Shown piece by piece: positions 1 to 64,000 of a stretch of DNA of 64,000 nucleotides. Source of the stretch: Eubacteriaceae bacterium ES3 (lineage in GTDB: Bacteria; Bacillota; Clostridia; Eubacteriales; Eubacteriaceae). The DNA lies in assembly GCA_030586155.1 (NCBI GenBank), contig CP130741.1:2722680-2786679 (forward strand), given 5' to 3'. A program made the position numbers and the translations under genes. The notes beneath the pieces were generated by a model. The model worked only from the letters and a program-made list of their open reading frames with translations. It was not told where the DNA came from and did no database searches. Within the stretch, counting starts at the first letter, position 1. Each line of letters starts with the position of its first letter.

Positions 1-2
1 GT

Positions 3-500
3 CAATTAGAAGAAAATATCAATATCAGTAACAAGATTTATCTGGAACAGGGACTGGCTGTGGTTCAAAAAATCCCGACTTCAATCAAGCCGGTGGAACT
101 GGATCCCGGCAAAGGGACCATCAAACTCGCCTATTTTGAAGAAAAAAGCACCGTCGACTATCTTGGTAATGTCCAGGGGATTCCAATTTGTTTTGACGCC
201 AAAGAAACTGGTCAGAAAAGCCTTCCCATCGCCAATATCCATGAACATCAGATAGAATTTATGGAGGCTTTTCAGAAACAGGATGGCCTTTCATTTCTGA
301 TTGTTCATTTTAAATTTTGCGACGAAGTCTTCCTGCTGCCATTTAATCAGCTAAGACGTTACTGGCGTGACGCCAAGGGTGGCGGTCGCAAATCTATTCC
401 CTATAAAGATTTCAACCAGGACTATAGAATTTATCCCTGTCACAATATTCTTGTGCACTATCTGGACGCAATCAACAACTATTTAACACGAAAGGACTAA
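3..500 (+). CDS. recU: Holliday junction resolvase RecU (5' end outside the window)
   Basis: RecU resolves Holliday junctions during recombination and chromosome segregation in Gram-positive bacteria. The reading frame is open from base 3 and has no start before the window edge, so the N-terminal part is missing. A GTG at 60 is an internal valine rather than a start, because the preceding residues (QLEENINISNKIYL) already match the family. Visible hallmarks are the segment GTIKLAYFEEKSTVDYLGNVQGI-type core, the central ICFDAKET strand carrying catalytic acidic and lysine residues, and a C-terminal half with HEHQIEFM. It ends 3 bp before luxS, so the two are probably cotranscribed. Identification rests on family resemblance. 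Confidence 0.88.
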   Translation, partial: QLEENINISNKIYLEQGLAVVQKIPTSIKPVELDPGKGTIKLAYFEEKSTVDYLGNVQGIPICFDAKETGQKSLPIANIHEHQIEFMEAFQKQDGLSFLIVHFKFCDEVFLLPFNQLRRYWRDAKGGGRKSIPYKDFNQDYRIYPCHNILVHYLDAINNYLTRKD

Positions 501-503
501 AAA

Positions 504-983
504 ATGAAAAAAATTGCCAGTTTTACCGTCAACCACCTCGATCTGCTCAGAGGTATTTACGTATCCCGAATAGATGTCTGTGGAGAAGACAGCATTACCA
601 CTTTTGATATTCGGATGAAGGAACCCAATCGTGAACCAGTTATTAACAATGCGGAACTCCATGCCATGGAACACCTTGGTGCAACCTATCTTCGAAACGA
701 TGAAACCCTTAGTGATTCCGTTGTCTACTTTGGACCAATGGGCTGTCGAACCGGATTTTATCTGTTGATGAAAGGCGACCTAAGCCCTTTAGATGTCCTG
801 CCCCTGATTAAAAACCTGTATCAGTTTATGGCCGATTTTGAGGATGAAATCCCAGGTGCTTCACCCCGTGACTGCGGCAACTATCTGGATATGAACCTGC
901 CAATGGCTCGTTATGAATCAAAAAAATTTCTGACTGAAGTACTTGAAATCATAAAAGCTGAAAATATGACTTACCCAGAATAA
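504..983 (+). CDS. luxS: S-ribosylhomocysteine lyase LuxS
   Basis: LuxS cleaves S-ribosylhomocysteine to homocysteine and the AI-2 precursor DPD, which recycles the product of SAM-dependent methylation. The 159-residue length is normal. The metal-binding HxxEH motif is seen as HAMEHL near residues 53-58, and the third ligand cysteine lies in RDCGNYLDMNLP near residue 126. The GPMGCRTGFYL segment carries the catalytic cysteine region. The gene follows recU by 3 bp and is followed by a strong hairpin terminator. AI-2 signalling is a possible but not a necessary role; methyl-cycle recycling is the safe inference. Confidence 0.96.
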   Translation: MKKIASFTVNHLDLLRGIYVSRIDVCGEDSITTFDIRMKEPNREPVINNAELHAMEHLGATYLRNDETLSDSVVYFGPMGCRTGFYLLMKGDLSPLDVLPLIKNLYQFMADFEDEIPGASPRDCGNYLDMNLPMARYESKKFLTEVLEIIKAENMTYPE

Positions 984-1000
984 TGAGTCTTCCAACTAAA

Positions 1001-1042
1001 AAGCGACCAGACACCCGGGAAAAACCCGGCTGCCTGGTCGCT
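1001..1042. terminator. bidirectional intrinsic terminator after luxS
   Basis: A long GC-rich inverted repeat (AAGCGACCAG at 1001-1010 pairing with CTGGTCGCTT near 1034-1043) lies between two convergent units. T-rich tracts occur on both sides, so it can end luxS transcription on the plus strand and the thyX/membrane-protein unit on the minus strand. Confidence 0.85.
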
Positions 1043-1053
1043 TCTTTATGCCT

Positions 1054-1866
1054 TTAACTTTTTTTCTTTAATTTATCAAACTGTCTCTCCCACCAGCCCT
1101 TTTTATCCTTCAACTCATTTTCATAATCAGCTGAAGCTTTATTAATCCGGTTAACCCAACGCTTTGCCTCAGATAACATTTCCGGGTTTTTCGGATCAGG
1201 GATAACGGCTGTCCACTCCTGAAACATTTTACCATTTCGCGTCCAGGCCTCATAATTAATGGCCAGTACTTTATAAATCTGACTGCCATTATCATAATTT
1301 TTAATCGCTGCTTTGGCTTTAGTCCATTTATGGAAACGCCCCATAATATAAGCTTCATCGTAACTGATAATAGTCACATAAGGTTTAACCATTGCCTTAT
1401 ATTTAAAGCTTTCGGGGAAAACAATGGTAAATAAAAGTGAACTGACCATAAAAAAGCCAAAGAATATGAAACTTAACCATTTCATATCATCTGATAAAAG
1501 AAAAAAGAGTAGAACGGAAACAGCCACAATAATGAGCAGTAAAATCCAGACTCTTTTTTTATTGGCTGCCCGCTGCATCGCATTTAGCTCACCGATAAAA
1601 CCAGTATACTGATCATCATCATATTCCCAGTTTAACAGATCATCTCTTTGCTCTAAAAATTTCTTAAATTGTTGTGAGCGTTTCTGATAAAAGATAAAAA
1701 ATCCAATTGCAAAAATAATAATGATAATGCCAAAATACGCAAAATAAAACTGATAAATTCTGAAAACCTCAATAATCATTGGGGCCACTATTAGACAAAC
1801 TCCTGCTAAAGCGCCAATTATTGCCGCAATAATATTGGTCCTTAGGGGATTTTTTATTTCTTCCAT
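1054..1866 (-). CDS. four-TM membrane protein of unknown function
   Basis: I do not recognise a named family. The 270-residue protein has two hydrophobic hairpins: predicted membrane segments at about residues 11-32 and 40-60, then 106-124 and 130-150. A charged stretch (QQFKKFLEQRDDLLNWEYDDDQ) links the pairs. The C-terminal 120 residues are soluble, probably cytoplasmic, and end in a Lys-rich tail. The start ATG is 9 bp downstream of the thyX stop, so it is the second gene of a thyX operon. No catalytic motif is visible. The stop is followed by the bidirectional terminator at 1001-1042. Confidence 0.7.
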   Translation of the reverse strand: MEEIKNPLRTNIIAAIIGALAGVCLIVAPMIIEVFRIYQFYFAYFGIIIIIFAIGFFIFYQKRSQQFKKFLEQRDDLLNWEYDDDQYTGFIGELNAMQRAANKKRVWILLLIIVAVSVLLFFLLSDDMKWLSFIFFGFFMVSSLLFTIVFPESFKYKAMVKPYVTIISYDEAYIMGRFHKWTKAKAAIKNYDNGSQIYKVLAINYEAWTRNGKMFQEWTAVIPDPKNPEMLSEAKRWVNRINKASADYENELKDKKGWWERQFDKLKKKS

Positions 1867-1875
1867 TTTACCTCC

Positions 1876-2646
1876 CTAATACTCCTGAAATTGTTTTCTG
1901 ACTGCTTCAATCTTTCCACAGGTCATAGCACCTTCGGGACATGAAGCAAATAAGCATCTTGGACCAGCTTTCTTGAATAAAAGCGGTGCCACATTACGAC
2001 AAAGTTTCAGCATTTCAATAGCCAATTCTCTTATTTCCCATTGCGCCCGATTACAGCATCGCTGATTGAAAAAGTGCAATAACTCTCTGGTGTTCATGGT
2101 CATTACAATTTTCGTTTCACAGGCATTAGGAAGAACAAACCGTGCGTCCTCGATTGCCTTTTTCTCAGCCAGATTTTTAGCAGTTTTTTCCGAAACCCCC
2201 TCAGCTAAAAGTATTTCCATGTGGGCCTTCATCAATTTCTCGGCCAGTTCATCATAGGTTTTCTGGGCATTCTCCATCCCCTGTACAAAGATTTTTTCAC
2301 CTTCTGGAATCCCTTTAATTTCAGGTGGAATCACATAGTGAAACTGATTTTCATTGACATATCGCTGGGATTTCTGACTAAAGCTAGCCAATCGGTGTCG
2401 AACCAGCTGATGCGTCAATGATCGGCTCACCCCTTCAATCGCAAAGGTAAAGCTTGCGTGTTCGATGGGTGAAGCATGACCCATCCCCATTAATCGATTT
2501 AAAAATTTTTCAACATTCTCATCGCTTAAATCTTCCATTATTTCATCTGCGCCTGCAGTTGAGTAACAGAGTTTAGCAGCTGCCGCCACCAGCTTTTCCG
2601 GCTCTGGCGTATGCTGAATTAAGGTTACTTTTAAACGTGTCTCCAT
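1876..2646 (-). CDS. thyX: FAD-dependent thymidylate synthase ThyX
   Basis: ThyX converts dUMP to dTMP using methylene-THF as carbon donor and FADH2 as reductant, and it is common in anaerobes. The signature RHRxxSxxxxSxRY is present as [14 protein letters not shown] at residues 83-96. The normally conserved Asn of the ThyX motif is replaced by Gln here, but the spacing is intact. The 256-residue length is slightly long but normal. A purine-rich ribosome binding site (AAAGGAGCGTTCA before ATG) supports the start. In an acetogen this enzyme draws on the same methylene-THF pool as the Wood-Ljungdahl methyl branch. Confidence 0.95.
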
Positions 2647-2886
2647 TGAACGCTCCTTTCATTCTTTTGGATATCTGGTTATTATAACATTTTTTCATCT
2701 ATTTAGCACATAATATTCCCGAGGATTAATAAAGATTATTGAGTTAATTTTTAACCCCATCAAAGCGACCTCTTCACCAATTCTTTTCTCATGACAACAA
2801 GTATTTTCATTCACTTTGCTGATTTTAAGCATTATAATTAAATTTGAATTCGAAGAGATCAGTCTTAAAACTATGGAGGTGACAAA

Positions 2887-3420
2887 ATGCTTGGCAACCT
2901 TGATACAACACCTGAGCTGCTGAAACATTATGAATTTAAAACCGGAGAAAAGCACAAGTACCTTGGTGATTATTATTCCCTGTCTGTTAACGAAACTCCT
3001 GAAACTGGGGTTACTATAGCACAGAACCGAATTATTCTCAATGTTAACGACAGCCAATCAGTAAAACATAAAGAATTTGTTCTTGATATGTGGTATCGTG
3101 AGCAGGCTAAAGATATTTTTGTAGATGCCCTGGCCCAGGCTATCGTAAAAGCGGCACCATATAACCTGAATGTACCGGATCTGAAGATTTATCGACTGGA
3201 TACCCGTTGGGGTGCCTGTTCACCAAAATCCAAACGGATCATTTTAAATCTGGAGCTGATTAAAACACCAAAAGAGTGTATTGAATACATCGCTCTCCAT
3301 GAAATGCTTCATTTTACCTACCCTAATCATAATCTATCTTTTTATGGAGCCCTGGGTAATCTGATGTCTGACTGGAAAGAAAGAGAAGACTTATTAAACC
3401 GTAAATACCGTCTCACATAA
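2887..3420 (+). CDS. YgjP/WLM-type zinc metallopeptidase-like protein (DUF45)
   Basis: The C-terminal half has the YgjP-like signature: TRWGACSPKSKRIILNLEL near residues 106-124, then the zinc motif HEMLH at 138-142 and a third histidine in YPNHN at 148. This resembles SprT/WLM metallopeptidases, whose substrates are mostly unknown. The 177-residue protein lacks the long N-terminal beta domain of typical YgjP and has its own first 65 residues. A clear SD (ATGGAGGTGACAAA) precedes the ATG. It stands alone between divergent thyX and a terminator. A second, more typical member lies at 51733-52407. Confidence 0.8.
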   Translation: MLGNLDTTPELLKHYEFKTGEKHKYLGDYYSLSVNETPETGVTIAQNRIILNVNDSQSVKHKEFVLDMWYREQAKDIFVDALAQAIVKAAPYNLNVPDLKIYRLDTRWGACSPKSKRIILNLELIKTPKECIEYIALHEMLHFTYPNHNLSFYGALGNLMSDWKEREDLLNRKYRLT

Positions 3421-3425
3421 ACAGT

Positions 3426-3458
3426 AAAAGCAGGGCATTTCGCCCTGCTTTTTTTTAT
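3426..3458. terminator. bidirectional intrinsic terminator
   Basis: The stem GCAGGGC (3430-3436) pairs with GCCCTGC (3442-3448), flanked by A and T runs. It ends the upstream plus-strand gene and overlaps the stop codon of the minus-strand transporter, so it probably serves both. Confidence 0.9.
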
Positions 3459-4657
3459 GAATTAGCTGTTTTTAGTTGTTCGCTTTTTCGTTTTGCCAGT
3501 AAAACCAGAATTAAAGCTGCCAAATTGATTCCGACGGTAATAATAAAGGCCAGATCGTAACCACTTGCTTCAACTGCAAAGGCAGCTATTTGAGGGCCGA
3601 TGATGGCACCAACAGATAATCCTGTCATGACCACACCATAGTTCATACCCATATTTTTAACGCCAAACAAATCGGCGGTAATTGACGGGAATAAACCGAA
3701 TACGCCGCCATAGCTGGCCGCAATCAAGCAAATAGCGGCTAAAAACAATGGTAAGGCACTGGTTACAACTAATAAAATAAGACCTAAACTGCTGAATAGA
3801 AACATCATAATCAGGGTCTGGTAACGACCAATTTTATCTGAAACCATCCCCCAAAACACCCTTCCGGTGGCATTGGCCAGACCGATAAAGCCTACGGCAA
3901 AAGCTGCTTCTTCCTGAGAAAGCCCCACTTTGGCCTGCCCAATAGGAGAAGCCTGACTGATAATCATCAGCCCAGAAATACAGCCCAGCACCATCAAAAT
4001 CCAAATCATATAAAAATCCGGATTTTTTAACATCTCCCGAGTATTAAGTTCCCGTTTCCCACTTTGGTCTGCAGTTTTTTCTTCGACCACTCCGGACTCC
4101 TCCGGTGGAGAACTCATTAATAAACCTAAAAGTAAAATAACACCGGAAAAAATTAAGCCCAAAATCCGAAAGGCTCCCAGCACTCCCTGAGTACTAATAA
4201 AGGTAACGGCAACTGGTGCAAAAATGATCGACCCAGCACCAAATCCACCTGCTGTTAAACCGCCGGCCAGACCCTTTTTATCTGGGAACCATTTTACCGT
4301 ATTGGATACTGTACAGGAATAAATAAGACCAATTCCGCTACCAGCCACTAAGCCATAAGTAAAATAAAGCGCTCCAATACTGTTGATCATGCTACTTAAG
4401 AAAATCCCAAGGCCAAACAGGAAGCCGCCAGTCAGAACGACTCCACGTACGCCAATTTTCTTAACCAAACGTCCTGCAACAATCATGGCAAGGGGCAAAA
4501 CGGCCAGATTTATGGTAAATACAAGTGAAGCTTGGGCTGATGACCAGCCAAATGTTTCCATCAAGGGTTTTTGAAATACACTCCAGGCATAGGCAAAGCC
4601 AATGCAAAGATTGATTACAACACTGACAACTAAAATCATCCATCTATTCTTTATCAT
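3455..4657 (-). CDS. MFS transporter, OFA (oxalate/formate antiporter) family
   Basis: The 400-residue protein has about 12 hydrophobic segments in two six-helix halves separated by a charged loop (near PPEESGVVEEKTADQSGKRE). The N-terminus (RWMILVVSVVINLCIGFAYAWSVFQKPL) and the later ASLVFTINLAV and GSGIGLIYSCTVSNTVKWFPDKKGLAGGL segments are typical of OFA carriers, which exchange or import small carboxylates. It lies 9 bp downstream of a CoA-transferase pair, so a short-chain or oxo-acid substrate that is then activated to its CoA ester is a reasonable inference. The substrate cannot be read from the sequence. Confidence 0.85.
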   Translation of the reverse strand: MIKNRWMILVVSVVINLCIGFAYAWSVFQKPLMETFGWSSAQASLVFTINLAVLPLAMIVAGRLVKKIGVRGVVLTGGFLFGLGIFLSSMINSIGALYFTYGLVAGSGIGLIYSCTVSNTVKWFPDKKGLAGGLTAGGFGAGSIIFAPVAVTFISTQGVLGAFRILGLIFSGVILLLGLLMSSPPEESGVVEEKTADQSGKRELNTREMLKNPDFYMIWILMVLGCISGLMIISQASPIGQAKVGLSQEEAAFAVGFIGLANATGRVFWGMVSDKIGRYQTLIMMFLFSSLGLILLVVTSALPLFLAAICLIAASYGGVFGLFPSITADLFGVKNMGMNYGVVMTGLSVGAIIGPQIAAFAVEASGYDLAFIITVGINLAALILVLLAKRKSEQLKTANS

Positions 4658-4666
4658 ATTTTTCTC

Positions 4667-5314
4667 CTATGTTCTTAATTTCCATTCATAAATATTTACG
4701 ATCTCACCTTCAGTTAAATCAATAATTTCCTCCAATGAAGATGATTCATCAATTTCAATGAGTTTAAGCCCATTTTCTACCACATCAAAGACCGCTTTAT
4801 CCGTGATGATGGTATCCACAACTTTTAAAGCTGTTAAGGGCAGTGTGCATTTTTTTTTAATTTTAGGATTGCCATGCTTATCAATATGGGTCATCGCAAT
4901 CACGACACGCTTACATCCATAGAGCAAATCCATAGCACCGCCCATTCCAGTTAAGAGTTTGCCAGGAATTTTCCAGCTTGCAACACTGCCTTCCTGGTCC
5001 ACTTCCAAGGCTCCCACGACTGTCATATCGATATGTCCGCCACGAATCATCCCAAAGGAAGTAGCCAGATCAAATACCGCGCCACCTGGTAGAATCGTAA
5101 TGGGTTCAGTCCCGGCATTTGTCCAATCAGGATTGGATTCTCCCCGTTTGGGTGAGCCACCAAACAAAAGTCCTCCGTTTTCAGTCTGGAGAATAACGTT
5201 CATTCCTTGAGGAATATAGTTTGCCGACAAAGTAGGAATTCCAATTCCCAGATTAACAACCATCCCGTCCTTAAATTCTTTAGCAATCCGTTTTGCAATA
5301 AGTTCTCTTCCCAT
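4667..5314 (-). CDS. family I CoA-transferase, beta subunit
   Basis: This is the B subunit of a two-subunit CoA-transferase of the acetate/butyrate-acetoacetate or 3-oxoacid type. The catalytic glutamate lies in the TENGGLLFG motif (the family SENG/TENG motif) near residue 45. GIGIPTL near residues 23-29 and the GGxxDL segment GGAMDLLYG near 120-130 are also typical. At 215 residues the length is normal. A good SD (GGAGGCAGAG) precedes the ATG, 9 bp after the alpha subunit stop. The pair moves CoA from an acyl-CoA to a free acid; the substrate pair is unknown. Confidence 0.9.
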   Translation of the reverse strand: MGRELIAKRIAKEFKDGMVVNLGIGIPTLSANYIPQGMNVILQTENGGLLFGGSPKRGESNPDWTNAGTEPITILPGGAVFDLATSFGMIRGGHIDMTVVGALEVDQEGSVASWKIPGKLLTGMGGAMDLLYGCKRVVIAMTHIDKHGNPKIKKKCTLPLTALKVVDTIITDKAVFDVVENGLKLIEIDESSSLEEIIDLTEGEIVNIYEWKLRT

Positions 5315-5323
5315 CTCTGCCTC

Positions 5324-6034
5324 CTATATCTTATTCCCAGCAATCCACAAATCTTCATAAATTGCTTTTCGCTCACTGTTTGTATATCCCTGAACATAAT
5401 AGTCCACAAATATTCCGGCTGTTCCGACAGCTTCAGGACTGATTTCGCCAACTTCTACGATCTCTTCTACTTCAGCGATTACAATATCAGCAGCCGTAGC
5501 CATTACCGGATTCGTACTGCAAATCCCCTGGTATTCAAGATTCCCCATTTTGTCACATCGAGCAGCTTTAATAATCGCCACATCTGCTTTAATCGGTTTA
5601 AACAAAAGATATTCCTTACCATCAACTAAGATTTTATCAGCCATTTCTTCAACCTCAGTTCCCAGTCCAACCGGGGTAACTACGGCACCCAATCCAGCAC
5701 CGGCTGCTCTAATTCTTTCGATAAAGGTTCCCATCGGACTAAGATCCATCTCCACCTGGCCAGCAACAATCTGTTTAATCAGATTAGGATCGGTTCCAAC
5801 ATGAGAGGTGATATATTTTTTTATCTGCTGATTTAGGACCAATTTCCCAATATCAACCCCTCCACCACGATATCCAGCACCAACACTAATCACTGTCAGA
5901 TCTTTTATGTTTTTCTCCACAATCTGGTCAATCATTACCAGGGGGACACTTGCTCCTAAAAAACCGCCAATCATTAATAAATCACTGTCTTTAATCTTTA
6001 AAACTGCTTCTTCCGGTTTAATTTGAATTGCCAT
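5324..6034 (-). CDS. family I CoA-transferase, alpha subunit
   Basis: This is the A subunit partner of the gene just downstream. The N-terminal GGFLGASVP near residues 23-31 matches the GGF.G.P CoA-binding motif of the family, followed by the DLTVISVGAG strand and the Gly-rich RAAGAGLGAVVTPVGLGT segment. I chose the ATG at 6034 (MAIQIKPEEA) over an upstream ATG at 6061, because the SD-like AGGAAAGGAAG falls between them. The resulting 236 residues are normal for the family. It is the first gene of a three-gene unit with the beta subunit and an OFA transporter. Confidence 0.9.
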   Translation of the reverse strand: MAIQIKPEEAVLKIKDSDLLMIGGFLGASVPLVMIDQIVEKNIKDLTVISVGAGYRGGGVDIGKLVLNQQIKKYITSHVGTDPNLIKQIVAGQVEMDLSPMGTFIERIRAAGAGLGAVVTPVGLGTEVEEMADKILVDGKEYLLFKPIKADVAIIKAARCDKMGNLEYQGICSTNPVMATAADIVIAEVEEIVEVGEISPEAVGTAGIFVDYYVQGYTNSERKAIYEDLWIAGNKI

Positions 6035-6061
6035 AGTTAAACTTCCTTTCCTCTTACTCAA

Positions 6062-6473
6062 GCCACCCTGTTTCTTGTTTTAAAGAATTTACCATGAAAC
6101 CCTTCCCATACCCCTATCTTTTTTTAACCACTACTGATAATTTCTTTGTTTCTAACCCTTTTAATAAACTTTAATTTTATTAATGACCTCATTATTATCT
6201 CAATAAACCCAATATATCCTAATATACAACTAATTATATTAGCTTTTATATCCATATTAGCCATATTAAAACAGATCTTAAAATTTACAATTAAGACTTT
6301 TAAAGTTTTAGTGAATTGATATCTTATTGTTTATACTATCTCCATTTTATGAATTTTAATCACATTTATATTTAATTTGTTAAAATTTTATCCAACCTAT
6401 ATTCACTTCTGTTTTTTCATTCCGCAACGTGATTTTTCTATGTAAATGCGCATAATTCGATTGACAAATAATC
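6062..6473. other. AT-rich intergenic region upstream of the CoA-transferase operon
   Basis: About 410 bases without a credible gene on either strand. It must hold the promoter of the leftward CoA-transferase operon. Several TATAAT-like hexamers exist, but I could not pick one convincing -35/-10 pair, and I see no sigma-54 box, riboswitch or operator. Confidence 0.5.
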
Positions 6474-6474
6474 T

Positions 6475-6516
6475 AAAAAAAACGTGCAACAATCAGATTA
6501 TCTGACTATTACACGT
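6475..6516 (-). terminator. intrinsic terminator after ogt
   Basis: An imperfect stem formed by ACGTGTAATAGTCAGA and TCTGATTGTTGCACGT on the minus strand is followed by a run of eight T. It lies 5 bp after the ogt stop. Confidence 0.8.
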
Positions 6517-6521
6517 AATTC

Positions 6522-7001
6522 TTATTGTTCACTGTTTAAAACTCTTTTTTCCAAATACAACAAACTTTCTTTAATAAATTCTCCACCGCTGTATCCTCCC
6601 AGCTGACCACTGCTTTTAATCACTCGATGACAAGGAATAATAATCGGCAGCTGATTATAATGATTGGCTGTTCCCACTGCCCGATAGGCTCTCGGATGAC
6701 CAATAAGTTCAGCAAGTTCTTTATAACTGACCTTTCTTCCGTAAGGGATCTGTCTCAGCCCATCCCAAACTTTCATCTGAAAATCAGTGCCATTCATCCT
6801 CATTGGTAAAGAAAATTCCCGTCTTTCCCCGGCAAAATACTCTTTAAGCTGCCTGATCGTCTTTTCAATTAGTGGTGTAGAATTTAATATTTCATCTATC
6901 ATCAGCTGTTCTTCATTAAACGTTATTTTAATGAGCTCCCCTGATTCTTCAACAATTTTTATCCGATATAAACGCTTATCTAAATAGCCGACCGTCTTCA
7001 T
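6522..7001 (-). CDS. ogt: methylated-DNA--protein-cysteine S-methyltransferase
   Basis: This suicide enzyme transfers the methyl group from O6-methylguanine in DNA to its own cysteine. The active-site PCHRV motif is at residues 123-127 (acceptor Cys124), preceded by the helix-turn-helix YKELAELIGHPRAYRAVGTA that carries the arginine finger. The N-terminal 70 residues form the usual degenerate ribonuclease-like domain. I chose the ATG at 7001 because it sits just after the upstream stop (7009-7011) with a weak SD (AGGTC); an ATG five codons earlier would overlap that gene. It is the last gene of the acyltransferase unit. Confidence 0.93.
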   Translation of the reverse strand: MKTVGYLDKRLYRIKIVEESGELIKITFNEEQLMIDEILNSTPLIEKTIRQLKEYFAGERREFSLPMRMNGTDFQMKVWDGLRQIPYGRKVSYKELAELIGHPRAYRAVGTANHYNQLPIIIPCHRVIKSSGQLGGYSGGEFIKESLLYLEKRVLNSEQ

Positions 7002-7008
7002 TGTTGAC

Positions 7009-7725
7009 CTACACATGCATTTTTTTCTTTAATTTCTCCAGCGTTTTTTCTGATAGACGGTGATAAATCACCTGTAGTATCAAAATAATGACAACACCTG
7101 AAATTCCAACAATCAGTGACCATGTCAACCTGATATGCCCAATAAAATGAAGACTCAGCACACCATCGATTCCAATACATAAGACAATTAAAAAGAGAAT
7201 CAGGTTTGAAGGGATAAAGATAAACTGATTTTTCTTTCGAGTACGTTTTAAAACCAGCCTGAACAGACAGACGTCCAGGTAAAAAAGAGTCAGAATCGGC
7301 AGGAAAAATTGAATAAACCAGTTAAACTGACTGCCGGTCAGTAAAAATATCAGATAACCGGCGATAAGCAGGGTCAGATAAGCCCCTAAAATATTTATCC
7401 ATGACTTTAAATAGCCCATCCCAAAAAATATCAGGGCAAAAATTGCAATGATAGAAATACCTAAATATTTAATAAAACCGAGCCAGGGATAAACCGAATA
7501 AATGACCATCAGAATCATAACTAGACTCAAAGCAATAATCGCTATCGTGAAAAAAGCTTTATTCTTTTTTTCCAGATGGTCTTCCGGATAAGTATTAATC
7601 GCCTGGGGGTATTTCTGCTCTTCTGGATTACAGACTTCCCCGGTATCAGGTATGGGAAAATCACAGAGAGGACATTTTCTTACATCACATTCCACCTGCA
7701 CACCGCACCTTGGACAATATGCCAT
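7009..7725 (-). CDS. zinc-ribbon multi-pass membrane protein, DUF6320-like
   Basis: The 238-residue protein starts with a zinc ribbon (CPRCG near residue 4, CPLCD near 19). After a linker it has about six hydrophobic segments between residues 58 and 225 and a basic C-terminus. The start ATG at 7725 has a strong SD (AGAGGTGAGTCT) and follows the acyltransferase stop by 4 bp. This architecture beside an alcohol-acetyltransferase-like gene recalls the DUF6320 family, assigned here from memory of that association. Function is unknown; a membrane partner for the acyltransferase is an inference from the tight coupling. Confidence 0.7.
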   Translation of the reverse strand: MAYCPRCGVQVECDVRKCPLCDFPIPDTGEVCNPEEQKYPQAINTYPEDHLEKKNKAFFTIAIIALSLVMILMVIYSVYPWLGFIKYLGISIIAIFALIFFGMGYLKSWINILGAYLTLLIAGYLIFLLTGSQFNWFIQFFLPILTLFYLDVCLFRLVLKRTRKKNQFIFIPSNLILFLIVLCIGIDGVLSLHFIGHIRLTWSLIVGISGVVIILILQVIYHRLSEKTLEKLKKKMHV

Positions 7726-7729
7726 AGAC

Positions 7730-9031
7730 TCACCTCTTATTCGTTTCAATTTTAACAGGAATCCCCATCTCCCGAATCTTTGTAAAAAATAAACGTTCAA
7801 TACTTGTATTGGCCGAAGTTTTTCCAAAGGACAGAGCAATCTGACCATTGTATGTTATCATAACAAGCTTAAGTCGGCTCTCTGAAGATGGGGCAGGAAA
7901 TACTTCAATGCTGTCTACCAATGGTTCTATTTCCCTGGGCAAGCGAACAATCCCCAGATTTGAGAGACCGCTGGTATAGCCTCTTTCACCATAGCGCTTA
8001 TAGAGAATCGGCATTGCGATTTTTTTAATCCATAAGGGGATGACCCGCAACACTATAAATTTTTCATTTCTGATGTTTCTGGATATAAAGCGGTAGATAT
8101 GCTTCTTGTTCATATACAGCCCCATATACCCTTTTATCTGCTCAATAATTTCTTCCCGGGTGTAGTAACCGAGCGACAAGTCCAGATCCGGGCTCAAGCT
8201 GATAAAAAAATTTCTCAGCGTTATAGAGGAAAACATTTTTCTCAAATCGACCGGCAGATTAACAGCAATCCGCTGGCGCCGCTTTTGTCTTTCCGAAAGA
8301 TCAGAATTCTTTATGTAGTCCTGAATACTCTCCATATAGAACGCTAAAAGATACTGGGTGATACTGCATTTATTCTCTTTTGCTAACTGATAGATCGGCT
8401 CTAACGGGACCTTTCCAGTCAGAAGCAGATACTCCCCCTTATTAAGCAATTCAAAATCGAAATGATAAACTTTTTTTGTTCCCGACGGCGGCGGTACTTT
8501 TTCCTTATAGTAGACTTTAAACGAATCTTCAAATTCCCGGGGATCAACTTCCGATGAAAGATCCTTAGCAATTCCAATATCGACAGGGACAATCCCTTTT
8601 TTAAGCCTAAAATATTCGATTAAAAGGGTTTGTAAAAAGATAATCCCTCCCCCACCATCACAAAGACTATGGTTAAATTCCACATGAATGTAGCGTTTAA
8701 AATAGAGAACTCGAAAGGGAAAAGTTTTACCCTGACGCTGTCGCATATTTTTACAGGGATAGTGAGATTCCTCTTCAACCACCGGTTTATTTTCAGTATG
8801 TTCATAATAATACCAGAAAAATCCTCGCTTTAAGCTGACCTGAAAATAGGGAAACCTTATGATTACGTGGTCAAGGGCCTCCTGCAGAATTTGCGGATCA
8901 ACTGCTTCATTAAGTCCGGCACTCATCCGATAAACTGCTGACATCCTGGACGATGCGATAGCGGTATACAAAAACCCTGCCTGATCCAGAGAATAAAAAC
9001 TATGCTTTTCTTTTTGCACCACTGTACTCAT
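7730..9031 (-). CDS. alcohol-acetyltransferase-like / condensation-domain acyltransferase
   Basis: The protein (433 residues) belongs to the HxxxDG acyltransferase superfamily, which includes condensation domains and yeast-type alcohol acetyltransferases. The catalytic motif is HSLCDGG at residues 121-127, preceded by a beta strand (YIHVEFN). The N-terminus has the usual DQAGFLY start of the first subdomain. It shows no carrier protein or adenylation partner in the neighbourhood, so a role in non-ribosomal peptide synthesis is unlikely. It overlaps the small upstream gene by 4 bp and is followed 4 bp later by the zinc-ribbon membrane protein. Substrates are unknown; esterification of an alcohol or lipid is an inference. 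Confidence 0.75.
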   Translation of the reverse strand: MSTVVQKEKHSFYSLDQAGFLYTAIASSRMSAVYRMSAGLNEAVDPQILQEALDHVIIRFPYFQVSLKRGFFWYYYEHTENKPVVEEESHYPCKNMRQRQGKTFPFRVLYFKRYIHVEFNHSLCDGGGGIIFLQTLLIEYFRLKKGIVPVDIGIAKDLSSEVDPREFEDSFKVYYKEKVPPPSGTKKVYHFDFELLNKGEYLLLTGKVPLEPIYQLAKENKCSITQYLLAFYMESIQDYIKNSDLSERQKRRQRIAVNLPVDLRKMFSSITLRNFFISLSPDLDLSLGYYTREEIIEQIKGYMGLYMNKKHIYRFISRNIRNEKFIVLRVIPLWIKKIAMPILYKRYGERGYTSGLSNLGIVRLPREIEPLVDSIEVFPAPSSESRLKLVMITYNGQIALSFGKTSANTSIERLFFTKIREMGIPVKIETNKR

Positions 9032-9285
9032 CCGCCACCCCGCAGAAAATCTTTTCTAAATTGAAATAAAAATGCTTCAAATCGGTCGGCTTCCACACTC
9101 AACTCAACTTCAACACAATTCATCTTAATGCTGCCAGTTGTTTCAAAATATTCGGGGAAAACTGTTGCTTCCCAAAATTCACCATAATAATTTTCTTTGT
9201 TTTTTTCCCTAGCCCGATTATTAAAATATTCAATAAAAGCTCGCCTGGGAATCCCACGCATCTTAAGTCGCTTAACTTTTCTCAC
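9028..9285 (-). CDS. small conserved-looking protein, unknown function
   Basis: This 85-residue protein is not one I recognise. It has a basic N-terminus (MRKVKRLKMRGIPRRAF), a Tyr/Phe-rich centre, and a later stretch of alternating hydrophobic residues suggesting beta strands. It overlaps the acyltransferase start by 4 bp (ATGA), which indicates translational coupling and a shared role. It is the first gene of the four-gene unit ending with ogt. Confidence 0.6.
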   Translation of the reverse strand: MRKVKRLKMRGIPRRAFIEYFNNRAREKNKENYYGEFWEATVFPEYFETTGSIKMNCVEVELSVEADRFEAFLFQFRKDFLRGGG

Positions 9286-9485
9286 TGATTTCCTTCACCT
9301 CTAAAATTATTCTATCACATTCTGCCTGCAGTTGCTATCCCCATCCCGCTTAATCCTGATTTTATGTTTTTTACAAAATCAAAAGCCTAAATTCACCTGA
9401 TTCAAGCCTTAAATATGATACTTTTTCGTCATATTTATTACTTTTCTTAAATTATTATTATTTTAAATTAAGCATTATATTACTC

Positions 9486-9514
9486 TTGTAACTCCTTTAC
9501 AATAGTGTTAAAAT
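9486..9514 (+). promoter_or_regulatory. predicted promoter of the folate operon
   Basis: A -35 box TTGTAA (9486-9491) and a -10 box TAAAAT (9509-9514) are separated by 17 bases. Transcription would begin near 9521, just ahead of the riboswitch. Confidence 0.65.
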
Positions 9515-9533
9515 ACGTCTAATTAAATAGTTA

Positions 9534-9622
9534 CAGAGTAGGCAAGATGCGTGAAGTGTTAAGGGATGGGAAGTTGCCCTTAAACGAAATGAACTCATTG
9601 CGATATCTTGTTGCTTCCGCTG
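9534..9622 (+). promoter_or_regulatory. tetrahydrofolate (THF, folT/folE-type) riboswitch
   Basis: The leader of folE carries the conserved parts of the THF-I aptamer in order: GAGTAG at its 5' end, GCAAGAT (P2) pairing with ATCTTGT, GCGTGAAGTG, the P3 hairpin TTAAGGG/CCCTTAA with GGATGGGA in its loop, ACGAA, a small P4 (ATGA/TCAT), and TTGCTTCCGCTG at the 3' end. Position before a folate operon fits. The 3' end overlaps a GCTTCCGC/GCGGAAGC pairing (9613-9620 with 9649-9656) that would exclude the downstream terminator, so ligand binding is expected to favour termination. Confidence 0.88.
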
Positions 9623-9652
9623 GTTCCCTTCCAATTAAATAAAGGGTTGCGG

Positions 9653-9695
9653 AAGCATTGCTTAATTTTTGTAATATTTAAGTAATGCTTTTTTT
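9653..9695 (+). terminator. riboswitch-controlled intrinsic terminator
   Basis: The arms AAGCATTGCTTAA (9653-9665) and TTAAGTAATGCTT (9678-9690) form a stem with one mismatch, followed by seven T. The left arm shares bases 9653-9656 with the alternative antiterminator pairing to 9613-9620, the layout of a transcriptional off-switch. Confidence 0.82.
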
Positions 9696-9752
9696 ATTTG
9701 GTTTTAACAAAAACCATTCCGGACAAATACTTTGTCTGGCGATAGGAGAAAA

Positions 9753-10313
9753 ATGATTGACCAGGAAAAAATTAAAGACGCAGTGGTAATGATACTGGAA
9801 GCCATTGGAGAAGATCCACATCGCGAGGGACTAATCGAAACCCCTGAACGAGTGGCTCGTATGTATGCAGAAGTGTTTTCAGGAATTGACCAAACAGCAA
9901 AAGAACATTTAGAAAAATCTTTTACTGTAAAATGCAATGACCTTGTCATTGAACGAGATATTCCCTTCTATTCCATGTGCGAACACCATATTCTGCCATT
10001 TTTTGGTAAGGCCCATATCGCCTATGTCCCCAACGGACGAGTCGCCGGTCTTTCCAAGCTGGTGCGAACCGTTGATGTCTATGCCAGGAAACCGCAACTG
10101 CAGGAGCAGATGACCTGTGAAATTGGTGAAGCCATTATGGAATATTTAAATGCCCAGGGGGTTATGGTCATTGTCGAAGCAGAACATCTCTGCATGAATA
10201 TGAGAGGGGTTAAAAAACCCGGAACCAAAACCGTTACCGCCATGCAAGCCGGTGTTTTTGAAAATAATAAGGATCTAAAAGATGAGGTTTACCGCCTCTT
10301 AAGTCTCAGATAA
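9753..10313 (+). CDS. folE: GTP cyclohydrolase I
   Basis: FolE makes 7,8-dihydroneopterin triphosphate from GTP, the first step of folate synthesis. Zinc ligands are visible as Cys76 and His79 in [14 protein letters not shown] and Cys147 in [10 protein letters not shown]. The 186-residue length is normal. The ATG at 9753 follows the SD GATAGGAGAAAA; an in-frame TTG at 9732 is upstream of that SD and is not used. The gene lies downstream of the THF riboswitch and heads an operon with an HD protein, folP and folBK. Confidence 0.97.
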
Positions 10314-10314
10314 A

Positions 10315-10797
10315 ATGGATCATCTTATCAACAGCAACCGGCTTTATCAAAACAGCGATTACCAATCGTATTTAGAAAAAATATCCTATTGTGAAAGCAA
10401 CAGGGAATTTTGCCGCCACAATCTGGCTCATTTTCTAGACGTTGCAAGAATTGCAACGATTAAATGTTATGAATCAAAGTTGGGGCTTTCAAGGGACCTG
10501 ATTTATACCACCGCCCTGCTTCATGATATTGGCCGCTTTGAACAATATCTTAATAAAACACCTCATGAAGCCGCCTCCCATGAGCTAGCCCTGGCACTTT
10601 TGGAAATCCTTGATTTTAATGAAACGGAAAAGCAGCAGATTCTTTCTGCCATTAAAAACCATCGAAACCCTCAGACCAGTGGTTTTGACCGGATTTTTTA
10701 TGAAAGCGACAAATTATCGCGTAACTGCTTAATCTGTCCGGTGGAAAAAAAATGTGACTGGCCTGCCGATAAAAAGAATTTGACACTTTTATACTAA
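10315..10797 (+). CDS. HD-domain phosphohydrolase in the folate operon
   Basis: The 160-residue protein carries a compact HD domain: a first His in HNLAHFLDVAR, the HD doublet in ALLHDIGRFEQY near residues 64-72, a HEAASHELA helix, and a later IKNHRN motif. The C-terminus has a CPVEKKCDW cysteine pair that could bind metal. Its ATG follows the folE stop by one base, so translation is coupled. HD enzymes remove phosphate from nucleotides or pterins; MptB, which acts after an archaeal GTP cyclohydrolase, is an HD enzyme. A role in dephosphorylating dihydroneopterin triphosphate is therefore an inference from context only. Confidence 0.75.
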   Translation: MDHLINSNRLYQNSDYQSYLEKISYCESNREFCRHNLAHFLDVARIATIKCYESKLGLSRDLIYTTALLHDIGRFEQYLNKTPHEAASHELALALLEILDFNETEKQQILSAIKNHRNPQTSGFDRIFYESDKLSRNCLICPVEKKCDWPADKKNLTLLY

Positions 10798-10806
10798 AAT
10801 ATTCAA

Positions 10807-10842
10807 AAAGGCTGGTGAAGAAACGTCTGGTCACCAGCCTTT
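10807..10842 (+). terminator. strong hairpin between the HD gene and folP
   Basis: The arms AAAGGCTGGTGA (10807-10818) and TCACCAGCCTTT (10831-10842) pair perfectly over 12 bp. The downstream T tract is weak (TTTCCTTATT), so this may be a partial terminator or an mRNA-stabilising element rather than a full stop. Confidence 0.6.
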
Positions 10843-10904
10843 CCTTATTATAATGATATTCCCCAAGCTTACGTTTGTTTTGCAGCAAACAGAAAGGAAG
10901 AACT

Positions 10905-11711
10905 ATGAAGATTGGAAAAAAAGATTTTGATCCAAACACTGAAGTCCTGATCATGGGCATTTTAAATGTTACTCCCGACTCTTTTTCTGATGGCGGTAAA
11001 TATAATTCTCTGGATCAAAGCCTTAAACATGTCGAAAGAATGATCAACGACGGTGTCGACATCATTGATTTAGGTGGTGAATCCACTCGTCCCGGACACA
11101 CACCCATAGATGCCGAAGAAGAGACTCGCCGAGTTGTTCCAGTAATTGAAGCCATTAAAGCACGCTTCGATATTCCTATCTCAATTGATACCTATAAAGG
11201 AGAAACCGGCGAAAAAGCTCTACAAGCTGGTGCTGATCTTATTAATGATGTCTGGGGTTTTAAACGCGATGCCAAATTGGCCGAGGTTACTGCCCGCTAT
11301 CAGGTCCCCTGTGTCCTGATGCATAACCGAACTGACAGAGAGTATATAAACTTTTCGGAAGAGTTTTTCAGCGATCTTAATGAATCAATTGATATCGCCC
11401 ATAAGGGCGGCGTAACTGATGAGCAGATTATTCTGGATCCGGGCATTGGCTTCGCCAAAAGCAATGAACAGAACCTCTATGTCATGAATCACCTGGAAGA
11501 AATGAAAAAGCTGGGCTTTCCTGTCCTTCTTGGTACCTCCCGCAAGCGAATGATTGGCAATGCTCTGGATCTACCCGTTGATCAACGAGTCGAAGGAACT
11601 ATGGCAACTACAGTCATCGGAATCTTAAAGGGTGCCTCGATTATTCGTGTCCACGATGTCCTGGAAAATAAACGAGCAGCAATTATGACCAAAGCAATAA
11701 TGGGAGGTTGA
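10905..11711 (+). CDS. folP: dihydropteroate synthase
   Basis: FolP condenses 6-hydroxymethyl-dihydropterin diphosphate with p-aminobenzoate. Both signature regions are visible: MGILNVTPDSFSDGG near residues 17-31 and DIIDLGGESTRPG near 51-63. The later ISIDTYK, GADLINDVWG and LLGTSRKRMI segments complete the TIM barrel. I chose the ATG at 10905 with SD AAAGGAAGAACT; a more distant in-frame ATG at 10875 lies before the SD. The 268-residue length is normal. It is followed one base later by folBK. Confidence 0.97.
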   Translation: MKIGKKDFDPNTEVLIMGILNVTPDSFSDGGKYNSLDQSLKHVERMINDGVDIIDLGGESTRPGHTPIDAEEETRRVVPVIEAIKARFDIPISIDTYKGETGEKALQAGADLINDVWGFKRDAKLAEVTARYQVPCVLMHNRTDREYINFSEEFFSDLNESIDIAHKGGVTDEQIILDPGIGFAKSNEQNLYVMNHLEEMKKLGFPVLLGTSRKRMIGNALDLPVDQRVEGTMATTVIGILKGASIIRVHDVLENKRAAIMTKAIMGG

Positions 11712-11712
11712 A

Positions 11713-12531
11713 ATGGATCATTTAACAATTAAAGATCTGGAAGTCTTTGCCTACCACGGGGTTTTTCCCGAAGAAAAAAAGCTGGGTCAAAAATTTCTGA
11801 TAACTGTTGTCCTCACACTTGAGATGCGCGAAGCCGCTATTACCGGCGATCTGACTAAGTCTGTTCATTATGGTCAATTATCCCATGAACTTGAAGAAGA
11901 GTTTAAAAAAGAATCTTATGATTTAATTGAAACCGCCGGTGAAAAGCTGGCTACTTATGTGCTGGACCACTACGACATGGTAGCAGCTGTATCGATCACG
12001 ATTAAAAAACCCTGGGCTCCAATTCTACGGTCTCTGGATACCGTTTCAATAGAATTAAACCGCAGCTGGCATCAGGTTTATCTGGGGTTAGGCAGCAATA
12101 TGGGTAACCGACAGGAAAATATAGAAAATGCCATTACCGCCATCAAAGGTCTGCCGGGAGTCAAACTTCTTAAAACCTCCTCGATCATCGAAACACCCCC
12201 ATGGGGCTATGAAGACCAGGACCCGTTTCTAAATAATGTTATTTTCTTCAAAACATATCTCCCTCCCCGAGAATTGATGGATCATCTTCTGAAAATCGAA
12301 CTTGACTTGAAGCGTGACCGAAAGATACACTGGGGACCACGGACCATTGATCTGGACATCCTCTTTTACGGTGACCTGATTTCAAATGATCCTCATGTTA
12401 TCCTGCCTCACCCAAGAATTGCACAACGTGATTTTGTTCTCCAGTCATTAACTGAAATAGCACCTTATTTTATTCACCCGGTTAAAAAGCAAAATATGCT
12501 CGAACTTCTTGAGGCCCTTCAAAAAGCTTAA
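11713..12531 (+). CDS. folBK: bifunctional dihydroneopterin aldolase / HPPK (FolB-FolK fusion)
   Basis: Residues 1-117 form a dihydroneopterin aldolase (LEVFAYHGVFPEEKKLGQKF, then DLIETAGEKLA). Residues 119-272 form 6-hydroxymethyl-dihydropterin pyrophosphokinase, with YLGLGSNMGNR, the ETPPWGYEDQDPFLN motif, and the hallmark GPRTIDLDILFYGD near residues 205-218 that holds the magnesium-binding aspartates. The two enzymes act in successive steps, so fusion may channel the intermediate. The fused order is known in other bacteria. It ends the operon at a perfect hairpin terminator. Confidence 0.96.
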   Translation: MDHLTIKDLEVFAYHGVFPEEKKLGQKFLITVVLTLEMREAAITGDLTKSVHYGQLSHELEEEFKKESYDLIETAGEKLATYVLDHYDMVAAVSITIKKPWAPILRSLDTVSIELNRSWHQVYLGLGSNMGNRQENIENAITAIKGLPGVKLLKTSSIIETPPWGYEDQDPFLNNVIFFKTYLPPRELMDHLLKIELDLKRDRKIHWGPRTIDLDILFYGDLISNDPHVILPHPRIAQRDFVLQSLTEIAPYFIHPVKKQNMLELLEALQKA

Positions 12532-12535
12532 AAAA

Positions 12536-12557
12536 AGATCTGCCAACGGCAGATCTT
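12536..12557. terminator. bidirectional intrinsic terminator
   Basis: The stem AAGATCTGCC/GGCAGATCTT is flanked by A and T runs. It separates the convergent folate operon and the proS unit and can end both. Confidence 0.92.
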
Positions 12558-12563
12558 TTTTTA

Positions 12564-13142
12564 TCACGCAAAACACAAGGAATAGGCGGTACGGCTGGGA
12601 GATGGCAATCCCATGTCTGAAACACTGACGCCAATCTTCTCGTCGACATTTTCAAATAACTGGAATATTTTTTTACCTGAATCCAAATTAAATCCGTCTT
12701 CCCCTGGATATAAAAAGTCAAAAACATCGATATTGACCCGATTTTTTAAGTCATTTATCATCGCTTCTCTGGCAAATTCACAGGAAAAATTACAAATCTC
12801 CATGACAATATACTGATCCAGAACATTATCCATCGTTAAACAATACTCTTCGATTTCCCGTCCGGAAGTAACAATATTAGGAATCACCATCGAATACTCT
12901 TTAATTTTTTCCACTGCGCCCTTTGAATTAAAAACTACATTGTCGATGGAAAAATTTGATTCATCAATAATTTTCGCCTGAGCAACACCATACATCACCT
13001 TAGGACTGGGAATATGTTTAGCTACCGAAAGAATTCTCTCTATCGGAGCGGCTCGTTTTGAACCCTGTTCCATCCGAATCAGTTCGTAAAATTTTTTTTC
13101 ATCCAGCTCAAAGCCCAGATCCAGCATTTCAATGATTTCCAT
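12564..13142 (-). CDS. stand-alone MetH activation-domain-like protein
   Basis: The 192-residue protein resembles the C-terminal reactivation domain of cobalamin-dependent methionine synthase as found free-standing in clostridia: TSGREIEEYCLTMDNVLDQYIVME, a helix FAREAMINDL, then the region DSGKKIFQLFENVDEKIGVSVSDMGLPSPSRTAYSL near the C-terminus. Such domains bind SAM and support reductive reactivation of corrinoid enzymes. No metH lies in the window. It follows proS by 13 bp in the same direction. The exact partner is unknown; a corrinoid protein is the best inference. Confidence 0.7.
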   Translation of the reverse strand: MEIIEMLDLGFELDEKKFYELIRMEQGSKRAAPIERILSVAKHIPSPKVMYGVAQAKIIDESNFSIDNVVFNSKGAVEKIKEYSMVIPNIVTSGREIEEYCLTMDNVLDQYIVMEICNFSCEFAREAMINDLKNRVNIDVFDFLYPGEDGFNLDSGKKIFQLFENVDEKIGVSVSDMGLPSPSRTAYSLCFA

Positions 13143-13155
13143 TGCGGATTACACC

Positions 13156-14607
13156 TTAATATGCGCGGGCAAAATATGCCATTTTTTCTGCTGGCTTCCC
13201 GCAGCAAACGCATTTCCCCTCAAATAGATTTTCCTGTTCTTCATCAAATGGGATACACCTAATGGATGCGCCCGTTTCTTCTCGAACCTTATCCTCACAA
13301 GCCCGGTCGCCACACCACATCGCTTTGACAAAACCAGGGTTCTCTTTGAGTACTGTTTTAAACTGGTCCATATTTTCTGCTGTAGACGTCTTTTCTTCAC
13401 GCATTTTTAACGCCTTTTCGAACAGATTGTTTTGAATCTCTGCCAGCAGGTCTTTTACCGTTTTCTCGAGACCATCCAGACTTACTGAAACCTTTTCGCC
13501 AGTGTCCCGTCGTGCTAAAACACACTGATTGTTTTCGATATCTCTAGGGCCGATTTCCAGTCGGATCGGTACACCTTTCATTTCCCACTGATTAAATTTC
13601 CAACCAGGTGAATAACCATCCTGGTCATCTACTTTAACCCGGAAATCTTTTCCCAGTTCTTTGCTGATTTCCCAGGCTTTATCAAGAACGCCTTCTTTAT
13701 GCTGAGCAACCGGAATGATAACAACCTGCACTGGAGCGATTTCAGGCGGTAGAACAAGACCATTGTCATCTCCATGGACCATAATAATACCACCAATTAA
13801 GCGGGTGGATACCCCCCAGGAAGCATGAAAAGGATAAGCCTGCTCATTATTGCGATCCAGAAATGTAATATCAAAAGCTTTTGTAAAATGTTGCCCAAGA
13901 TTGTGGGATGTCCCCGACTGCAGGGCCTGACCATCATGCATCAGCGCTTCCATCGTGTAAGTGGCATCAGCCCCAGCAAATTTTTCTTTTTCACTCTTCA
14001 GTCCAACCAACACTGGCATGGCCAAAATATTTTCAGCGACTTCTTTGTAGACTCCCAGCATTTTCATCGTTTCTTCTTGAGCTTCTTCAGCGGTTTCATG
14101 GATTGTATGACCTTCCTGCCACAGGAATTCCGAAGTTCTCAGGAAGGGACGGGTTGTCTTTTCCCAACGTACAACTGAACACCATTGGTTGTAAAGAAAA
14201 GGTAGTTGGCGGTAAGAATTCAACCATTTAGAATACATACTGCAAATAATCGTTTCAGAAGTCGGTCGAACGGCTAATCGCTCTGCCAGTTCCTTTTCTC
14301 CGCCATGGGTTACCCATGCCACTTCAGGAGCAAATCCTTCAACGTGTTCTGCTTCTTTTGTTAAAAGATTTTCCGGAATCAGGAGTGGAAAATACATATT
14401 TTCATGTCCCGTTTCCTTAAAACGTTTGTCAAAATGCTTCTGCATCAGCTCCCAGATGCCATAACCATAGGGACGAATGACCATGAAGCCTTTAACCGGA
14501 GAATAATCACAGAGTTCAGTTTTTGAGATGACATCCGTATACCACTGTGGAAAATCAACGTCCATTGGTGTGATTTCTTTGACTTGATTTTTATCTTTCT
14601 TTCCCAT
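13156..14607 (-). CDS. proS: prolyl-tRNA synthetase, archaeal/eukaryotic type
   Basis: ProRS charges tRNA-Pro. The protein is about 483 residues and of the short type without the bacterial editing insertion: class II motif 2 is seen around [32 protein letters not shown] and motif 3 near [28 protein letters not shown]-terminal zinc-like cysteine domain ([19 protein letters not shown]) and the terminal Tyr are typical of this type. I prefer the ATG at 14607, which has a purine-rich upstream stretch (GGGAAAGAAGAAAA); the ATG at 14643 lies immediately after the rplL terminator without an SD. Some Bacillota use this type. Confidence 0.93.
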
Positions 14608-14658
14608 TTTTCTTCTTTCCCAGACCTCGTCTGTTGTGCTCATCGCTTAAACAAAAAA

Positions 14659-14682
14659 ATCACCTGCGCAAGCAAGTGATTT
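14659..14682 (-). terminator. terminator of the ribosomal-protein operon
   Basis: On the minus strand AATCACTTGC pairs with GCAGGTGATT (one mismatch) and is followed by seven T. It lies 17 bases after rplL and 52 bases before the proS start, so proS may depend partly on read-through. Confidence 0.85.
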
Positions 14683-14699
14683 TAAAGTATGATGCTTAA

Positions 14700-15083
14700 T
14701 TATTTAACTTCGATGCTTCCGCCAACTTCTTCAATTTTTGCTTTGATTTCATCAGCTTCTTCTTTAGTTGCGCCTTCTTTTAATGGTTTTGGTGCGCCAT
14801 CAACTAATTCTTTGGCTTCTTTCAGTCCTAAACCAGTTAATTCACGAACAACTTTGATAACTTTGATTTTCTGATCGCCAGCAGAAGCCAGGATTACATC
14901 AAAATCAGTTTTTTCTTCTTCTGCAGCAGCAGCGCCACCAGCAGCAGGAGCAGCAGCAACAGCTACAGGAGCAGCAGCGCTAACGCCGAATTCTTCTTCC
15001 AGAGCTTTAACCAGATCAGCCAGTTCTAATACTGTTAAACCTTTTACATCTTCAATTAATTGAGTTACTTTTTCACTTGCCAT
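14700..15083 (-). CDS. rplL: 50S ribosomal protein L7/L12
   Basis: L7/L12 forms the ribosomal stalk that recruits translation factors. The 127-residue protein has the N-terminal dimerisation part ([29 protein letters not shown]), an Ala-rich hinge, and the C-terminal domain [43 protein letters not shown]. It lies 27 bp downstream of rplJ and closes the operon. Confidence 0.98.
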
Positions 15084-15110
15084 TTTATTTGTCCTCCAAA
15101 TATTCTTTTA

Positions 15111-15632
15111 TTATGCTTGTTTCTGTTCAGCAATTGCATTAAGCGCTACAACCAAACCACGGATATTGCCATTTAATACATTGACAAATCCTGTAATTGG
15201 TGCGTTTAAACCACCCAATACTTTTGCAACCAATACTTCTCGTGGCGGTAATTCCGCCAGATCCTCGACGCCTTTGACATCAAGAACTTTACCATCAACC
15301 ATACCAGCTTTAATTTCAAGTGCCTTATGAGTTTTAGCAAATTCACTTAATAATTTTGCCGGAGCAACCGGATCAGTTTCGCAGAATGCGACAGCTGTTG
15401 GTCCAACCATTACATCCAACAGACCTTCCAGACCCGTTTCTTTTGCGGCAAATCGCATCATTGAATTTTTATATACTTTATAATCAATGCCAGCTTCTCT
15501 TGCTTTTTTACGTAGTTCAGTTACTTCTTCAACGTTCAGTCCACGGTAGTCTACCAGAACTGCAGTCTGAGAGTTCCTGAATTTGTCAGCAATTTCCTGA
15601 ACAATGACCTGTTTTTCTTCAACTTTTGCCAT
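15111..15632 (-). CDS. rplJ: 50S ribosomal protein L10
   Basis: L10 anchors the L7/L12 stalk on the ribosome and autoregulates its operon. The 173-residue protein begins with KQVIVQEIADKFRNSQTAVLVDYRGLNVEEVTELRKKAREAGI, which is canonical, and ends in the helix that carries L7/L12 dimers. An excellent SD (TAGAGGAGGTGAC) precedes the ATG. The upstream 100 bases hold the L10 leader. Confidence 0.98.
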   Translation of the reverse strand: MAKVEEKQVIVQEIADKFRNSQTAVLVDYRGLNVEEVTELRKKAREAGIDYKVYKNSMMRFAAKETGLEGLLDVMVGPTAVAFCETDPVAPAKLLSEFAKTHKALEIKAGMVDGKVLDVKGVEDLAELPPREVLVAKVLGGLNAPITGFVNVLNGNIRGLVVALNAIAEQKQA

Positions 15633-15661
15633 GTGCGATTGTCACCTCCTCTAGATTTGTA

Positions 15662-15757
15662 TAATAAAAGCCCTCTCCAAATGTGAAGAGGGCATAATTT
15701 CAGCATATCTCTTCAGCCTCGGTAGGATTTATGGACACCTACTGTCTTTGGATGAAT
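15662..15757 (-). promoter_or_regulatory. ribosomal protein L10 leader with attenuator
   Basis: The mRNA leader before rplJ holds the conserved L10-binding segment AGGTGTCCATAAATCCTACC followed by GAGGC, then a GCCCTCT/AGAGGGC hairpin (15670-15693) with a T-rich tail. This is the known arrangement in Bacillota where L10(L12)4 binding controls rplJ-rplL expression. Confidence 0.88.
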
Positions 15758-15816
15758 AAACTTTTACAACATTTATATTTTATCACTTTAATTGTGTCTA
15801 GTCAAGTCAAATTAGC

Positions 15817-16506
15817 TTATATTTTTCCACTATTGACTTTAACACCAGGACTCATGGTACTAGCCAGTGTGATACTTCTGAAGTACTGTCCTTTTGAAGC
15901 AGCAGGTTTAGCTTTCTTAACTGTTTCCAGTAACACGTTCATATTCTCAATTAAAGCTTCATCCGAGAAAGACGCCTTACCAATTACAACGTGCATGATG
16001 TTGGTTTTATCCAAACGGTATTCAACCTTACCAGCTTTTGTATCAGTAACAGCTTTGGCAACATCCATCGTTACTGTACCTGATTTTGGGTTTGGCATTA
16101 AACCTTTTGGCCCTAAAACACGACCCAAGCGGCCAACTTTTCCCATCATATCAGGAGTAGCGATCATTACATCGAAATCAAACCAGTTTTCTTTCTGGAT
16201 TTTATCAATTATATCATCTTCACCAAAGAAATCTGCTCCAGCTTCTTCAGCTTCCTTAAGTTTATCCCCTTTAGCAATAACCAGAACCTTTACAGATTTA
16301 CCGGTACCATGGGGTAAAACGATAGCTCCACGTACCTGCTGATCAGCATGACGTGAGTCAACACCAAGTTTTACATGTAATTCGATTGTTTCATCGAATT
16401 TTGCTGTCGCCATTTTTTTTACCTGTGCTACAGCTTCTGCAATATCAAAGACTTCCTGTTTGTCAAATGACTTCATCAGTTCTTGATATTTTTTTCCTCT
16501 TTTCAT
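15817..16506 (-). CDS. rplA: 50S ribosomal protein L1
   Basis: L1 forms the mobile L1 stalk near the ribosomal E site. With the ATG at 16506 ([10 protein letters not shown]) the protein has 229 residues, normal for L1, and a perfect SD (ACAAGGAGGCAAAG). An in-frame ATG 13 codons upstream lacks an SD. The segments [35 protein letters not shown] and [21 protein letters not shown] are diagnostic. Confidence 0.98.
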
Positions 16507-16560
16507 CTTTGCCTCCTTGTGGTAATAACGGATTTTTCCTCCCACTTAAGGTTTTTTAAA

Positions 16561-16986
16561 TTATTCTTCGACAGTGATCCCCATACTGCGGGCTGTTCCT
16601 GCAATCATTCGCATTGCAGATTCTACCGATGCAGCATTAAGATCGGGCATTTTTGTTGTTGCAATTTCTCGGACCTGATCTTGTGTAACTTTCGCTACTT
16701 TTGTTTTATTTGGAACTCCTGAACCTGATTCAATTCCAGCAGCTTTTTTTAGTAAAACCGCAGCTGGCGGAGTTTTTGTAATAAAAGAAAACGATCGATC
16801 CTGATAGACCGTAATAACAACAGGAATAATCATTCCTGCATCATTTGCAGTTTTTGCATTGAATTCTTTACAGAATCCCATAATGTTAACACCATGCTGA
16901 CCTAAAGCGGGTCCAACTGGTGGAGCTGGTGTCGCTTTTCCGGCAGGAATTTGAAGTTTAATTAGTCCAATTACCTTTTTTGCCAT
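16561..16986 (-). CDS. rplK: 50S ribosomal protein L11
   Basis: L11 binds the GTPase-associated region of 23S rRNA. The 141-residue protein shows the classic [35 protein letters not shown] start and the C-terminal [27 protein letters not shown] strong SD (GAAGGAGGTGTTAAC) precedes the ATG. Gene order nusG-rplK-rplA is standard. Confidence 0.98.
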
Positions 16987-17054
16987 GTTAACACCTCCTT
17001 CATCTTATTATTGTTTGGTTTGCTCTTTCGAGACGCATGAAGAATAGTTTTTCC

Positions 17055-17591
17055 TTAAGTGTTTAATTTTTCTATTTGTTCAAAGCCAAATTCGGCGCTG
17101 GTTTCACGTCCGAACATGGATACATTGACCTTAACAAGTGATTTTTCCTCGTGAATTTCTTCAATAATACCGGTGAACCCTTCAAAAGGCCCTTCGGTTA
17201 CCTTAACTTCCTCGCCAACTTCAATCTGAATTTCGACTCGTTTTTGACGAATTCCCATACTTTTTAACTCATGCTGGGATAAAGGAACCGGTTTTGAGGC
17301 AGGACCAACAAACCCCGTCACACCTCTGGTATTACGTACCACGTACCAGGAATCATCCGTCATGAACATTTTGATCATGACATAACCCGGGAATAGCTTC
17401 TTTTCCTTAATAACACTTTTCCCGTCTTTTTTTTCGACCACTTCCTGAACAGGAACCTGAACTTCAAGAATTTGATCTTCCATATTTCGATTTTCGACAG
17501 TCGCTTCAATACTTGCCTTCACCTTATTCTCATAACCGGAATAAGTATGGGCAACATACCATTGCGCCTGATCCTGTTGATTGTATTCCAT
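17055..17591 (-). CDS. nusG: transcription termination/antitermination factor NusG
   Basis: NusG binds RNA polymerase and modulates pausing and termination. The 178-residue protein has the NGN domain (AQWYVAHTYSGYENKVKASIEA, then LFPGYVMIKMFMTDDSWYVVRNTRGVTGFVG) and a C-terminal KOW domain (GEEVKVTEGPFEGFTGIIEEI). It lies 13 bp downstream of secE in the usual order. Confidence 0.98.
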   Translation of the reverse strand: MEYNQQDQAQWYVAHTYSGYENKVKASIEATVENRNMEDQILEVQVPVQEVVEKKDGKSVIKEKKLFPGYVMIKMFMTDDSWYVVRNTRGVTGFVGPASKPVPLSQHELKSMGIRQKRVEIQIEVGEEVKVTEGPFEGFTGIIEEIHEEKSLVKVNVSMFGRETSAEFGFEQIEKLNT

Positions 17592-17604
17592 GACTCTCCC
17601 TTAC

Positions 17605-17976
17605 CTAAACATTCAAAAACAACGCGGCAAGTGCTCCTAATCCGGTATCAACAATCCATACCAGTAATGTGAAAATTGCAACAATTCCTGCAACTAGTCC
17701 AGTTTTCTGAGCAAGTTCCTGTCTGTTTAACCAGGTGACCTTTTTCAGTTCGGAATAAACACCTTTTAAAAATGCAACCAATTGCTGAAATATGTTGGGT
17801 TTTTTATTTTTATCAACTGATTTTTTAGAAGATTTCTTCTCGCTTTTTGCAGCAGACTTCTTCTCTTCTTTTACCAGATTTGACCCTTTATCGGTATCTT
17901 TCGCAGCCTGAACAGGTGTGTTTTGTTCATTTTGGGGTTTACTGGCATTATTCTTTTTCTTTTTAGTTGCCATCAT
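17605..17976 (-). CDS. secE: preprotein translocase subunit SecE
   Basis: SecE is an essential membrane subunit of the SecYEG channel. Only the C-terminal 60 residues are the conserved part: QLVAFLKGVYSELKKVTWLNRQELAQKT followed by one transmembrane helix. The N-terminal 60 residues are an unusually long Lys/Ser-rich, low-complexity cytoplasmic extension. The start at 17976 begins with two Met codons after a GAGGATCG SD. Confidence 0.92.
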   Translation of the reverse strand: MMATKKKKNNASKPQNEQNTPVQAAKDTDKGSNLVKEEKKSAAKSEKKSSKKSVDKNKKPNIFQQLVAFLKGVYSELKKVTWLNRQELAQKTGLVAGIVAIFTLLVWIVDTGLGALAALFLNV

Positions 17977-17991
17977 CGATCCTCAATTCAA

Positions 17992-18141
17992 TTATTTTGT
18001 TTCTTTGTGAGTTGTATGCTTTTTACAAAATCTGCAATACTTTTCCATTTCTAAACGATCTGGATTGTTTTTTTTGTTTTTCATTGTATCGTAATTTCGT
18101 TGCTTACATTCTGTACATGCTAAAGTAACTTTGACTCTCAT
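17992..18141 (-). CDS. rpmG: 50S ribosomal protein L33
   Basis: The 49-residue protein [19 protein letters not shown] is the zinc-binding form of L33, with CTEC near residue 9 and CRFC near residue 37. The ATG at 18141 has a perfect SD (TAGGAGGTGCTGAA); an in-frame ATG 13 codons upstream does not. It is the first gene of the operon that continues through secE, nusG and the L11/L1/L10/L12 genes. Confidence 0.96.
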
Positions 18142-18221
18142 TTCAGCACCTCCTACATTTTTAAATAAACACCTGTACAAACATCAGACACACGTTTCCT
18201 ATTATCAATAGTCACTATCGT

Positions 18222-18251
18222 AGAATAACACAGGTTCCTTATTTCTGTCAA
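18222..18251 (-). promoter_or_regulatory. predicted promoter of the rpmG-secE-nusG operon
   Basis: On the minus strand TTGACA (18246-18251) and TATTCT (18222-18227) are separated by 18 bases. It lies about 80 bases before the rpmG start and after the terminator of the preceding gene. Confidence 0.7.
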
Positions 18252-18293
18252 TAATTAAATACACTAATAAAGATATATTTCTATTTTTAACAA

Positions 18294-18315
18294 TAAAAAA
18301 AGGCCGAAGCCTTTT
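18294..18315 (-). terminator. intrinsic terminator after the GNAT gene
   Basis: On the minus strand AAAAGGC and GCCTTTT pair around a TTCG tetraloop and continue into a T run. It isolates the GNAT unit from the ribosomal operon. Confidence 0.9.
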
Positions 18316-18362
18316 GAACAACGCAAATATTATACCATCTTATTTGTTCTAAATCAAGGGTT

Positions 18363-18890
18363 TTATAGTTTTAATCCCCAATAATCGCAACCATGAGTTT
18401 TGCCGTCAATTTCAATCACATCAGGAAGATGACCCCATTGCTTAAATCCTTTTTTAATTGCCAATTTCTGGCTGCCAATATTCGTATCAAAAACCACTGC
18501 CAAAAGATTTTTATAGCCAATCTCACGAGCTGCCTCAATAGCTGTATCCATCAGCACTGAGCCAATTCCCTGCCCTCTATAATTTTCATCGATGTAATAG
18601 CTTAATTCAGAGGTACACAAAAAACCCTCTCTTCCATCACGAAAGTTCCCCAGAGTAATCCATCCCACTACATGATCATCAATTTCAGCGACAAACATCG
18701 GATGTTTAGGTAGGCTGTGCTTAATAAACCAGTCTTTTCTTTCTTCCATCGTTGTCGTCGTCAAAAGTGCTGTAAAAATCCGGTCTTTAATTGCTTTATT
18801 CAGAATATCCAGCACCCGCTGATAATCTTTCTGTTCAACACGTCTTATTTTCAATCGTTCTACTCCCGAGCATAAATTATCAGTTATCAT
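18363..18890 (-). CDS. GNAT family N-acetyltransferase
   Basis: The 175-residue protein is a GNAT acetyltransferase of the phosphinothricin-acetyltransferase-like group. Visible motifs are the N-terminal KIRRVEQKDYQRVLDILNKAI, the VVGWITLG strand, SYYIDENYRGQGIGSVLM with the acetyl-CoA pyrophosphate loop (RGQGIG), and NLLAVVFDTNIGSQKLAIKKGF. The substrate is unknown. Its start overlaps the small upstream membrane protein by 4 bp. Confidence 0.88.
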   Translation of the reverse strand: MITDNLCSGVERLKIRRVEQKDYQRVLDILNKAIKDRIFTALLTTTTMEERKDWFIKHSLPKHPMFVAEIDDHVVGWITLGNFRDGREGFLCTSELSYYIDENYRGQGIGSVLMDTAIEAAREIGYKNLLAVVFDTNIGSQKLAIKKGFKQWGHLPDVIEIDGKTHGCDYWGLKL

Positions 18891-19072
18891 TTTCTTCCAA
18901 TTCGCCCTACCCAGGCAATGACTACCGTGATTACAAATAATATTGCCACAAAAACCGGTAACCTGATAATCGGAGCTAAAACAATACCCAACCAGGCTAT
19001 AATAATAGGGGAAATCAGAACAAAAAGCAATAAAAAAATTGGCATCAGAATGTAAAATTTTCTATCCTTCAT
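18887..19072 (-). CDS. small two-helix membrane protein
   Basis: The 61-residue protein is almost wholly hydrophobic with two membrane helices (about residues 6-28 and 33-56) and charged ends (MKDRKF and GRIGRK). It has an SD (AGGGAGATGTC) and a 4-bp ATGA overlap with the acetyltransferase, so it appears to be a real translated gene. No family is recognised. Confidence 0.6.
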   Translation of the reverse strand: MKDRKFYILMPIFLLLFVLISPIIIAWLGIVLAPIIRLPVFVAILFVITVVIAWVGRIGRK

Positions 19073-19262
19073 GACATCTCCCTGATCTCTGTAATTTGAT
19101 TTAGTACTTTCACTACACTTGCTTTATTTTACCACTTTTGGTTAATTTTTAAAACAGTTCAATCGATAGTATAATTCCTTTTGGGGATTCCCCAATACCC
19201 AGTTTATCAATTTCTTCAATTTCAATTACTAGCTCTCGGAATTAAAATCCTCTTTAACATAG

Positions 19263-19286
19263 AAAAAGCCCGGGACCACCGGGCTT
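19263..19286 (-). terminator. intrinsic terminator after hsp20
   Basis: The GC-rich stem AAGCCCGG/CCGGGCTT is followed on the minus strand by a T run, 9 bases after the hsp20 stop. Confidence 0.9.
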
Positions 19287-19294
19287 CTGATACT

Positions 19295-19738
19295 TTACTC
19301 AATCGGTATTTCTTTTCGTTTTTCCACATCTTTGGATTTTGGTGCTACAATTTTCAAGACTCCATTATCAAAGCTGGCTTTGATATTTTCTTCAAGAACA
19401 TCTGATAGTCTGATGACCCGCTGCATGGATTCAAATGATCGTTCTCGATGAATATAGTGTTCCTTCTGCTCATCAATTTCAGCCTTCTTTTCAGCTGAAA
19501 TAATCAATCGACCATCATCAAAGCGTATCCGCACCTCATCTTTATCGTACCCGGCCAATTCGGCATCTACCAGATACTCATTGTCGTTTTCTTTTACATC
19601 AATTTTAAAGGTTTTTTCTTCAAAACCCTTAAATGGGGCTTGGACGTCGTTAAAGAAATGATCAACCATGTCATAAAAGTTAACAACATCATCAGTGGTA
19701 GCGACCCTGTTTTTTCTGTACGGGGTTAAACTTAACAT
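19295..19738 (-). CDS. small heat-shock protein, Hsp20/alpha-crystallin family
   Basis: The 147-residue protein is an ATP-independent holdase chaperone. The alpha-crystallin domain spans about residues 43-140 (TFKIDVKENDNEYLVDAELAGYDKDEVRIRFDDGRLIISAEKK, then the FDNGVLKIVAPK strand, which is the family's GVL motif). The C-terminus ends in an IPIE motif that can dock into neighbouring subunits. A strong SD (AAAGGAGGCG) precedes the ATG. A CIRCE element lies 25 bases upstream, so HrcA repression is expected. Confidence 0.95.
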   Translation of the reverse strand: MLSLTPYRKNRVATTDDVVNFYDMVDHFFNDVQAPFKGFEEKTFKIDVKENDNEYLVDAELAGYDKDEVRIRFDDGRLIISAEKKAEIDEQKEHYIHRERSFESMQRVIRLSDVLEENIKASFDNGVLKIVAPKSKDVEKRKEIPIE

Positions 19739-19763
19739 TAAAAACGCCTCCTTTATATTTTTA

Positions 19764-19790
19764 TCAGCACTCTATATAAGCGAGTGCTAA
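19764..19790 (-). promoter_or_regulatory. CIRCE operator (HrcA binding site)
   Basis: On the minus strand TTAGCACTC and GAGTGCTGA are separated by exactly nine bases, matching CIRCE with one base change. It lies between a TATAAT-like -10 box and the hsp20 SD, the expected position for repression by HrcA. Confidence 0.95.
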
Positions 19791-19863
19791 CTTCTATTTA
19801 TATTATAGCCTTTATGCTTAAAATTATCTTAATCCTTTCAATTATAATGTCTAAAGCAATCTC

Positions 19864-19918
19864 AAAAAACATAAAACTGCCAATGAGAACTTTAAAAATT
19901 TTCATTGGCAGTTTTATG
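19864..19918 (-). terminator. terminator of tRNA-Arg
   Basis: A perfect 17-bp inverted repeat (19870-19886 with 19902-19918) is followed on the minus strand by six T. It starts 3 bases after the tRNA 3' CCA. Confidence 0.9.
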
Positions 19919-19920
19919 TA

Positions 19921-19997
19921 TGGCGCACCCGAGAGGATTCGAACCTCCGGCACGCAGTTTAGGAAACTACTGCTCTATCCACCTGAGCTACGGGCGC
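19921..19997 (-). tRNA. tRNA-Arg (anticodon CCU)
   Basis: The minus strand folds into a cloverleaf: acceptor GCGCCCG/CGGGTGC, D arm GCTC-AGGTGGATA-GAGC, anticodon arm GTAGT-TTCCTAA-ACTGC with anticodon CCT at loop positions 3-5, and T arm GGAGG-TTCGAAT-CCTCT. CCA is encoded. It reads AGG arginine codons. Confidence 0.97.
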
Positions 19998-20128
19998 ACA
20001 ATATCATTATTATAACAAATTTCTCGGCTTTGTAAATCTTTTTTCTGAAATGCCGCTCTACTTGACCGGTCCCGGTAAACCTGACCCTTCACTGTTAACG
20101 GGTATTTGAGAAAACACCACTCAATAGA

Positions 20129-20986
20129 TTATACCAGTCCGTAGTATTCTTCCATGGTCAGGCCACTGTTATAAATATCGGTTGCCACATCAACCCCCAC
20201 ATAACGCAAATGCCAGGGTTCGTAGGAGTAACCGGTAATCCCAGTCTTTCCCTGGGGATAACGGATAATAAAACCATATTTATAAGCGTTCGCCTTTACA
20301 AATTGACCCTCCTCTGTTTGTCCAAAACTTTCCAGCAAGTCAAAACCGACTGACTCACTGGTCACATCCATAGCCAAGCCCAACTGATGTTCACTGGTTC
20401 CCGGCTTTGCACTGACCAGATCTGCCTCGGCTTGCCCATAAGTATCCACATTCCACTGGTATAAGTCAGCCTGGGTTTCATATGAACGATATCCCGAACA
20501 GCAGTATAAGGTAATCCCTTGATTTTGAGCCGCATTGAAAAGTTCAGTCAGTGCAGCTGCTGCCTCTGCCCGCATTTGTGTATCTCTTGTCGCCGGAAGA
20601 TCAAGCCAGGTGAGGTCATCAGGTATATAACTCGAAGATAAAGCGTACTGCTTGTTGGCAACCTGGGTAATACTGCCTTCTGTAAAAATCCCAGATGCCC
20701 CCAAACTGCCAGAGGACGTATCGGATGTTTGTACCTGAGTCTCTGTTTGAGTAGTCTCGTTTACCTCAGCGTTTTCTGTTGTTTGTGAGTTTGCTTCAGT
20801 CTGAGTAGTTATTGTAGTTGTATTTTTATTCTCGTTAGCCTGATTTTCACTTTCTGCAACGACCTGGTCATTAGCCTGCGACATCCTGTTATATACGTTC
20901 ACTGTTATTAATGTAATAATCAGCAAAACTATTAATAATAATCCAATCGTTGTGATCAGAAATTTTTTACGATTGACAATTCTCAT
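20129..20986 (-). CDS. D-alanyl-D-alanine carboxypeptidase, VanY-like (peptidase M15B)
   Basis: This is a membrane-anchored cell-wall peptidase that trims the terminal D-Ala of peptidoglycan stems. The N-terminus has one membrane helix (residues about 7-30), then a 60-residue Thr/Gln/Asn-rich linker, then the VanY domain. Zinc and catalytic residues are visible: CSGYRSYETQ, the SEHQLGLAMDV motif (His and Asp ligands) and the EPWHLRYVG motif (catalytic Glu and third ligand His). The 285-residue length is normal. It stands alone; no van regulatory genes are nearby, so a housekeeping role is likelier than resistance. Confidence 0.92.
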   Translation of the reverse strand: MRIVNRKKFLITTIGLLLIVLLIITLITVNVYNRMSQANDQVVAESENQANENKNTTTITTQTEANSQTTENAEVNETTQTETQVQTSDTSSGSLGASGIFTEGSITQVANKQYALSSSYIPDDLTWLDLPATRDTQMRAEAAAALTELFNAAQNQGITLYCCSGYRSYETQADLYQWNVDTYGQAEADLVSAKPGTSEHQLGLAMDVTSESVGFDLLESFGQTEEGQFVKANAYKYGFIIRYPQGKTGITGYSYEPWHLRYVGVDVATDIYNSGLTMEEYYGLV

Positions 20987-21048
20987 ATTGGGACCTTCTT
21001 TTTCTTGATTTTATCCATATTATACCTTTTTATTCCCATTTTGACCAC

Positions 21049-21076
21049 AAAAAAACAGAACAATTAATGTTCTGTT
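21049..21076 (-). terminator. terminator of the cooT unit
   Basis: The stem AACAGAAC/GTTCTGTT with a 7-base loop is followed by T on the minus strand, 8 bases after the stop of the 73-residue gene. Confidence 0.88.
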
Positions 21077-21084
21077 CAGTCTTA

Positions 21085-21306
21085 TCATTTAAATAATATC
21101 TTTGCTTTCATCAGATGCTTTCGAGACTCTTCCATTTTCTCAATAGCTATAGCTATCTCTTTTGCCACATCATCAAGATCAGTTCCTTCGAGCTTCTGCT
21201 GCCATTCAGCATAACCTTCTATATGACCAGCAGAATGGTTAATCCAATGAGCCAGTAAAACCTTAAATATTTCACGATCTTTTTCAAATTTCAACTGTTC
21301 TTCCAT
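21085..21306 (-). CDS. 73-residue protein homologous to the C-terminal domain of the His-rich protein at 24493
   Basis: The protein aligns along nearly its whole length with the last 65 residues of the His-rich protein: DREIFKVLLAHWINHSAGH here against DIEILTLLLDHWVAHNKDH there, then a W-x-x-K/Q segment, DVAKEI/DVAEEL, AIxxM and KHLxxAK. The invariant HWxxHxxxH histidines could bind a metal. It shares one base with the DUF3842 stop region and closes the cooT-DUF3842 unit. Function is unknown; nickel handling for CODH/ACS is inferred from the company it keeps. Confidence 0.72.
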   Translation of the reverse strand: MEEQLKFEKDREIFKVLLAHWINHSAGHIEGYAEWQQKLEGTDLDDVAKEIAIAIEKMEESRKHLMKAKILFK

Positions 21307-21728
21307 CAGGCATCACCCAGATTCAATTCCTTCTTAATCAGGGTCACTGCTTCTCTAATTTGCAGCAACAGTGGTTTTTCCTCCAGTGACACAATATGAT
21401 GATTTTCCGGTAAAATCGGAATGTATATCTTAATTCCTTCACTGTTACCAATCGCTTCTACCATTTTAGGCGTCACTTCACCCATCATTGAATTAGGAAT
21501 TGTCATCGCAATTGAACCAATAATGAAATCTGCTTTTTTTACTGATACCGAAATAGCATTTTCACCGGTTGCCCCTTTATTGGCACCTTTTTTAAGCATT
21601 GCCGCCGTGGCCAGAGCATTCGTACCCAGCCCATACACTTCAATATAAGACGGCATTTCTTCTTTTAAAATACCAACGATCCGGGAACCGATGCCGCCTC
21701 CCATCCCGTCAAGTACAACAATGTTCAT
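21306..21728 (-). CDS. DUF3842 family protein
   Basis: The 140-residue protein begins with a nucleotide-binding-like MNIVVLDGMGGGIGSRIVGIL, then GLGTNALATAAMLKKGANKGATGENAI and IGSIAMTIPNSMMGEVTPKMVEAI. This matches what I recall of DUF3842, a small clostridial family of unknown function. The Gly-rich N-terminus suggests a Rossmann-like fold. It begins 2 bases after the cooT stop and runs into the 73-residue gene, so all three are cotranscribed. Its conserved company suggests a role in nickel or CODH/ACS maturation, which is an inference. Confidence 0.75.
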   Translation of the reverse strand: MNIVVLDGMGGGIGSRIVGILKEEMPSYIEVYGLGTNALATAAMLKKGANKGATGENAISVSVKKADFIIGSIAMTIPNSMMGEVTPKMVEAIGNSEGIKIYIPILPENHHIVSLEEKPLLLQIREAVTLIKKELNLGDA

Positions 21729-21730
21729 AA

Positions 21731-21928
21731 TTAAACCGCTTTTTCCTCAATAATAATTTTATGGTTTAACAGTTTAACTTCCTTTAATTTCCCCTGTACG
21801 ATTTTAGTTCCGCCCAAAAGATCTGAAAGTGTCAAACTGCCATCGTCGTTAGGAATAATATCAACGACGTAATCCATAATTTTAGTTTCTCCTTCAGGAG
21901 TCAGTAAATATGCTGATGATTCACACAT
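21731..21928 (-). CDS. cooT: CooT family nickel-binding protein
   Basis: CooT is a small nickel-binding protein linked to CODH maturation. The 65-residue product begins MCESSAYLL, where Cys2 is the metal ligand of the family, followed by the beta-rich MDYVVDIIPNDDGSLTLSDLLGGTKIVQGKLKEVKLLNHKIIIEE. The ATG at 21928 has an excellent SD (AAAGGAGGCTGAGATC); an in-frame ATG 29 codons earlier would bury that SD in the gene and displace the Cys2. It heads a three-gene unit downstream of the second acsB with its own promoter. Confidence 0.87.
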   Translation of the reverse strand: MCESSAYLLTPEGETKIMDYVVDIIPNDDGSLTLSDLLGGTKIVQGKLKEVKLLNHKIIIEEKAV

Positions 21929-22070
21929 GATCTCAGCCTCCTTTCGTTTTTCATAATGGTCAGGTCTCAGATGCGCTTCAATCTGCAATTTTGCAAAACT
22001 ACTACACCTGTTCACAACTGTTTTGGCTTATTTGCTATTGCTTTTTTAATGCTTCTAAATACCTACTATC

Positions 22071-22098
22071 ATTATATCACAGCTTTAACCGATTCCAA
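22071..22098 (-). promoter_or_regulatory. predicted promoter of the cooT unit
   Basis: On the minus strand TTGGAA (22093-22098) and TATAAT (22071-22076) are 16 bases apart. It lies just after the terminator of acsB, so cooT can be expressed independently. Confidence 0.65.
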
Positions 22099-22117
22099 CA
22101 GATAAAGCTAACAGCTT

Positions 22118-22160
22118 AAAAAAGATTAAGACAATCCCAGAAATATTTTCCAGGATTGCC
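22118..22160 (-). terminator. terminator after the second acsB
   Basis: A 14-bp stem (22147-22160 with 22130-22143) containing three G-U pairs is followed on the minus strand by TTAATCTTTTTT, 43 bases after the acsB stop. Confidence 0.75.
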
Positions 22161-22202
22161 TTCAGACAATTTTTTGCTTTAACTGATTGTTTTTTCTTTA
22201 AA

Positions 22203-24338
22203 TTACATAATTGGATCCATGCCCAGCGCCGGATGTCCTTTTGATTCCAGGAATTCAAGAACACCTTCTGAATCAGAGGCAATAGTTTCATCACAAACCA
22301 TGTCAGCAAAATTTTCGATTCCGGTCATCTCCTGAACCGCTTTATTTAAACGTTCTGCAACGTCATCTTTCAGTTCTTTTGGCATCCAGACAATTCGTGA
22401 CAAACCGCCTTCAGCTGCCATGAATTTTTTGGAACCGATCAAAAACCTGCCATGTCCCATAAAGCCCGGTGTCTGAACGCCACCACCGGTCATTGAAGCC
22501 AGTTCGCCAAATGTCATACCTACCGGTGAAGCTTCGCCAAATTCACGGTTAACGATAATAACACCGTTTGCTTCCGGCATAATTCCACAGATACATTCAA
22601 AACAACCACAGGATGTCATTGGATCTTCAAGAATGGAGTACAGTGTTACCTGTTCAACAGCTCCCTGAGAGTCTCGTGACACTGCTTCATCAACTGAAGC
22701 CCATCGACCCAATTTTTCATCAATTGCTTGGCCTTTCACAACTGGTTGGTTAGGACCGGTTGGATCAAGTTCTTTTGTCGCTTTTGCGTCCAACCAGGAA
22801 ACTGCGCCACAAAGGCCCAAACGTTCCGGGGTTACAATACAAACGTGGCTTGGTGCAAATGACTGACATAAAAGACAAGTATAGAATTCATCAACACTCT
22901 CATCGGTCAAGGCATCCATACGTTCGTCTCGTTCAGCATAGATTGGCTTAACCATTTCTTCGCCTAAGCGTTTGACGTCCTCAGGATTCGTATAAATGGT
23001 TATCTGACATTTATCCACTACTTTATCAAATTCATCCCGCATTTTGGCGTATAGGACTTCCCCGATATGTTTTAAGCGGAAACCTTTTTCAAAAGCCTCT
23101 TTTGTCAGACGAATCCATGCAATATTTCTCTGTCCAACGTGCATTGCCCCTTCAATATAGTTCATAAAGTAATGAATACGTCTTTCCAGAACGGTTTCAA
23201 AATCTTTTTGCATTGCTTTTCCAGCTACTTCAACAACGACTCCCAACGGCAACCGAACAACATCAAGGTCTGCAAACTGGGCATCATCAATGTCAGGTCC
23301 CACAACTGTAATTTTATGGTCTTCCACATCTGCCAGGTCAATCATTTTGACCAGCTCCCAGCATTCAGTTCGATTTCCACCAAATTCGGCGAACATGGTA
23401 TCTTTTCGGACACGTTCGCCTTCAAAGGCAGATGCCACAGAAACAGGAACGTCGATTTTAGTTACTTTTATTTTAATTTCTCTGGCTTCCAGGGAAGTTT
23501 CTACAGTTTTCTCGTGGTCAGCCTGTGTCATTAAAGCGCCGGGAACTTCTGGTACCTCTACATCGGCAATGACCGGGAAACCAAGAGCAATGGCACCTGC
23601 ACCTACTGATACCACCACTTCGTCAATTGCTCCGAAGGTATTGACAAAAGCCGGAACTCGATCTTTGGTATAAGTCAGGAAGTCTGGCAATTTACCAGGT
23701 TCAACAGCGCCAAAGATAAGGGCTGCACGAATCGCCACTGACACAACATGAATGACAGAAGTCACATCATGTCCCAGCGGAATTACTCGATAGTCAAGAC
23801 CCATCTTGACACCACCTTCAACGGCCTGTTCAATAATATCGCCAACCATAAAGGTTAAAAGACCCTTTTCCTGATAGGATTTAACAATTGCTGCCAGTGA
23901 AGCCGCATCATCTGACTTACCTAACAGCACGGCAATCCCTGGGATATCACCGGTTACCAGAGGTACACCAAGGGATCTGATAATCGGATCAGGAACAAAA
24001 CCAATCCCTGCATCATCGGCATAGGGATCTCCATCAAGATATCGGATTGCTTCGATGATCTCTGCCCCTACTGCAGTTGCCAAACCAGCGTTTAAAGCTT
24101 CACCCAGATCGTCCTTATTGGTAATCAGACTTTTTAAAATATCTACTGCAGCTGGTAGGTCGCCAAGAGTTTTAATTTTTACACCTGTTGCCGCGTATAT
24201 AATCGGCAAACAATAGGCTGTATCGGGATAGATAACCGCCTTGTCGGCGCCATACTTTTCAATGGCATCCTTTACAGCCCCTTCTGTCAACCCCGCAACA
24301 GCGTTAGAACCCGCATAAATCAAATCAGTTAAACTCAT
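22203..24338 (-). CDS. acsB: acetyl-CoA synthase subunit, second copy (711 aa)
   Basis: ACS joins a methyl group from the corrinoid protein, CO and CoA into acetyl-CoA at the Ni-Ni-Fe4S4 A-cluster. All A-cluster cysteines are present in CLLCQSF, HVCIV, GLCGAV and CGCFEC; by the count from the C-terminus the last two are Cys577 and Cys579. The last 340 residues differ from the first copy (28184-30370) at only about 13 positions, yet the N-terminal 370 residues, which contact CODH and form the CO channel in known complexes, are much more divergent and 17 residues shorter. It lies between the His-rich protein and cooT. It appears intact and functional. Confidence 0.95.
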   Translation of the reverse strand: MSLTDLIYAGSNAVAGLTEGAVKDAIEKYGADKAVIYPDTAYCLPIIYAATGVKIKTLGDLPAAVDILKSLITNKDDLGEALNAGLATAVGAEIIEAIRYLDGDPYADDAGIGFVPDPIIRSLGVPLVTGDIPGIAVLLGKSDDAASLAAIVKSYQEKGLLTFMVGDIIEQAVEGGVKMGLDYRVIPLGHDVTSVIHVVSVAIRAALIFGAVEPGKLPDFLTYTKDRVPAFVNTFGAIDEVVVSVGAGAIALGFPVIADVEVPEVPGALMTQADHEKTVETSLEAREIKIKVTKIDVPVSVASAFEGERVRKDTMFAEFGGNRTECWELVKMIDLADVEDHKITVVGPDIDDAQFADLDVVRLPLGVVVEVAGKAMQKDFETVLERRIHYFMNYIEGAMHVGQRNIAWIRLTKEAFEKGFRLKHIGEVLYAKMRDEFDKVVDKCQITIYTNPEDVKRLGEEMVKPIYAERDERMDALTDESVDEFYTCLLCQSFAPSHVCIVTPERLGLCGAVSWLDAKATKELDPTGPNQPVVKGQAIDEKLGRWASVDEAVSRDSQGAVEQVTLYSILEDPMTSCGCFECICGIMPEANGVIIVNREFGEASPVGMTFGELASMTGGGVQTPGFMGHGRFLIGSKKFMAAEGGLSRIVWMPKELKDDVAERLNKAVQEMTGIENFADMVCDETIASDSEGVLEFLESKGHPALGMDPIM

Positions 24339-24365
24339 TATTTTACTTCCCTTCCAAAGAAATTT

Positions 24366-24381
24366 GATACCTTCAGGTATC
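24366..24381 (-). other. small hairpin ahead of the second acsB start
   Basis: The arms GATACC and GGTATC flank a TGAA loop (minus-strand reading), directly upstream of the SD GGAAGGGAAG. A longer inverted repeat GAATCCATT/AATGGATTC flanks the middle of the same 154-base gap. These may shape the mRNA leader; I see no convincing promoter here. Confidence 0.4.
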
Positions 24382-24492
24382 TGTATAGTAAATGAGAATC
24401 CATTTAAGATGATGTTTTAAAAGCTTACATATAGCTACTATAAAACATTATGTTCATTTTTAATGGATTCCCGGTTCACACAATGTTTACTG

Positions 24493-25029
24493 TTAAATCT
24501 GTTTTTTTGCTTCCTGTAAATGTTTGTCAGCTTCGCTCATCAGGGCAATGGCTTCAATCAGCTCTTCGGCAACATCCTGTTTGCCCATTCGATTCATTTT
24601 TTCAACCCATAGGTTATATTCCATGGCATGATCCTTATTATGAGCCACCCAGTGATCCAAAAGCAGTGTAAGAATCTCTATATCCTTATTTTCATCGGCG
24701 CCTTCCAGTCCATGCTCGTGGCTATGACCATCATGACCGTGATCGTGAGAATGTCCATTGTGGTTGTGTTGATGTCCTTCATCATGGGCATGAGGGTGAG
24801 CGTGGCTATGTTTATGCTCGTGCTCGTGCGCCTGATCATGATGATGGTCTGTACCATGTTCGTGATCATCACTATGAGAATGGCTATGAACGTGCTCATG
24901 TTGATGAGAATGTTCTTCATGACTATGTTCATGGGCATGATTATGTTTACCGCAGCACCCCTCGTGAGAATGTGTTTTTGTATGTTCATGGCCTTCACTG
25001 CCACAACAATTTTTTTTATCTTGACACAT
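24493..25029 (-). CDS. His-rich metal-binding protein with a C-terminal HWxxHNxxH domain
   Basis: The first 112 of 178 residues are dominated by His with Asp, Glu and Ser, arranged as HxH repeats, and contain two CC pairs (NCCGS, GCCGKH). Such segments store or buffer nickel or zinc, as in HypB or SlyD-type proteins. Residues about 113-178 form a separate domain (ILTLLLDHWVAHNKDHAMEYNLWVEKM...DVAEELIEAIALM...KHLQEAKKQI) that recurs alone as the 73-residue gene at 21085. A strong SD (TAGGAGGTAATAATT) precedes the ATG. It directly precedes the second acsB, so a nickel reservoir for ACS or CODH is the likely role. Confidence 0.85.
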   Translation of the reverse strand: MCQDKKNCCGSEGHEHTKTHSHEGCCGKHNHAHEHSHEEHSHQHEHVHSHSHSDDHEHGTDHHHDQAHEHEHKHSHAHPHAHDEGHQHNHNGHSHDHGHDGHSHEHGLEGADENKDIEILTLLLDHWVAHNKDHAMEYNLWVEKMNRMGKQDVAEELIEAIALMSEADKHLQEAKKQI

Positions 25030-25172
25030 AATTATTACCTCCTAAAACTTTTAAATTATACTCATTATAACACTTATATTGGCTATTGACACGTAAAAAC
25101 CGCCAATAAAGACCTATTTTTATGCAGTCTATAAATGCTTTAAAATCATTCTTTTGCATGCCGCCGTGCGCT

Positions 25173-25299
25173 CACTCGTTTCGCTAACGCTGCACTCGTC
25201 GCGGGCTGCGTCCTATGTTTTCCAACTTGCATAGTACCAAACTAAGCCATTCACTCGTTTCGCTGGCGCTACACTCGTCGCGGGCTGCGACCTATGTTT
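25173..25299. repeat. 79-bp tandem repeats, left part (units 1 and 2a)
   Basis: Unit 1 begins at CACTCGTTTCGCTAACGCTG (25173) and unit 2 at 25252, a 79-base period. Each holds a GC-rich half (CACTCGTTTCGCT, CACTCGTCGCGGGCTGCG) and an AT-rich half (CCTATGTTTTCCAACTTGCA, TAGTACCAAACTA). Unit 2 is cut by the IS66 element; its last 8 bases here (25292-25299) are the target duplication. Confidence 0.88.
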
Positions 25300-25389
25300 G
25301 TAAGCGTCAAATACAAACCACATAGAAAAGAAGCTCGACATATGAGATAATGATAAAAATCATCTCGCAAGTCGAACTTCTTTATTGGT

Positions 25390-27045
25390 TTATTGATGCT
25401 GATTAGTTTGGGCCAAGGACTGGCGGCAGATCTCGGGCAGCTGATCGGACCAGGGAAGAAAAGGTTCCAGTGCGACCTCGTCATCGCAGTTTATATCCGG
25501 CAGACGTTCAAAGAGAAATTTGAGATATTCATAAGGGTTGAGCTCATTAAGTTTGGCACTCTGGATCAGGCTGAAGGCAGTGGCGGAAGCTTTGGCACCA
25601 TTGGCTGTTTTACAGAAAAGAAAGTTTTTTCTGGCCACAACAAAAGGCTTGATCTGTTGTTCGGCAATGTTGGTGGAAAGTTCACATTGGCCGTCAAGCA
25701 AAATGTTTTCCAGTACAGTCTGGTGTTTGAGACTGTAGTTGAGCGCTTTTCCAAAGGCGCTTTTGGGAAGGGTATTCTGCGACATTAATTTTACCCATGC
25801 GAAATAAGCTGTCATCAGCGGTTTAAGCTCTTTTTCCCGTCGCTCCTTACGCTCTTTCGGGGTCAGGTCTTCTTTTAACAGCGCTTTCTCAAAGACAAAC
25901 ATTTCACCTATCATCTGAACGGCCTGCCAGGCTTCGGTTTCGGTTTTTATAGTCCCTTTTGGCAATGCTTTTAGCGCATCAGTGTATTGACGTCTGGCAT
26001 GGGCAAAGCAGCAGACCCGGGTAATATCGGTTACGCTGTTATAGCCGTCATAACCGTCCGTTTGAAGGATTCCTTTGAAATTTTCAAGGAAATTTTTGGG
26101 GTGTTTGCCACTCCGGGACGGCTGATATTCAAACAACGCCATGGGTTTTCCGTATTTCCCGGGACGATACAGCCACATATAGGCCTTGCTGGTACAGGCT
26201 TCCCCATCTTTAGTCAGAACTTTCAGTGATGTCTCATCAGCCATCAGAAAGCTTTCTTTTTCCAGATGTTTTTTCATCAGCCGGTAGAGGGGTTCAAGGT
26301 AACGCTCACTGCCTTTGATGATCCAGTTGGACATCGTCGCGCGGGACAGTTCAATGCCAAAGTGTTTAAAGGTCTGCTCCTGCCGGTAAAGAGGCAGGGC
26401 TGCCGCAAATTTCTGGTATAGAATATAAGCAAGCAGACTTGGCGAAACAAAGCTGCCCGAAATAACCGGATTGGGCGCTTTAGCTGTAATAATCGGCGTT
26501 TTGATCTCATGATCCTGACAGTGTCGGCAGGCATACACTTTTCTGACATGTTCCACCCGCACCACTTTGGCGGGAATCACTTTGAGCTCCTGGCGCACTT
26601 CCTCCTTCATCTGATGCAGTGAATGGTCACACACAGGGCATACTTTCTCATCTTCATTAAGATCATAAACAATGCGTTCAACCGGCAGATCATCAAAAGA
26701 ATCCCGGTTCAGTCCCCGCTTTTTACGGCGGTGGGTAGCCACTTCGATGGATGGTTCTTCCTGCTCAGGGCGTTTCGTCACCTCCGGCTCATTAAAAAAA
26801 GAGATCTGGTTTTCAATTATGACAGTGTCAGCGGATTTGCCGAAGCGCTTCTGGGCATTCAGACGCAACTGTTCTTCGTACCATTTAATTTTTGCCTGCG
26901 CTTCTTCAAGTTCTGAATTCAGCCGAGTGTTTTCACTCTGAAGTTCAGTGATGACAGATAAAAAATCCAGTGCCGGATCTTGTGTTTCTGTTTCTGTTAA
27001 ACTGTTTTCTTTACCCATCTGATGCTTATACCGCTTTCCTGTCAT
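25390..27045 (-). CDS. tnpC: IS66 transposase TnpC
   Basis: This is the DDE transposase of IS66 elements. The N-terminal 60 residues are a coiled coil (ITELQSENTRLNSELEEAQAKIKWYEEQL). Then follow RFGKSAD, a zinc-ribbon (CPVCDHSLHQ, CRHCQDHE) and the catalytic core with ADETSLKVL, LQTDGYDGYN and NIAEQQIKPFVVARKNFLF supplying the D, D and E residues. I use the ATG at 27045 with the SD TTGGAGTGGATA; a TTG four codons earlier overlaps that SD. The length of about 551 residues and intact motifs suggest an active enzyme. Confidence 0.95.
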   Translation of the reverse strand: MTGKRYKHQMGKENSLTETETQDPALDFLSVITELQSENTRLNSELEEAQAKIKWYEEQLRLNAQKRFGKSADTVIIENQISFFNEPEVTKRPEQEEPSIEVATHRRKKRGLNRDSFDDLPVERIVYDLNEDEKVCPVCDHSLHQMKEEVRQELKVIPAKVVRVEHVRKVYACRHCQDHEIKTPIITAKAPNPVISGSFVSPSLLAYILYQKFAAALPLYRQEQTFKHFGIELSRATMSNWIIKGSERYLEPLYRLMKKHLEKESFLMADETSLKVLTKDGEACTSKAYMWLYRPGKYGKPMALFEYQPSRSGKHPKNFLENFKGILQTDGYDGYNSVTDITRVCCFAHARRQYTDALKALPKGTIKTETEAWQAVQMIGEMFVFEKALLKEDLTPKERKERREKELKPLMTAYFAWVKLMSQNTLPKSAFGKALNYSLKHQTVLENILLDGQCELSTNIAEQQIKPFVVARKNFLFCKTANGAKASATAFSLIQSAKLNELNPYEYLKFLFERLPDINCDDEVALEPFLPWSDQLPEICRQSLAQTNQHQ

Positions 27046-27144
27046 TATCCACTCCAATTACTTATGATTGGCATAATATCGCCGTTTTATGATGCTATTA
27101 TACCATAGATCAGCTGACAAAAAAAGCTTTTTCAACCTTATTTT

Positions 27145-27501
27145 TCAGATTAAAATCCGCTGTTTCACTGGCGGATGCGCCTGTTTTTCATCAAGGGTCA
27201 GTCCATCCAGCAACCACCGGAAACTTCTTTCAGTCACAACAATGGAAGGGGCGCCACTTTTTTCCGGCCACTGGAAACAGCCGTTTTCCAGACGTTTATA
27301 ATGAATCCAGAAGCCGGTCTGATCCCATACCAGGATTTTAATCAGATTCCTGCGTTTATTGCAGAATGCAAACAGGTGCATGGAAAAGGGATCTTCTTTC
27401 AGAACTTCCCTGACAATCAGGGACAGTCCATCGATACTTTTTCTGAGATCGGTGGCTCCCAGAGCTATATGCACATTTCCGGAGTTGAGGCCTGTCAACA
27501 T
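27145..27501 (-). CDS. tnpB: IS66 accessory protein TnpB
   Basis: The 118-residue protein carries the IS66 Orf2 signature: VHIALGATDLRKSIDGLSLIV, LFAFCNKRRNLIKILVWDQTGFWIHYKRLE and FRWLLDGL. TnpB is needed for IS66 transposition but its biochemical role is unclear. It follows tnpA by 3 bases. Confidence 0.95.
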   Translation of the reverse strand: MLTGLNSGNVHIALGATDLRKSIDGLSLIVREVLKEDPFSMHLFAFCNKRRNLIKILVWDQTGFWIHYKRLENGCFQWPEKSGAPSIVVTERSFRWLLDGLTLDEKQAHPPVKQRILI

Positions 27502-27504
27502 GGA

Positions 27505-27864
27505 TCAGGCCTTTCTGATTGCGCTAATTATATTTGTAAGATGATTCTCTGAAAATTCAGGCGGTATCATAACAACCACATCTGAAATCCGGATTTCTAT
27601 TACTTTTGGGGTTCCAGATAAAGGTTTTTTAAATGATATTTCCGGCGCAATAACAATTCCGGCAAAGTTGACTGTTTCTTCGGCAAACTCCTGGGGTTCC
27701 AGATCATTTAGATCCCGGTTTGCTTTGCTGATTCTCAGTTTCCAGTATCGGAATGCACTCAAAGCAAGATTATTCTTTTCGCACCACTGCCGCTGCGTCA
27801 GTCCACTTGCCAATTGTGCTTTGATCCGCTCTTCCCAGAGTATCCGATTTTCACTTTTCTCCAT
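27505..27864 (-). CDS. tnpA: IS66 accessory protein TnpA
   Basis: The 119-residue protein has the N-terminal helix-turn-helix-like region of IS66 Orf1 (WEERIKAQLASGLTQRQWCEKNNLALSAFRYWKLRI) followed by a variable linker and a C-terminal strand-rich segment (VIEIRISDVVVMIPPEF). It is the first gene of the element. Confidence 0.92.
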   Translation of the reverse strand: MEKSENRILWEERIKAQLASGLTQRQWCEKNNLALSAFRYWKLRISKANRDLNDLEPQEFAEETVNFAGIVIAPEISFKKPLSGTPKVIEIRISDVVVMIPPEFSENHLTNIISAIRKA

Positions 27865-27951
27865 AAAAAATACAATCCTTCCTTTAATAGTTTGAAAGAA
27901 TTGTATCAGTTTTTTTATTTGGTTGGTATGTGGTCTGTAATTGACGCTTAC

Positions 27952-28034
27952 CTATGTTTTCCAACTTGCATAGTACCAAACTATGCCGTGCACTCGTTTC
28001 GCTAACGCTGCACTCGTCGCGGGCTGCGCCCTAT
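27952..28034. repeat. 79-bp tandem repeats, right part (units 2b and 3)
   Basis: After the target duplication CTATGTTT (27952-27959), unit 2 resumes (TCCAACTTGCATAGTACCAA) and unit 3 begins at CACTCGTTTCGCTAACGCTG (27991). With the element and one duplication removed, the distance between unit 2 and unit 3 starts is again 79 bases. Confidence 0.87.
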
Positions 28035-28100
28035 GACTTTTGAGGGGAAAATATCTGTCAGCAAGCGAGCTTTCTGACAGATATTTTCCCCTCAAAAGTC
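28035..28100. repeat. perfect 27-bp inverted repeat with 12-base loop
   Basis: The arm at 28035-28061 (GACTTTTGAGGGGAAAATAT then CTGTCAG) pairs without mismatch with 28074-28100; the loop is CAAGCGAGCTTT. It abuts the last 79-bp repeat unit. It is not flanked by a T tract, so it is not a standard terminator; it could be the end of a repeat element or a processing signal. Confidence 0.85.
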
Positions 28101-28125
28101 GCACGGCTTAAGCTTACACGAAAGA

Positions 28126-28160
28126 AAGGCAGAACCTGGTATAAACCTTGGTTCTGCCTT
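28126..28160 (-). terminator. terminator of the first acsB
   Basis: The arms AAGGCAGAACC (28126-28136) and GGTTCTGCCTT (28150-28160) pair perfectly over 11 bp; the minus-strand tail is CTTTCTTTCG. It lies 23 bases after the acsB stop. Confidence 0.82.
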
Positions 28161-28183
28161 CAAGCATTGTTTTATGGTTTTTA

Positions 28184-30370
28184 TTACATAATTGGATCCA
28201 TGCCCAGAGCAGGATGTCCTTTTGATTCCAGGAATTCTAAAACGCCTTCAGAATCAGAAGCAATTGTTTCATCACAAACCATGTCTGCGAAGTTTTCAAT
28301 ACCAGTCAATTCTTTAACTGCTTTATTTAAACGTTCTGCAACATCATCTTTCAGTTCTTTTGGCATCCAGACAATTCGAGACAGACCACCTTCAGCAGCC
28401 ATGAATTTTTTAGAACCAATCAGGAATCGACCATGACCCATGAAACCTGGTGTTTGAACTCCACCACCGGTCATAGAGGCCAGTTCACCGAATGTCATAC
28501 CAACTGGAGATGTATCGCCGAATTCTCGGTTAACAATGATAACGCCATTCGCTTCAGGCATAATACCACAGATACATTCGAAACATCCACAAGAAGTCAT
28601 TGGGTCTTCAAGAATTGAGTACAATGTTACATTTTCAACGGCACCCTGAGAGTTTGTGGCAACTGCTTCGTCAACTGAAGCCCATCGACCCAGTTTTTCA
28701 TCAATTGCTTCGCCTTTTACAACAGGCTGGTTAGGTCCGGTTGGGTCAAGTTCTTTAGTCGCTTTAGCATCCAACCAGGAAACCGCACCACAAAGACCTA
28801 AACGTTCTGGTGTTACGATACAAACGTGGCTAGGAGCAAATGACTGACATAACAGACAGGTATAGAATTCATCAACACTTTCATCTGTCAGAGCATCCAT
28901 ACGTTCGTCACGTTCAGCGTAAATTGGTTTAACCAGTTCTTCACCAAGTCTTTTAACGTCTTCTGGATTAGTGTAGATGGTTACCTGACATTTATCAACA
29001 ACTTTGTCAAATTCATCACGCATTTTTGCGTAAAGTACTTCACCAATATGTTTTAAACGGAAACCTTTTTCAAAAGCCTCTTTAGTTAACCGAATCCATA
29101 CGATATTTCTCTGACCAACATGCATTGCACCTTCAACATAGTTCATGAAGTAGTGAATACGTCGTTCCAGAACAGTTTCGAAGTCTTTCTGCATTGCTTT
29201 ACCAGCAACTTCAACTTTAACACCTAAAGGCAAACGAACAACTTTGCCTTCTTCAAGGTTTTCATCGATATCAGGTCCGATAACTGTGATTTTATGATCT
29301 TCAATTTCTGCTAAATCGCCGGTTGTAACCAATTCCCAGCTTTCTGTTCTGTTTCCGCCGAATTCAGCGAACATGGTATCTTTACGAACTCGTTCACCTT
29401 CGAAAGCTGAAGAAACAGCAACTGGACAATCAATTTCTGTAACTTTAATTTTAATATTTCGAGCTTCTAAAGAAGTTGCTACAACTTTGTCATAATCTGG
29501 TTGATTTAATAACAGGGTTGGAACTTCGTTGATATATGTTTCTGTAGTTGCAGGGAAACCAAGTTCGATCGCAGCTGCACCAGCAGCGATGATTTTATTA
29601 TCCCAATCGCCAAATACATTAACAAATGCTTTAACACGATCTTTTGTATAAGTACGGTGTTTCAGGAAGTCGCCTGGAGGTGTAGCACCAAAAATCAAGC
29701 TTGCTCTAAGAGCAACTGAAACAACGTGGATTACTGATTCAATTTCTAATCCCAATGGGATAACTCGAAGGTCAATACCCATTTTGATATTTTGTTCAAC
29801 AGCCTGGTCGATTACTTTACCAACCATGAAAGTCAGAAGACCTTTTCCCTGATAATCTTTAACAATGTTTGCTAAGGTTTCAGAGTCTTTTGCTTCCCCG
29901 ATAATAACGGCTACACCTGGGATATCCTGAGTTACCAGTGGTACACCGAAAGATCGGATTTCAGCATCTGTTAAGTTACCTAAGTAACGGTCAGCACCGG
30001 TATTTAAACCTTCGGCATTAATATCTTCAACTTTACGTCCAGCATAAGGTGCTTCATCATAAACAAATTTAACTGCTTCGATAATTTCAGCAAACATTGC
30101 TGAAGCAGTACCAGCGTCTAATGCATCCTGCAGGTAAGGGGTACGGTGTACCTTTTCTTTTGCCAGTTCCAGAGCTTTTTCAAGTTCACCAACATTAGTG
30201 ATTTTTTCACCAGTAATAGCATAAATACAAGGAAGTGCATAAGCAGTTCCAGGGAATTTAACCGCGGTTTCTTTTCCTTTTTCAGCAACGACTTTTGCTA
30301 CGGCTTCTTCTGCCCGTTTCTGGTATTGAGCCTGACCGTCGTAGATTATATCAAAAAGATTCATATTCAT
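28184..30370 (-). CDS. acsB: acetyl-CoA synthase subunit of CODH/ACS (728 aa)
   Basis: This is the main ACS gene, last of the acsDCE-acsA-cooC-acsB run. Counting from the C-terminus, the A-cluster cysteines are at 505, 508, 517, 527, 594 and 596, one residue less than the standard Moorella numbering, and the gating Phe is at 511. The N-terminal 310 residues form the CODH-contacting domain with DLRVIPLG and SVIHVVSVALRASLIFGA. The start ATG at 30370 has a perfect SD (AAGGAGGAAAAAGTCCAT). The 728-residue length is normal. Together with AcsA it makes acetyl-CoA and CO in the cytoplasm. Confidence 0.98.
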   Translation of the reverse strand: MNMNLFDIIYDGQAQYQKRAEEAVAKVVAEKGKETAVKFPGTAYALPCIYAITGEKITNVGELEKALELAKEKVHRTPYLQDALDAGTASAMFAEIIEAVKFVYDEAPYAGRKVEDINAEGLNTGADRYLGNLTDAEIRSFGVPLVTQDIPGVAVIIGEAKDSETLANIVKDYQGKGLLTFMVGKVIDQAVEQNIKMGIDLRVIPLGLEIESVIHVVSVALRASLIFGATPPGDFLKHRTYTKDRVKAFVNVFGDWDNKIIAAGAAAIELGFPATTETYINEVPTLLLNQPDYDKVVATSLEARNIKIKVTEIDCPVAVSSAFEGERVRKDTMFAEFGGNRTESWELVTTGDLAEIEDHKITVIGPDIDENLEEGKVVRLPLGVKVEVAGKAMQKDFETVLERRIHYFMNYVEGAMHVGQRNIVWIRLTKEAFEKGFRLKHIGEVLYAKMRDEFDKVVDKCQVTIYTNPEDVKRLGEELVKPIYAERDERMDALTDESVDEFYTCLLCQSFAPSHVCIVTPERLGLCGAVSWLDAKATKELDPTGPNQPVVKGEAIDEKLGRWASVDEAVATNSQGAVENVTLYSILEDPMTSCGCFECICGIMPEANGVIIVNREFGDTSPVGMTFGELASMTGGGVQTPGFMGHGRFLIGSKKFMAAEGGLSRIVWMPKELKDDVAERLNKAVKELTGIENFADMVCDETIASDSEGVLEFLESKGHPALGMDPIM

Positions 30371-30416
30371 ATGGACTTTTTCCTCCTTAAAATTGTTTAT
30401 TCAACCAAGAATAAAA

Positions 30417-31205
30417 CTACTTTTTCTGTTTTTCCTGCACAATTTCCTGGATGCGTTCACCAAGAACTGCTATATCTGCCTTCATGACAGGATCATCATA
30501 AGGCGATTTATTATTGCGATCGGACTGAATCACTTCATCCCGATAATTTAAAAATCCGATAATATTTTCGGCTCCGATTTTTTCATTGAGGAAGGCAATA
30601 TCCGAGTCATTTCGGATTTTGTTTCCAATAACATAAACCTGCTTGACACCAATGTCGGTAGCTAATGATTTAACTTTATTAAATGTCTGTATACTTCTGA
30701 CTCCCGGTTCCACTACAACAATAAAGGCATCGACTGCTCCGGCAGTTCCTCGTCCCAGATGTTCTATACCTGCTTCCATATCCATAATGACCACATCTTT
30801 TTGATATAAAACCAGATGGTTCATCAGCATTTTAAGAAGCACGTGTTCCGGACAGACACATCCGGATCCGCCAGTATCGACGGTTCCCATTGTAAGAAGT
30901 TTTACACCATTATATTCTTTGGCATAGCGCTCTGGAATATCAGAAACTTCCGGGTTCATTTTAAACATTGACCCGAAGGTACCTTTTTCAGCAACAGTTC
31001 GCTCTTCTACCAGATCTCGCATTTCGGAGATCGGAACGATACTGTCAATCATTTCTTCACTCATTCCAAGAGCCAGGCCTAAATTGGCATCGGGGTCAGC
31101 ATCTACCGTTAAAACATTGAATCCCTTGTCTGCAAAGTATCGGCTTAAGCAAGCAGAAATGGTCGTTTTTCCAACTCCGCCTTTTCCGGTTAATGCTATT
31201 TTCAT
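30417..31205 (-). CDS. cooC: CODH nickel-insertion ATPase CooC (acsA-acsB-linked copy)
   Basis: CooC is a MinD/ParA-type ATPase that matures the nickel site of CODH. The deviant Walker A motif is KGGVGKTT at residues 8-15, with the signature lysine; the dimer-interface metal motif CxC is seen as GCVCPEH near residue 114. DVVIMDMEAGIEHLGRG is the Walker B region. The 262-residue length is normal. It lies between acsA and acsB. The second copy at 40043-40822 has a different CxC context (GCYCYVN), so the two may serve CODH and ACS respectively, an inference. Confidence 0.93.
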   Translation of the reverse strand: MKIALTGKGGVGKTTISACLSRYFADKGFNVLTVDADPDANLGLALGMSEEMIDSIVPISEMRDLVEERTVAEKGTFGSMFKMNPEVSDIPERYAKEYNGVKLLTMGTVDTGGSGCVCPEHVLLKMLMNHLVLYQKDVVIMDMEAGIEHLGRGTAGAVDAFIVVVEPGVRSIQTFNKVKSLATDIGVKQVYVIGNKIRNDSDIAFLNEKIGAENIIGFLNYRDEVIQSDRNNKSPYDDPVMKADIAVLGERIQEIVQEKQKK

Positions 31206-31235
31206 TTATATCACCTGTCTATTCTAAAATCTTAA

Positions 31236-33143
31236 TTAAATTCCTAAACCAACTCGTTTAGCTTCAATATCTTCCATAATTTTGTCAACCATTACCATAG
31301 GATCTTTTTCGAATACGAAATGAGCTCCCAGGAATTCATGACAATCTTCAGTTAACAGTTTTGTGAAGTTTGGTGAACCAAGAACCTGAGGAATAACACC
31401 CAGATATGTATTGATACCAGAACCAACAACGTAGTTAGCAATTGAAACAGCTTTTTCTGACATCCACTCAGGGGCAATACCAACAACTGGCAGTAAAGCT
31501 GGATCGATGTCTTTTTCTTCGGCACATAAGTTAACCAGTACCAGGATTCGGCTGATATCAACACAAGAACCCATATGCAGCACAGGAGGAATGTTTACAC
31601 GTTCACAGACTTCTTTCAGTCCTCGTCCACATCGTTCTTTCGCTTCTAAAGTTAATAGACCTGCTTTAGCTGCCGCCTGAGCTGCACAACCTGTAGCAAC
31701 ACAGATTACATCGCGTTTGATCAGTTCTTCCATTACTCTGATATGAGCTACATCATGTGTCTGTTTTGGATTGTTACAACCAACAACACCGGCGGCTCCA
31801 CGAAGAACACCTGCGTAAATAACGTCAGTTAATGGTTTAACACCACCCATTTCATCTTCAGTGTTTGTGTTTACTACTTTATCTAAATGATCAATTATTG
31901 TTTCTACTGAATATCCAACCATTGTAGGCATTTTGAAATCTGGAATTTCAACTTTTTCCTGAACTCGGTTAGGGTAATTCTCAATCGCGATTTTTACGAT
32001 TTCTTTAGCGTTTTCCAGACCAGTTTCTTCAGAAAATTCAATGTACATATCGCCAGCAATTTTTGCTTTCTGAGAAGTAGAAATGAATCGGGTATGGTAA
32101 GTTTTAGCCAGCGCTGGAAGAGCTGGGAAAATACACTGTACGTCAACTACTGCAGCTTCGATAGCACCAGTAATGATACACATTTCCTGCTGATAGAAGT
32201 TACCGGCAATTTTAACACCGTGACGCATTGTTAACTCATTACCTGTACAACACATACCAACAAGGTTAATACCTTTAGCACCTTTTTCTTTAGCTAATGC
32301 AACCATGTCAGGATCCTGAGAAGCTAAAACAATCATTTCGGCAAGGTTTGGATCATGTCCGTGGATCAAAATGTTAACCTGATCACCGCTGATACATCCT
32401 AAGTTAGATTCTGTTGGTTTTGCTGTTGGTGTTCCATATAAAATATCAGAGAATTCAGTACCGATCATGGAACCGCCCCAGCCATCAGCCATCCCGGTTC
32501 TCATGCCGCGTCGGAATAAGCTTTCATAGTCTGAAGCACAACCGATATGGGTAGAGTGCATCAGAGTTGTTACTTCCATATCAACTGCTCGAGGTGCAAT
32601 ATTTTCTCTTTCCCAAATTTCCTGTCGAGCCTTAGGTGCACGAGTAAGGAATCTCTGAGTTCCAAAAGGTTTTCCGAATTCTTCCAGAGCGATTTCTGCT
32701 ACTTCATGAGCCAGTGCATAAGTTTCTCTAGTCTCAGCGTCTTCGATTCCCCATTCTTTAGCAACAACCCGAAGTTTCTTTTCATCTCTAATTTTGAAAG
32801 GACCTTCAGCTTTTGCAGCATGCATAGCATGAACAATATCTCGAGCATGGTCAGAGTGGGCTGAACATCCACCAGCTACCATACGGGCAAAGTTTCTGGC
32901 TACAATGGTATCAGCGTTAGCGCCACAAATACCTCTTTGAGCCCCTTTACCAGGAGTCGGACTTACACGACAAGGTCCCATTGCACAAATTCGACAACAT
33001 ACACCAGCTTCTCCAAAACCACACTGGGTTTTCTGCGCCGCTTTACGATCCCATAAAGTTTCTGCGCCATCTTTTTGAGCTTTTGCGAGTAAAGCTTCAG
33101 CTGTAACATCACTTTTCAACAATTCATTGATATTATTGCTCAT
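31236..33143 (-). CDS. acsA: carbon-monoxide dehydrogenase catalytic subunit (CODH)
   Basis: AcsA reduces CO2 to CO at the Ni-Fe-S C-cluster. The N-terminal Fe-S ligands are Cys41, Cys49, Cys50, Cys53 and Cys58 (QCGFGEAGVCCRICAMGPC), which hold the D and B clusters. Further hallmarks are ARNFARMVAGGCSAHSDH, the THIGCASDYESL region carrying the C-cluster His, and later cysteine motifs CCTGNE, GCNNPK, ATGCAAQAAAKAG and HMGSCVDISR. The 635-residue length matches CooS/AcsA proteins. It is expected to form the core dimer with AcsB. A 250-base gap separates it from acsE and may hold its own promoter. Confidence 0.98.
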   Translation of the reverse strand: MSNNINELLKSDVTAEALLAKAQKDGAETLWDRKAAQKTQCGFGEAGVCCRICAMGPCRVSPTPGKGAQRGICGANADTIVARNFARMVAGGCSAHSDHARDIVHAMHAAKAEGPFKIRDEKKLRVVAKEWGIEDAETRETYALAHEVAEIALEEFGKPFGTQRFLTRAPKARQEIWERENIAPRAVDMEVTTLMHSTHIGCASDYESLFRRGMRTGMADGWGGSMIGTEFSDILYGTPTAKPTESNLGCISGDQVNILIHGHDPNLAEMIVLASQDPDMVALAKEKGAKGINLVGMCCTGNELTMRHGVKIAGNFYQQEMCIITGAIEAAVVDVQCIFPALPALAKTYHTRFISTSQKAKIAGDMYIEFSEETGLENAKEIVKIAIENYPNRVQEKVEIPDFKMPTMVGYSVETIIDHLDKVVNTNTEDEMGGVKPLTDVIYAGVLRGAAGVVGCNNPKQTHDVAHIRVMEELIKRDVICVATGCAAQAAAKAGLLTLEAKERCGRGLKEVCERVNIPPVLHMGSCVDISRILVLVNLCAEEKDIDPALLPVVGIAPEWMSEKAVSIANYVVGSGINTYLGVIPQVLGSPNFTKLLTEDCHEFLGAHFVFEKDPMVMVDKIMEDIEAKRVGLGI

Positions 33144-33237
33144 ATTTTTCTACCTCTCTAAATTTATAATTTATGCAGACAACCACTTTTCGTATATTCG
33201 TAATATTTACATTTTTTATGTTTGTTATATTTTTAAC

Positions 33238-33266
33238 TTTACAAAACGCAAATTATGGTATACAAT
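33238..33266 (+). promoter_or_regulatory. predicted plus-strand promoter between acsE and acsA
   Basis: TTTACA (33238-33243) and TACAAT (33261-33266) are exactly 17 bases apart. It points against the acs genes and would start an RNA near 33273 that ends at the terminator 33299-33357. Confidence 0.6.
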
Positions 33267-33272
33267 ACTAGT

Positions 33273-33357
33273 TGAGTGACACATTATACATAGTTATTGC
33301 TCCTGATATCCTTTTCCAGTGCAGAAAGAAAAGGAATTATATCAGGGGCTTTTTTTA
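33273..33357 (+). ncRNA. predicted small RNA on the opposite strand within the acs operon
   Basis: An approximately 85-nucleotide transcript is predicted from the promoter at 33238-33266 to a strong terminator at 33299-33357. The terminator stem is GCTCCTGATAT pairing with ATATCAGGGGC, extended by CCTTTTC/GAAAAGG across a 4-base bulge, followed by seven T. There is no coding potential in this stretch. It is complementary to the acsE-acsA intercistronic mRNA. No known RNA family is recognised. Confidence 0.5.
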
Positions 33358-33393
33358 TTTTAGTATTTTCAAACACCTTTTAGTAAGGTTTTA

Positions 33394-34179
33394 TTAGAAT
33401 TCCAGTACAGAATCAGCGTAAAGAATATTGTTTTTGATGATATCGCATGCAACAATGGTTTCCATTAATCGTTTATCACAAGGATTTACGATTGCAGACG
33501 AGAAACCGCATTGCATAGCCATTGCTACCATAGCAGAATCTAACAGTGGACGAATATGTTTTGGCGCACCGTTTGATACATTACTTAATCCACCAGTTGT
33601 TTTAAGTCCCATATCTGTAATCATTTGAATTGCTTCGATTACATCACATTGTTTATCCTGCATTCCTTTAATTACCAGGAATAACGGGTCAAACAAAATA
33701 TCTTCTGGGTCCATGCCATGTTCCATACCGCGTTCCAGTAAAATCTGACAGAATTCCATACGTTCGTCATTGTTAGCTGGAACACCTTCTTTAGAACAAA
33801 GCGCAATACACATAGCATCGTTAGCTGCTGCTAAATCCAGGTATCCAATACGATCACCAGCATCAGCTGAGTTTACGATTGGTTTTCCTTTTTCACGGTT
33901 ATAAACCTGAATACCTGCTTCAATCGCTTTCATGTTAGCGGTATCAAGAGCCAGTGGAACATTGTCAAAGTTTTCCTGCAGCAGTTTTACACCCCATTGC
34001 ATTAACTCTTCGCCGTCTCTTTCAGCAGGTCCGATATTTAAATCAAGATAGTCTGCGCCAGCATCCAGCTGTTCTTTAGCTCGTTGAAGAATTGGTTCAG
34101 GGTTACGTGCAGCAAACGCTTCACGCATTGCTGGAGAAATACAGTGAATTCTTTCACCAATGACCATAAATTTAGACAT
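33394..34179 (-). CDS. acsE: methyltetrahydrofolate:corrinoid/iron-sulfur protein methyltransferase
   Basis: AcsE moves the methyl group of methyl-THF to the cobalt of the corrinoid protein, linking the methyl and carbonyl branches. The 261-residue TIM barrel shows the pterin-binding features of the MeTr family: MVIGERIHCISPAMREAF, DAGADYLDLNIGPAERDGEE, VPLALDTANMKAIEAG, IVNSADAGD and LKTTGGLSNVSNGAP (the Asn of NVSNG is functionally important in the family). It lies between acsC and the acsA unit. Confidence 0.97.
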   Translation of the reverse strand: MSKFMVIGERIHCISPAMREAFAARNPEPILQRAKEQLDAGADYLDLNIGPAERDGEELMQWGVKLLQENFDNVPLALDTANMKAIEAGIQVYNREKGKPIVNSADAGDRIGYLDLAAANDAMCIALCSKEGVPANNDERMEFCQILLERGMEHGMDPEDILFDPLFLVIKGMQDKQCDVIEAIQMITDMGLKTTGGLSNVSNGAPKHIRPLLDSAMVAMAMQCGFSSAIVNPCDKRLMETIVACDIIKNNILYADSVLEF

Positions 34180-34218
34180 AATTTTCCCCTTTCAAGTTGG
34201 AAATATTGTTTTATATAA

Positions 34219-34245
34219 TCGGCACCCGAATCTTTCGGGTACCGG
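34219..34245 (-). other. intercistronic stem-loop between acsC and acsE
   Basis: The arms CCGGTACCCGAA and TTCGGGTGCCGG-like bases pair with one mismatch. There is no T tract, so it is more likely an mRNA stability or processing element that sets the ratio of acsC to acsE than a terminator. Confidence 0.5.
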
Positions 34246-34265
34246 TTATAAATTTAATCTTTAGA

Positions 34266-35603
34266 TTAAGCTTGTAAATCTTTCAAGAATTTTGGTAACT
34301 GCATTGCTTCGTTTGGTCCAACAATAACGTCCCATTCAGGTAATAATTCTTTTAAATCTCCCTGAAGAACAGCAACTTTACCAGGTAAAATCAGTTTTCT
34401 TGAAGTTGTCAGATCTGCTACATTGTTTTCTTTAATGAAGTTAGCAATTACGCTAGAGCCAAATTTACCAGCAGCCCAAGCAGTAAGAACTGAGTAACCA
34501 CCAGCATCTGGAATTGCCAGGTATGCAGGCACTTTAGAACGCTCAATTTCACCAGCTACAACGAAGTAAGACAGTGCAAAGTCAACTGTTACCAGAACTG
34601 GGTCATTACCAGTAGGTTTGTTGAATTCATAAACTTTTGGTTCAACTCGCATTGGTTTCTGAGGATCTGTAAAGATATTCTGACGCAGACCAAACAGTGG
34701 AAGAGCTGCATTGTAGTCCATTTCTTCCATTACGATGATTGATCCAAATCGCTGTACAAATGCTGAAGCTAAGGCAATCTGCAAATTGATGTCGCCAGCA
34801 GCCAGTTTGTTAGTAAATACAACTGAAGGATAACCGAAAGTACGATCATTTCCTTTGATAGCAGCTGTACGAATATCAACAGCATTTGCGAATGCTTCTT
34901 TGATAGAGGTTTCGCCAACATTTAGAATCAGGTTTTTATATGATTTTTCGATTTCTTCAACTAAATCGTGTAAAGCTTCAATGCTATCAGCAGATACGCC
35001 CAAAACAGCATCTGCTGCTTTTGCAACGTCTACCATTGCTGCAGCATTTTCTTTAGTTGCGCCCATGATGATTGCTTTTTCACCAGCTACAGCAGCGGCA
35101 GCTTTTGCAGCTTCTGCGTCAGTAGTAACGATCATTGGAATTTTGCCGGCTTCTTTTACTTTACCAACTAAAGCAACGAATTTATCAACATCAGCCACCA
35201 GTCGAACAGCAACCACTTCAACGAACATCATTTCGCCAATTCGGTCATAGTTAACTGCTTCGATTTTATCGCAAGCTGCTTTAATTTCATCATCGCTCAT
35301 AGCGTCTGATAATTCAACAGCAAACAGGTTTTTGTTAACCAATGTTTTTTCATGTCGGTATAGAACTGTTTCGCCACCCAGGGCTCTTTCCATTTCACCA
35401 GTACCAACTTTAATTGTTTTCATCGGTGGTGCTGTAGCTTCTGATAAAGCCGCTTTTGATTCTTCTGAGATATATGGACATTTTTCAATATCAACTGCAC
35501 CAGTAGCCGCTTTCATTGAGAATGCCATACAGGTCGGGAATCCACATTCCTTACAGTTTGTTTTTGGTGTGAGTTTAAAGATATCTAATCCTTTTACTGC
35601 CAT
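34266..35603 (-). CDS. acsC: corrinoid/iron-sulfur protein large subunit
   Basis: AcsC, with AcsD, carries the methyl group on cobalamin to ACS. The N-terminal domain binds a [4Fe-4S] cluster through Cys17, Cys20, Cys25 and Cys42 (TNCKECGFPTCMAFSMKAATGAVDIEKCP). A TIM-barrel-like middle part and the C-terminal cobalamin-binding region (FALSYFVVAGEIERSKVPAYLAIPDAGGYSVLTAWAAGKF) follow. The 445-residue length is normal. It lies 19 bp downstream of acsD. Confidence 0.97.
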   Translation of the reverse strand: MAVKGLDIFKLTPKTNCKECGFPTCMAFSMKAATGAVDIEKCPYISEESKAALSEATAPPMKTIKVGTGEMERALGGETVLYRHEKTLVNKNLFAVELSDAMSDDEIKAACDKIEAVNYDRIGEMMFVEVVAVRLVADVDKFVALVGKVKEAGKIPMIVTTDAEAAKAAAAVAGEKAIIMGATKENAAAMVDVAKAADAVLGVSADSIEALHDLVEEIEKSYKNLILNVGETSIKEAFANAVDIRTAAIKGNDRTFGYPSVVFTNKLAAGDINLQIALASAFVQRFGSIIVMEEMDYNAALPLFGLRQNIFTDPQKPMRVEPKVYEFNKPTGNDPVLVTVDFALSYFVVAGEIERSKVPAYLAIPDAGGYSVLTAWAAGKFGSSVIANFIKENNVADLTTSRKLILPGKVAVLQGDLKELLPEWDVIVGPNEAMQLPKFLKDLQA

Positions 35604-35622
35604 TTGAATTCGCCTCCCTTTC

Positions 35623-36558
35623 TTAACCGACTAATCCGGCAACCATTGCTTTAATGGTTTTTACTGATTCCGGATGTCTAACAATAACAGCATTGGATCC
35701 ACCAACTACAACTGATGCAGCAGTCGATACTTCCATACCAATTCCACGTGCTTCCAAAGAACCCCATTCTGGAACTTCTTCTTCAATAACTACGGCTTCT
35801 TTAACGCCCCATGAGCTACTAGAAACATCAGTCATAATTGGCATCTGTAATGTGTCATCGTTTTGGCCAAGAGCGGCTAAGCGAATTCGGTCCATGGTTG
35901 AAGCAACATATTCAAAACCGTATCCTACGGCAGCTGTTCCAACATCCATGATAATATCCTGTCCTCTAACTCCCAATTGAGTTAATAAAATATTTAATTG
36001 TTTAGCTAAGTTGATATCTACTGAAGATTCAGCTCCGACTTTTTGGCCGTAAGCCATTCCACCTGCAGCACCAACAGTTTTGTAACTATCTTCTACAGCT
36101 GAGAAAAGAACAACATTTTTACCTTCTAAAGCTTTAGCTACTTCTTCCAGTAATTTAGCGTCTTTTTCAGCATTATTACATCCCTGAACAACTAATGGTA
36201 CATCGATTGCAGCTTCTACAGCTACAGCAGTTGCAACACAGTTTTCAACAGAATTGTCTGCGCCGTTTGGATCAGCACTAGCTAAATTAACTAGCAGAAA
36301 ATCAGCGCCTGATTTTTCTACAGCTGCTTTTGCGAATGCTGCAGCATCTTTCATGGCATCTCCATAGATGTCAGTGAAACATGGTGCCCATTCATCAGTG
36401 GTATCTGTGATTGCAATCCCCACTGCTGGCTTAAATCCTTCACTACCTAAAAATGGTAATGATTTTTCTCCACCGATGCTAACGGCTGCATCTCCAGCAC
36501 CCATTTCGCATACGTTGATCTTGCCATTAAACTTTTGTTCTACCTTTTTGTATGGCAT
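35623..36558 (-). CDS. acsD: corrinoid/iron-sulfur protein small subunit
   Basis: AcsD pairs with AcsC and helps hold the corrinoid. With the ATG at 36558 (MPYKKVEQKFNGKINVCEMG) the protein has 311 residues, and the SD is excellent (TTAGGAGGTAACGAAGAA); an in-frame ATG 12 codons upstream precedes that SD. Segments PAVGIAITDTTDEWAPCF, GADFLLVNLASADPNGAD and GVRGQDIIMDVGTAAVGYGFEY are typical of the family. It is the first gene behind the strong promoter at 36689-36718. Confidence 0.97.
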   Translation of the reverse strand: MPYKKVEQKFNGKINVCEMGAGDAAVSIGGEKSLPFLGSEGFKPAVGIAITDTTDEWAPCFTDIYGDAMKDAAAFAKAAVEKSGADFLLVNLASADPNGADNSVENCVATAVAVEAAIDVPLVVQGCNNAEKDAKLLEEVAKALEGKNVVLFSAVEDSYKTVGAAGGMAYGQKVGAESSVDINLAKQLNILLTQLGVRGQDIIMDVGTAAVGYGFEYVASTMDRIRLAALGQNDDTLQMPIMTDVSSSSWGVKEAVVIEEEVPEWGSLEARGIGMEVSTAASVVVGGSNAVIVRHPESVKTIKAMVAGLVG

Positions 36559-36668
36559 TTCTTCGTTACCTCCTAACCGGTTACCTTTTTTCAAAATATT
36601 TTATTTTAAAGCTTTACACTTCAAAACCATAGGAATTTTTTTATATGCAAACGAACCGCGATTCACCT

Positions 36669-36682
36669 GTATATATAAGTAT
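36669..36682. promoter_or_regulatory. 14-bp element at the acsD start site, shared with cooC
   Basis: GTATATATAAGTAT on the plus strand (ATACTTATATATAC on the coding strand) begins at the predicted transcription start. The same 14 bases occur at 40896-40909 at the cooC start site. In this copy it is part of the imperfect dyad GTATACTTATATATAC. Confidence 0.5.
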
Positions 36683-36688
36683 ACACAA

Positions 36689-36718
36689 ATTGTACTATAC
36701 TGGTTAAAAGTTTGTCAA
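36689..36718 (-). promoter_or_regulatory. predicted promoter of acsD-acsC-acsE
   Basis: On the minus strand a consensus TTGACA (36713-36718) is followed after 18 bases by TACAAT (36689-36694). Transcription would start near 36682, leaving a leader of about 125 bases before acsD. Confidence 0.75.
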
Positions 36719-36757
36719 TTGATTTTCGCAATTTCTCAAAAATTTATCAGTCCATTT

Positions 36758-37390
36758 TTAAGCCTGGGTAAAGGTTTTCATTTTCAACATCAAAACATCA
36801 CCTAAAACCGCCAAATCTTTAATTGTAAAGATCTCGATAAGATTAGAATCAAAGAGAATCTGGCCCTCTGCTTCAAACTCATCATCCCCATACCAGAGAA
36901 TAAAAGCCATTTCAACACCGGGCATCACTTTCAGTGAAAAGGAAATATCTCCCTTGTCCATCGACTGGGTCTCCATCTCGTTGATAAAGCTATCTAAAGC
37001 CTGAGGATATTCTGATCCAATTAAAGCAAAAATCTTTATACTTCGTGCATAAAAGTTCGCGTAGTACAAGGGACCATCGGGAAATTCTTTATAACTTTTA
37101 AAGTTCCCTGTAGGACCCGTCCCATTAGCATTCATCAGATAGCGCAGAATAATCATCTTTACCGAATAATTTAAAACTTCACTACCATCTTCAAAAACAA
37201 TCTGACCCTCAGGATATTTTACCTGATACCGTTCACCCAACACTTCTATAGTAAAACACTGATTTTCAGGATCATAAGCAATCCCTGAATTATTTGCCAT
37301 AATATGAGGGGCATAATTTTTAAAGACCGCCTGATTCACCTCATAACCTTGTTCTGAGAAATGAGGGTCAATATCTGGTATTTTTTTCAT
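36758..37390 (-). CDS. DUF3786 protein, copy 2
   Basis: The 210-residue protein belongs to the DUF3786 family, often found with corrinoid or acs genes. It has the internal landmarks shared with its neighbour: IAYDPENQCFTIEVLGERYQVKYPEGQI, LRYLMNANGTGPTG, YYANFYARSIKIFALIG, and the C-terminal ILWYGDDEFEAEGQILFDSN. It follows the other copy by 2 bases; the two share about half of these landmark residues. Function is unknown. A role in corrinoid protein assembly or activation is inferred from position between acsV and acsD. Confidence 0.75.
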   Translation of the reverse strand: MKKIPDIDPHFSEQGYEVNQAVFKNYAPHIMANNSGIAYDPENQCFTIEVLGERYQVKYPEGQIVFEDGSEVLNYSVKMIILRYLMNANGTGPTGNFKSYKEFPDGPLYYANFYARSIKIFALIGSEYPQALDSFINEMETQSMDKGDISFSLKVMPGVEMAFILWYGDDEFEAEGQILFDSNLIEIFTIKDLAVLGDVLMLKMKTFTQA

Positions 37391-37392
37391 GG

Positions 37393-38037
37393 TTACTTAC
37401 TCAGACCCTTTAAAATCGGAATAAAAATATCACCCATCACCGCCATATCTTCGGCTGAAAAAGCAGATTCAAAGTTTTTGTCAAAAAGAATCTGAGCAGC
37501 TGGCGGAAATTCATCGTCTCCCAGCCATAATATCACGGTCATAAACATATCATTTATAAATTCGAATCTGAAGGATAAATCCCCCTTATCCAGGGTTTGG
37601 GCCCCAATAGCCGTCATGGCTCTTTTAAGGCCGTCAGGATTATAATTAAAAGTGAAGGCAAAACGTTTCAGACAACGACCTTCAAAACAGGCATAATAGG
37701 CATTTCCTCCCGACATATCCCGATAAACCATATCCTGACCAGTTGATTTAATGCCTTTAGCATTCATCAGAAAGCGCAGAATCATCGTTTTTAACTTATA
37801 ATTATCAAATTCCTGTCCTGAATGGTCTTTAACATCGCCATCCGGAAAGGAAACCAAATAGTCTGATCCCATTACCCGTACGGTGAAAACTTTTTTTTCT
37901 GTGTCAAAGGAACAGGCACTTAATTTTTCGATCTCCTGGGGATTAAAATCCTTTAACAGTGATTTGTAATGCTCATAAGGTAATTTATCTTTTCTTTGTT
38001 CTTCAATAGCGGTTTCGTCCCGCAAGTTTGCTTCCAT
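37393..38037 (-). CDS. DUF3786 protein, copy 1
   Basis: The 214-residue paralogue of the next gene, with matching landmarks: FTVRVMGSDYLVSFPDGDV, LRFLMNAKGIKSTGQ, YYACFEGRCLKRFAF, and ILWLGDDEFPPAAQILFDKNFESAF. Tandem duplication is likely. It follows acsV by 10 bases. No metal or nucleotide motif is evident. Its products may form a heterodimer, an inference from the tandem arrangement. Confidence 0.75.
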   Translation of the reverse strand: MEANLRDETAIEEQRKDKLPYEHYKSLLKDFNPQEIEKLSACSFDTEKKVFTVRVMGSDYLVSFPDGDVKDHSGQEFDNYKLKTMILRFLMNAKGIKSTGQDMVYRDMSGGNAYYACFEGRCLKRFAFTFNYNPDGLKRAMTAIGAQTLDKGDLSFRFEFINDMFMTVILWLGDDEFPPAAQILFDKNFESAFSAEDMAVMGDIFIPILKGLSK

Positions 38038-38047
38038 TTTTTCTCCT

Positions 38048-39973
38048 TTATTCCTGCAGCGAGGGAAACAGATTCAAGTTGGTATGAGGGATAAAGCAGG
38101 CTGATACAAATTCGTCCATATAGGTGGGATAGACACTTAATTCCATGTATGTCATATTATTGGAAATTTCGCGAATCGTATCTTTGCCTTCGGTTAAAGT
38201 GAGTGCCAGATAGCATCCCTGCATGGAAGAATTTCCAATATAATAGTATTTTTCCACCGGGATATCTGGAAGCATCCCCAAGGCAATAGCATTTTTGATG
38301 TCCAGATTAGTTCCAATCCCACCCGCAACATAAACATTTTCCAAGACATCAATTGACATATCCAGACTTTCCATCAAGGTATAGATTGCTGAAAAAACCG
38401 CACCTTTTGCCTTAACAAAAGAGTCAATATCTACTTCTGTAATATAAACATCTTTAGACCCATTATCTAATTCTTTTGAATACAGAAAATATTGACCGAT
38501 TCCATATTCATCAAACTGAATCCGCGGATGATTGAGTTCTTTATTCATCCGGCCTTTACCATCAATAATACCAGTCCGTTTCATTTCGCATATCAAGTCG
38601 ATGATTCCCGAACCGCAAATCCCCACTGGACTATGCTGTCCAATTGTATTATAGAAGGGTCTTAAATCTTCGTCATTTATTTTGACCTCTTCAATAGCTC
38701 CCGGAACGGCTCTGGTTCCGCAGCTGATTTCCCCGCCTTCAAAGGCCGGTCCTGCCGAACAGGCACAGGTCATCATAAAATCCTTATTACCAAAAACAAT
38801 TTCGCCGTTGGTTCCCAGATCCACCAACATCGTAAAATCCTCACGCATCCAGACCGGAACGGCAAAAACACCTGCTGTGATGTCTCCCCCAACATAAGAA
38901 GCTACTGAAGGGGCCAAATATATTTTACCTTCTGGATTAACCTCAATACCGATTTCTCTGCATTTCATTTCCGGAATATCGTTGATGGCAGGAATAAAGG
39001 GTTCACGACGCAAATAATCCGGATTAATTCCTAAAAGCAGATGATTCATCGTGGTATTTCCTGCTGCACACACTTCATAGATATCTTCTCTGTCAATTCC
39101 AACGGTTTTAACCATCTTCCCAATCAAAGCATTAATGGTTTCATCAACAATAGCCTTGCGTAAGTTTTCAAGTCCGCCAGGTTTAACCGAATAAACAATA
39201 CGGTTAATAACGTCCGCACCAAACTTGACCTGAGCATTTCCCATTGACGCCTTGGCTACAATTTCGTTATTATCCATGTTAACCAGACAAGCTGATACAG
39301 AGGTCGTTCCTATATCCAAGGCTACACCGTAAAGTGGTGTTTTTATACTGTCAAGAGGTTTTACATCAAGTATTTCAGCAATTTCCCGGCGTTTTAAATA
39401 AACCACTTCAATTTTAAAGTCATTAGCCCGAAACACATCCGGAAGTTTTCTCAACACATCCAGACTGATAATAATATCCTCATAACCAAGTTGATGTTTA
39501 AAATAAAACTTCAGTCGGTCTTCATCAGCCTGACTGTCTTCGATTGTTGGCTCCCCAAGTTCAATTTCTTGAGACCAAAGTCGACTGGCATTTGTCATAC
39601 CCATTTTAAGCATTTTATTACGGACATATTTGATATTTTTATTTTCATTCTGAGAAAGATCTGTAATCTGCATTTCGTTTACAAATGACGAGGCCAGATC
39701 AGGCACATCCACCACAATATCTTCAATGATTTTTGAATTACATGCCAGAACAAATCCTGCTGCCATTTCATCTTCCGAAATGTGCCGACTTTTGGTGGTC
39801 TCCACCGCCCCCCTGATAATTTGTACTTTACATTTTCCACAAGTTACATTTCCGCTGCATGGCGAATCAATCATCACACCGGCTCTACGCGCCGCCTCCA
39901 AAAGATTCTCATGATCACGGGCAATCAGTTCGATGGTCCTTTTTCCCTTGACCATGAATCTTACTTTCTGCAT
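38048..39973 (-). CDS. acsV: reductive activator of the corrinoid protein (RACo-type ferredoxin, AcsV)
   Basis: RACo uses ATP to drive reduction of inactive Co(II) in the corrinoid protein back to Co(I). The N-terminal [2Fe-2S] domain has Cys39, Cys45 and Cys48 (SPCSGNVTCGKCKV) plus a fourth Cys in FVLACNSK near residue 78. The C-terminal ASKHA ATPase part shows the phosphate loop ALDIGTTSVSACLV, then AAGNTTMNHLLLG, LVDLGTNGEIVFG and VAGGIGTNLDIKNA. The ATG at 39973 has the SD GGGGGAGGCATTT; an earlier in-frame ATG does not. Length 641 residues is normal. Confidence 0.94.
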   Translation of the reverse strand: MQKVRFMVKGKRTIELIARDHENLLEAARRAGVMIDSPCSGNVTCGKCKVQIIRGAVETTKSRHISEDEMAAGFVLACNSKIIEDIVVDVPDLASSFVNEMQITDLSQNENKNIKYVRNKMLKMGMTNASRLWSQEIELGEPTIEDSQADEDRLKFYFKHQLGYEDIIISLDVLRKLPDVFRANDFKIEVVYLKRREIAEILDVKPLDSIKTPLYGVALDIGTTSVSACLVNMDNNEIVAKASMGNAQVKFGADVINRIVYSVKPGGLENLRKAIVDETINALIGKMVKTVGIDREDIYEVCAAGNTTMNHLLLGINPDYLRREPFIPAINDIPEMKCREIGIEVNPEGKIYLAPSVASYVGGDITAGVFAVPVWMREDFTMLVDLGTNGEIVFGNKDFMMTCACSAGPAFEGGEISCGTRAVPGAIEEVKINDEDLRPFYNTIGQHSPVGICGSGIIDLICEMKRTGIIDGKGRMNKELNHPRIQFDEYGIGQYFLYSKELDNGSKDVYITEVDIDSFVKAKGAVFSAIYTLMESLDMSIDVLENVYVAGGIGTNLDIKNAIALGMLPDIPVEKYYYIGNSSMQGCYLALTLTEGKDTIREISNNMTYMELSVYPTYMDEFVSACFIPHTNLNLFPSLQE

Positions 39974-39999
39974 AAATGCCTCCCCCTTTCCAATCACAT

Positions 40000-40029
40000 A
40001 AAAAACGGCAAGGGTTTTATGCCTTGCCG
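40000..40029 (-). terminator. attenuator-like terminator between cooC and acsV
   Basis: On the minus strand CGGCAAGG (40022-40029) pairs with CCTTGCCG (40006-40013), followed by six T. It sits in the 69-base gap after cooC, so it would reduce acsV transcription relative to cooC unless it is read through. Confidence 0.75.
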
Positions 40030-40042
40030 CCCCTTTAAAAAA

Positions 40043-40822
40043 CTATTTATTCTTAATGATTTCCAGTTTGTCTACAATTTCGCGAAGTGCCTTTTTCGAA
40101 GGTGCTTCAACCGGTAAGTCCACTAACGGTTTTCCATAAGCGTCATATTCAAAGACATTCTGATCCAGTGGTACAACACCAATTAAATCCAGCCCCTGCT
40201 TTTCAACTTCTTCCGCTGTACCTTCATTTAAGACGCCATCAGGAGCCCGGTTAATAATCAATTTAATAGTTGGCACCTTCAGCTTCAGTTCATCTACCAG
40301 GTCACGGATTCGACCAACTGCCTGAACACCTCGGCGAGAACAATCACTGACCAAAATCAGCATATCAATTTTTCCCAGCGTTCCTCGGCTTAAATGTTCC
40401 ATTCCCGCTTCATTATCAACTATAATGTAGTTATAATTTTTTCCCAGAGAATCAAGCTGGGTCTTTAAAATTCCGTTTACATAACAGTAGCAACCAGCTC
40501 CCTGACTACGACCCATTACTAACAGATCATAACCATTCCCTTCAGCCACTGCCTGGTTTAAACGAAATTTTAGAAAATCTGTTTTAGTCATCCCTGATGG
40601 TAATGGCACACCGTCCATTTCTGCATGGTTGACTTCTTCTTTAATTTCACCGATGGACAGTTCAATTTCTTCACCAAGAACCTCATTAAGATTCGCATTG
40701 GCATCAGCATCCACCGCTAGAATCGGGCCTAAACCCGCTTCCACTAGATATTCAATTAACATACCGGTTAAACTGGTTTTACCAACGCCACCTTTTCCGG
40801 CAATTGCAATGTTATAAGACAT
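40043..40822 (-). CDS. cooC: CooC-type nickel-insertion ATPase (acsV-linked copy)
   Basis: A second CooC family ATPase with the deviant Walker A KGGVGKTS at residues 9-16, an ADANANLNEVLG switch region and the metal motif CxC in GCYCYVN near residue 112. The sequence between them (SIGEIKEEVNHAEMDG...TDFLKFRLNQA) differs clearly from the other copy at 30417-31205 and resembles the acsF-type protein that may load nickel into ACS or CODH. It is the first gene of the acs run and has its own promoter. Confidence 0.92.
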   Translation of the reverse strand: MSYNIAIAGKGGVGKTSLTGMLIEYLVEAGLGPILAVDADANANLNEVLGEEIELSIGEIKEEVNHAEMDGVPLPSGMTKTDFLKFRLNQAVAEGNGYDLLVMGRSQGAGCYCYVNGILKTQLDSLGKNYNYIIVDNEAGMEHLSRGTLGKIDMLILVSDCSRRGVQAVGRIRDLVDELKLKVPTIKLIINRAPDGVLNEGTAEEVEKQGLDLIGVVPLDQNVFEYDAYGKPLVDLPVEAPSKKALREIVDKLEIIKNK

Positions 40823-40895
40823 AATTTTTTCCCCCTGTAACGTTTATTTCACACAATATACTTCTACATAACACGTTACACCTGAACTCTAACTT

Positions 40896-40909
40896 GTATA
40901 TATAAGTAT
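40896..40909. promoter_or_regulatory. 14-bp element near the cooC start site, shared with acsD
   Basis: GTATATATAAGTAT, identical to 36669-36682. Here it begins about 3 bases after the predicted start near 40913. A shared operator or initial-transcript element is possible. Confidence 0.5.
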
Positions 40910-40919
40910 CGACAGGCAT

Positions 40920-40948
40920 ATCATAACATACTCTTTTTCAATTTTCAA
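40920..40948 (-). promoter_or_regulatory. predicted promoter of the cooC-acsV operon
   Basis: On the minus strand TTGAAA (40943-40948) and TATGAT (40920-40925) are exactly 17 bases apart. The leader before cooC is about 90 bases and contains a 7-bp inverted repeat (CGTTACA at 40874-40880 with TGTAACG at 40836-40842) ending next to the SD. Confidence 0.7.
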
Positions 40949-41149
40949 TAGGACAATATAGACTGCGTTTTTTTTACATAAAAAGAAAACTTTTAATTCA
41001 ACGATTCCGTTTTTATGCTTATGTTGTTAATCTTTTGTCATTTAATTTTACCAATACTCATTTTTAAAAACCGCTTTTAACTGTTATTAAAGAGGAAACT
41101 CTAGTTTCCTATATTTTCATCGTCTTTTGACTTCTGAATACAACTCTAT
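40949..41149. other. AT-rich gap between the acs locus and hcp
   Basis: No gene is visible. The one structured feature is AGGAAACT-CT-AGTTTCCT (41093-41110), an 8-bp perfect dyad about 150 bases upstream of the cooC promoter. It could be an operator or chance in AT-rich sequence. Confidence 0.4.
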
Positions 41150-41188
41150 AAAAAAACCGACTCCTCCACAATGGCAAGGACTCGGTTT
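41150..41188 (-). terminator. terminator of the hcp operon
   Basis: On the minus strand AAACCGA(G)TCCT pairs with AGGA(G)TCGGTTT with one mismatch and runs into eight T, about 90 bases after the hcp stop. Confidence 0.8.
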
Positions 41189-41278
41189 CAAAATTGTATT
41201 TCTTAGAACAAACTATTGATTTTTACGGTCTTGAAAACACTCAAAATTCGGAATCTGTCACATTACTTCCTTAACATA

Positions 41279-42838
41279 TTATTTACTCAATAATTTTTTA
41301 AGATCTTCTTCTGCCGTTGTGATCGGTCCGATTTGATAGTTTTCAACCAGTACATTTAAAACATTCGGCGATACAAATGCCGGAAGTGTTGGTCCCAGTA
41401 AAATATTTTTTATTCCCAGCGACAAGAGTGTTAATAAAATACAGACCGCCTTCTGTTCATACCAGGACAATACAAGACTTAAAGGCAGTTCATTAACATC
41501 ACACTGGAAGGCATCGGCCAAAGCAACTGCGACTTTTATAGCCGAATAAGCATCATTGCACTGCCCCATATCCATCAGTCTGGGAAGTCCCCCAATGGTG
41601 CCCAGATCCAGATCATTGAATCGATACTTTCCGCAAGCCAGGGTTAAGACGACTGTATCCTCCGGCGTTTTTTCAACAAATTCTGTATAGTAGTTACGAC
41701 CTGTTTTAGCACCATCACATCCGCCGACCAGGAAGAAGTGTTTAATATCACCGGCTTTAACGGCTTCTATCACTTTATCAGCAACCCCTAATACCGTTCC
41801 ATGACCAAAGCCAGTCATCACCTTATGACCACCATTGATTCCGGTCAAATGCTTATCTTCATCATACCCACCCAGTTCCAGAGCTTTTTCAATAACCGCG
41901 CTAAAGTCTTTATCTTTGCCAATATGAACCATTTCCGGATACTGGACCAAATCGGTGGTAAAGATCCGATCAGCATATGATTCTTTTACCGGCATAATAC
42001 AGTTAGTGGTGAAAAGAACTGGAGCCGGCACATTAGCAAATTCTTTCTGCTGATTCTGCCAGGCAGTCCCAAAATTTCCTTTAAGATGAGGATATTTTTT
42101 TAATTCCGGATAGGCGTGGCAAGGAAGCATTTCTCCATGAGTATAGATGTTAATGCCTTTTCCTTCTGTCTGTTCTAAAAGCAGCTTCAGGTCTCTTAAG
42201 TCATGACCGGTAATGATAATAAAAGGTCCCTTTTCGATGGTTAAGGTTACTTCTGTTGGAACCGGTGTTCCATAAGTTTCGGTATTAGCTTTATCCAGCA
42301 GTTCCATACAGGTTAAATTAACGGTTCCCGTTTCTAAAACGATCGGCAACAGTTCGTCCATACCCATATCTGATCCCACAGCGGCTAAAGCTTTATAGAA
42401 AAAGCTGTCAACCGAAGCATCGTGGTAGCCTAAAATCGCAGCATGATGGGCGTAGGCAGCCATCCCTTTAACCCCTAGTAGAATCAGGGTTTTCAAAGAT
42501 CTGATATCTTCATTTTCCGCCCAAAGGCTTCCCATATTGTAATCCTCAATCGATGGATCCAGTTCATTTTTCATTTTATCAACACAGTCAACCATAATTT
42601 TAATACTATTATCATCAAAATTGACGTTAGTAACCGTTGTAAACAGCGCCTTCTTAATGCAGGCATCGGTTGCTTCTGTAGCTCCATTTTTTATCACAGC
42701 TTTGGAAAGTCCAATCGCTGCCCCAATTAATTCATCCTGCAAACCAGCTGTCGGCGCCGCTTTTCCGCAAACCCCCGCAACCTCACAAGCAGATCCTTTT
42801 GCCGTCTGTTCACATTGGAAACAAAACATATCTTTCAT
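41279..42838 (-). CDS. hcp: hydroxylamine reductase / hybrid cluster protein
   Basis: Hcp carries a hybrid Fe-S-O cluster and acts on NO or hydroxylamine. The N-terminal cluster ligands are Cys6, Cys9, Cys18 and Cys24 (MFCFQCEQTAKGSACEVAGVCGK). Hybrid-cluster regions are seen in ILGYHDASVDSFFYKAL, TGHDLRDLKLLLEQTEGKGINIYTHGEMLPCHAYPEL, TTNCIMPV, GGCDGAKTGRNYYTEF and LACGKYRFN. Length 519 residues fits the class. It follows its ferredoxin gene by 90 bases and belongs to an Fnr-controlled unit. Confidence 0.96.
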   Translation of the reverse strand: MKDMFCFQCEQTAKGSACEVAGVCGKAAPTAGLQDELIGAAIGLSKAVIKNGATEATDACIKKALFTTVTNVNFDDNSIKIMVDCVDKMKNELDPSIEDYNMGSLWAENEDIRSLKTLILLGVKGMAAYAHHAAILGYHDASVDSFFYKALAAVGSDMGMDELLPIVLETGTVNLTCMELLDKANTETYGTPVPTEVTLTIEKGPFIIITGHDLRDLKLLLEQTEGKGINIYTHGEMLPCHAYPELKKYPHLKGNFGTAWQNQQKEFANVPAPVLFTTNCIMPVKESYADRIFTTDLVQYPEMVHIGKDKDFSAVIEKALELGGYDEDKHLTGINGGHKVMTGFGHGTVLGVADKVIEAVKAGDIKHFFLVGGCDGAKTGRNYYTEFVEKTPEDTVVLTLACGKYRFNDLDLGTIGGLPRLMDMGQCNDAYSAIKVAVALADAFQCDVNELPLSLVLSWYEQKAVCILLTLLSLGIKNILLGPTLPAFVSPNVLNVLVENYQIGPITTAEEDLKKLLSK

Positions 42839-42928
42839 TTTACTTCTACCTCTCTTTTCTATCTTATTATCCCTTAGGGATTATAGACTTAAATTATTTG
42901 CACCCTATTCTATAAGCAATTATTTTGT

Positions 42929-43684
42929 TCAGATGTCTTCCAATATTTTGCCATCGGTTGAAATGGTATGAACCTGCCAGGGAATCATTTTTCCAGAATT
43001 TTTCAAGGCGGTCGTGACGGCATTCACAATTCCAGAACAGCAGGGTACTTCCATCCGCACCACCGTCACGCTTTTGATATCATTAAGTCGGATAATTTCC
43101 GTCAGTTTGTCGGCATAGTCCACCGCGTCCAACTTAGGACAGCCCACCAGAGTCACTTTGTTTTTAATAAACTTGTTATGAAAATCTCCGTAAGCATAGG
43201 CCGTACAGTCAGCTGCAATCAGAAGGTGGGCCCCATTAAAATAGGGGGCGTTGACTGGTGCCAGTTTGATCTGAACCGGCCATTGCCGAAGCTGGGAGTC
43301 TGGTCCTTGCTGACTCTTTACCTGAACCTCAGCTTCTTCTCTGACAATTGCCTTTGAAGAAGACCCCGGACATCCGCACGGCAATTTGTCTTCTGTTTTT
43401 TCGATAACCTTTGCCTGGCTGCTCGGACATCCAGAAACCTGTTTTTTTAACGCCATATTCTTTTTCACTGCCTCTTCGTCATAGGCTGCTGCTTCCCGTT
43501 CTACAAACGTGATCGCCCCAGTCGGGCAGGCCGGCAAACAGTCCCCCAGACCATCACAATAATCATCTCTTAAAAGCTTGGCCACTCCATCAACCATTCC
43601 AATTGCACCTTCATGGCAGGCATCTGCACATAAACCACATCCATTACATTTTTCTTCATCTATTGATATTATCTTACGAATCAT
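42929..43684 (-). CDS. ferredoxin-type electron donor linked to Hcp
   Basis: The N-terminal 60 residues hold two [4Fe-4S] motifs: a standard CNGCGLCADACHEG, and CDGLGDCLPACPTG in which the second cysteine is Leu. Then come two SGCPSS/PCGCPGSSSK segments and a 120-residue domain with CTAYAYGDFHNKF, TLVGCPKLDAVDYADKL and VRMEVPCCSGIVNA, probably another metal-binding region. Proteins of this architecture often lie beside hcp in clostridia and supply electrons, which is inferred here. It starts just downstream of a regulated promoter. Confidence 0.85.
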   Translation of the reverse strand: MIRKIISIDEEKCNGCGLCADACHEGAIGMVDGVAKLLRDDYCDGLGDCLPACPTGAITFVEREAAAYDEEAVKKNMALKKQVSGCPSSQAKVIEKTEDKLPCGCPGSSSKAIVREEAEVQVKSQQGPDSQLRQWPVQIKLAPVNAPYFNGAHLLIAADCTAYAYGDFHNKFIKNKVTLVGCPKLDAVDYADKLTEIIRLNDIKSVTVVRMEVPCCSGIVNAVTTALKNSGKMIPWQVHTISTDGKILEDI

Positions 43685-43699
43685 CTATTTGTCCTCCAC

Positions 43700-43728
43700 T
43701 TGATTTTATAGTCTTATCATACTATAAT
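43700..43728 (+). promoter_or_regulatory. predicted promoter of the Crp/Fnr gene (with divergent ferredoxin-hcp promoter)
   Basis: On the plus strand TTGATT (43700-43705) and TATAAT (43723-43728) are 17 bases apart. On the minus strand a TATGAT -10 box lies at 43716-43721 with no good -35 box, which suggests the ferredoxin-hcp promoter needs an activator. Confidence 0.65.
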
Positions 43729-43742
43729 TAAACCCAAAAATA

Positions 43743-43758
43743 TGTTGCATATGCAACA
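43743..43758. promoter_or_regulatory. Crp/Fnr-type palindromic operator
   Basis: TGTTGCATATGCAACA is a perfect 16-bp palindrome. Its centre is 41.5 bases upstream of the predicted ferredoxin-hcp start (near 43709), the class II activator position, and just downstream of the regulator's own start near 43735. Confidence 0.85.
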
Positions 43759-43771
43759 AGGAGCAAAAAAA

Positions 43772-44428
43772 ATGCAAAAATATACTGAACTCTTAAAAAA
43801 CGTAAAACTTTTCAGCGGTATCGACAATGATTTGCCGGCCATGCTTGATTGTCTGGGCTCGCAGGAAAAGTGTTATCATAAAGGCGATCTTATTTTCGTT
43901 TCCGGACAAGCGATCAATTCAGTAGGGATCGTGCTGCAGGGGGAACTTCAGGTGATACAGGAAGATTATAACGGCAACCGGACCATTCTGACCGAACTAA
44001 GATCTACCCAAATTTTCGGTGAAGCCCTGGCTTGTGCCGGCATCCTGGAAAGCCCTGTTTCGGTGCTTTCAAAAACGGACTCAAAAATATTGTTTATAAG
44101 CGTGAGCAGGATTATCAACACCTGTTCCTCCAGTTGCAGCTTTCATAATCGTCTGATTGAAAACCTGCTAAAAATTCTGGCCCGCAAAAACATCCAGTTA
44201 AGCGATAAAAATCAGCTTCTTTCCCATCGCAGTATCCGGGAAAAGGTTCTATCCTACTTATCCATGCAGGCCGAAAAAAACAGCAGCTCAGATTTTAACA
44301 TTCCTTTTAACCGAAATGAACTGGCAGATTTTCTTTGTGTTGACCGCAGTGCGCTCTCTCGGGTTTTGTCTGCGCTTGCAAAAGAAGGCGTAGTTTCTGT
44401 CTCAGGACGGCATTTTACATTACATTAA
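43772..44428 (+). CDS. Crp/Fnr family regulator, HcpR-like by context
   Basis: The 218-residue protein has an N-terminal cyclic-nucleotide-binding-like beta barrel (FSGIDNDLPAMLD, GDLIFVSGQAINSVGIVLQGELQV, GEALACAG), a dimerisation helix, and a C-terminal winged helix (FNRNELADFLCVDRSALSRVLSALAKEGVV). A cluster NTCSSSCSFH near residue 120 could hold a sensor cofactor. The ATG at 43772 has the SD AAGGAGCAAAAAAA; an ATG at 43742 lies inside the operator. Divergence from the ferredoxin-hcp unit suggests it senses NO or redox state and controls hcp, an inference. Confidence 0.88.
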   Translation: MQKYTELLKNVKLFSGIDNDLPAMLDCLGSQEKCYHKGDLIFVSGQAINSVGIVLQGELQVIQEDYNGNRTILTELRSTQIFGEALACAGILESPVSVLSKTDSKILFISVSRIINTCSSSCSFHNRLIENLLKILARKNIQLSDKNQLLSHRSIREKVLSYLSMQAEKNSSSDFNIPFNRNELADFLCVDRSALSRVLSALAKEGVVSVSGRHFTLH

Positions 44429-44433
44429 AACTG

Positions 44434-44480
44434 AAAAAGATCTGATTATGAACTCAAAAGTCCACAATCAGATCTTTTTT
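44434..44480. terminator. bidirectional terminator between the regulator and msrB
   Basis: AAAAAGATCTGATT pairs with AATCAGATCTTTTT around an 18-base loop, with A and T runs on both sides of the convergent genes. Confidence 0.9.
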
Positions 44481-44919
44481 AAAACTTATTCTTAAATTCT
44501 TCATATCCTTCAGCTTCCAGCTCTTCATAAGGGATAAAGCGAAGGGCTGCACTGTTGATACAATACCGCAAGCCGCCTGCCTCCACTGGCCCATCATCAA
44601 AGACGTGGCCCAAATGGGCATCTCCAACCTTACTTCTAACTTCTGTTCGCCGCATACCAAAAGAAGTATCAAATTTTTCGGCAATCAGATCATCCTCGAT
44701 TGGTTTTGAAAAACTGGGCCATCCGCATCCAGAATCAAACTTATCTGTCGATATAAAGAGCGGTTGGCCAGTTGTGATATCCACATAAATACCTTTTCTC
44801 TTTTCATCAAAGTATTCGTTTTTGAAGGGTGGTTCAGTTTGATTTTCCTGGGTCACAGCATACTGTTCTTTGGTTAAGGTCTTTGCCAGCTGGCTTTTTT
44901 CTTTTTTATAGTATTTCAT
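44479..44919 (-). CDS. msrB: peptide-methionine (R)-S-oxide reductase MsrB
   Basis: MsrB repairs the R form of methionine sulfoxide in proteins. The motifs [47 protein letters not shown] and [11 protein letters not shown] (catalytic Cys) are canonical. It has no selenocysteine and no CxxC zinc pair. I chose the ATG at 44919 ([11 protein letters not shown]) with the strong SD ATGGAGGAAGAG; an earlier ATG would add 23 unconserved residues. The 146-residue length is normal. Confidence 0.95.
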
Positions 44920-45108
44920 CTCTTCCTCCATAACATGACCAATTTTAGTCACTCGCAATTTAAACGGGCCGGATACAGATAAAAACATTCATAACCTAAG
45001 TTTTAGAAAAAACACAAATCTCCAAAATATGAGAATCATCGTCTTAATCTAAACCTTTTAACAAAACAGATTCTCTATTTATTAAAGCATGCCAAGGTTA
45101 ATGATATC

Positions 45109-47172
45109 TTAATCATGCTTATTAAGAATTTCTTTTAAACCAGAAAGATCATTAACCGGAGGCTTGCAGCCAGTCACATCGCAAACATAGGCTGTGGTTT
45201 TGTCATCAACCCGCTTAAAGCTTTTTAAAACCGGATTAATACTGGCAAAATCCTGTTCACTTTTATTGAGGAGTACAAATGCCAGCGGCAAATAGTGACT
45301 ATTGATTTCCTTAATCATCTCCTGGGTTAAGGGATCATTTAAATCTCCGGTCATGACAATTTCCTGTTTACCAAAGTCCATCAGCATTTTTCCTGTCAGC
45401 ATCATGGTATATACCATCGGGGCTTCGTTTATTTTACCGGCAAAGTAAGTCAGCATACTGTCAGCTTTCTCCAGATAATCCCGGCGATTCCCTATTTTCC
45501 CCAGTTTAATAAGTAAAAACAGTGTAATGGCATTGCCTGAAGGCATTACATTATCAATAATTTCCTTAGGTCTGGCAATCAGGCGTTCACCATCTCGTCC
45601 ATAAATATAAAAACCCTTACTCCCCTCTTCATCGCCGAAGTTATCCATGATTTCTTCCATTTTCACAAACGCTTTTTCCAGAAAGCGGGTATCAAATGTC
45701 GCCTGATATAGTTCCACGTAAGCCCAAGTCACATAGGCATAGTCATCTAAATATGCAGGATAGCGGGCTTCGCCTTTGCGATAACGGGCCATCAGTTTGC
45801 CATAATCATCGGTTATTCGTTTTTCAATAAAGTGCATGGTCGCTTTAGCATAGCCGATATACGTTTCATTATCAAAGATCCGTCCTGCCATCGACAAGGC
45901 AGTCACTGTCAAAGCATTCCAGGCCGTCAGAATCTTGTCGTCTTTATCCGGCTTCACCCGTTTATTTCTCTGTTCATAAAGGCTCTTTAGAATTCCGTCC
46001 AACCGCTCTTTAATGCCTGGCTTTTCAAGGCTCCTCAGGTCAGTGGAAATCAAATTCAAGATGTTTAAGCCCTGAAAGTTTCCAATCCGATCCATGGGAT
46101 AGTATCTAAATAAGAAAGATGCATCCTCAGGCGACAGAATCTTTTCGATTTTTTGCTTGGACCAAAGATAAAACTTACCTTCGATCCCTTCCGAATCAGC
46201 ATCTTCAGCCGAATAAAAGCCCCCCTCCAAAGATTTCAAATCCCTGATCAGGTATTTGATCACCTTGTCAGCAATTTCTCGGTAAAGACTTTTTCCCGTA
46301 ATCTGATAACATTCGGTATAAACCATAATCATCAGTGCATTATCGTAAAGCATTTTTTCGAAATGCGGGACCAACCATTTGGAATCCGTTGAATAGCGGG
46401 AAAAGCCATAACCCACATGATCGAAGATTCCACCTTTATACATCTGCTCAAGCGTTTTTTCAACCATTGTCAGGGCTTCCTTTTCTCGGGTCACCCGATA
46501 AAAACGCATCAGAAATAAAAGCACATGAGGGGAGGGAAATTTCGGCGCCTTGTTAAAACCACCATAGTCCGGATCAAAGTTTTCCCGATAATAGTTATAG
46601 GCATCCCGCATCGCTGTATCGCTCATTTCAGTCCGCTTGTGCGTGGTTTCCATTTCGTTTAGAAGTCTGGTAATACGCTGGGCCGAGTTGGTCAGTTCCG
46701 AACGCTTATCCTCCCATTGTGAAGCAATCCCCCTCAGAACATCCAGAAGACCCATCTTACCATTCCGGGAATATTTGGGAAAATAAGTCCCTGAATAAAA
46801 GGGCTTCTGGTCCGATGTCAGAAATACATTTAGGGGCCATCCTCCCTGGCCACGACTCATCTGCGCAAATGTCATATAGATCTGATCGATATCCGGTCGC
46901 TCCTCACGATCTACCTTAATACAGATAAAATATCGATTTAAAACCGCTGCCACTTCCTGATCTTCAAAGCTTTCTTTTTCCATCACATGACACCAGTGAC
47001 AGGTAGAATAACCAATTGAAAGAAATATCGGCTTGCTCTCATGTTTGGCTTTGGCAAAAGCCTCTTCCGACCAGGGGTGCCAGTTTACCGGATTATAGGC
47101 ATGCTGCAACAGATAGGGGCTTTTCTCAAAGATCAGCAGATTATGTTTTTTGTCAGAATTTATATTTTCCAA
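45109..47172 (-). CDS. YyaL-like thioredoxin-domain / six-hairpin glycosidase-like protein (DUF255)
   Basis: The N-terminal 160 residues form a thioredoxin-like domain with the signature [22 protein letters not shown] and a CHWCHVM motif replacing the normal CxxC, then [10 protein letters not shown] and GGWPLNVFL. The remaining 500 residues form an alpha-barrel with [30 protein letters not shown]. This is the YyaL/SSP411 family, of uncertain function. The 687-residue length is normal. It starts 9 bases after the permease stop upstream of it in the transcript. Confidence 0.9.
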
Positions 47173-47181
47173 GTCTTCCTC

Positions 47182-48867
47182 CTAGTTATCAAATTGAATC
47201 AGCTTTCTTTCCAGCTGTCGGTTTAAAAGCAGATACATAAGTACCGAAATCGCTGAATTAAGGATAAAATAAAGCAAATAACCCAGCCATGAATTTGTCA
47301 AAGAGCCTGCCAGCAGCGACAAGCCAATCACAATCGCCATATAAAGCATCCCGACAAATAATGTAATCAGAACATTCATATTATTCTTAACGGCCTTCTG
47401 GGGGTTATCCCAGTCGATCAGCGGTCGGCTGACATCAATAAACAGCCCGAGAAATAGAATGGGCACACTCCCAACCAGACCAAGAAGCAGGGCCAGAATG
47501 ATAGTTTCAACCTTCAGGGGCAGAATATAACAGACCACAGCAACCGTAAATACCATACCCAGTCCCTGAATCAGCAAAGCCGATAGCGTTCTGCCAATAA
47601 TCTGTTCTCTAGCCGAAACAGGTATCACCCGGGTTGTCCAGGAAGCCCTTCCTTCTCGGGAAAAGGAAGTCGCGGTAGTCGCTGAAGTCGCTCCAAAAAA
47701 GATGAAAATCCCAATCAAAATGTAGGTCGCAATAAAAGGCATCTCATTGTAAAAATTTTGCAACTCGGCTAGATCACTCTGATTCAGTCCACTAAAGGTT
47801 AAGCCCAACAAGAGGCAAATTGGAACTATCACCACAACACTTACATTGTTAAAAAGAAATATCGGTGTTCGTAACATATTTTGCATATCCATGAAAAATA
47901 TCGCCAACGCCTTCGAACGATTTTTATGTATCTTTTTTTGACGTTGCTCTTCTGACAGGACCTTAGATTTTTGGGTAATTGTCCCTGAAACCAGACTGCT
48001 TAGATAAAAGCGCTTACCCACCTGTACCAGAATAAAAAGTGATACCCCTGCAAGCAAAAGAAGCAAAACAATCCAAACCACGGACATTGGCGTAATAGCA
48101 TTAAGTCCCCAGGCGACGAGAAAACTTGCCGGCACCAAATAGGCAATCTGATTTAAGAGCATTTGACTGTTTGCCAGCATTGTATTTAAAATTTCCTGGA
48201 TATCACCATCCGACGAAGTACTCAGCTGACTGGAGAAATAAAATTGCAGGCCCAAAATCGCTGCCACAAAAAAAATGGAAAAGAGCATCTGAATAACATC
48301 CTGCCGCCCCTTAATCGATGAACCTTTCATAATCAGCATGAAAAGTGCTGTCAGCAGAGCCAGTGGCATAATCGGCAAGGCAATAATCACTGGCAGGCAA
48401 AGCAGTGCATACAGAAGCCCCATTCCCTGAGCAATTCCGTAGATCACCAATACCGGCAGATATGCGATTAGGGTAAAAATATATTCCGATGCCAGTATAG
48501 CTGTAAACTTCCCCAGTATCAGCTTCTCCGGAGACAATGGGAGGGGAATAAGCTCTTCGATGTTTTTAGAAAAATAGAATTCCGATAGAACCTGCATAAT
48601 CCCAAAAATGATAATCAGCATTGTGGTCATGACAAAGCCAAACACCAGAAAAGCTGAGGTCTGCCCCACATAAGAAAGACCGGCATAAAAAGCTCCCATA
48701 AAGGAGATATACATTAAATAGGATGGAAATAAGGCGACCAAAAGGACAACCATTAAGCCCAGCTGTTTGAAAAAAGCTTTTTGATTGTGATTCTTATTAT
48801 ATAAAAATTGCGAAATCCCCCAGGATTCATTAATAAATAATTTGGCTAATCCGATTAATTCCTTCAT
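47182..48867 (-). CDS. ABC-2-type exporter permease, large
   Basis: The 561-residue protein has about 12 hydrophobic segments in two halves linked by a charged middle region (QKSKVLSEEQRQKKIHKNRSKAL). No substrate is evident. The phrase FSKNIEELIPLPLSPEKLILGKF is typical of this large clostridial permease type. Its start overlaps the ATPase stop by 4 bases, so they form one exporter. Confidence 0.8.
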   Translation of the reverse strand: MKELIGLAKLFINESWGISQFLYNKNHNQKAFFKQLGLMVVLLVALFPSYLMYISFMGAFYAGLSYVGQTSAFLVFGFVMTTMLIIIFGIMQVLSEFYFSKNIEELIPLPLSPEKLILGKFTAILASEYIFTLIAYLPVLVIYGIAQGMGLLYALLCLPVIIALPIMPLALLTALFMLIMKGSSIKGRQDVIQMLFSIFFVAAILGLQFYFSSQLSTSSDGDIQEILNTMLANSQMLLNQIAYLVPASFLVAWGLNAITPMSVVWIVLLLLLAGVSLFILVQVGKRFYLSSLVSGTITQKSKVLSEEQRQKKIHKNRSKALAIFFMDMQNMLRTPIFLFNNVSVVVIVPICLLLGLTFSGLNQSDLAELQNFYNEMPFIATYILIGIFIFFGATSATTATSFSREGRASWTTRVIPVSAREQIIGRTLSALLIQGLGMVFTVAVVCYILPLKVETIILALLLGLVGSVPILFLGLFIDVSRPLIDWDNPQKAVKNNMNVLITLFVGMLYMAIVIGLSLLAGSLTNSWLGYLLYFILNSAISVLMYLLLNRQLERKLIQFDN

Positions 48868-49589
48868 GATTCCGTCAACTCCAGAAAAATTTCTTCGAGG
48901 GATTCCTGGCTGCCGGCTTTATTCTGCAACTCTTCCATAGACCCAACTTCAATGATTCGACCACCTTTTATTATAGCAATCCGGTCGCACAGTTTTTCAG
49001 CAACCTCCAGTACATGGGTTGAGAAAAAAACCGATTTTCCCTGATCACAACGCTCTCTCATAATTCGTTTCAGTTCAAAGGATGATTTAGGATCCAGTCC
49101 TACCATCGGTTCGTCCAGAATAAATAGTTCGGGATCATGTAAAAGCGCTCCCACCAATGCCAGTTTCTGCTTCATCCCATGAGAGAACGAGCCGATCGGA
49201 TCATTAATCGCTTTTTTGATTTCAAACAGTTCAGTGTATTCTTCAAAAACCTGCTCTCGCTGACCGGCTGACACTTCATAAACATCAGCCATAAATTTCA
49301 GATATTCAATCGCTTTGATTTTATCAAAAAGTACTGGCGTATCGGGTACATAACTAAACTGTTTCTTAGCTTTGAGCACCTCAGCCTGGTTATCAATTCC
49401 ATTAATGGTAATCTTTCCGGTGTCCGGTTTTAAAAGCCCGACAATCATCTTAATGGTCGTGGTTTTCCCCGCCCCATTAGGTCCCATAAAACCAAAAATT
49501 TCTCCCGGTTTTACTTCCAGGCTGATATGATCAACCGCTTTTATTTTTTTATCCCCATAGGCTTTGGATAGATTTTCTATTTTTAGCAT
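48864..49589 (-). CDS. ABC transporter ATP-binding protein
   Basis: The 241-residue ATPase has Walker A GPNGAGKTT near residues 38-46, the Q-loop region SYVPDTPVL, the ABC signature here as SFSHGMKQKLALVGA (SHGMKQ), and Walker B ELFILDEPMVGLDP near 156-169. It couples ATP hydrolysis to the overlapping permease gene downstream. Substrate is unknown. Confidence 0.92.
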   Translation of the reverse strand: MLKIENLSKAYGDKKIKAVDHISLEVKPGEIFGFMGPNGAGKTTTIKMIVGLLKPDTGKITINGIDNQAEVLKAKKQFSYVPDTPVLFDKIKAIEYLKFMADVYEVSAGQREQVFEEYTELFEIKKAINDPIGSFSHGMKQKLALVGALLHDPELFILDEPMVGLDPKSSFELKRIMRERCDQGKSVFFSTHVLEVAEKLCDRIAIIKGGRIIEVGSMEELQNKAGSQESLEEIFLELTES

Positions 49590-49632
49590 CGTCGTCTCCT
49601 GACCTTTACTTTAGACTTAATTCTAACACAAA

Positions 49633-49671
49633 GAAACAGGGATTAAAATGCCTGAGCGATTAAACCCTGTT
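49633..49671 (-). terminator. terminator of the GntR-ABC operon
   Basis: AAACAGGG and CCCTGTTT form the outer stem, extended by a TTAA pairing, around a 13-base loop; the minus-strand tail is TTTCTTTG. Confidence 0.65.
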
Positions 49672-49704
49672 TAAAAATGTACAATCCTAATAATTATTGC
49701 CGTT

Positions 49705-50340
49705 CTAAAAATCTCTACTTTCATAGAGGCTAACTGAAATTTTAAGGGAAGTAAACACATATATCACTGTTAAAATGCTGCAACCACTCATCACCATAAA
49801 AGGGTGTTGCAAATACCCTGCTAAAGCCTTAATTGTTTCAGGTGGAATTAATATAGTTGCCACAAGTATTAAACCGCTAAAAATTCCTGCTACCAGTAAT
49901 ATCATTGTTCTGGCTTTTTCGGTTCCGAAGCGATAAATTAGCGGTAACATGGTTGAGCCAAAAATCAGGGCAATCATAAATACATTTACCATTACAAATA
50001 GCATCTCCAACAAATCAAAAAATCCCATCAGCGCTCCGACCACACCAATTAACAGAGCCGTTACTCCACCGATGACAACTAAACACAAGAGTAACAGATA
50101 TTTTGCATAAACCACTTCTTTTCTGTTCACAGGCATAGTCAACGCATATCCATCCCATTTTGCCAGATCATCCAGGCTAAGGGTTGTAATCACTAAAGTT
50201 GACATCATTACCATCAATAATCCAAAAATACTGTAGTTGCCATCCGGTATAAAAATAACAGCCCAGATTAAAGCAATCAGACAGTAGATTTTAAACGTTG
50301 GTTTTAAATTAATAAAATCCTTGTAGAGTAACCCGTTCAC
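49705..50340 (-). CDS. ABC-2-type permease, YtrC/D-like
   Basis: The 211-residue protein has six hydrophobic segments and the start MNGLLYKDFINLK typical of ABC-2 transporters of this small clostridial type. DLAKWDGYALTMPVNRKEVVYAKY is a cytoplasmic loop conserved among such permeases. It overlaps the ATPase stop by 4 bases. Confidence 0.82.
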   Translation of the reverse strand: MNGLLYKDFINLKPTFKIYCLIALIWAVIFIPDGNYSIFGLLMVMMSTLVITTLSLDDLAKWDGYALTMPVNRKEVVYAKYLLLLCLVVIGGVTALLIGVVGALMGFFDLLEMLFVMVNVFMIALIFGSTMLPLIYRFGTEKARTMILLVAGIFSGLILVATILIPPETIKALAGYLQHPFMVMSGCSILTVIYVFTSLKISVSLYESRDF

Positions 50341-51197
50341 GCTGCTTCCCCCTTGATAAAAAACACCATCATTTCTTCGATTGTTGCCGGGTCAATGATT
50401 ACATCCGGATAAAGATTTTTCATTTCAACCCGGTTTTTCACCAGTACCTCATAACCAAACTGATTTTTCCGATAACGATGGTAATCCAGGTAATTGAGGC
50501 TTTCAAACTGACTACTTCCACATTTTAAGATTCCCATAGAGGCTAACAAGGTTTCTTTTTCTTCCTGAAATAAAACTTTTCCCCTATGCATAAAGACGAT
50601 ATAATCAGCAATTTTGTCCAAATCACTGGTAATATGAGAAGACATTAGGACTGCTTTTTCTTCGTCCTGAATGAACTCCTGAAATACATCCATCATCTCT
50701 TCCCGCGCAACAGGATCCAGTCCGCTGGTGGCTTCGTCGAGAATCAGAATTTTGGGATTGTGAGCCAAAGCCACCGCAATTTGCAGCTTCATTTTCATTC
50801 CTTTTGAATATTCTTTAACTGCTTTATCTCTTGGCAGTTTAAATTTATCAAGCATTTTAAAAAAGTTCTCATTCTCCCAATTCACATAGATATTTCGCAT
50901 TATCCTGCTGATATCTTTCGCTCTGAGTGCGTCATGAAAACAGGGCGCATCCAGCACTACACCAATATCGTTTTTGAGACTCTCAGAATTTTTATCCAAA
51001 TTCTGGTCATAGAAAGATATTGATCCACTATCTCTTTTTACCAGGTCCAGTACGGCTTTTAGGGTCGTTGTTTTCCCCGCTCCGTTTTCACCAATTAAAC
51101 CAACGATACTGCCTTGGGGAACAGAAAAGCTGATATCATCCAATTTAAAATCCAAATAACTTTTGTTTAACTTCTCGATCTTTAATGCATATTCCAT
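50337..51197 (-). CDS. ABC transporter ATP-binding protein, YtrB-like
   Basis: The 286-residue ATPase has Walker A GENGAGKTT near residues 35-43, the signature YSKGMKMKLQIAVAL, and Walker B KILILDEATSGLDP. The last 60 residues form an extra C-terminal domain seen in YtrB-type proteins. The ATG at 51197 follows the regulator stop with the SD GAAGGAGAGTAA; an in-frame ATG at 51212 overlaps that gene. It is the second gene of the GntR-ABC operon. Confidence 0.92.
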   Translation of the reverse strand: MEYALKIEKLNKSYLDFKLDDISFSVPQGSIVGLIGENGAGKTTTLKAVLDLVKRDSGSISFYDQNLDKNSESLKNDIGVVLDAPCFHDALRAKDISRIMRNIYVNWENENFFKMLDKFKLPRDKAVKEYSKGMKMKLQIAVALAHNPKILILDEATSGLDPVAREEMMDVFQEFIQDEEKAVLMSSHITSDLDKIADYIVFMHRGKVLFQEEKETLLASMGILKCGSSQFESLNYLDYHRYRKNQFGYEVLVKNRVEMKNLYPDVIIDPATIEEMMVFFIKGEAA

Positions 51198-51198
51198 T

Positions 51199-51573
51199 TT
51201 ACTCTCCTTCATACAGAATTTTCATCATTTCTAATAGTTCCGGCAAATCGATTTTACTGATCTTTGACAGTTCAACAGCCTTGATAAGGCAGTTTTCGAC
51301 CTGTTTTAGCTGTTCTTCTCTGAGAAAGGTCATATTCTGGGCAGCTACAAAACTCCCTTTTCCAGTGACCGTTTCAATAAATCCATCCCGCTCCAGATCC
51401 GAATAAGCTCTTTTAGTGGTAATCACACTAATCCTAAGTTCCTTTGCTAAAAGCCGCATACTGGGAAGCATCTCCCCCGGACTTAAATCTCCACTCATAA
51501 TTTTTCCTTTGATTTGACTAGCAATCTGTTCATAAATTGGTTTTTCGCTAGCATTACTGATCACAATTTCCAA
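51199..51573 (-). CDS. GntR family repressor, YtrA type
   Basis: The 124-residue protein has a winged helix (PIYEQIASQIKGKIMSGDLSPGEMLPSMRLLAKELRISVITTKRAYSDLERDGFIETVTGKGSFVA) and a short helical C-terminus, the YtrA subfamily layout. I prefer a TTG start at 51573, preceded by the SD TGGGGTGAT; the ATG at 51594 lies inside the operator with almost no leader. It is first in an operon with an ABC exporter, which such regulators normally repress until an envelope-acting compound is sensed, known for YtrA. Confidence 0.88.
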   Translation of the reverse strand: MEIVISNASEKPIYEQIASQIKGKIMSGDLSPGEMLPSMRLLAKELRISVITTKRAYSDLERDGFIETVTGKGSFVAAQNMTFLREEQLKQVENCLIKAVELSKISKIDLPELLEMMKILYEGE

Positions 51574-51590
51574 TTCATCACCCCATATCA

Positions 51591-51634
51591 GCATATTGTA
51601 TATATACTATATATACAATATGCTCTTTTGTCAA
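51591..51634 (-). promoter_or_regulatory. promoter and 33-bp palindromic operator of the GntR-ABC operon
   Basis: On the minus strand TTGACA (51629-51634) and TATAGT (51606-51611) are 17 bases apart. The palindrome at 51591-51623 has 16-base perfect arms (GCATATTGTATATATA and its complement) around one central base. It covers the -10 box and start site, so regulator binding would block transcription. Confidence 0.9.
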
Positions 51635-51732
51635 GATTTTTCGCAATAAAAAAACATCTTCAGCGATAAAATTCCACAATCGCGAAAATGTCCTTTATAC
51701 GTTTTAATCCTATATATTCAAACTGATACTTC

Positions 51733-52407
51733 TTATTCCCAATTCTGATCTGCAAGCAAAGTTTGTAAACATTTGAGCTTTTCTTTTGCTCCAAGATAGT
51801 CGGGACAGTATCCCTCTACAATCTCCCAAAACTCTGTTGAATGATTCATCTGGATCAAGTGCGCTAGTTCATGTACTACTACATAATCGATGGCTGATTC
51901 CTCTGCCATAATCAGATACCAGGAGAAATTAAGATTACCAGACGATGAACAGGAGCCCCAACGGGTTCGCGCTTTATTGATTTTCAATTTGAGGGGAAAA
52001 ACACCCATTTTCTGGCCATAATCAACGGTCTTTTTAATCAATAAATTTCTTGCCAGATCCCGATACAAAGACACCATACCTTTTTTTAACTGGTCTTTCG
52101 TAAATTCTTCATCAGCATAAAAGCCTTTTCCATTAAAACCAAAGTCAGATTGTTTGACAGGTATCAAAGGATAGTAATCGCCAAGCATTAAATATTTTTC
52201 TCCAAAGGCTACCTGAAAAGCGTCTTTTCTCTGTTGACTCTGACGCATCTGCTGTATACGCGATTCAACCCAGGCCTGATGTTTTCTGACAAAATTTTCG
52301 ATCTGGTCAGTTGCCATACGCTTAGGTGCTCGAACTTCCAACTCACAGGATTCTGTTATTTTTAAACTAATGGTTTTTCTTTTGCTCCGAACTAAATTGT
52401 AATTCAT
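51733..52407 (-). CDS. YgjP-type zinc metallopeptidase-like protein (DUF45)
   Basis: The 224-residue protein is a full-length YgjP family member: NYNLVRSKRKTISLKI at the N-terminus, TRWGSCSSSGNLNFSWYLI near 148-166, HELAH at residues 179-183 and a third histidine in QMNHS at 189. The substrate is unknown. It overlaps the gene upstream in the transcript by 4 bases. A shorter relative lies at 2887-3420. Confidence 0.88.
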   Translation of the reverse strand: MNYNLVRSKRKTISLKITESCELEVRAPKRMATDQIENFVRKHQAWVESRIQQMRQSQQRKDAFQVAFGEKYLMLGDYYPLIPVKQSDFGFNGKGFYADEEFTKDQLKKGMVSLYRDLARNLLIKKTVDYGQKMGVFPLKLKINKARTRWGSCSSSGNLNFSWYLIMAEESAIDYVVVHELAHLIQMNHSTEFWEIVEGYCPDYLGAKEKLKCLQTLLADQNWE

Positions 52408-52826
52408 CGTCTTGTAAAAAGTTCTTTTTCAATCGCTTCTACACCCTGCAATAATTCCGCAATCGAAGAAAACCAGTTTTTAATCATATGACGCATCAAA
52501 CCGACCTGCTCTGCTTTAGCTTTTAGTCCAAATATGGGAATTTGCGAACCATATGCCGTTCCTATTTCAGCCCAGGCATCACAACCTGAAGGACCGATAT
52601 AAATCAGCAGGTCTGCAGATTTTACCGATGACACACAAAAGTCAAAAACCCGCAGCCCTTCATCAGATTCGATAAAGTGAGTCAGTTCTTTCTGGGATAG
52701 AAAGGCTTCTTCCGGTCGACCTTCACGTATCCATGATAAAACCTTGTGCGATCTTTCTTCCAGCAAATCTGTAAGCATCTCCACTGCGTGTTGGTGTTTC
52801 CAGGATGCAGCTATATAAATTCTCAT
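52404..52826 (-). CDS. nucleoside 2-deoxyribosyltransferase-like protein
   Basis: The 140-residue protein starts MRIYIAASWKHQHAVEMLTDLLEERSHKVLSW and continues with DFCVSSVKSADLLIYIGPSGCDAWAEIGTAYG, the flavodoxin-like fold of the nucleoside deoxyribosyltransferase superfamily with its acidic residue in an AEIG helix. It could cleave or exchange nucleoside bases, but many family members differ. It overlaps the YgjP-type gene by 4 bases. Confidence 0.7.
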   Translation of the reverse strand: MRIYIAASWKHQHAVEMLTDLLEERSHKVLSWIREGRPEEAFLSQKELTHFIESDEGLRVFDFCVSSVKSADLLIYIGPSGCDAWAEIGTAYGSQIPIFGLKAKAEQVGLMRHMIKNWFSSIAELLQGVEAIEKELFTRR

Positions 52827-52848
52827 AATTCCCCCTTGAGCCTATACC

Positions 52849-54075
52849 TTAATCTTTTTTTCTCAGAATGTCCATTGGTGATACCGACTGATCCATTTTC
52901 ATCTGATAGATCATCTTAGGATGAGGTGTCGACTCCAGTTCATTGCCGGTTTCGTCAAGCAGATAATTTGCTGTTTGGACAAAGTAACCTTTTCCCGGAA
53001 TCATCACTTCAATTTCATCACCAGCGACAATTTTATTTCGCTGCTGGATCGTTGCCATTTGGCTCTTTTCATTATATGATAATATCACCCCGATAAAATC
53101 ATAGGGCCGGGTGTAAGAACTAGTCCCGTAGTTCTGATCCGATGCATCTGTTTTTCCATGAAAGAAACCGGTAGTATAATTCCGATGACTAACTTTTGTC
53201 AGCTCCTGATAATAAAAAGAATCGACCTCACTTATTTGAGGATTTTCAAACAAATCATCAATAACTTTTCGATAGGTTGAAACCACTGTCGCCACATAAT
53301 AAAGACTTTTCATTCGTCCTTCAATTTTAAAGCTATCCACACCTGCCCGCATAAGCATCGGAATCTCATTGATCAGGCAAAGATCTTTTGAATTGAAAAT
53401 AAAAGAGCCTTTATCTGTTTCCTCAATGGTAAAGGTTTCATTAGGTCTGGTTTCCTCAATCAAATGGTATTTCCACCGGCAAGGATGGGCACAATCACCC
53501 TGATTGGAATTTCTACCAGTCATATAATGACTTAAAAGACATCGTCCCGAATAGGAAATACACATAGCTCCATGAACAAAAGTTTCGATTTCCATATCAG
53601 CTGATACTTTATCTCTTATTTCTTTAATTTCCGCGATTCCCAGTTCTCGAGCCAGAACAATACGTTTTGCCCCTAAGCCATGCCAAAACGCAACACTTCG
53701 CCAGTTAGTATTATTGGCCTGTGTGCTTACAGAAATTTTTAATTCCGGCGCCACTTCTCTGACTACCGAAAAAATGCCGGGATCAGCTACAATCACGCCG
53801 TCCACAGCCATATTATCCAGTTCTTTTACATATTCGGGTAGTCCAATCAGATCCTCATTATGAGGAATCATGTTTAAAGTCACATAAATTTTTTTATCCT
53901 TTGCATGAACATAAGAAACCGCTTCCCTCAATCCTTCAAGGTCAAAATTATCGGCCTTGGCCCGTAGGCCAAACTGTTCTCCACCGCAATAAACGGCATC
54001 TGCCCCGTAGTGAAGGGCAAATTTTAGTTTCTCAAAATTTCCGGCAGGTGCCAGTAACTCAGGTTTTTTCATCAT
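52849..54075 (-). CDS. U32 family protein, probable tRNA uridine hydroxylase (TrhP-like)
   Basis: Peptidase U32 proteins of the TrhP type are needed for 5-hydroxyuridine in tRNA and may use prephenate. The 408-residue protein has the family core KPELLAPAGNFEKLKFALHYGADAVYCGG, ISVSTQANNTNW, and the cysteine-rich signature FVHGAMCISYSGRCLLSHYMTGRNSNQGDCAHPCRW near residues 165-200, then FKIEGRMKS. It lies near a TrmR-like methyltransferase, as in the yrrM-yrrN-yrrO cluster of Bacillus subtilis. Peptidase activity is doubtful. Confidence 0.88.
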   Translation of the reverse strand: MMKKPELLAPAGNFEKLKFALHYGADAVYCGGEQFGLRAKADNFDLEGLREAVSYVHAKDKKIYVTLNMIPHNEDLIGLPEYVKELDNMAVDGVIVADPGIFSVVREVAPELKISVSTQANNTNWRSVAFWHGLGAKRIVLARELGIAEIKEIRDKVSADMEIETFVHGAMCISYSGRCLLSHYMTGRNSNQGDCAHPCRWKYHLIEETRPNETFTIEETDKGSFIFNSKDLCLINEIPMLMRAGVDSFKIEGRMKSLYYVATVVSTYRKVIDDLFENPQISEVDSFYYQELTKVSHRNYTTGFFHGKTDASDQNYGTSSYTRPYDFIGVILSYNEKSQMATIQQRNKIVAGDEIEVMIPGKGYFVQTANYLLDETGNELESTPHPKMIYQMKMDQSVSPMDILRKKD

Positions 54076-54174
54076 TTTCTCTTTCCAGTTTAAATCAAAA
54101 GCTCAAATTATATTCTTACAGCATGTCAATTTACCCTAAATATCAACGAAAGCTTTAAGCCTCTTTCAGATAAA

Positions 54175-54819
54175 TTATTTTTTATAACTCACTGCCAGAC
54201 CATCACCGAGTGGTAAAATCGAAGTCAGCAGTTCAGGATGGTTAGAAATCTCTTTTAAATAACGCCGCATCCTTTTGACGATTGTGATTTTTCTCCTGAT
54301 CACCAGTTCATTGCTGGCAATCATCCCTTTAAACAAAACGTTATCTGAAACAATCAGACCCCCTGGTTTTAATAATCTCAGACAATCAGGCAGCAAATGG
54401 ATATAATGCCCTTTTGCTCCATCCAGAAATATCATATCATAAGGCTCTGAAAGCTCCTTAATCACTTCCTGGGCGTCGCCAACCAGCAGATTAACCCGCT
54501 CATTAAGTCCCATCCGGCGAAAATTCTCTTTGGCTTCAACTACCATGCTAAAACTACGCTCGATGGTGTCAACGCTTCCTGCTTCGCCCATAAAATGGGC
54601 AAAAGCTGAGGCTGAATAACCGACCGCAGTTCCAATTTCCAGTATTCTTTGAACTTTTGTTGCCGTAATCAGCAATTCTATATGCTTTTCCACTTCCGAA
54701 TGGATAATGGGAATATTATTTTCCTCTGCAGTTCGTCTTAACGCTGCCAGTCTTTCGTTTCCTGCTGGCAGCAATTCCCTTAGATAATTTTCTATATAAT
54801 CCTTAACAATTTCATTCAC
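54175..54819 (-). CDS. trmR: tRNA 5-hydroxyuridine methyltransferase (TrmR/YrrM-like)
   Basis: This is a class I SAM-dependent O-methyltransferase of 214 residues: the SAM motif is RILEIGTAVGYSASAFA near residues 58-74, with an acidic loop DTIER and a metal-binding DGAKGHY near 131-137. TrmR makes 5-methoxyuridine from the hydroxyuridine formed by TrhP-type proteins. Position between mltG and a U32 gene matches yrrM. The other reading would be a catechol-type O-methyltransferase, less likely here. Confidence 0.87.
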   Translation of the reverse strand: MNEIVKDYIENYLRELLPAGNERLAALRRTAEENNIPIIHSEVEKHIELLITATKVQRILEIGTAVGYSASAFAHFMGEAGSVDTIERSFSMVVEAKENFRRMGLNERVNLLVGDAQEVIKELSEPYDMIFLDGAKGHYIHLLPDCLRLLKPGGLIVSDNVLFKGMIASNELVIRRKITIVKRMRRYLKEISNHPELLTSILPLGDGLAVSYKK

Positions 54820-54837
54820 ATTTATGCCTTCTTTTCT

Positions 54838-55947
54838 TTATTCGCCGGCAGTATAATCACTTAAATAAGTTTCAACATCAGCCAGATGTTCATCATAAGT
54901 CTCGTTAAAAATAATCTTGCCAGTATCCAGATCAGCCACGAAATAGAGATAATTCGTATCGTCCGGATAAAGTGCTGCTTGCAGTGAAGATTCACCGAAG
55001 GATGCGATCGGACCAAAAGGCAACCCCAGATTTATATAGGTATTATATGGTGACTCAATCTGTGTCTGCTCGGTTGTTAATACCGTTGTTTTTTCACCTC
55101 TGGCATAATCGACTGTTATGTCTGACTGCAGCGGCATATCCGCGGCAATCCGATTATAAAATACGCTGGCAACAGAAGCTCTGTCCTCATCGTATTTTGA
55201 CTCCATTTCAACTAGCGAAGCCATGATAACAATCTCATCCACTGTTTTTCCCATTTTGTCAGTCTGTTCCAGGTAATCCTCCGAGTAAACTTCCTCAAAT
55301 CGCTCTAACATCGCCATTACTACATCTTCCGCTGTTGCATCAGGTGTTAAAAGGTAAGTATCCGGAAATAAATAACCTTCCAGGGAGCGGCTGACACCAT
55401 CCTTTTCTTCCAAAGATATCCCATCAAGAATCGGATAAATAGCCTGATACTCAGCGACCTTTTGGGTCTCAGCAATGAAATCCTCCTGGGAGCATATTCC
55501 CGCCGATTCCAGGATTACCGCCATTTCAGAAATATTTCGGCCTTCCGGGATTGTTATCGTCGTATTGTAAACATCCCCTGTCATTAACATATCGACGATG
55601 TCTTCTACTGACAGTTCCGGGCTAATCTCATAGTGGCCGGATTGAAGGTAACTTGCTGCATTTTCCCGACGCACATAATATTCAAAAGCGAAGGTATCCT
55701 TAATCAGTCCGTCCGATTTTAAAAGGGTTGCGATTTCGGTAACAGTATATCCTGGTGGAATCTCAACCTGAACGATATCTCCGGCACCTACTGGCTCCAA
55801 ATTCTTTTTAATAAAAAAGGAAAAACTGAAGACCACCGTTGTACAAAGAAGCAAAAAAACGAATAGAATGATGACCACCCTTCGCTGATTGACCTTCTTT
55901 CTTTTCTCTGCTCTGATTGCAGCAGGACTCTTCTTTCTATTATCCAT
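54838..55947 (-). CDS. mltG: endolytic murein transglycosylase MltG
   Basis: MltG cuts nascent peptidoglycan glycan strands at the membrane. The 369-residue protein has one N-terminal membrane helix (about residues 22-47), a LysM-like part (VEIPPGYTVTEIATLLKSDGLI) and the catalytic YceG domain with IVIMASLVEMESKYDEDRASVASVFYNR (catalytic Glu in VEME) and LGLPFGPIASFGESSLQAALYPDDTNYLYFV. Gene order with trmR matches Bacillus. Confidence 0.95.
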   Translation of the reverse strand: MDNRKKSPAAIRAEKRKKVNQRRVVIILFVFLLLCTTVVFSFSFFIKKNLEPVGAGDIVQVEIPPGYTVTEIATLLKSDGLIKDTFAFEYYVRRENAASYLQSGHYEISPELSVEDIVDMLMTGDVYNTTITIPEGRNISEMAVILESAGICSQEDFIAETQKVAEYQAIYPILDGISLEEKDGVSRSLEGYLFPDTYLLTPDATAEDVVMAMLERFEEVYSEDYLEQTDKMGKTVDEIVIMASLVEMESKYDEDRASVASVFYNRIAADMPLQSDITVDYARGEKTTVLTTEQTQIESPYNTYINLGLPFGPIASFGESSLQAALYPDDTNYLYFVADLDTGKIIFNETYDEHLADVETYLSDYTAGE

Positions 55948-56051
55948 TTTTCACTTCCTTTCAAATTGATAGATCAAGATTTTTCCTAGACGCGTATTTA
56001 TTCCATTTTTTCATTATACTACAAACCACTTCATTGATGTCTTAAAATCAG

Positions 56052-56087
56052 AAAAAGAGGCACCTCGAAAAGGTTTGCCCCTCTATT
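56052..56087 (-). terminator. terminator after ylbF
   Basis: On the minus strand an AGAGG...CCTCT stem with inner ACCT/AGGT pairing runs into five T, about 30 bases after the ylbF-type gene. Confidence 0.7.
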
Positions 56088-56113
56088 TCTACAATAAATT
56101 CAACTATTTAATT

Positions 56114-56449
56114 TCAGTCCAATTGCAATTCTACTGACTGAACAATCTGATCCGCAATTTCCTGATAATAAATCGAAAACTTCACCTGCGCCTCGAAATA
56201 TGCCGCAATTAACGGGATTGTCATAATCATATCGGCTAAGTTATTATACTCATCTACCTGTTCCTGAGTCAGTTCTTCGCCTGACATTTGCAGAGACTGA
56301 ATAGCCATCTGTTTCTCCATATAGTCTTTGGCCATGGCATACTTTTCCTGGTCTGCCATCAGTGCCTCTTTGGCCTTAATAAAATCCAGATAACTTTCGG
56401 TCTCTTTTAAAGCCGCTGCAAAATCATTGGCTGCATCAAAAATATTCAT
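56114..56449 (-). CDS. YlbF/YmcA family protein
   Basis: The 111-residue all-helical protein has the family pattern: FDAANDFAAALKETESYLDFIKAKEAL near residues 4-30, then MEKQMAIQSLQMSGEELTQEQVDEYNNLADMI. In Bacillus such proteins form the Y-complex that helps RNase Y process mRNA. It lies 23 bases downstream of the RNase J gene, which agrees with an RNA-processing role, an inference. Confidence 0.87.
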   Translation of the reverse strand: MNIFDAANDFAAALKETESYLDFIKAKEALMADQEKYAMAKDYMEKQMAIQSLQMSGEELTQEQVDEYNNLADMIMTIPLIAAYFEAQVKFSIYYQEIADQIVQSVELQLD

Positions 56450-56472
56450 CCTGCGCTCCTTTTCTTACTGAT

Positions 56473-58209
56473 TTACACTTCCATCAAAATTGGAAGGATC
56501 ATCGGTTTTCTTTGGGTTTCTTTATATAAGTATTTAAACAATGAATCGCGAATGGCATTCTTAATCGAATTCCAGTCAACAATATTTTTTTCTTCACAGG
56601 CCAGTAAGGCTTTTTTCACTTCATCTCTGGCATTATTGATCAATTCTTCGGATTCTCGAACATAAACAAATCCTCTGGAAATGATATCAGGTCCTGAAAC
56701 AGATTTTCCCTTATGCATGGTACAGACCACAATAAAGAGTCCATCTTCTGCCAAACGTTTTCGGTCATTTAAAACAATGTTGCCGATGTCGCCAACGCCA
56801 AGACCATCCACCAGAACAGGTTCCGCCTGGGTTTTACCCACCACTTTTACTGAACGTCGATCAACTTCCAGTATTGTTCCATTATCAATAATCTGAATAT
56901 TTTTCTTATTCATCCCCACTGACTGTGCCAAATCACCATGCTGCATCAGCATTCGCGCTTCACCATGGACTGGTAAAAAGTTTTTTGGTTGAATCAATGT
57001 CAGCATCAATTTGAGTTCTTCTTTACGGGCATGTCCAGAAACATGAATTTCCGCAAATTTTCCATAAACTACATCAGAACCCAACTCAACCAGTTTATTG
57101 ATAACCTCAGCTACCATTTTTTCATTACCGGGTACCGGCGTAGCTGAAATTATGACTGTATCTTCTTTTTTGATTGTCAGGTGACGATGTTCGCCCAAGG
57201 CCATTCTTCCCAAAGCTGCCATCGGCTCACCCTGGCTGCCGGTTGTAATAATCGCCAATTGACGGTCTTTATATTTACCGATATCTCGAAGCTCCACCAG
57301 GACATTTTCCGGTATATTTAAATAACCCAGATCTCTTGCCACTTCTGTAACATTTTCCATACTTCGGCCACAGATAACAACTTTTCGGTTATATTCCACT
57401 GCTGCATCTATAACCTGCTGAATTCGATGGACATTCGAGGCAAAAGTGGTCACAATAATTCTCCCCTTCGCCCCTCTAAAGAGGTTAAACAATGTAGGTC
57501 CTACGGTGCTTTCTGACTGCGTAAATCCTTCGCCTTCAACATTGGTGCTATCAGACATTAACAAATCCACACCCTGGGATCCGATTTTTGCAAATCGTTG
57601 TAAATCAATAATTTCTCCACCAATAGGGTGATAATCAATCTTAAAATCTCCCGTATGCAAAACAGTTGCTGCCGGACATTTAATACAAAGACCTACTGCG
57701 TCAGCAATACTGTGGTTGACACGAATGAACTCCACATTAAAAGCACCAATATCTGATTTTTCTGCCGGTTTAACAATAATTCTTTCGGTTTTTGTCAAAA
57801 GGCCATGCTCTTTTAGCTTTTTATCGATCAGCCCCATTGTAAACTTTGTCGCATAAATAGGAATATTCAATTTTTTAAGCAGATACACAAGGCCGCCAAT
57901 ATGATCTTCATGGCCGTGGGTAATAACAACCCCCTTTACCTTGTCCTGATTTTCCAGAATGTAATTAAAATCAGGCAGCACAATATCAATCCCAAACATA
58001 TCATCATCCGGGAACTTGAGACCGCAATCAACCAGGATAATGTCGTCTTTGTACTCAAACACGGTGATATTCTTTCCAATTTCGCCAAGTCCCCCCAGTG
58101 GAATGACCCTCAATTTATCCTTATTTCTCTTCGTATAGGGTTTCCTTCGGGGTTTTCTCCCGCTTATCCGTTGCGTATCTGTCGTTATTAAGTTGTTGTT
58201 TTCAGTCAA
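56473..58209 (-). CDS. rnj: ribonuclease J
   Basis: RNase J has endo- and 5'-3' exoribonuclease activity and is central to mRNA decay. The 578-residue protein shows the metallo-beta-lactamase motif HGHEDHIGG near residues 98-106, KVVICGRSMENVTEVARDLGYL of the beta-CASP domain, and SGHARKEELKLMLTLIQPKNFLPVHGE. It is preceded by a short basic N-terminus (GRKPRRKPYTKRNKDKL). Its start overlaps the Fur-type gene by 8 bases. Confidence 0.96.
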   Translation of the reverse strand: MTENNNLITTDTQRISGRKPRRKPYTKRNKDKLRVIPLGGLGEIGKNITVFEYKDDIILVDCGLKFPDDDMFGIDIVLPDFNYILENQDKVKGVVITHGHEDHIGGLVYLLKKLNIPIYATKFTMGLIDKKLKEHGLLTKTERIIVKPAEKSDIGAFNVEFIRVNHSIADAVGLCIKCPAATVLHTGDFKIDYHPIGGEIIDLQRFAKIGSQGVDLLMSDSTNVEGEGFTQSESTVGPTLFNLFRGAKGRIIVTTFASNVHRIQQVIDAAVEYNRKVVICGRSMENVTEVARDLGYLNIPENVLVELRDIGKYKDRQLAIITTGSQGEPMAALGRMALGEHRHLTIKKEDTVIISATPVPGNEKMVAEVINKLVELGSDVVYGKFAEIHVSGHARKEELKLMLTLIQPKNFLPVHGEARMLMQHGDLAQSVGMNKKNIQIIDNGTILEVDRRSVKVVGKTQAEPVLVDGLGVGDIGNIVLNDRKRLAEDGLFIVVCTMHKGKSVSGPDIISRGFVYVRESEELINNARDEVKKALLACEEKNIVDWNSIKNAIRDSLFKYLYKETQRKPMILPILMEV

Positions 58210-58657
58210 ATTTGACTCCTTTCATATTCTTATAACAATCACTGCAGTATCCGTACACTTTTAGCTCATGATTCATTATAATAAAATTTTTTTTCTCTTC
58301 AATTTCTTTTTCCAGAGTCTCCAGGTAATCGTCCTGCATTTCAATGACTTTCTTGCATTTTAGGCAAATCAAATGATGATGCCAATGCTTTTCCTCAAGC
58401 TCGCACAGTTCAAATCTGGCAAACCCGTCATCAAAATTCCTTCTGGTAATGATCCCCATTTCTTCCAATAGCTGCACCGTTCGATAAATGGTGGATACTC
58501 CTAGCTCTGGGCTTTCACGTTTTACTTCCTGATACAATTCGTCAATACTGAAATGGTCATTTCCCTTTGTTAGCAGAACTTTTATTGTTCTTCGCCGTTG
58601 AGGAGTTAATTTATACCCGCTTTTTCTAAGTATTTCTACAATCTGCTGATACTCCAT
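58202..58657 (-). CDS. Fur family transcriptional regulator
   Basis: The 151-residue protein has a winged helix (YKLTPQRRRTIKVLL, LGVSTIYRTVQLLEEMGII) and a metal-binding C-terminal half: the HWHHHLICLKCKKVIEM motif and a second CSDC pair that together bind structural zinc. It could be Fur, Zur or PerR; the sequence does not decide. It overlaps rnj, so it may be cotranscribed. Confidence 0.92.
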   Translation of the reverse strand: MEYQQIVEILRKSGYKLTPQRRRTIKVLLTKGNDHFSIDELYQEVKRESPELGVSTIYRTVQLLEEMGIITRRNFDDGFARFELCELEEKHWHHHLICLKCKKVIEMQDDYLETLEKEIEEKKNFIIMNHELKVYGYCSDCYKNMKGVKFD

Positions 58658-58675
58658 CTCATTTACCTTAAGTGT

Positions 58676-59356
58676 TTAAACAAACTGAATCGGAAGCTCT
58701 TCTAAAATTTTTATGTTTATTCCATCAATATCACAGGAAAGAGAGCGGAGCTCCAATCCCAGACTATGACATTGACCCAATAAACGCGAAAATTCACTAT
58801 CGGTTTCTACATTCGGTGAAAAAGCCTTTGCATCTGATCGCATTACAAAAAACAGGACGCCGGCCAAAAAACCGTTTTTATTGGCATCCATCAGCTCCAG
58901 TAAATGCTTGCTGCCTCTTTTTGTCGGTGCATCAGGAAATTTAGCAATTCCATCAACAACCAGATTTACGCTTTTCACTTCATAATAACATGGCTTTTCA
59001 TTTTTCTGACAGAAAAAATCAAATCGGCTATTTTTATAAACCACTTCGCGCCGGACATCTGTAATATCTGTTCGCTCCTGCAGATAGTCTTCAGCCAAAC
59101 TGTTGGCCAGCCCGGAATCGACACTCACCCAAATGCCGCGGTATGATACTGCCAGCAGGGTGTAATCAGTTTTTCGCTTAACTGAGGGATTATATGATAA
59201 GATAATCCCTGCCCCTGGAAGCAGAAGTTCACGCATTCGTCCGGTATTTGGTACGTGAACTTCATTGTTTTGCCCATCGATTAGCACTTCAGCCAGAAAT
59301 CGATTAAGACGACTTATAAAAACACCTTCAACCAGTGGCTGATTACTCAGCTTCAT
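58676..59356 (-). CDS. sfsA: SfsA family nuclease
   Basis: The 226-residue protein matches SfsA: GVFISRLNRFLAEVLIDGQNNEVHVPNTGRMRELLLPG near the N-terminus, SRFDFFCQKNEKPCYYEVKSVNLVVDGIAKFPDAPTKRGSKHL in the middle (PD-(D/E)xK-like core, with YEVKSV supplying E and K), then AGVLFFVMRSDAKAFSPN. SfsA is regarded as a DNA/RNA nuclease or maltose-regulation protein. Its start overlaps the DUF1292 stop by 14 bases. Confidence 0.92.
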   Translation of the reverse strand: MKLSNQPLVEGVFISRLNRFLAEVLIDGQNNEVHVPNTGRMRELLLPGAGIILSYNPSVKRKTDYTLLAVSYRGIWVSVDSGLANSLAEDYLQERTDITDVRREVVYKNSRFDFFCQKNEKPCYYEVKSVNLVVDGIAKFPDAPTKRGSKHLLELMDANKNGFLAGVLFFVMRSDAKAFSPNVETDSEFSRLLGQCHSLGLELRSLSCDIDGINIKILEELPIQFV

Positions 59357-59594
59357 CCTCTTCTTCCATTAACTGCTCGTAAGCTTCTTCAATCATTGCG
59401 AATTCTTCTTCACTTTCAACTGGCATCAGAACCTCACCATCTTCATCTTCGGTAATTACAAAAGGATAAACATCTTCACTTTCTTCATTTTCAGATAGAA
59501 GCACATAGGTTTTTCCTTCAAGGTCCATACTAACAACCATTTCAAATTCACGTTCTTCACCATTTTCATCAATTAATACTATTTTATCTTCCAT
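59343..59594 (-). CDS. DUF1292 protein (YrzB-like)
   Basis: The 83-residue, strongly acidic protein shows VLIDENGEEREFEMVVSMDLEGKTYVLLSENEESEDVYPFVITEDEDGE, the DUF1292/YrzB pattern. Function is unknown. Position between ruvX and mltG region genes matches Bacillus synteny (yrrK-yrzB-yrrL), here with sfsA, fur, rnj and ylbF in between. Confidence 0.9.
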   Translation of the reverse strand: MEDKIVLIDENGEEREFEMVVSMDLEGKTYVLLSENEESEDVYPFVITEDEDGEVLMPVESEEEFAMIEEAYEQLMEEEDEAE

Positions 59595-59702
59595 ATTCTC
59601 TCTCTCTTTATTTTATTACGCATCTGCGTTATTGTTCCTATAATTTGTTCTCGTTCTTGTGACAGCTAAGTTTAATTATACTCCTTTTAACTTAATCTAC
59701 GC

Positions 59703-60119
59703 TTATTCCTTAACGCGCTCCATATAAGACTGTAAAATTAATTGTGCGGCTAAAGTATCAACATACTTTTTGCGATCTTTTCTCGAAACATTTCCTTCAA
59801 TCAATACTTCTTCGGAACTAATAGAAGTCAATCGTTCATCCTCATAGATAATTTCCACACCCAGCCTTTTTTTTATAAACTGACAGAAATTCATTGTTTT
59901 TCTTGTCTGAGCAGACTCACTGCCATCCATGCTAACTGGCAAACCAGCCACTATGGTTTTAATATCATATCGGTCAATCAGTTCCTTAAACGCTAAAAGA
60001 TCGTCATCCCGGGTTTTGCGCTTTAAGGTCATCACACCTTGAGCCGTAAACCAGAGCGGATCTGTTACCGCGATGCCAATGCGCTTATCACCCACATCGA
60101 TACCTAAAACTCTTTTCAT
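59703..60119 (-). CDS. ruvX: Holliday junction resolvase-like protein RuvX/YqgF
   Basis: The 138-residue protein has the RNase H-like core of the YqgF family: GIDVGDKRIGIAVTDPL near residues 6-22, the TIVAGLPVSMDGSES strand, and DERLTSI near residues 99-105. It is implicated in pre-16S rRNA processing or junction resolution. Confidence 0.94.
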   Translation of the reverse strand: MKRVLGIDVGDKRIGIAVTDPLWFTAQGVMTLKRKTRDDDLLAFKELIDRYDIKTIVAGLPVSMDGSESAQTRKTMNFCQFIKKRLGVEIIYEDERLTSISSEEVLIEGNVSRKDRKKYVDTLAAQLILQSYMERVKE

Positions 60120-60128
60120 TTTTTTACC

Positions 60129-61073
60129 TTATATTACCTTAATACAAAAATCAGGACAATAGGCACTGCAATAACAGCAAAGCACACAGCGCTTTTTATC
60201 AATAATCGCTTGACTGTCAACCACTTGAATTGCCTTTTGACTGCAGTGGGCTGCACATTTGCCGCATCCTGTACACCAGTCACTGATCATCAGATGTTTC
60301 TCTCTGTTCTGGACCCGCGCTTCAAGGTCATTATCAATTATCTCATCATTAAATTTTCTGATATTATATAAAACTTCATCAACAGACTGGATCCCAATGG
60401 CAATCGCGTCAAGCGTTTCAAGTCCAAGAATATAGTCAAAACAGGCTTGTTTTTGAGCCAGAAGATTTCCTCCACCCAATGGTTTCATCCCATACAAACC
60501 CTTGTTTTTTTGACGGGCCAAAGCAATTGCTGATTCCATTTCCTCAACATTACCATCTTCAATTCCGATTCCGGTTAAATTGATCAGGGGATGAACCACT
60601 TCAATTTCGGGATACTTAAGTGTTGCCAGAACACCTTCAATTCGATGAGTCGATATTCCAATCGCTCTTACTGCACCTTTTTCCTTGTAGTAAAGCAATC
60701 GTTCTATGGCCTCCCAGTGCCCTTCAATCGTTTTAGCTGATTCCTGTTCATGAAGCATATAGATATCAACATAATCACGATTTAGTTCTTTTAATGCCCG
60801 GTTTAAGCTTTGATCCAGGCCTTCTTTAGTATAATCATAAGATTTTGTGGCAACCACCACATCTCTTTTAATGTCAATCGCCTGTTTAAGATGATCATAG
60901 TTATTATAAAGATCTGCCGTATCAAAAAAATAAACGCCATAATCCAGCGCTTTGGCAATGATCTCACGAGATTCCTGCAGACTTAAGTTTTTTTGCAGCG
61001 GTCCCAACGTCAAACTGCCAAAACACATTCGGGAAACCATAATACCGGTTTGTCCAAGCTGATTTTCTTTCAT
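60129..61073 (-). CDS. aldo/keto reductase with C-terminal 2x[4Fe-4S] domain
   Basis: The 314-residue protein has an aldo/keto reductase barrel (VSRMCFGSLTLGPL, catalytic YFFDTADLYNNYD and KSYDYTKE, HEQESAKT) and a C-terminal double ferredoxin (CTGCGKCAAHCSQ, CVLCCYCSAYCP). Such fused enzymes may use ferredoxin rather than NADPH, though this is not shown. It lies between ruvX and ireB, a position where Bacillus has no such gene. Confidence 0.9.
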   Translation of the reverse strand: MKENQLGQTGIMVSRMCFGSLTLGPLQKNLSLQESREIIAKALDYGVYFFDTADLYNNYDHLKQAIDIKRDVVVATKSYDYTKEGLDQSLNRALKELNRDYVDIYMLHEQESAKTIEGHWEAIERLLYYKEKGAVRAIGISTHRIEGVLATLKYPEIEVVHPLINLTGIGIEDGNVEEMESAIALARQKNKGLYGMKPLGGGNLLAQKQACFDYILGLETLDAIAIGIQSVDEVLYNIRKFNDEIIDNDLEARVQNREKHLMISDWCTGCGKCAAHCSQKAIQVVDSQAIIDKKRCVLCCYCSAYCPDFCIKVI

Positions 61074-61156
61074 AGTTTACCTTAAATTTATAATCATGCT
61101 TTATACGCTTTTGTGCTCATTTATGCAAGTATCGCTCAAATTAGTTGTTAAAGAGA

Positions 61157-61183
61157 AAGGCTGCCTCGGTTGAGACAGCCTTC
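61157..61183 (-). terminator. terminator after ireB
   Basis: AAGGCTG and CAGCCTT form the outer stem with an inner CTC/GAG pairing, followed by a T-rich tail on the minus strand, 8 bases after the ireB stop. Confidence 0.8.
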
Positions 61184-61190
61184 AAATATT

Positions 61191-61460
61191 TTACTGAATG
61201 CTGTTTAAATAACGTCTTACCAGCTCTTCCAGTAATTCATCCCGTTCTATTTTTTGTATTGCATTTCGCGCTTCTTTATGGCTTGTGATATAGGTCGGAT
61301 CTCCTGACATGACATATCCTACAATTTGATTGACAGGATTATAACCTTTTTCCATTAAGGCTTCATGTACCTTACGCATGACGCTGTCAATTTTCTCAGA
61401 TTTATCACTGTCGACTTCAAACATTATTGTCCCACGATCTATCATCGTATTTTCTCCCAT
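61191..61460 (-). CDS. IreB family regulatory phosphoprotein
   Basis: The 89-residue protein matches the IreB/YrzL family: [73 protein letters not shown]. In Enterococcus IreB is phosphorylated by the PASTA kinase IreK and affects envelope stress; the SD GGAGGTCAGACGACG supports the start. It follows alaS, as usual. Confidence 0.93.
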
Positions 61461-61556
61461 CGTCGTCTGACCTCCTTCACAATCAACTGTACTTATTTTA
61501 CATCATAGCCGTTAAAAATACAAGTTAAATGAGATAATTTTTGCCCTGAACAATAA

Positions 61557-64000
61557 TTAATTTAACTGTTCCTGAATCAGACTCTCACCCTTTTTCAATG
61601 CTTCCAACAGCTTTTCGGGTTGTTTTCCTCCAGCCTGCGCCATATCAGGACGGCCACCGCCGCCGCCGCCAGCCACTGCCGCCACTTCCTTAATTACCTT
61701 ACCGGCATGGAAGCCCCGCTTGACAATATCTTTTGTTGCCATGGCAATAAAATTCACTTTATCATCTTTAGTCGAACCAAGCAATACAACCCCCGAACCC
61801 ATTCTGTCTTTTAAAAGGTCACCGACAGTTCTTAACTCATCCATTCCTAAATTTTCGACATCGGCCACCGTCATTTGCACACCGGCAAAGATTGACATTT
61901 TCTGATGGATATCCAAAACCATATTTCCGGCAAATTTCTGTTTCAAATCCGCGATGGTTTTTTCCTTGTGTTTATTACTTTCTGAAAGTTCATGGACTTT
62001 TTCTAACAACTGTTCAGGATTGGTTTTTAAAGCACCTGCAACCTCCAGCAACGTATCATCCATTTTTTCAACCAGGTTAACTGCATTGAAACCAGTCGCT
62101 GCTTCAATTCGTCTTACGCCTGCCGCAACACCAGCTTCGCTGATTATTTTAAACATTCCGGCTTTGGCAGAATTTGTCATGTGGCATCCTCCACACAACT
62201 CTGTACTGTAATCGCCAATTTTAACAACCCGGACAATTTCGCCGTACTTTTCGCCAAATAATGCTGTCGCACCCAAAGCTTTAGCCTTATCAATAGACGT
62301 TTCAAATATTTCTACATCATAAGCTTCCAGAATTGCTTCATTAACGATTTCTTCAACCTGTCTGATTTCGTCATGGGTCATCGCCTGATAATGATTAAAG
62401 TCAAAACGTAATCTTTCCGGTGATACAAAAGAACCCGCCTGTTCTACATGTTCTCCCAAAACCTTTCGTAATGCCCGGTGCATCATATGCGTGGAAGTAT
62501 GGTTTCTTTCCACTGCTTTTCTGAGTTTTTTATTGACTTCCGTAATAACCGTATCACCAACTTTAAAACTTCCGGATTTAACAATCCCGAAATGCAGATG
62601 TCGATTGAGGCTTCCCTTTTTACAATCAGTGATCTCAATTTCTCCACTGCCGCTCTGGATTAAACCTTTATCTCCGGTTTGTCCACCGCTTTCGGCATAA
62701 AAAGAAGTTTCATCAAGGAGAAGGATCACTTCATCTCCGGTTTTTGCTTCATCAACCAACTCTTCCTTAACTACCAGACCAAGAATTTCGCCTTCGGTTG
62801 TCAGATTATCGTAGCCAACAAAACGGCTTACGGCATCAGGACCTAAAGGATTAAAAGGATCATCAGCCCATACGGCATGGTCACTGTTGGCCCGGTCTTG
62901 TCGAGCGCGGTCTCTCTGAGCCTGCATTGCAGCTTCATATTCGCTAAGTTCTACTATCAACCCTCTCTCTTCAACAATTTCTTTTGTCAGATCAATAGGG
63001 AAACCATATGTATCGTAAAGTTTAAAGGCACCAAAACCAGGAAAAACCGATTTTTCCATTGCTATTAATTCACCAATTTCCTTGTTTAATAGCGACAGTC
63101 CCTGATCGATGGTTTGCTTGAATTTCTCTTCTTCGATGGTAATCAGTTTCTTAATAAAAGACTCTTTTTCTTTAAGTTCCGGGTAGGCACCTTCAGAAAC
63201 CCGGATCGCTTCTTTCGCTACATCATACAGAAACAGCCCCTTGATACCCAATAATTTCCCGTGGCGAACCGCCCGTCGCAACAGTCGTCGCAAAACATAG
63301 CCACGACCTTCGTTGCCCGGCATAACCCCATCAGCAATCATAAAGGTAACACTTCTGATGTGGTCTGTGATGACGCGAATCGAAATATCATCTTCAGTAT
63401 TCTCGCCATATTTCACACCGGCTTTTTGACAGATATAGTTTAAAACATGACCAACGGTATCCACTTCAAAAATGGTTCCCACGCCCTGCATTATCGTGGC
63501 TAAACGCTCCAGACCCATACCGGTATCAATATTAGGGTTTTCCAGTGGATTATAGTTTCCTGCTTCATCTTTGTCAAACTGGGTAAAAACAAGGTTCCAG
63601 AACTCAATGTAGCGGTCGCACTCGCAGCCTACACCACAGTCGGGGCTGTCACAACCATATTCTTCACCGCGATCATAGTAGAGCTCTGAACAGGGACCAC
63701 AAGGTCCTAAACCATGCTCCCAGAAATTATCTTCCTTGCCCAGTCGAACAATGCGCTCAGCAGGAATTCCGACATCATTATGCCAGATATCATAAGCCTC
63801 ATCATCATCCAAATAAATTGAAATATGAATCTTTTCAGCTGGCATTTCCATCACCTGAGTACAGAATTCCCAGGCCCATGGAATGGCTTCCTTTTTAAAA
63901 TAATCGCCAAACGAAAAATTTCCGAGCATTTCAAAAAATGTCCCGTGTCGGGCTGTCTTGCCAACATTTTCGATGTCAGGTGTACGAATACATTTCTGAC
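61557..64000 (-). CDS. alaS: alanyl-tRNA synthetase (N-terminus outside the window)
   Basis: AlaRS charges tRNA-Ala and edits misacylated forms. The frame is open to the window edge and reads CIRTPDIENVGKTARHGTFF ahead of the first in-window Met, so the start lies beyond 64000; about 814 codons are present. Editing-site motifs are HTSTHMMHRAL and the zinc-type CGGCHM near the C-terminal third; C-Ala domain follows with KQPEKLLEALKKG. The class II core segments GLGPCGPCSELYYD and NPNIDTGMGLERLATIMQG are intact. Confidence 0.97.
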   Translation of the reverse strand, partial: QKCIRTPDIENVGKTARHGTFFEMLGNFSFGDYFKKEAIPWAWEFCTQVMEMPAEKIHISIYLDDDEAYDIWHNDVGIPAERIVRLGKEDNFWEHGLGPCGPCSELYYDRGEEYGCDSPDCGVGCECDRYIEFWNLVFTQFDKDEAGNYNPLENPNIDTGMGLERLATIMQGVGTIFEVDTVGHVLNYICQKAGVKYGENTEDDISIRVITDHIRSVTFMIADGVMPGNEGRGYVLRRLLRRAVRHGKLLGIKGLFLYDVAKEAIRVSEGAYPELKEKESFIKKLITIEEEKFKQTIDQGLSLLNKEIGELIAMEKSVFPGFGAFKLYDTYGFPIDLTKEIVEERGLIVELSEYEAAMQAQRDRARQDRANSDHAVWADDPFNPLGPDAVSRFVGYDNLTTEGEILGLVVKEELVDEAKTGDEVILLLDETSFYAESGGQTGDKGLIQSGSGEIEITDCKKGSLNRHLHFGIVKSGSFKVGDTVITEVNKKLRKAVERNHTSTHMMHRALRKVLGEHVEQAGSFVSPERLRFDFNHYQAMTHDEIRQVEEIVNEAILEAYDVEIFETSIDKAKALGATALFGEKYGEIVRVVKIGDYSTELCGGCHMTNSAKAGMFKIISEAGVAAGVRRIEAATGFNAVNLVEKMDDTLLEVAGALKTNPEQLLEKVHELSESNKHKEKTIADLKQKFAGNMVLDIHQKMSIFAGVQMTVADVENLGMDELRTVGDLLKDRMGSGVVLLGSTKDDKVNFIAMATKDIVKRGFHAGKVIKEVAAVAGGGGGGRPDMAQAGGKQPEKLLEALKKGESLIQEQLN

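Follow-up and report, generated by a model that had tools for sequence, protein, structure and literature searches.

Organization of the locus

The window, by which is meant the whole 64,000-nucleotide stretch of DNA analysed here, carries on its minus strand five genes that run, by the list of open reading frames, in the order His-rich protein, second acetyl-CoA synthase (acsB2), cooT, DUF3842 gene and mini-protein gene. The first (24493..25029) encodes a CooJ-like protein of 178 aa with an N-terminal His tract and a C-terminal domain bearing HWx2Hx3H, an assignment that draws on the open frame, alignments A1 and A2, a profile match to CooJ (PDB 6hk5) and a conserved place. The acsB2 gene (22203..24338, 711 aa) scores 1069.9 bits against NF040764 (cut-off 800) and is further recognized by Pfam, by trees that point to a second type of N domain, and by six A-cluster cysteines, C488, C491, C500, C510, C577 and C579, whose positions we take to match the A cluster by way of Moorella numbering. 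The cooT gene (21731..21928), with AAGGAGG upstream, encodes 65 aa from an ATG giving MCESS, so that Cys2 is present, and reaches 75.4 bits against PF10133 (cut-off 27). The DUF3842 gene (21306..21728; PF12953, 165.5 bits, above the cut-off) encodes a single predicted Rossmann-like domain with a DGxGGGIG-type loop, as judged from alignment A4, a structural model and fold searches. Finally, the mini-protein (21085..21306, 73 aa) appears from its model and from Foldseek to be a CooJ-like core domain without a His tract, folded as a predicted helical hairpin, and it is 43% identical over 61 aa to the C-terminal domain of the His-rich protein (E 3e-15 in a two-sequence comparison). The original prediction, made from the letters of this DNA, thus stands with respect to the five genes, their place and order, the intactness of acsB2 and the homology of the mini-protein, the open frames and family scans agreeing with it.

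Upstream, and likewise on the minus strand, lie the first acetyl-CoA synthase gene, acsB1 (28184..30370, 728 aa; NF040764), the probable partner of acsB2 in conversion of the catalytic half, and acsA, the CODH of the cluster (31236..33143; TIGR01702). The five genes had been placed directly behind a complete acs locus. They do lie behind it, although not directly, as an IS66 element (25300..27951, minus strand; NF033517) with terminal inverted repeats (GTAAGCGTCAA...) and an 8-bp target duplication (CTATGTTT) sits between acsB1 and the His-rich gene and splits the operon. The genome has six IS66 copies, counting the one in the window, and over 1601 compared bases they do not differ; the insertion, which parts acsB1 from the remaining operon genes, therefore looks young. 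On the other side, a VanY-type carboxypeptidase gene (20129..20986, minus strand; PF02557, synteny) is a frequent downstream neighbour that is probably not part of the nickel system.

The tail of the acs operon in relatives

The DUF3842 locus is carried by 17 of 18 relatives within the genus. In 13 of these 17 an acsB stands directly before cooT and was counted as acsB2, a count that takes in two genomes whose contigs end within the gene (G008 and G009, G008 by position only). The remaining four (G013, the two A. wieringae genomes G015 and G016, and G017, A. woodii) have the order acsB1-CooJlike-cooT-DUF3842-mini with no acsB2, and seven genomes of genera g3 and g4 also show a lone acsB before CooJlike-cooT-DUF3842-mini; A. 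woodii, A. wieringae, E. callanderi (G022) and E. barkeri (G028) all have operons of this kind, with the nickel genes behind a single acsB. Beyond the genus, G029 carries acsB2, and the operon of family f76 (L192, L193) reads DUF3842-CooT-orf-mini-CooT-acsA-cooC-acsB1-cooC-acsD-acsC-acsE-acsB2-acsV. The arrangement acsB-CooJlike-CooT-DUF3842-mini is therefore the ordinary tail of an acs operon and not a package built around acsB2, as had been proposed; the nickel genes follow a lone acsB in relatives. That the set has the look of a nickel-accessory set is borne out by its CooJ-type domains and CooT, and it is likely to be the maturation tail of the acs operon, equipped with a domain-swapped relative of CooJ.

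A CooJ-like domain with swapped order

Mini-proteins and the C-terminal domains of His-rich proteins were brought together in two alignments, A1 with 14 sequences and A2 with 18. Across the 18 sequences of A2, His 24 and His 28 are invariant and His 20 is nearly so; HWx2Hx3H is found in most aligned rows, a few having Leu for Trp or lacking the first His. Searched against PDB sequences, the A1 profile placed the CooJ chain 6hk5 at E 0.39, level with an unrelated viral fragment, and the wider A2 profile placed it first at E 0.006, with an aligned stretch that reads HFx2Hx3H. The predicted structure of the mini-protein (pLDDT 96.8) has 6hk5 as its top Foldseek match (E 0.5; TM 0.73 by query and 0.80-0.82 by target, rmsd 1.3-2.0, 21-23% identity); a second structure aligner did not set CooJ apart from other helical hairpins, and in Pfam, searched up to E 10, the mini-protein matched nothing and the His-rich protein matched two families at chance level. 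The CooJ motif is reportedly worded by Alfano in 2019 as H(W/F)x2Hx3H. It is present here, and the core fold of 6hk5 is matched; a C-terminal His tract as in CooJ is absent, the tract being N-terminal in the His-rich protein and missing from the mini-protein. On the strength of motif, 6hk5 profile match, predicted fold and place beside cooT, the C-terminal domain of the His-rich protein and the mini-protein are taken as probable CooJ core domains, and because the His tract lies at the opposite end the His-rich protein is filed as CooJ-related with swapped order rather than as CooJ proper.

The genomic context is in keeping with this. Among 348 genomes of the phylum, the CooJ-like domain occurs in 15 of the 104 with ACS versus 2 of the 244 without, and wherever the domain and ACS occur together outside the window's own genome (14 genomes), the CooT match starts 12-70 bases behind the domain match. 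The tie of the mini-domain to ACS consequently holds: 15 of its 17 carrier genomes have ACS, and it is not a domain mostly of genomes without it. One Eubacteriaceae MAG outside the genus (L124:6422-9355, the genome G029) has the His-rich CooJ-like domain and ACS2 in a single frame of 978 codons. A natural fusion of the two is doubtful there, as the ATG inside the frame at which ACS would start has a strong ribosome site (AAGGAGGA) before it; this frame, seen in one MAG and slight as a basis, may reflect a lost stop codon with separate initiation.

The nearest known system is CooJ of Rhodospirillum rubrum (6hk5; reviewed in PMC6006190), with which the locus shares a helical core with H(W/F)x2Hx3H, a His-rich tract, a place beside CooT and a CODH context. 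The differences are the end at which the tract lies (C-terminal there, N-terminal here), the second copy without a tract, the linkage to an ACS cluster and the MAG frame running into ACS. Close by description as well are hp (His-rich) and nbp (CooT) of C. autoethanogenum, which are located right downstream of the acs cluster (PMC10230548). As far as the available text of that report goes, deletion of either gene lowered ACS and CooS1 1.5-1.8-fold and caused growth defects in rich medium, with none in minimal medium batch culture; CooJ has no mention in that text, and DUF3842 and the mini-protein are not treated. Hp was considered as a possible DUF3842 protein and ruled out, as it is called histidine-rich and its deletion spans 341 bp (PMC10230548). 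A His-rich neighbour of CooT has hence already been deleted; of the two proteins put forward as new maturation candidates, the mini-domain falls within the CooJ core, which is known, and DUF3842 is the one for which a literature search found no paper.

CooT and DUF3842

CooT of the window combines the PF10133 match with Cys2, a residue implicated in nickel binding in the available text of a review, which also gives cooC, cooT or cooJ mutants of R. rubrum as requiring added nickel for growth on CO (PMC6006190). In a survey of CODH operons, as far as its available text shows, CooT occurs in 16% of those of clade E and 6.1% of those of clade F, and CooJ in 12% of those of clade E (PMC13056359).

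The model of DUF3842, based on 68 sequences, has one Rossmann-like domain (pLDDT 94.2). Its best fold matches in the PDB are UbiX-like and dehydrogenase folds of a generic kind, with Foldseek TM values by query of 0.38-0.55 among the matches listed, and the predicted fold and the glycine loop both fit the Rossmann type; a search of the PDB by sequence gave no match. The residues invariant in alignment A4 are Gly, Asp, Asn, Thr, Met, Ala, Glu and Pro, with no invariant His or Cys among them.

In the phylum sample of 348 genomes, ACS was found in 104, DUF3842 in 159 and CooT in 106 (one under the cut-off). CooT is present in 85 of the 104 ACS genomes, and DUF3842 in 83 of them versus 76 of the 244 without ACS; since the sampled genomes are related, Fisher values for such co-occurrence overstate the case. 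The proposed tie of DUF3842 to ACS holds in this sample, with 76 of its 159 carriers, just short of half, lacking ACS. DUF3842 usually goes along with CooT: it occurs in 100 of 106 CooT genomes, and CooT lies within 300 bases on the same strand in 56 of the best 80 named DUF3842 loci out of at least 489 confirmed ones; without the 14 of these best loci closest to the window (L112-L125) the count is 42 of 66. DUF3842 comes first, with CooT behind it, at 30 of the 56 loci. Most plausibly, DUF3842 would serve as a nucleotide-binding helper of CooT.

Elsewhere, in an A. wieringae MAG (L118:4664-10639), a second CooT-DUF3842-mini triple immediately follows an ABC transporter operon resembling NikBCADE, in which both permeases score above the NF045470/NF045474 cut-offs and the binding protein and ATPases below theirs; a Heliorestis locus (L165) shows a weaker likeness to this arrangement, with all matches under the cut-offs. 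In seven genomes with no ACS match (G100, G139, G173, G228, G326, G348, G369), the CooT match forms part of a longer open frame (266-300 aa) that lies about 1.1 kb or less from DUF3842 and may be a fusion.

Mosaic acetyl-CoA synthases

A second acsB in or near the acs cluster has been described for strains ES2 and ES3, given as the first among acetogens in the part of that report available (PMC10625859), and two acsB genes are reported for isolate TWA4, B. hydrogenotrophica and R. obeum (PMC4275979). The ES3 genome is described as one circle of 3.39 Mbp (PMC10625859); that of the window has 3,392,449 bases. The acsB duplication and a His-rich/CooT pair are already published. The ES2/ES3 and TWA4 reports agree with the present locus in having two acsB in or near one acs cluster, and differ in that mosaic structure, N-domain types, acsB3 and the nickel genes do not appear in their available text (PMC10625859, PMC4275979). 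New here are the mosaic history of ACS, the recognition of a CooJ-related protein in swapped order, the link of DUF3842 to CooT and the sigma-54 acsB3. A literature search on gene conversion with ACS gave nothing relevant among the matches listed.

The two synthases of the window, AcsB1 and AcsB2, have an overall identity of 75% that is unevenly spread: 54% in residues 1-312, 75% in 313-385 and 96% beyond 385. In eight Acetobacterium pairs, with those of G010 and G014 outside the table, B1 and B2 are likewise 52-54% identical in the N part and 82-96% in the C part, and among the compared B2 N domains of the genus identity is 87-97%. The best solved relative of both paralogues is the ACS of a CODH/ACS complex (PDB 6ytt; acsB2 1053 bits, acsB1 998 bits), presumably from C. 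autoethanogenum, and an N-terminal chain (6yua) gives 387 bits with acsB2 versus 333 with acsB1.

The two parts tell different histories in ACS trees, which were quick trees without bootstrap. The N domains of B2 from the genus, from G029 and from f76 come together in their tree (SH-aLRT 99, or 97 with acsB3), and those of B1 form another group (100), so that both N types reach family f76. In the C-half tree the two genes of the window join the acsB2 of a sister MAG (99), four copies from G003 and G005 join (98), those of G011 join (81), and the B2 rows of G001, G002 and G018 form a separate group (91); in three lines within the genus, the C halves of paralogues thus cluster by lineage. To force the nine B2 catalytic halves of the genus into one clade costs 129 log units (AU p 1.7e-5; p 2.0e-4 in a second analysis). 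Shared codons at identical residues rise from the N to the C half (47 to 61% in the window, 51 to 74% in G011, 42 to 49% in G002), but orthologue pairs gain in the same way (for example 61 to 66% and 43 to 54%), and codon likeness is consequently supporting evidence only.

Similar patterns are met in other families. In two f21 genomes the paralogues are 81-85% identical in the N part and 99-100% in the C part within a genome, against 95-96% in both parts between orthologues; these loci (L195-L198) have two ACS genes, each adjoining a CODH-like gene of its own. In family f4 (L194) the paralogues are 57% identical in N and 90% in C, with no orthologue to compare. In family f76 the C parts of paralogues are 81% identical versus 96-97% between orthologues, which speaks against recent conversion there. 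We conclude that the catalytic half of ACS has undergone gene conversion between paralogues, with the N-terminal part spared, and that this is recurrent since a single clade of acsB2 catalytic halves is rejected. On the evidence of the trees, acsB2 is not a recent duplicate, and its N domain is that of an old second ACS type.

A third synthase gene and its probable regulation

Nine genomes of the genus, A. woodii included, have a further ACS gene away from the acs cluster, acsB3 (L216-L223, L225); it is absent from the genome of the window, which has two ACS genes only. The acsB3 N domain is 96-99% identical to that of B2 of the same genome (four genomes with both) and 51-53% to that of B1, and the C half is 91-94% identical to B1 (eight genomes) and 85-88% to B2 (four). 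At all nine loci examined acsB3 follows a like regulator gene, which Pfam, applied to two of them, identifies as a V4R sigma-54 activator, and each locus has a -24/-12 site with 9-10 of 10 positions, equalled by 0-3 of 500 base-composition shuffles. In five stretches round acsB2 and the acs operon, sigma-54-like sites reach at best 6-7 of 10, matched by many shuffles, and a strict pattern finds none in the window. The suggestion that acsB2 is separately regulated thus gains nothing from these five stretches, in which no such site exceeds chance; the separately regulated ACS of the genus seems to be acsB3.

A proposed scheme of shared nickel loading and different docking

In light of these observations we lean, with modest confidence, towards a reading in which the acs operon ends in a nickel-handling tail and includes an old acsB2 whose catalytic half has been exchanged, the two synthases sharing their nickel loading and differing in docking. 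The His tract of the CooJ-type protein would hold nickel and its helical domain would carry the HWx2Hx3H site, to which the tail would add nickel-binding CooT, a Rossmann-domain partner in DUF3842 and a CooJ core devoid of the tract. Situated between the CooJ-like gene and cooT, acsB2 would repeatedly have swapped its catalytic half with acsB1 by gene conversion, such that AcsB1 and AcsB2 would perform the same chemistry and be loaded by the same nickel proteins. The N-terminal domain of ACS docks to CODH, and it is in this domain that the two might differ, docking to the CODH of the cluster, to another CODH or to none. The implications are several. Little is understood of how ACS matures, and acetogens serve in gas fermentation; an unstudied family, DUF3842, is now tied to nickel proteins, and the His-rich and mini-proteins can be named as CooJ relatives. 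Moreover, the coexistence in some acetogens of two N-terminal versions of ACS with homogenised catalytic halves makes the role of the N domain testable.

A broader version deserves tentative consideration, namely a modular ACS in which one catalytic half kept alike by conversion is joined to at least two docking domains, giving AcsB1, AcsB2 and sigma-54-controlled AcsB3 with shared chemistry and a shared nickel-loading module (domain-swapped CooJ, CooT and DUF3842) and with different CODH partners or free CO. It is held less likely because acsB2 does not track the second CODH gene. The idea that acsB2 pairs with the second CODH of the genome was rejected because the two do not occur together consistently: in A. 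woodii, A. wieringae and G028 a second CODH exists although the operon lacks acsB2, and G029 and G003 carry acsB2 but no second CODH that is intact. The f21 pairs do fit docking of the N domain to CODH; in the family of the window the correspondence fails.

The same failure could suit plain dosage, acsB2 being an extra copy whose N-terminal differences are drift without function, as could the want of acsB2 in the operon of four of 17 relatives and the single ACS in each of the seven g3 and g4 genomes examined. This account is nevertheless rather improbable, given that both N types are found in two families, that A. woodii, although its operon lacks acsB2, has retained the second N type in acsB3, and that drift is not expected to keep the B2 N domains of the genus as alike as they are.

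Still less probable is the original prediction that acsB2, with nickel genes of its own, serves as an ACS under separate control for growth with little or with ample nickel. Nickel genes do flank acsB2, the IS66 element between acsB1 and this stretch may now leave acsB2 to another promoter, and a sigma-70-like site (10 of 12) lies just upstream of the His-rich gene (25092-25064). However, the same nickel genes stand behind acsB1 alone in relatives, the ACS with regulatory signs in the genus is acsB3, and promoter-like sites are little above shuffles (21 versus 16.2, sd 3.4), a terminator scan being similarly close to them. To a like degree it is unlikely that the His-rich protein handles zinc or stores metals generally rather than nickel for ACS/CODH: His tracts bind several metals, but homology to the CooJ core, the motif and linkage to CooT and ACS argue for nickel. 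Least probable of all is that there was no gene conversion and the catalytic half is merely under stronger selection, for although this half is more conserved in most comparisons (N 67% and C 80% between AcsB1 of the window and g3 ACS) and orthologues too share more synonymous codons in it, selection alone does not cluster the paralogues of one lineage against their own orthologues, as the AU test and the f21 pairs have it.

As a separate observation, three genomes that have a full ACS (G072, G249, G339) also contain short ACS-like frames, of 396-403 aa, which leave no room for the N-terminal ACS domain.
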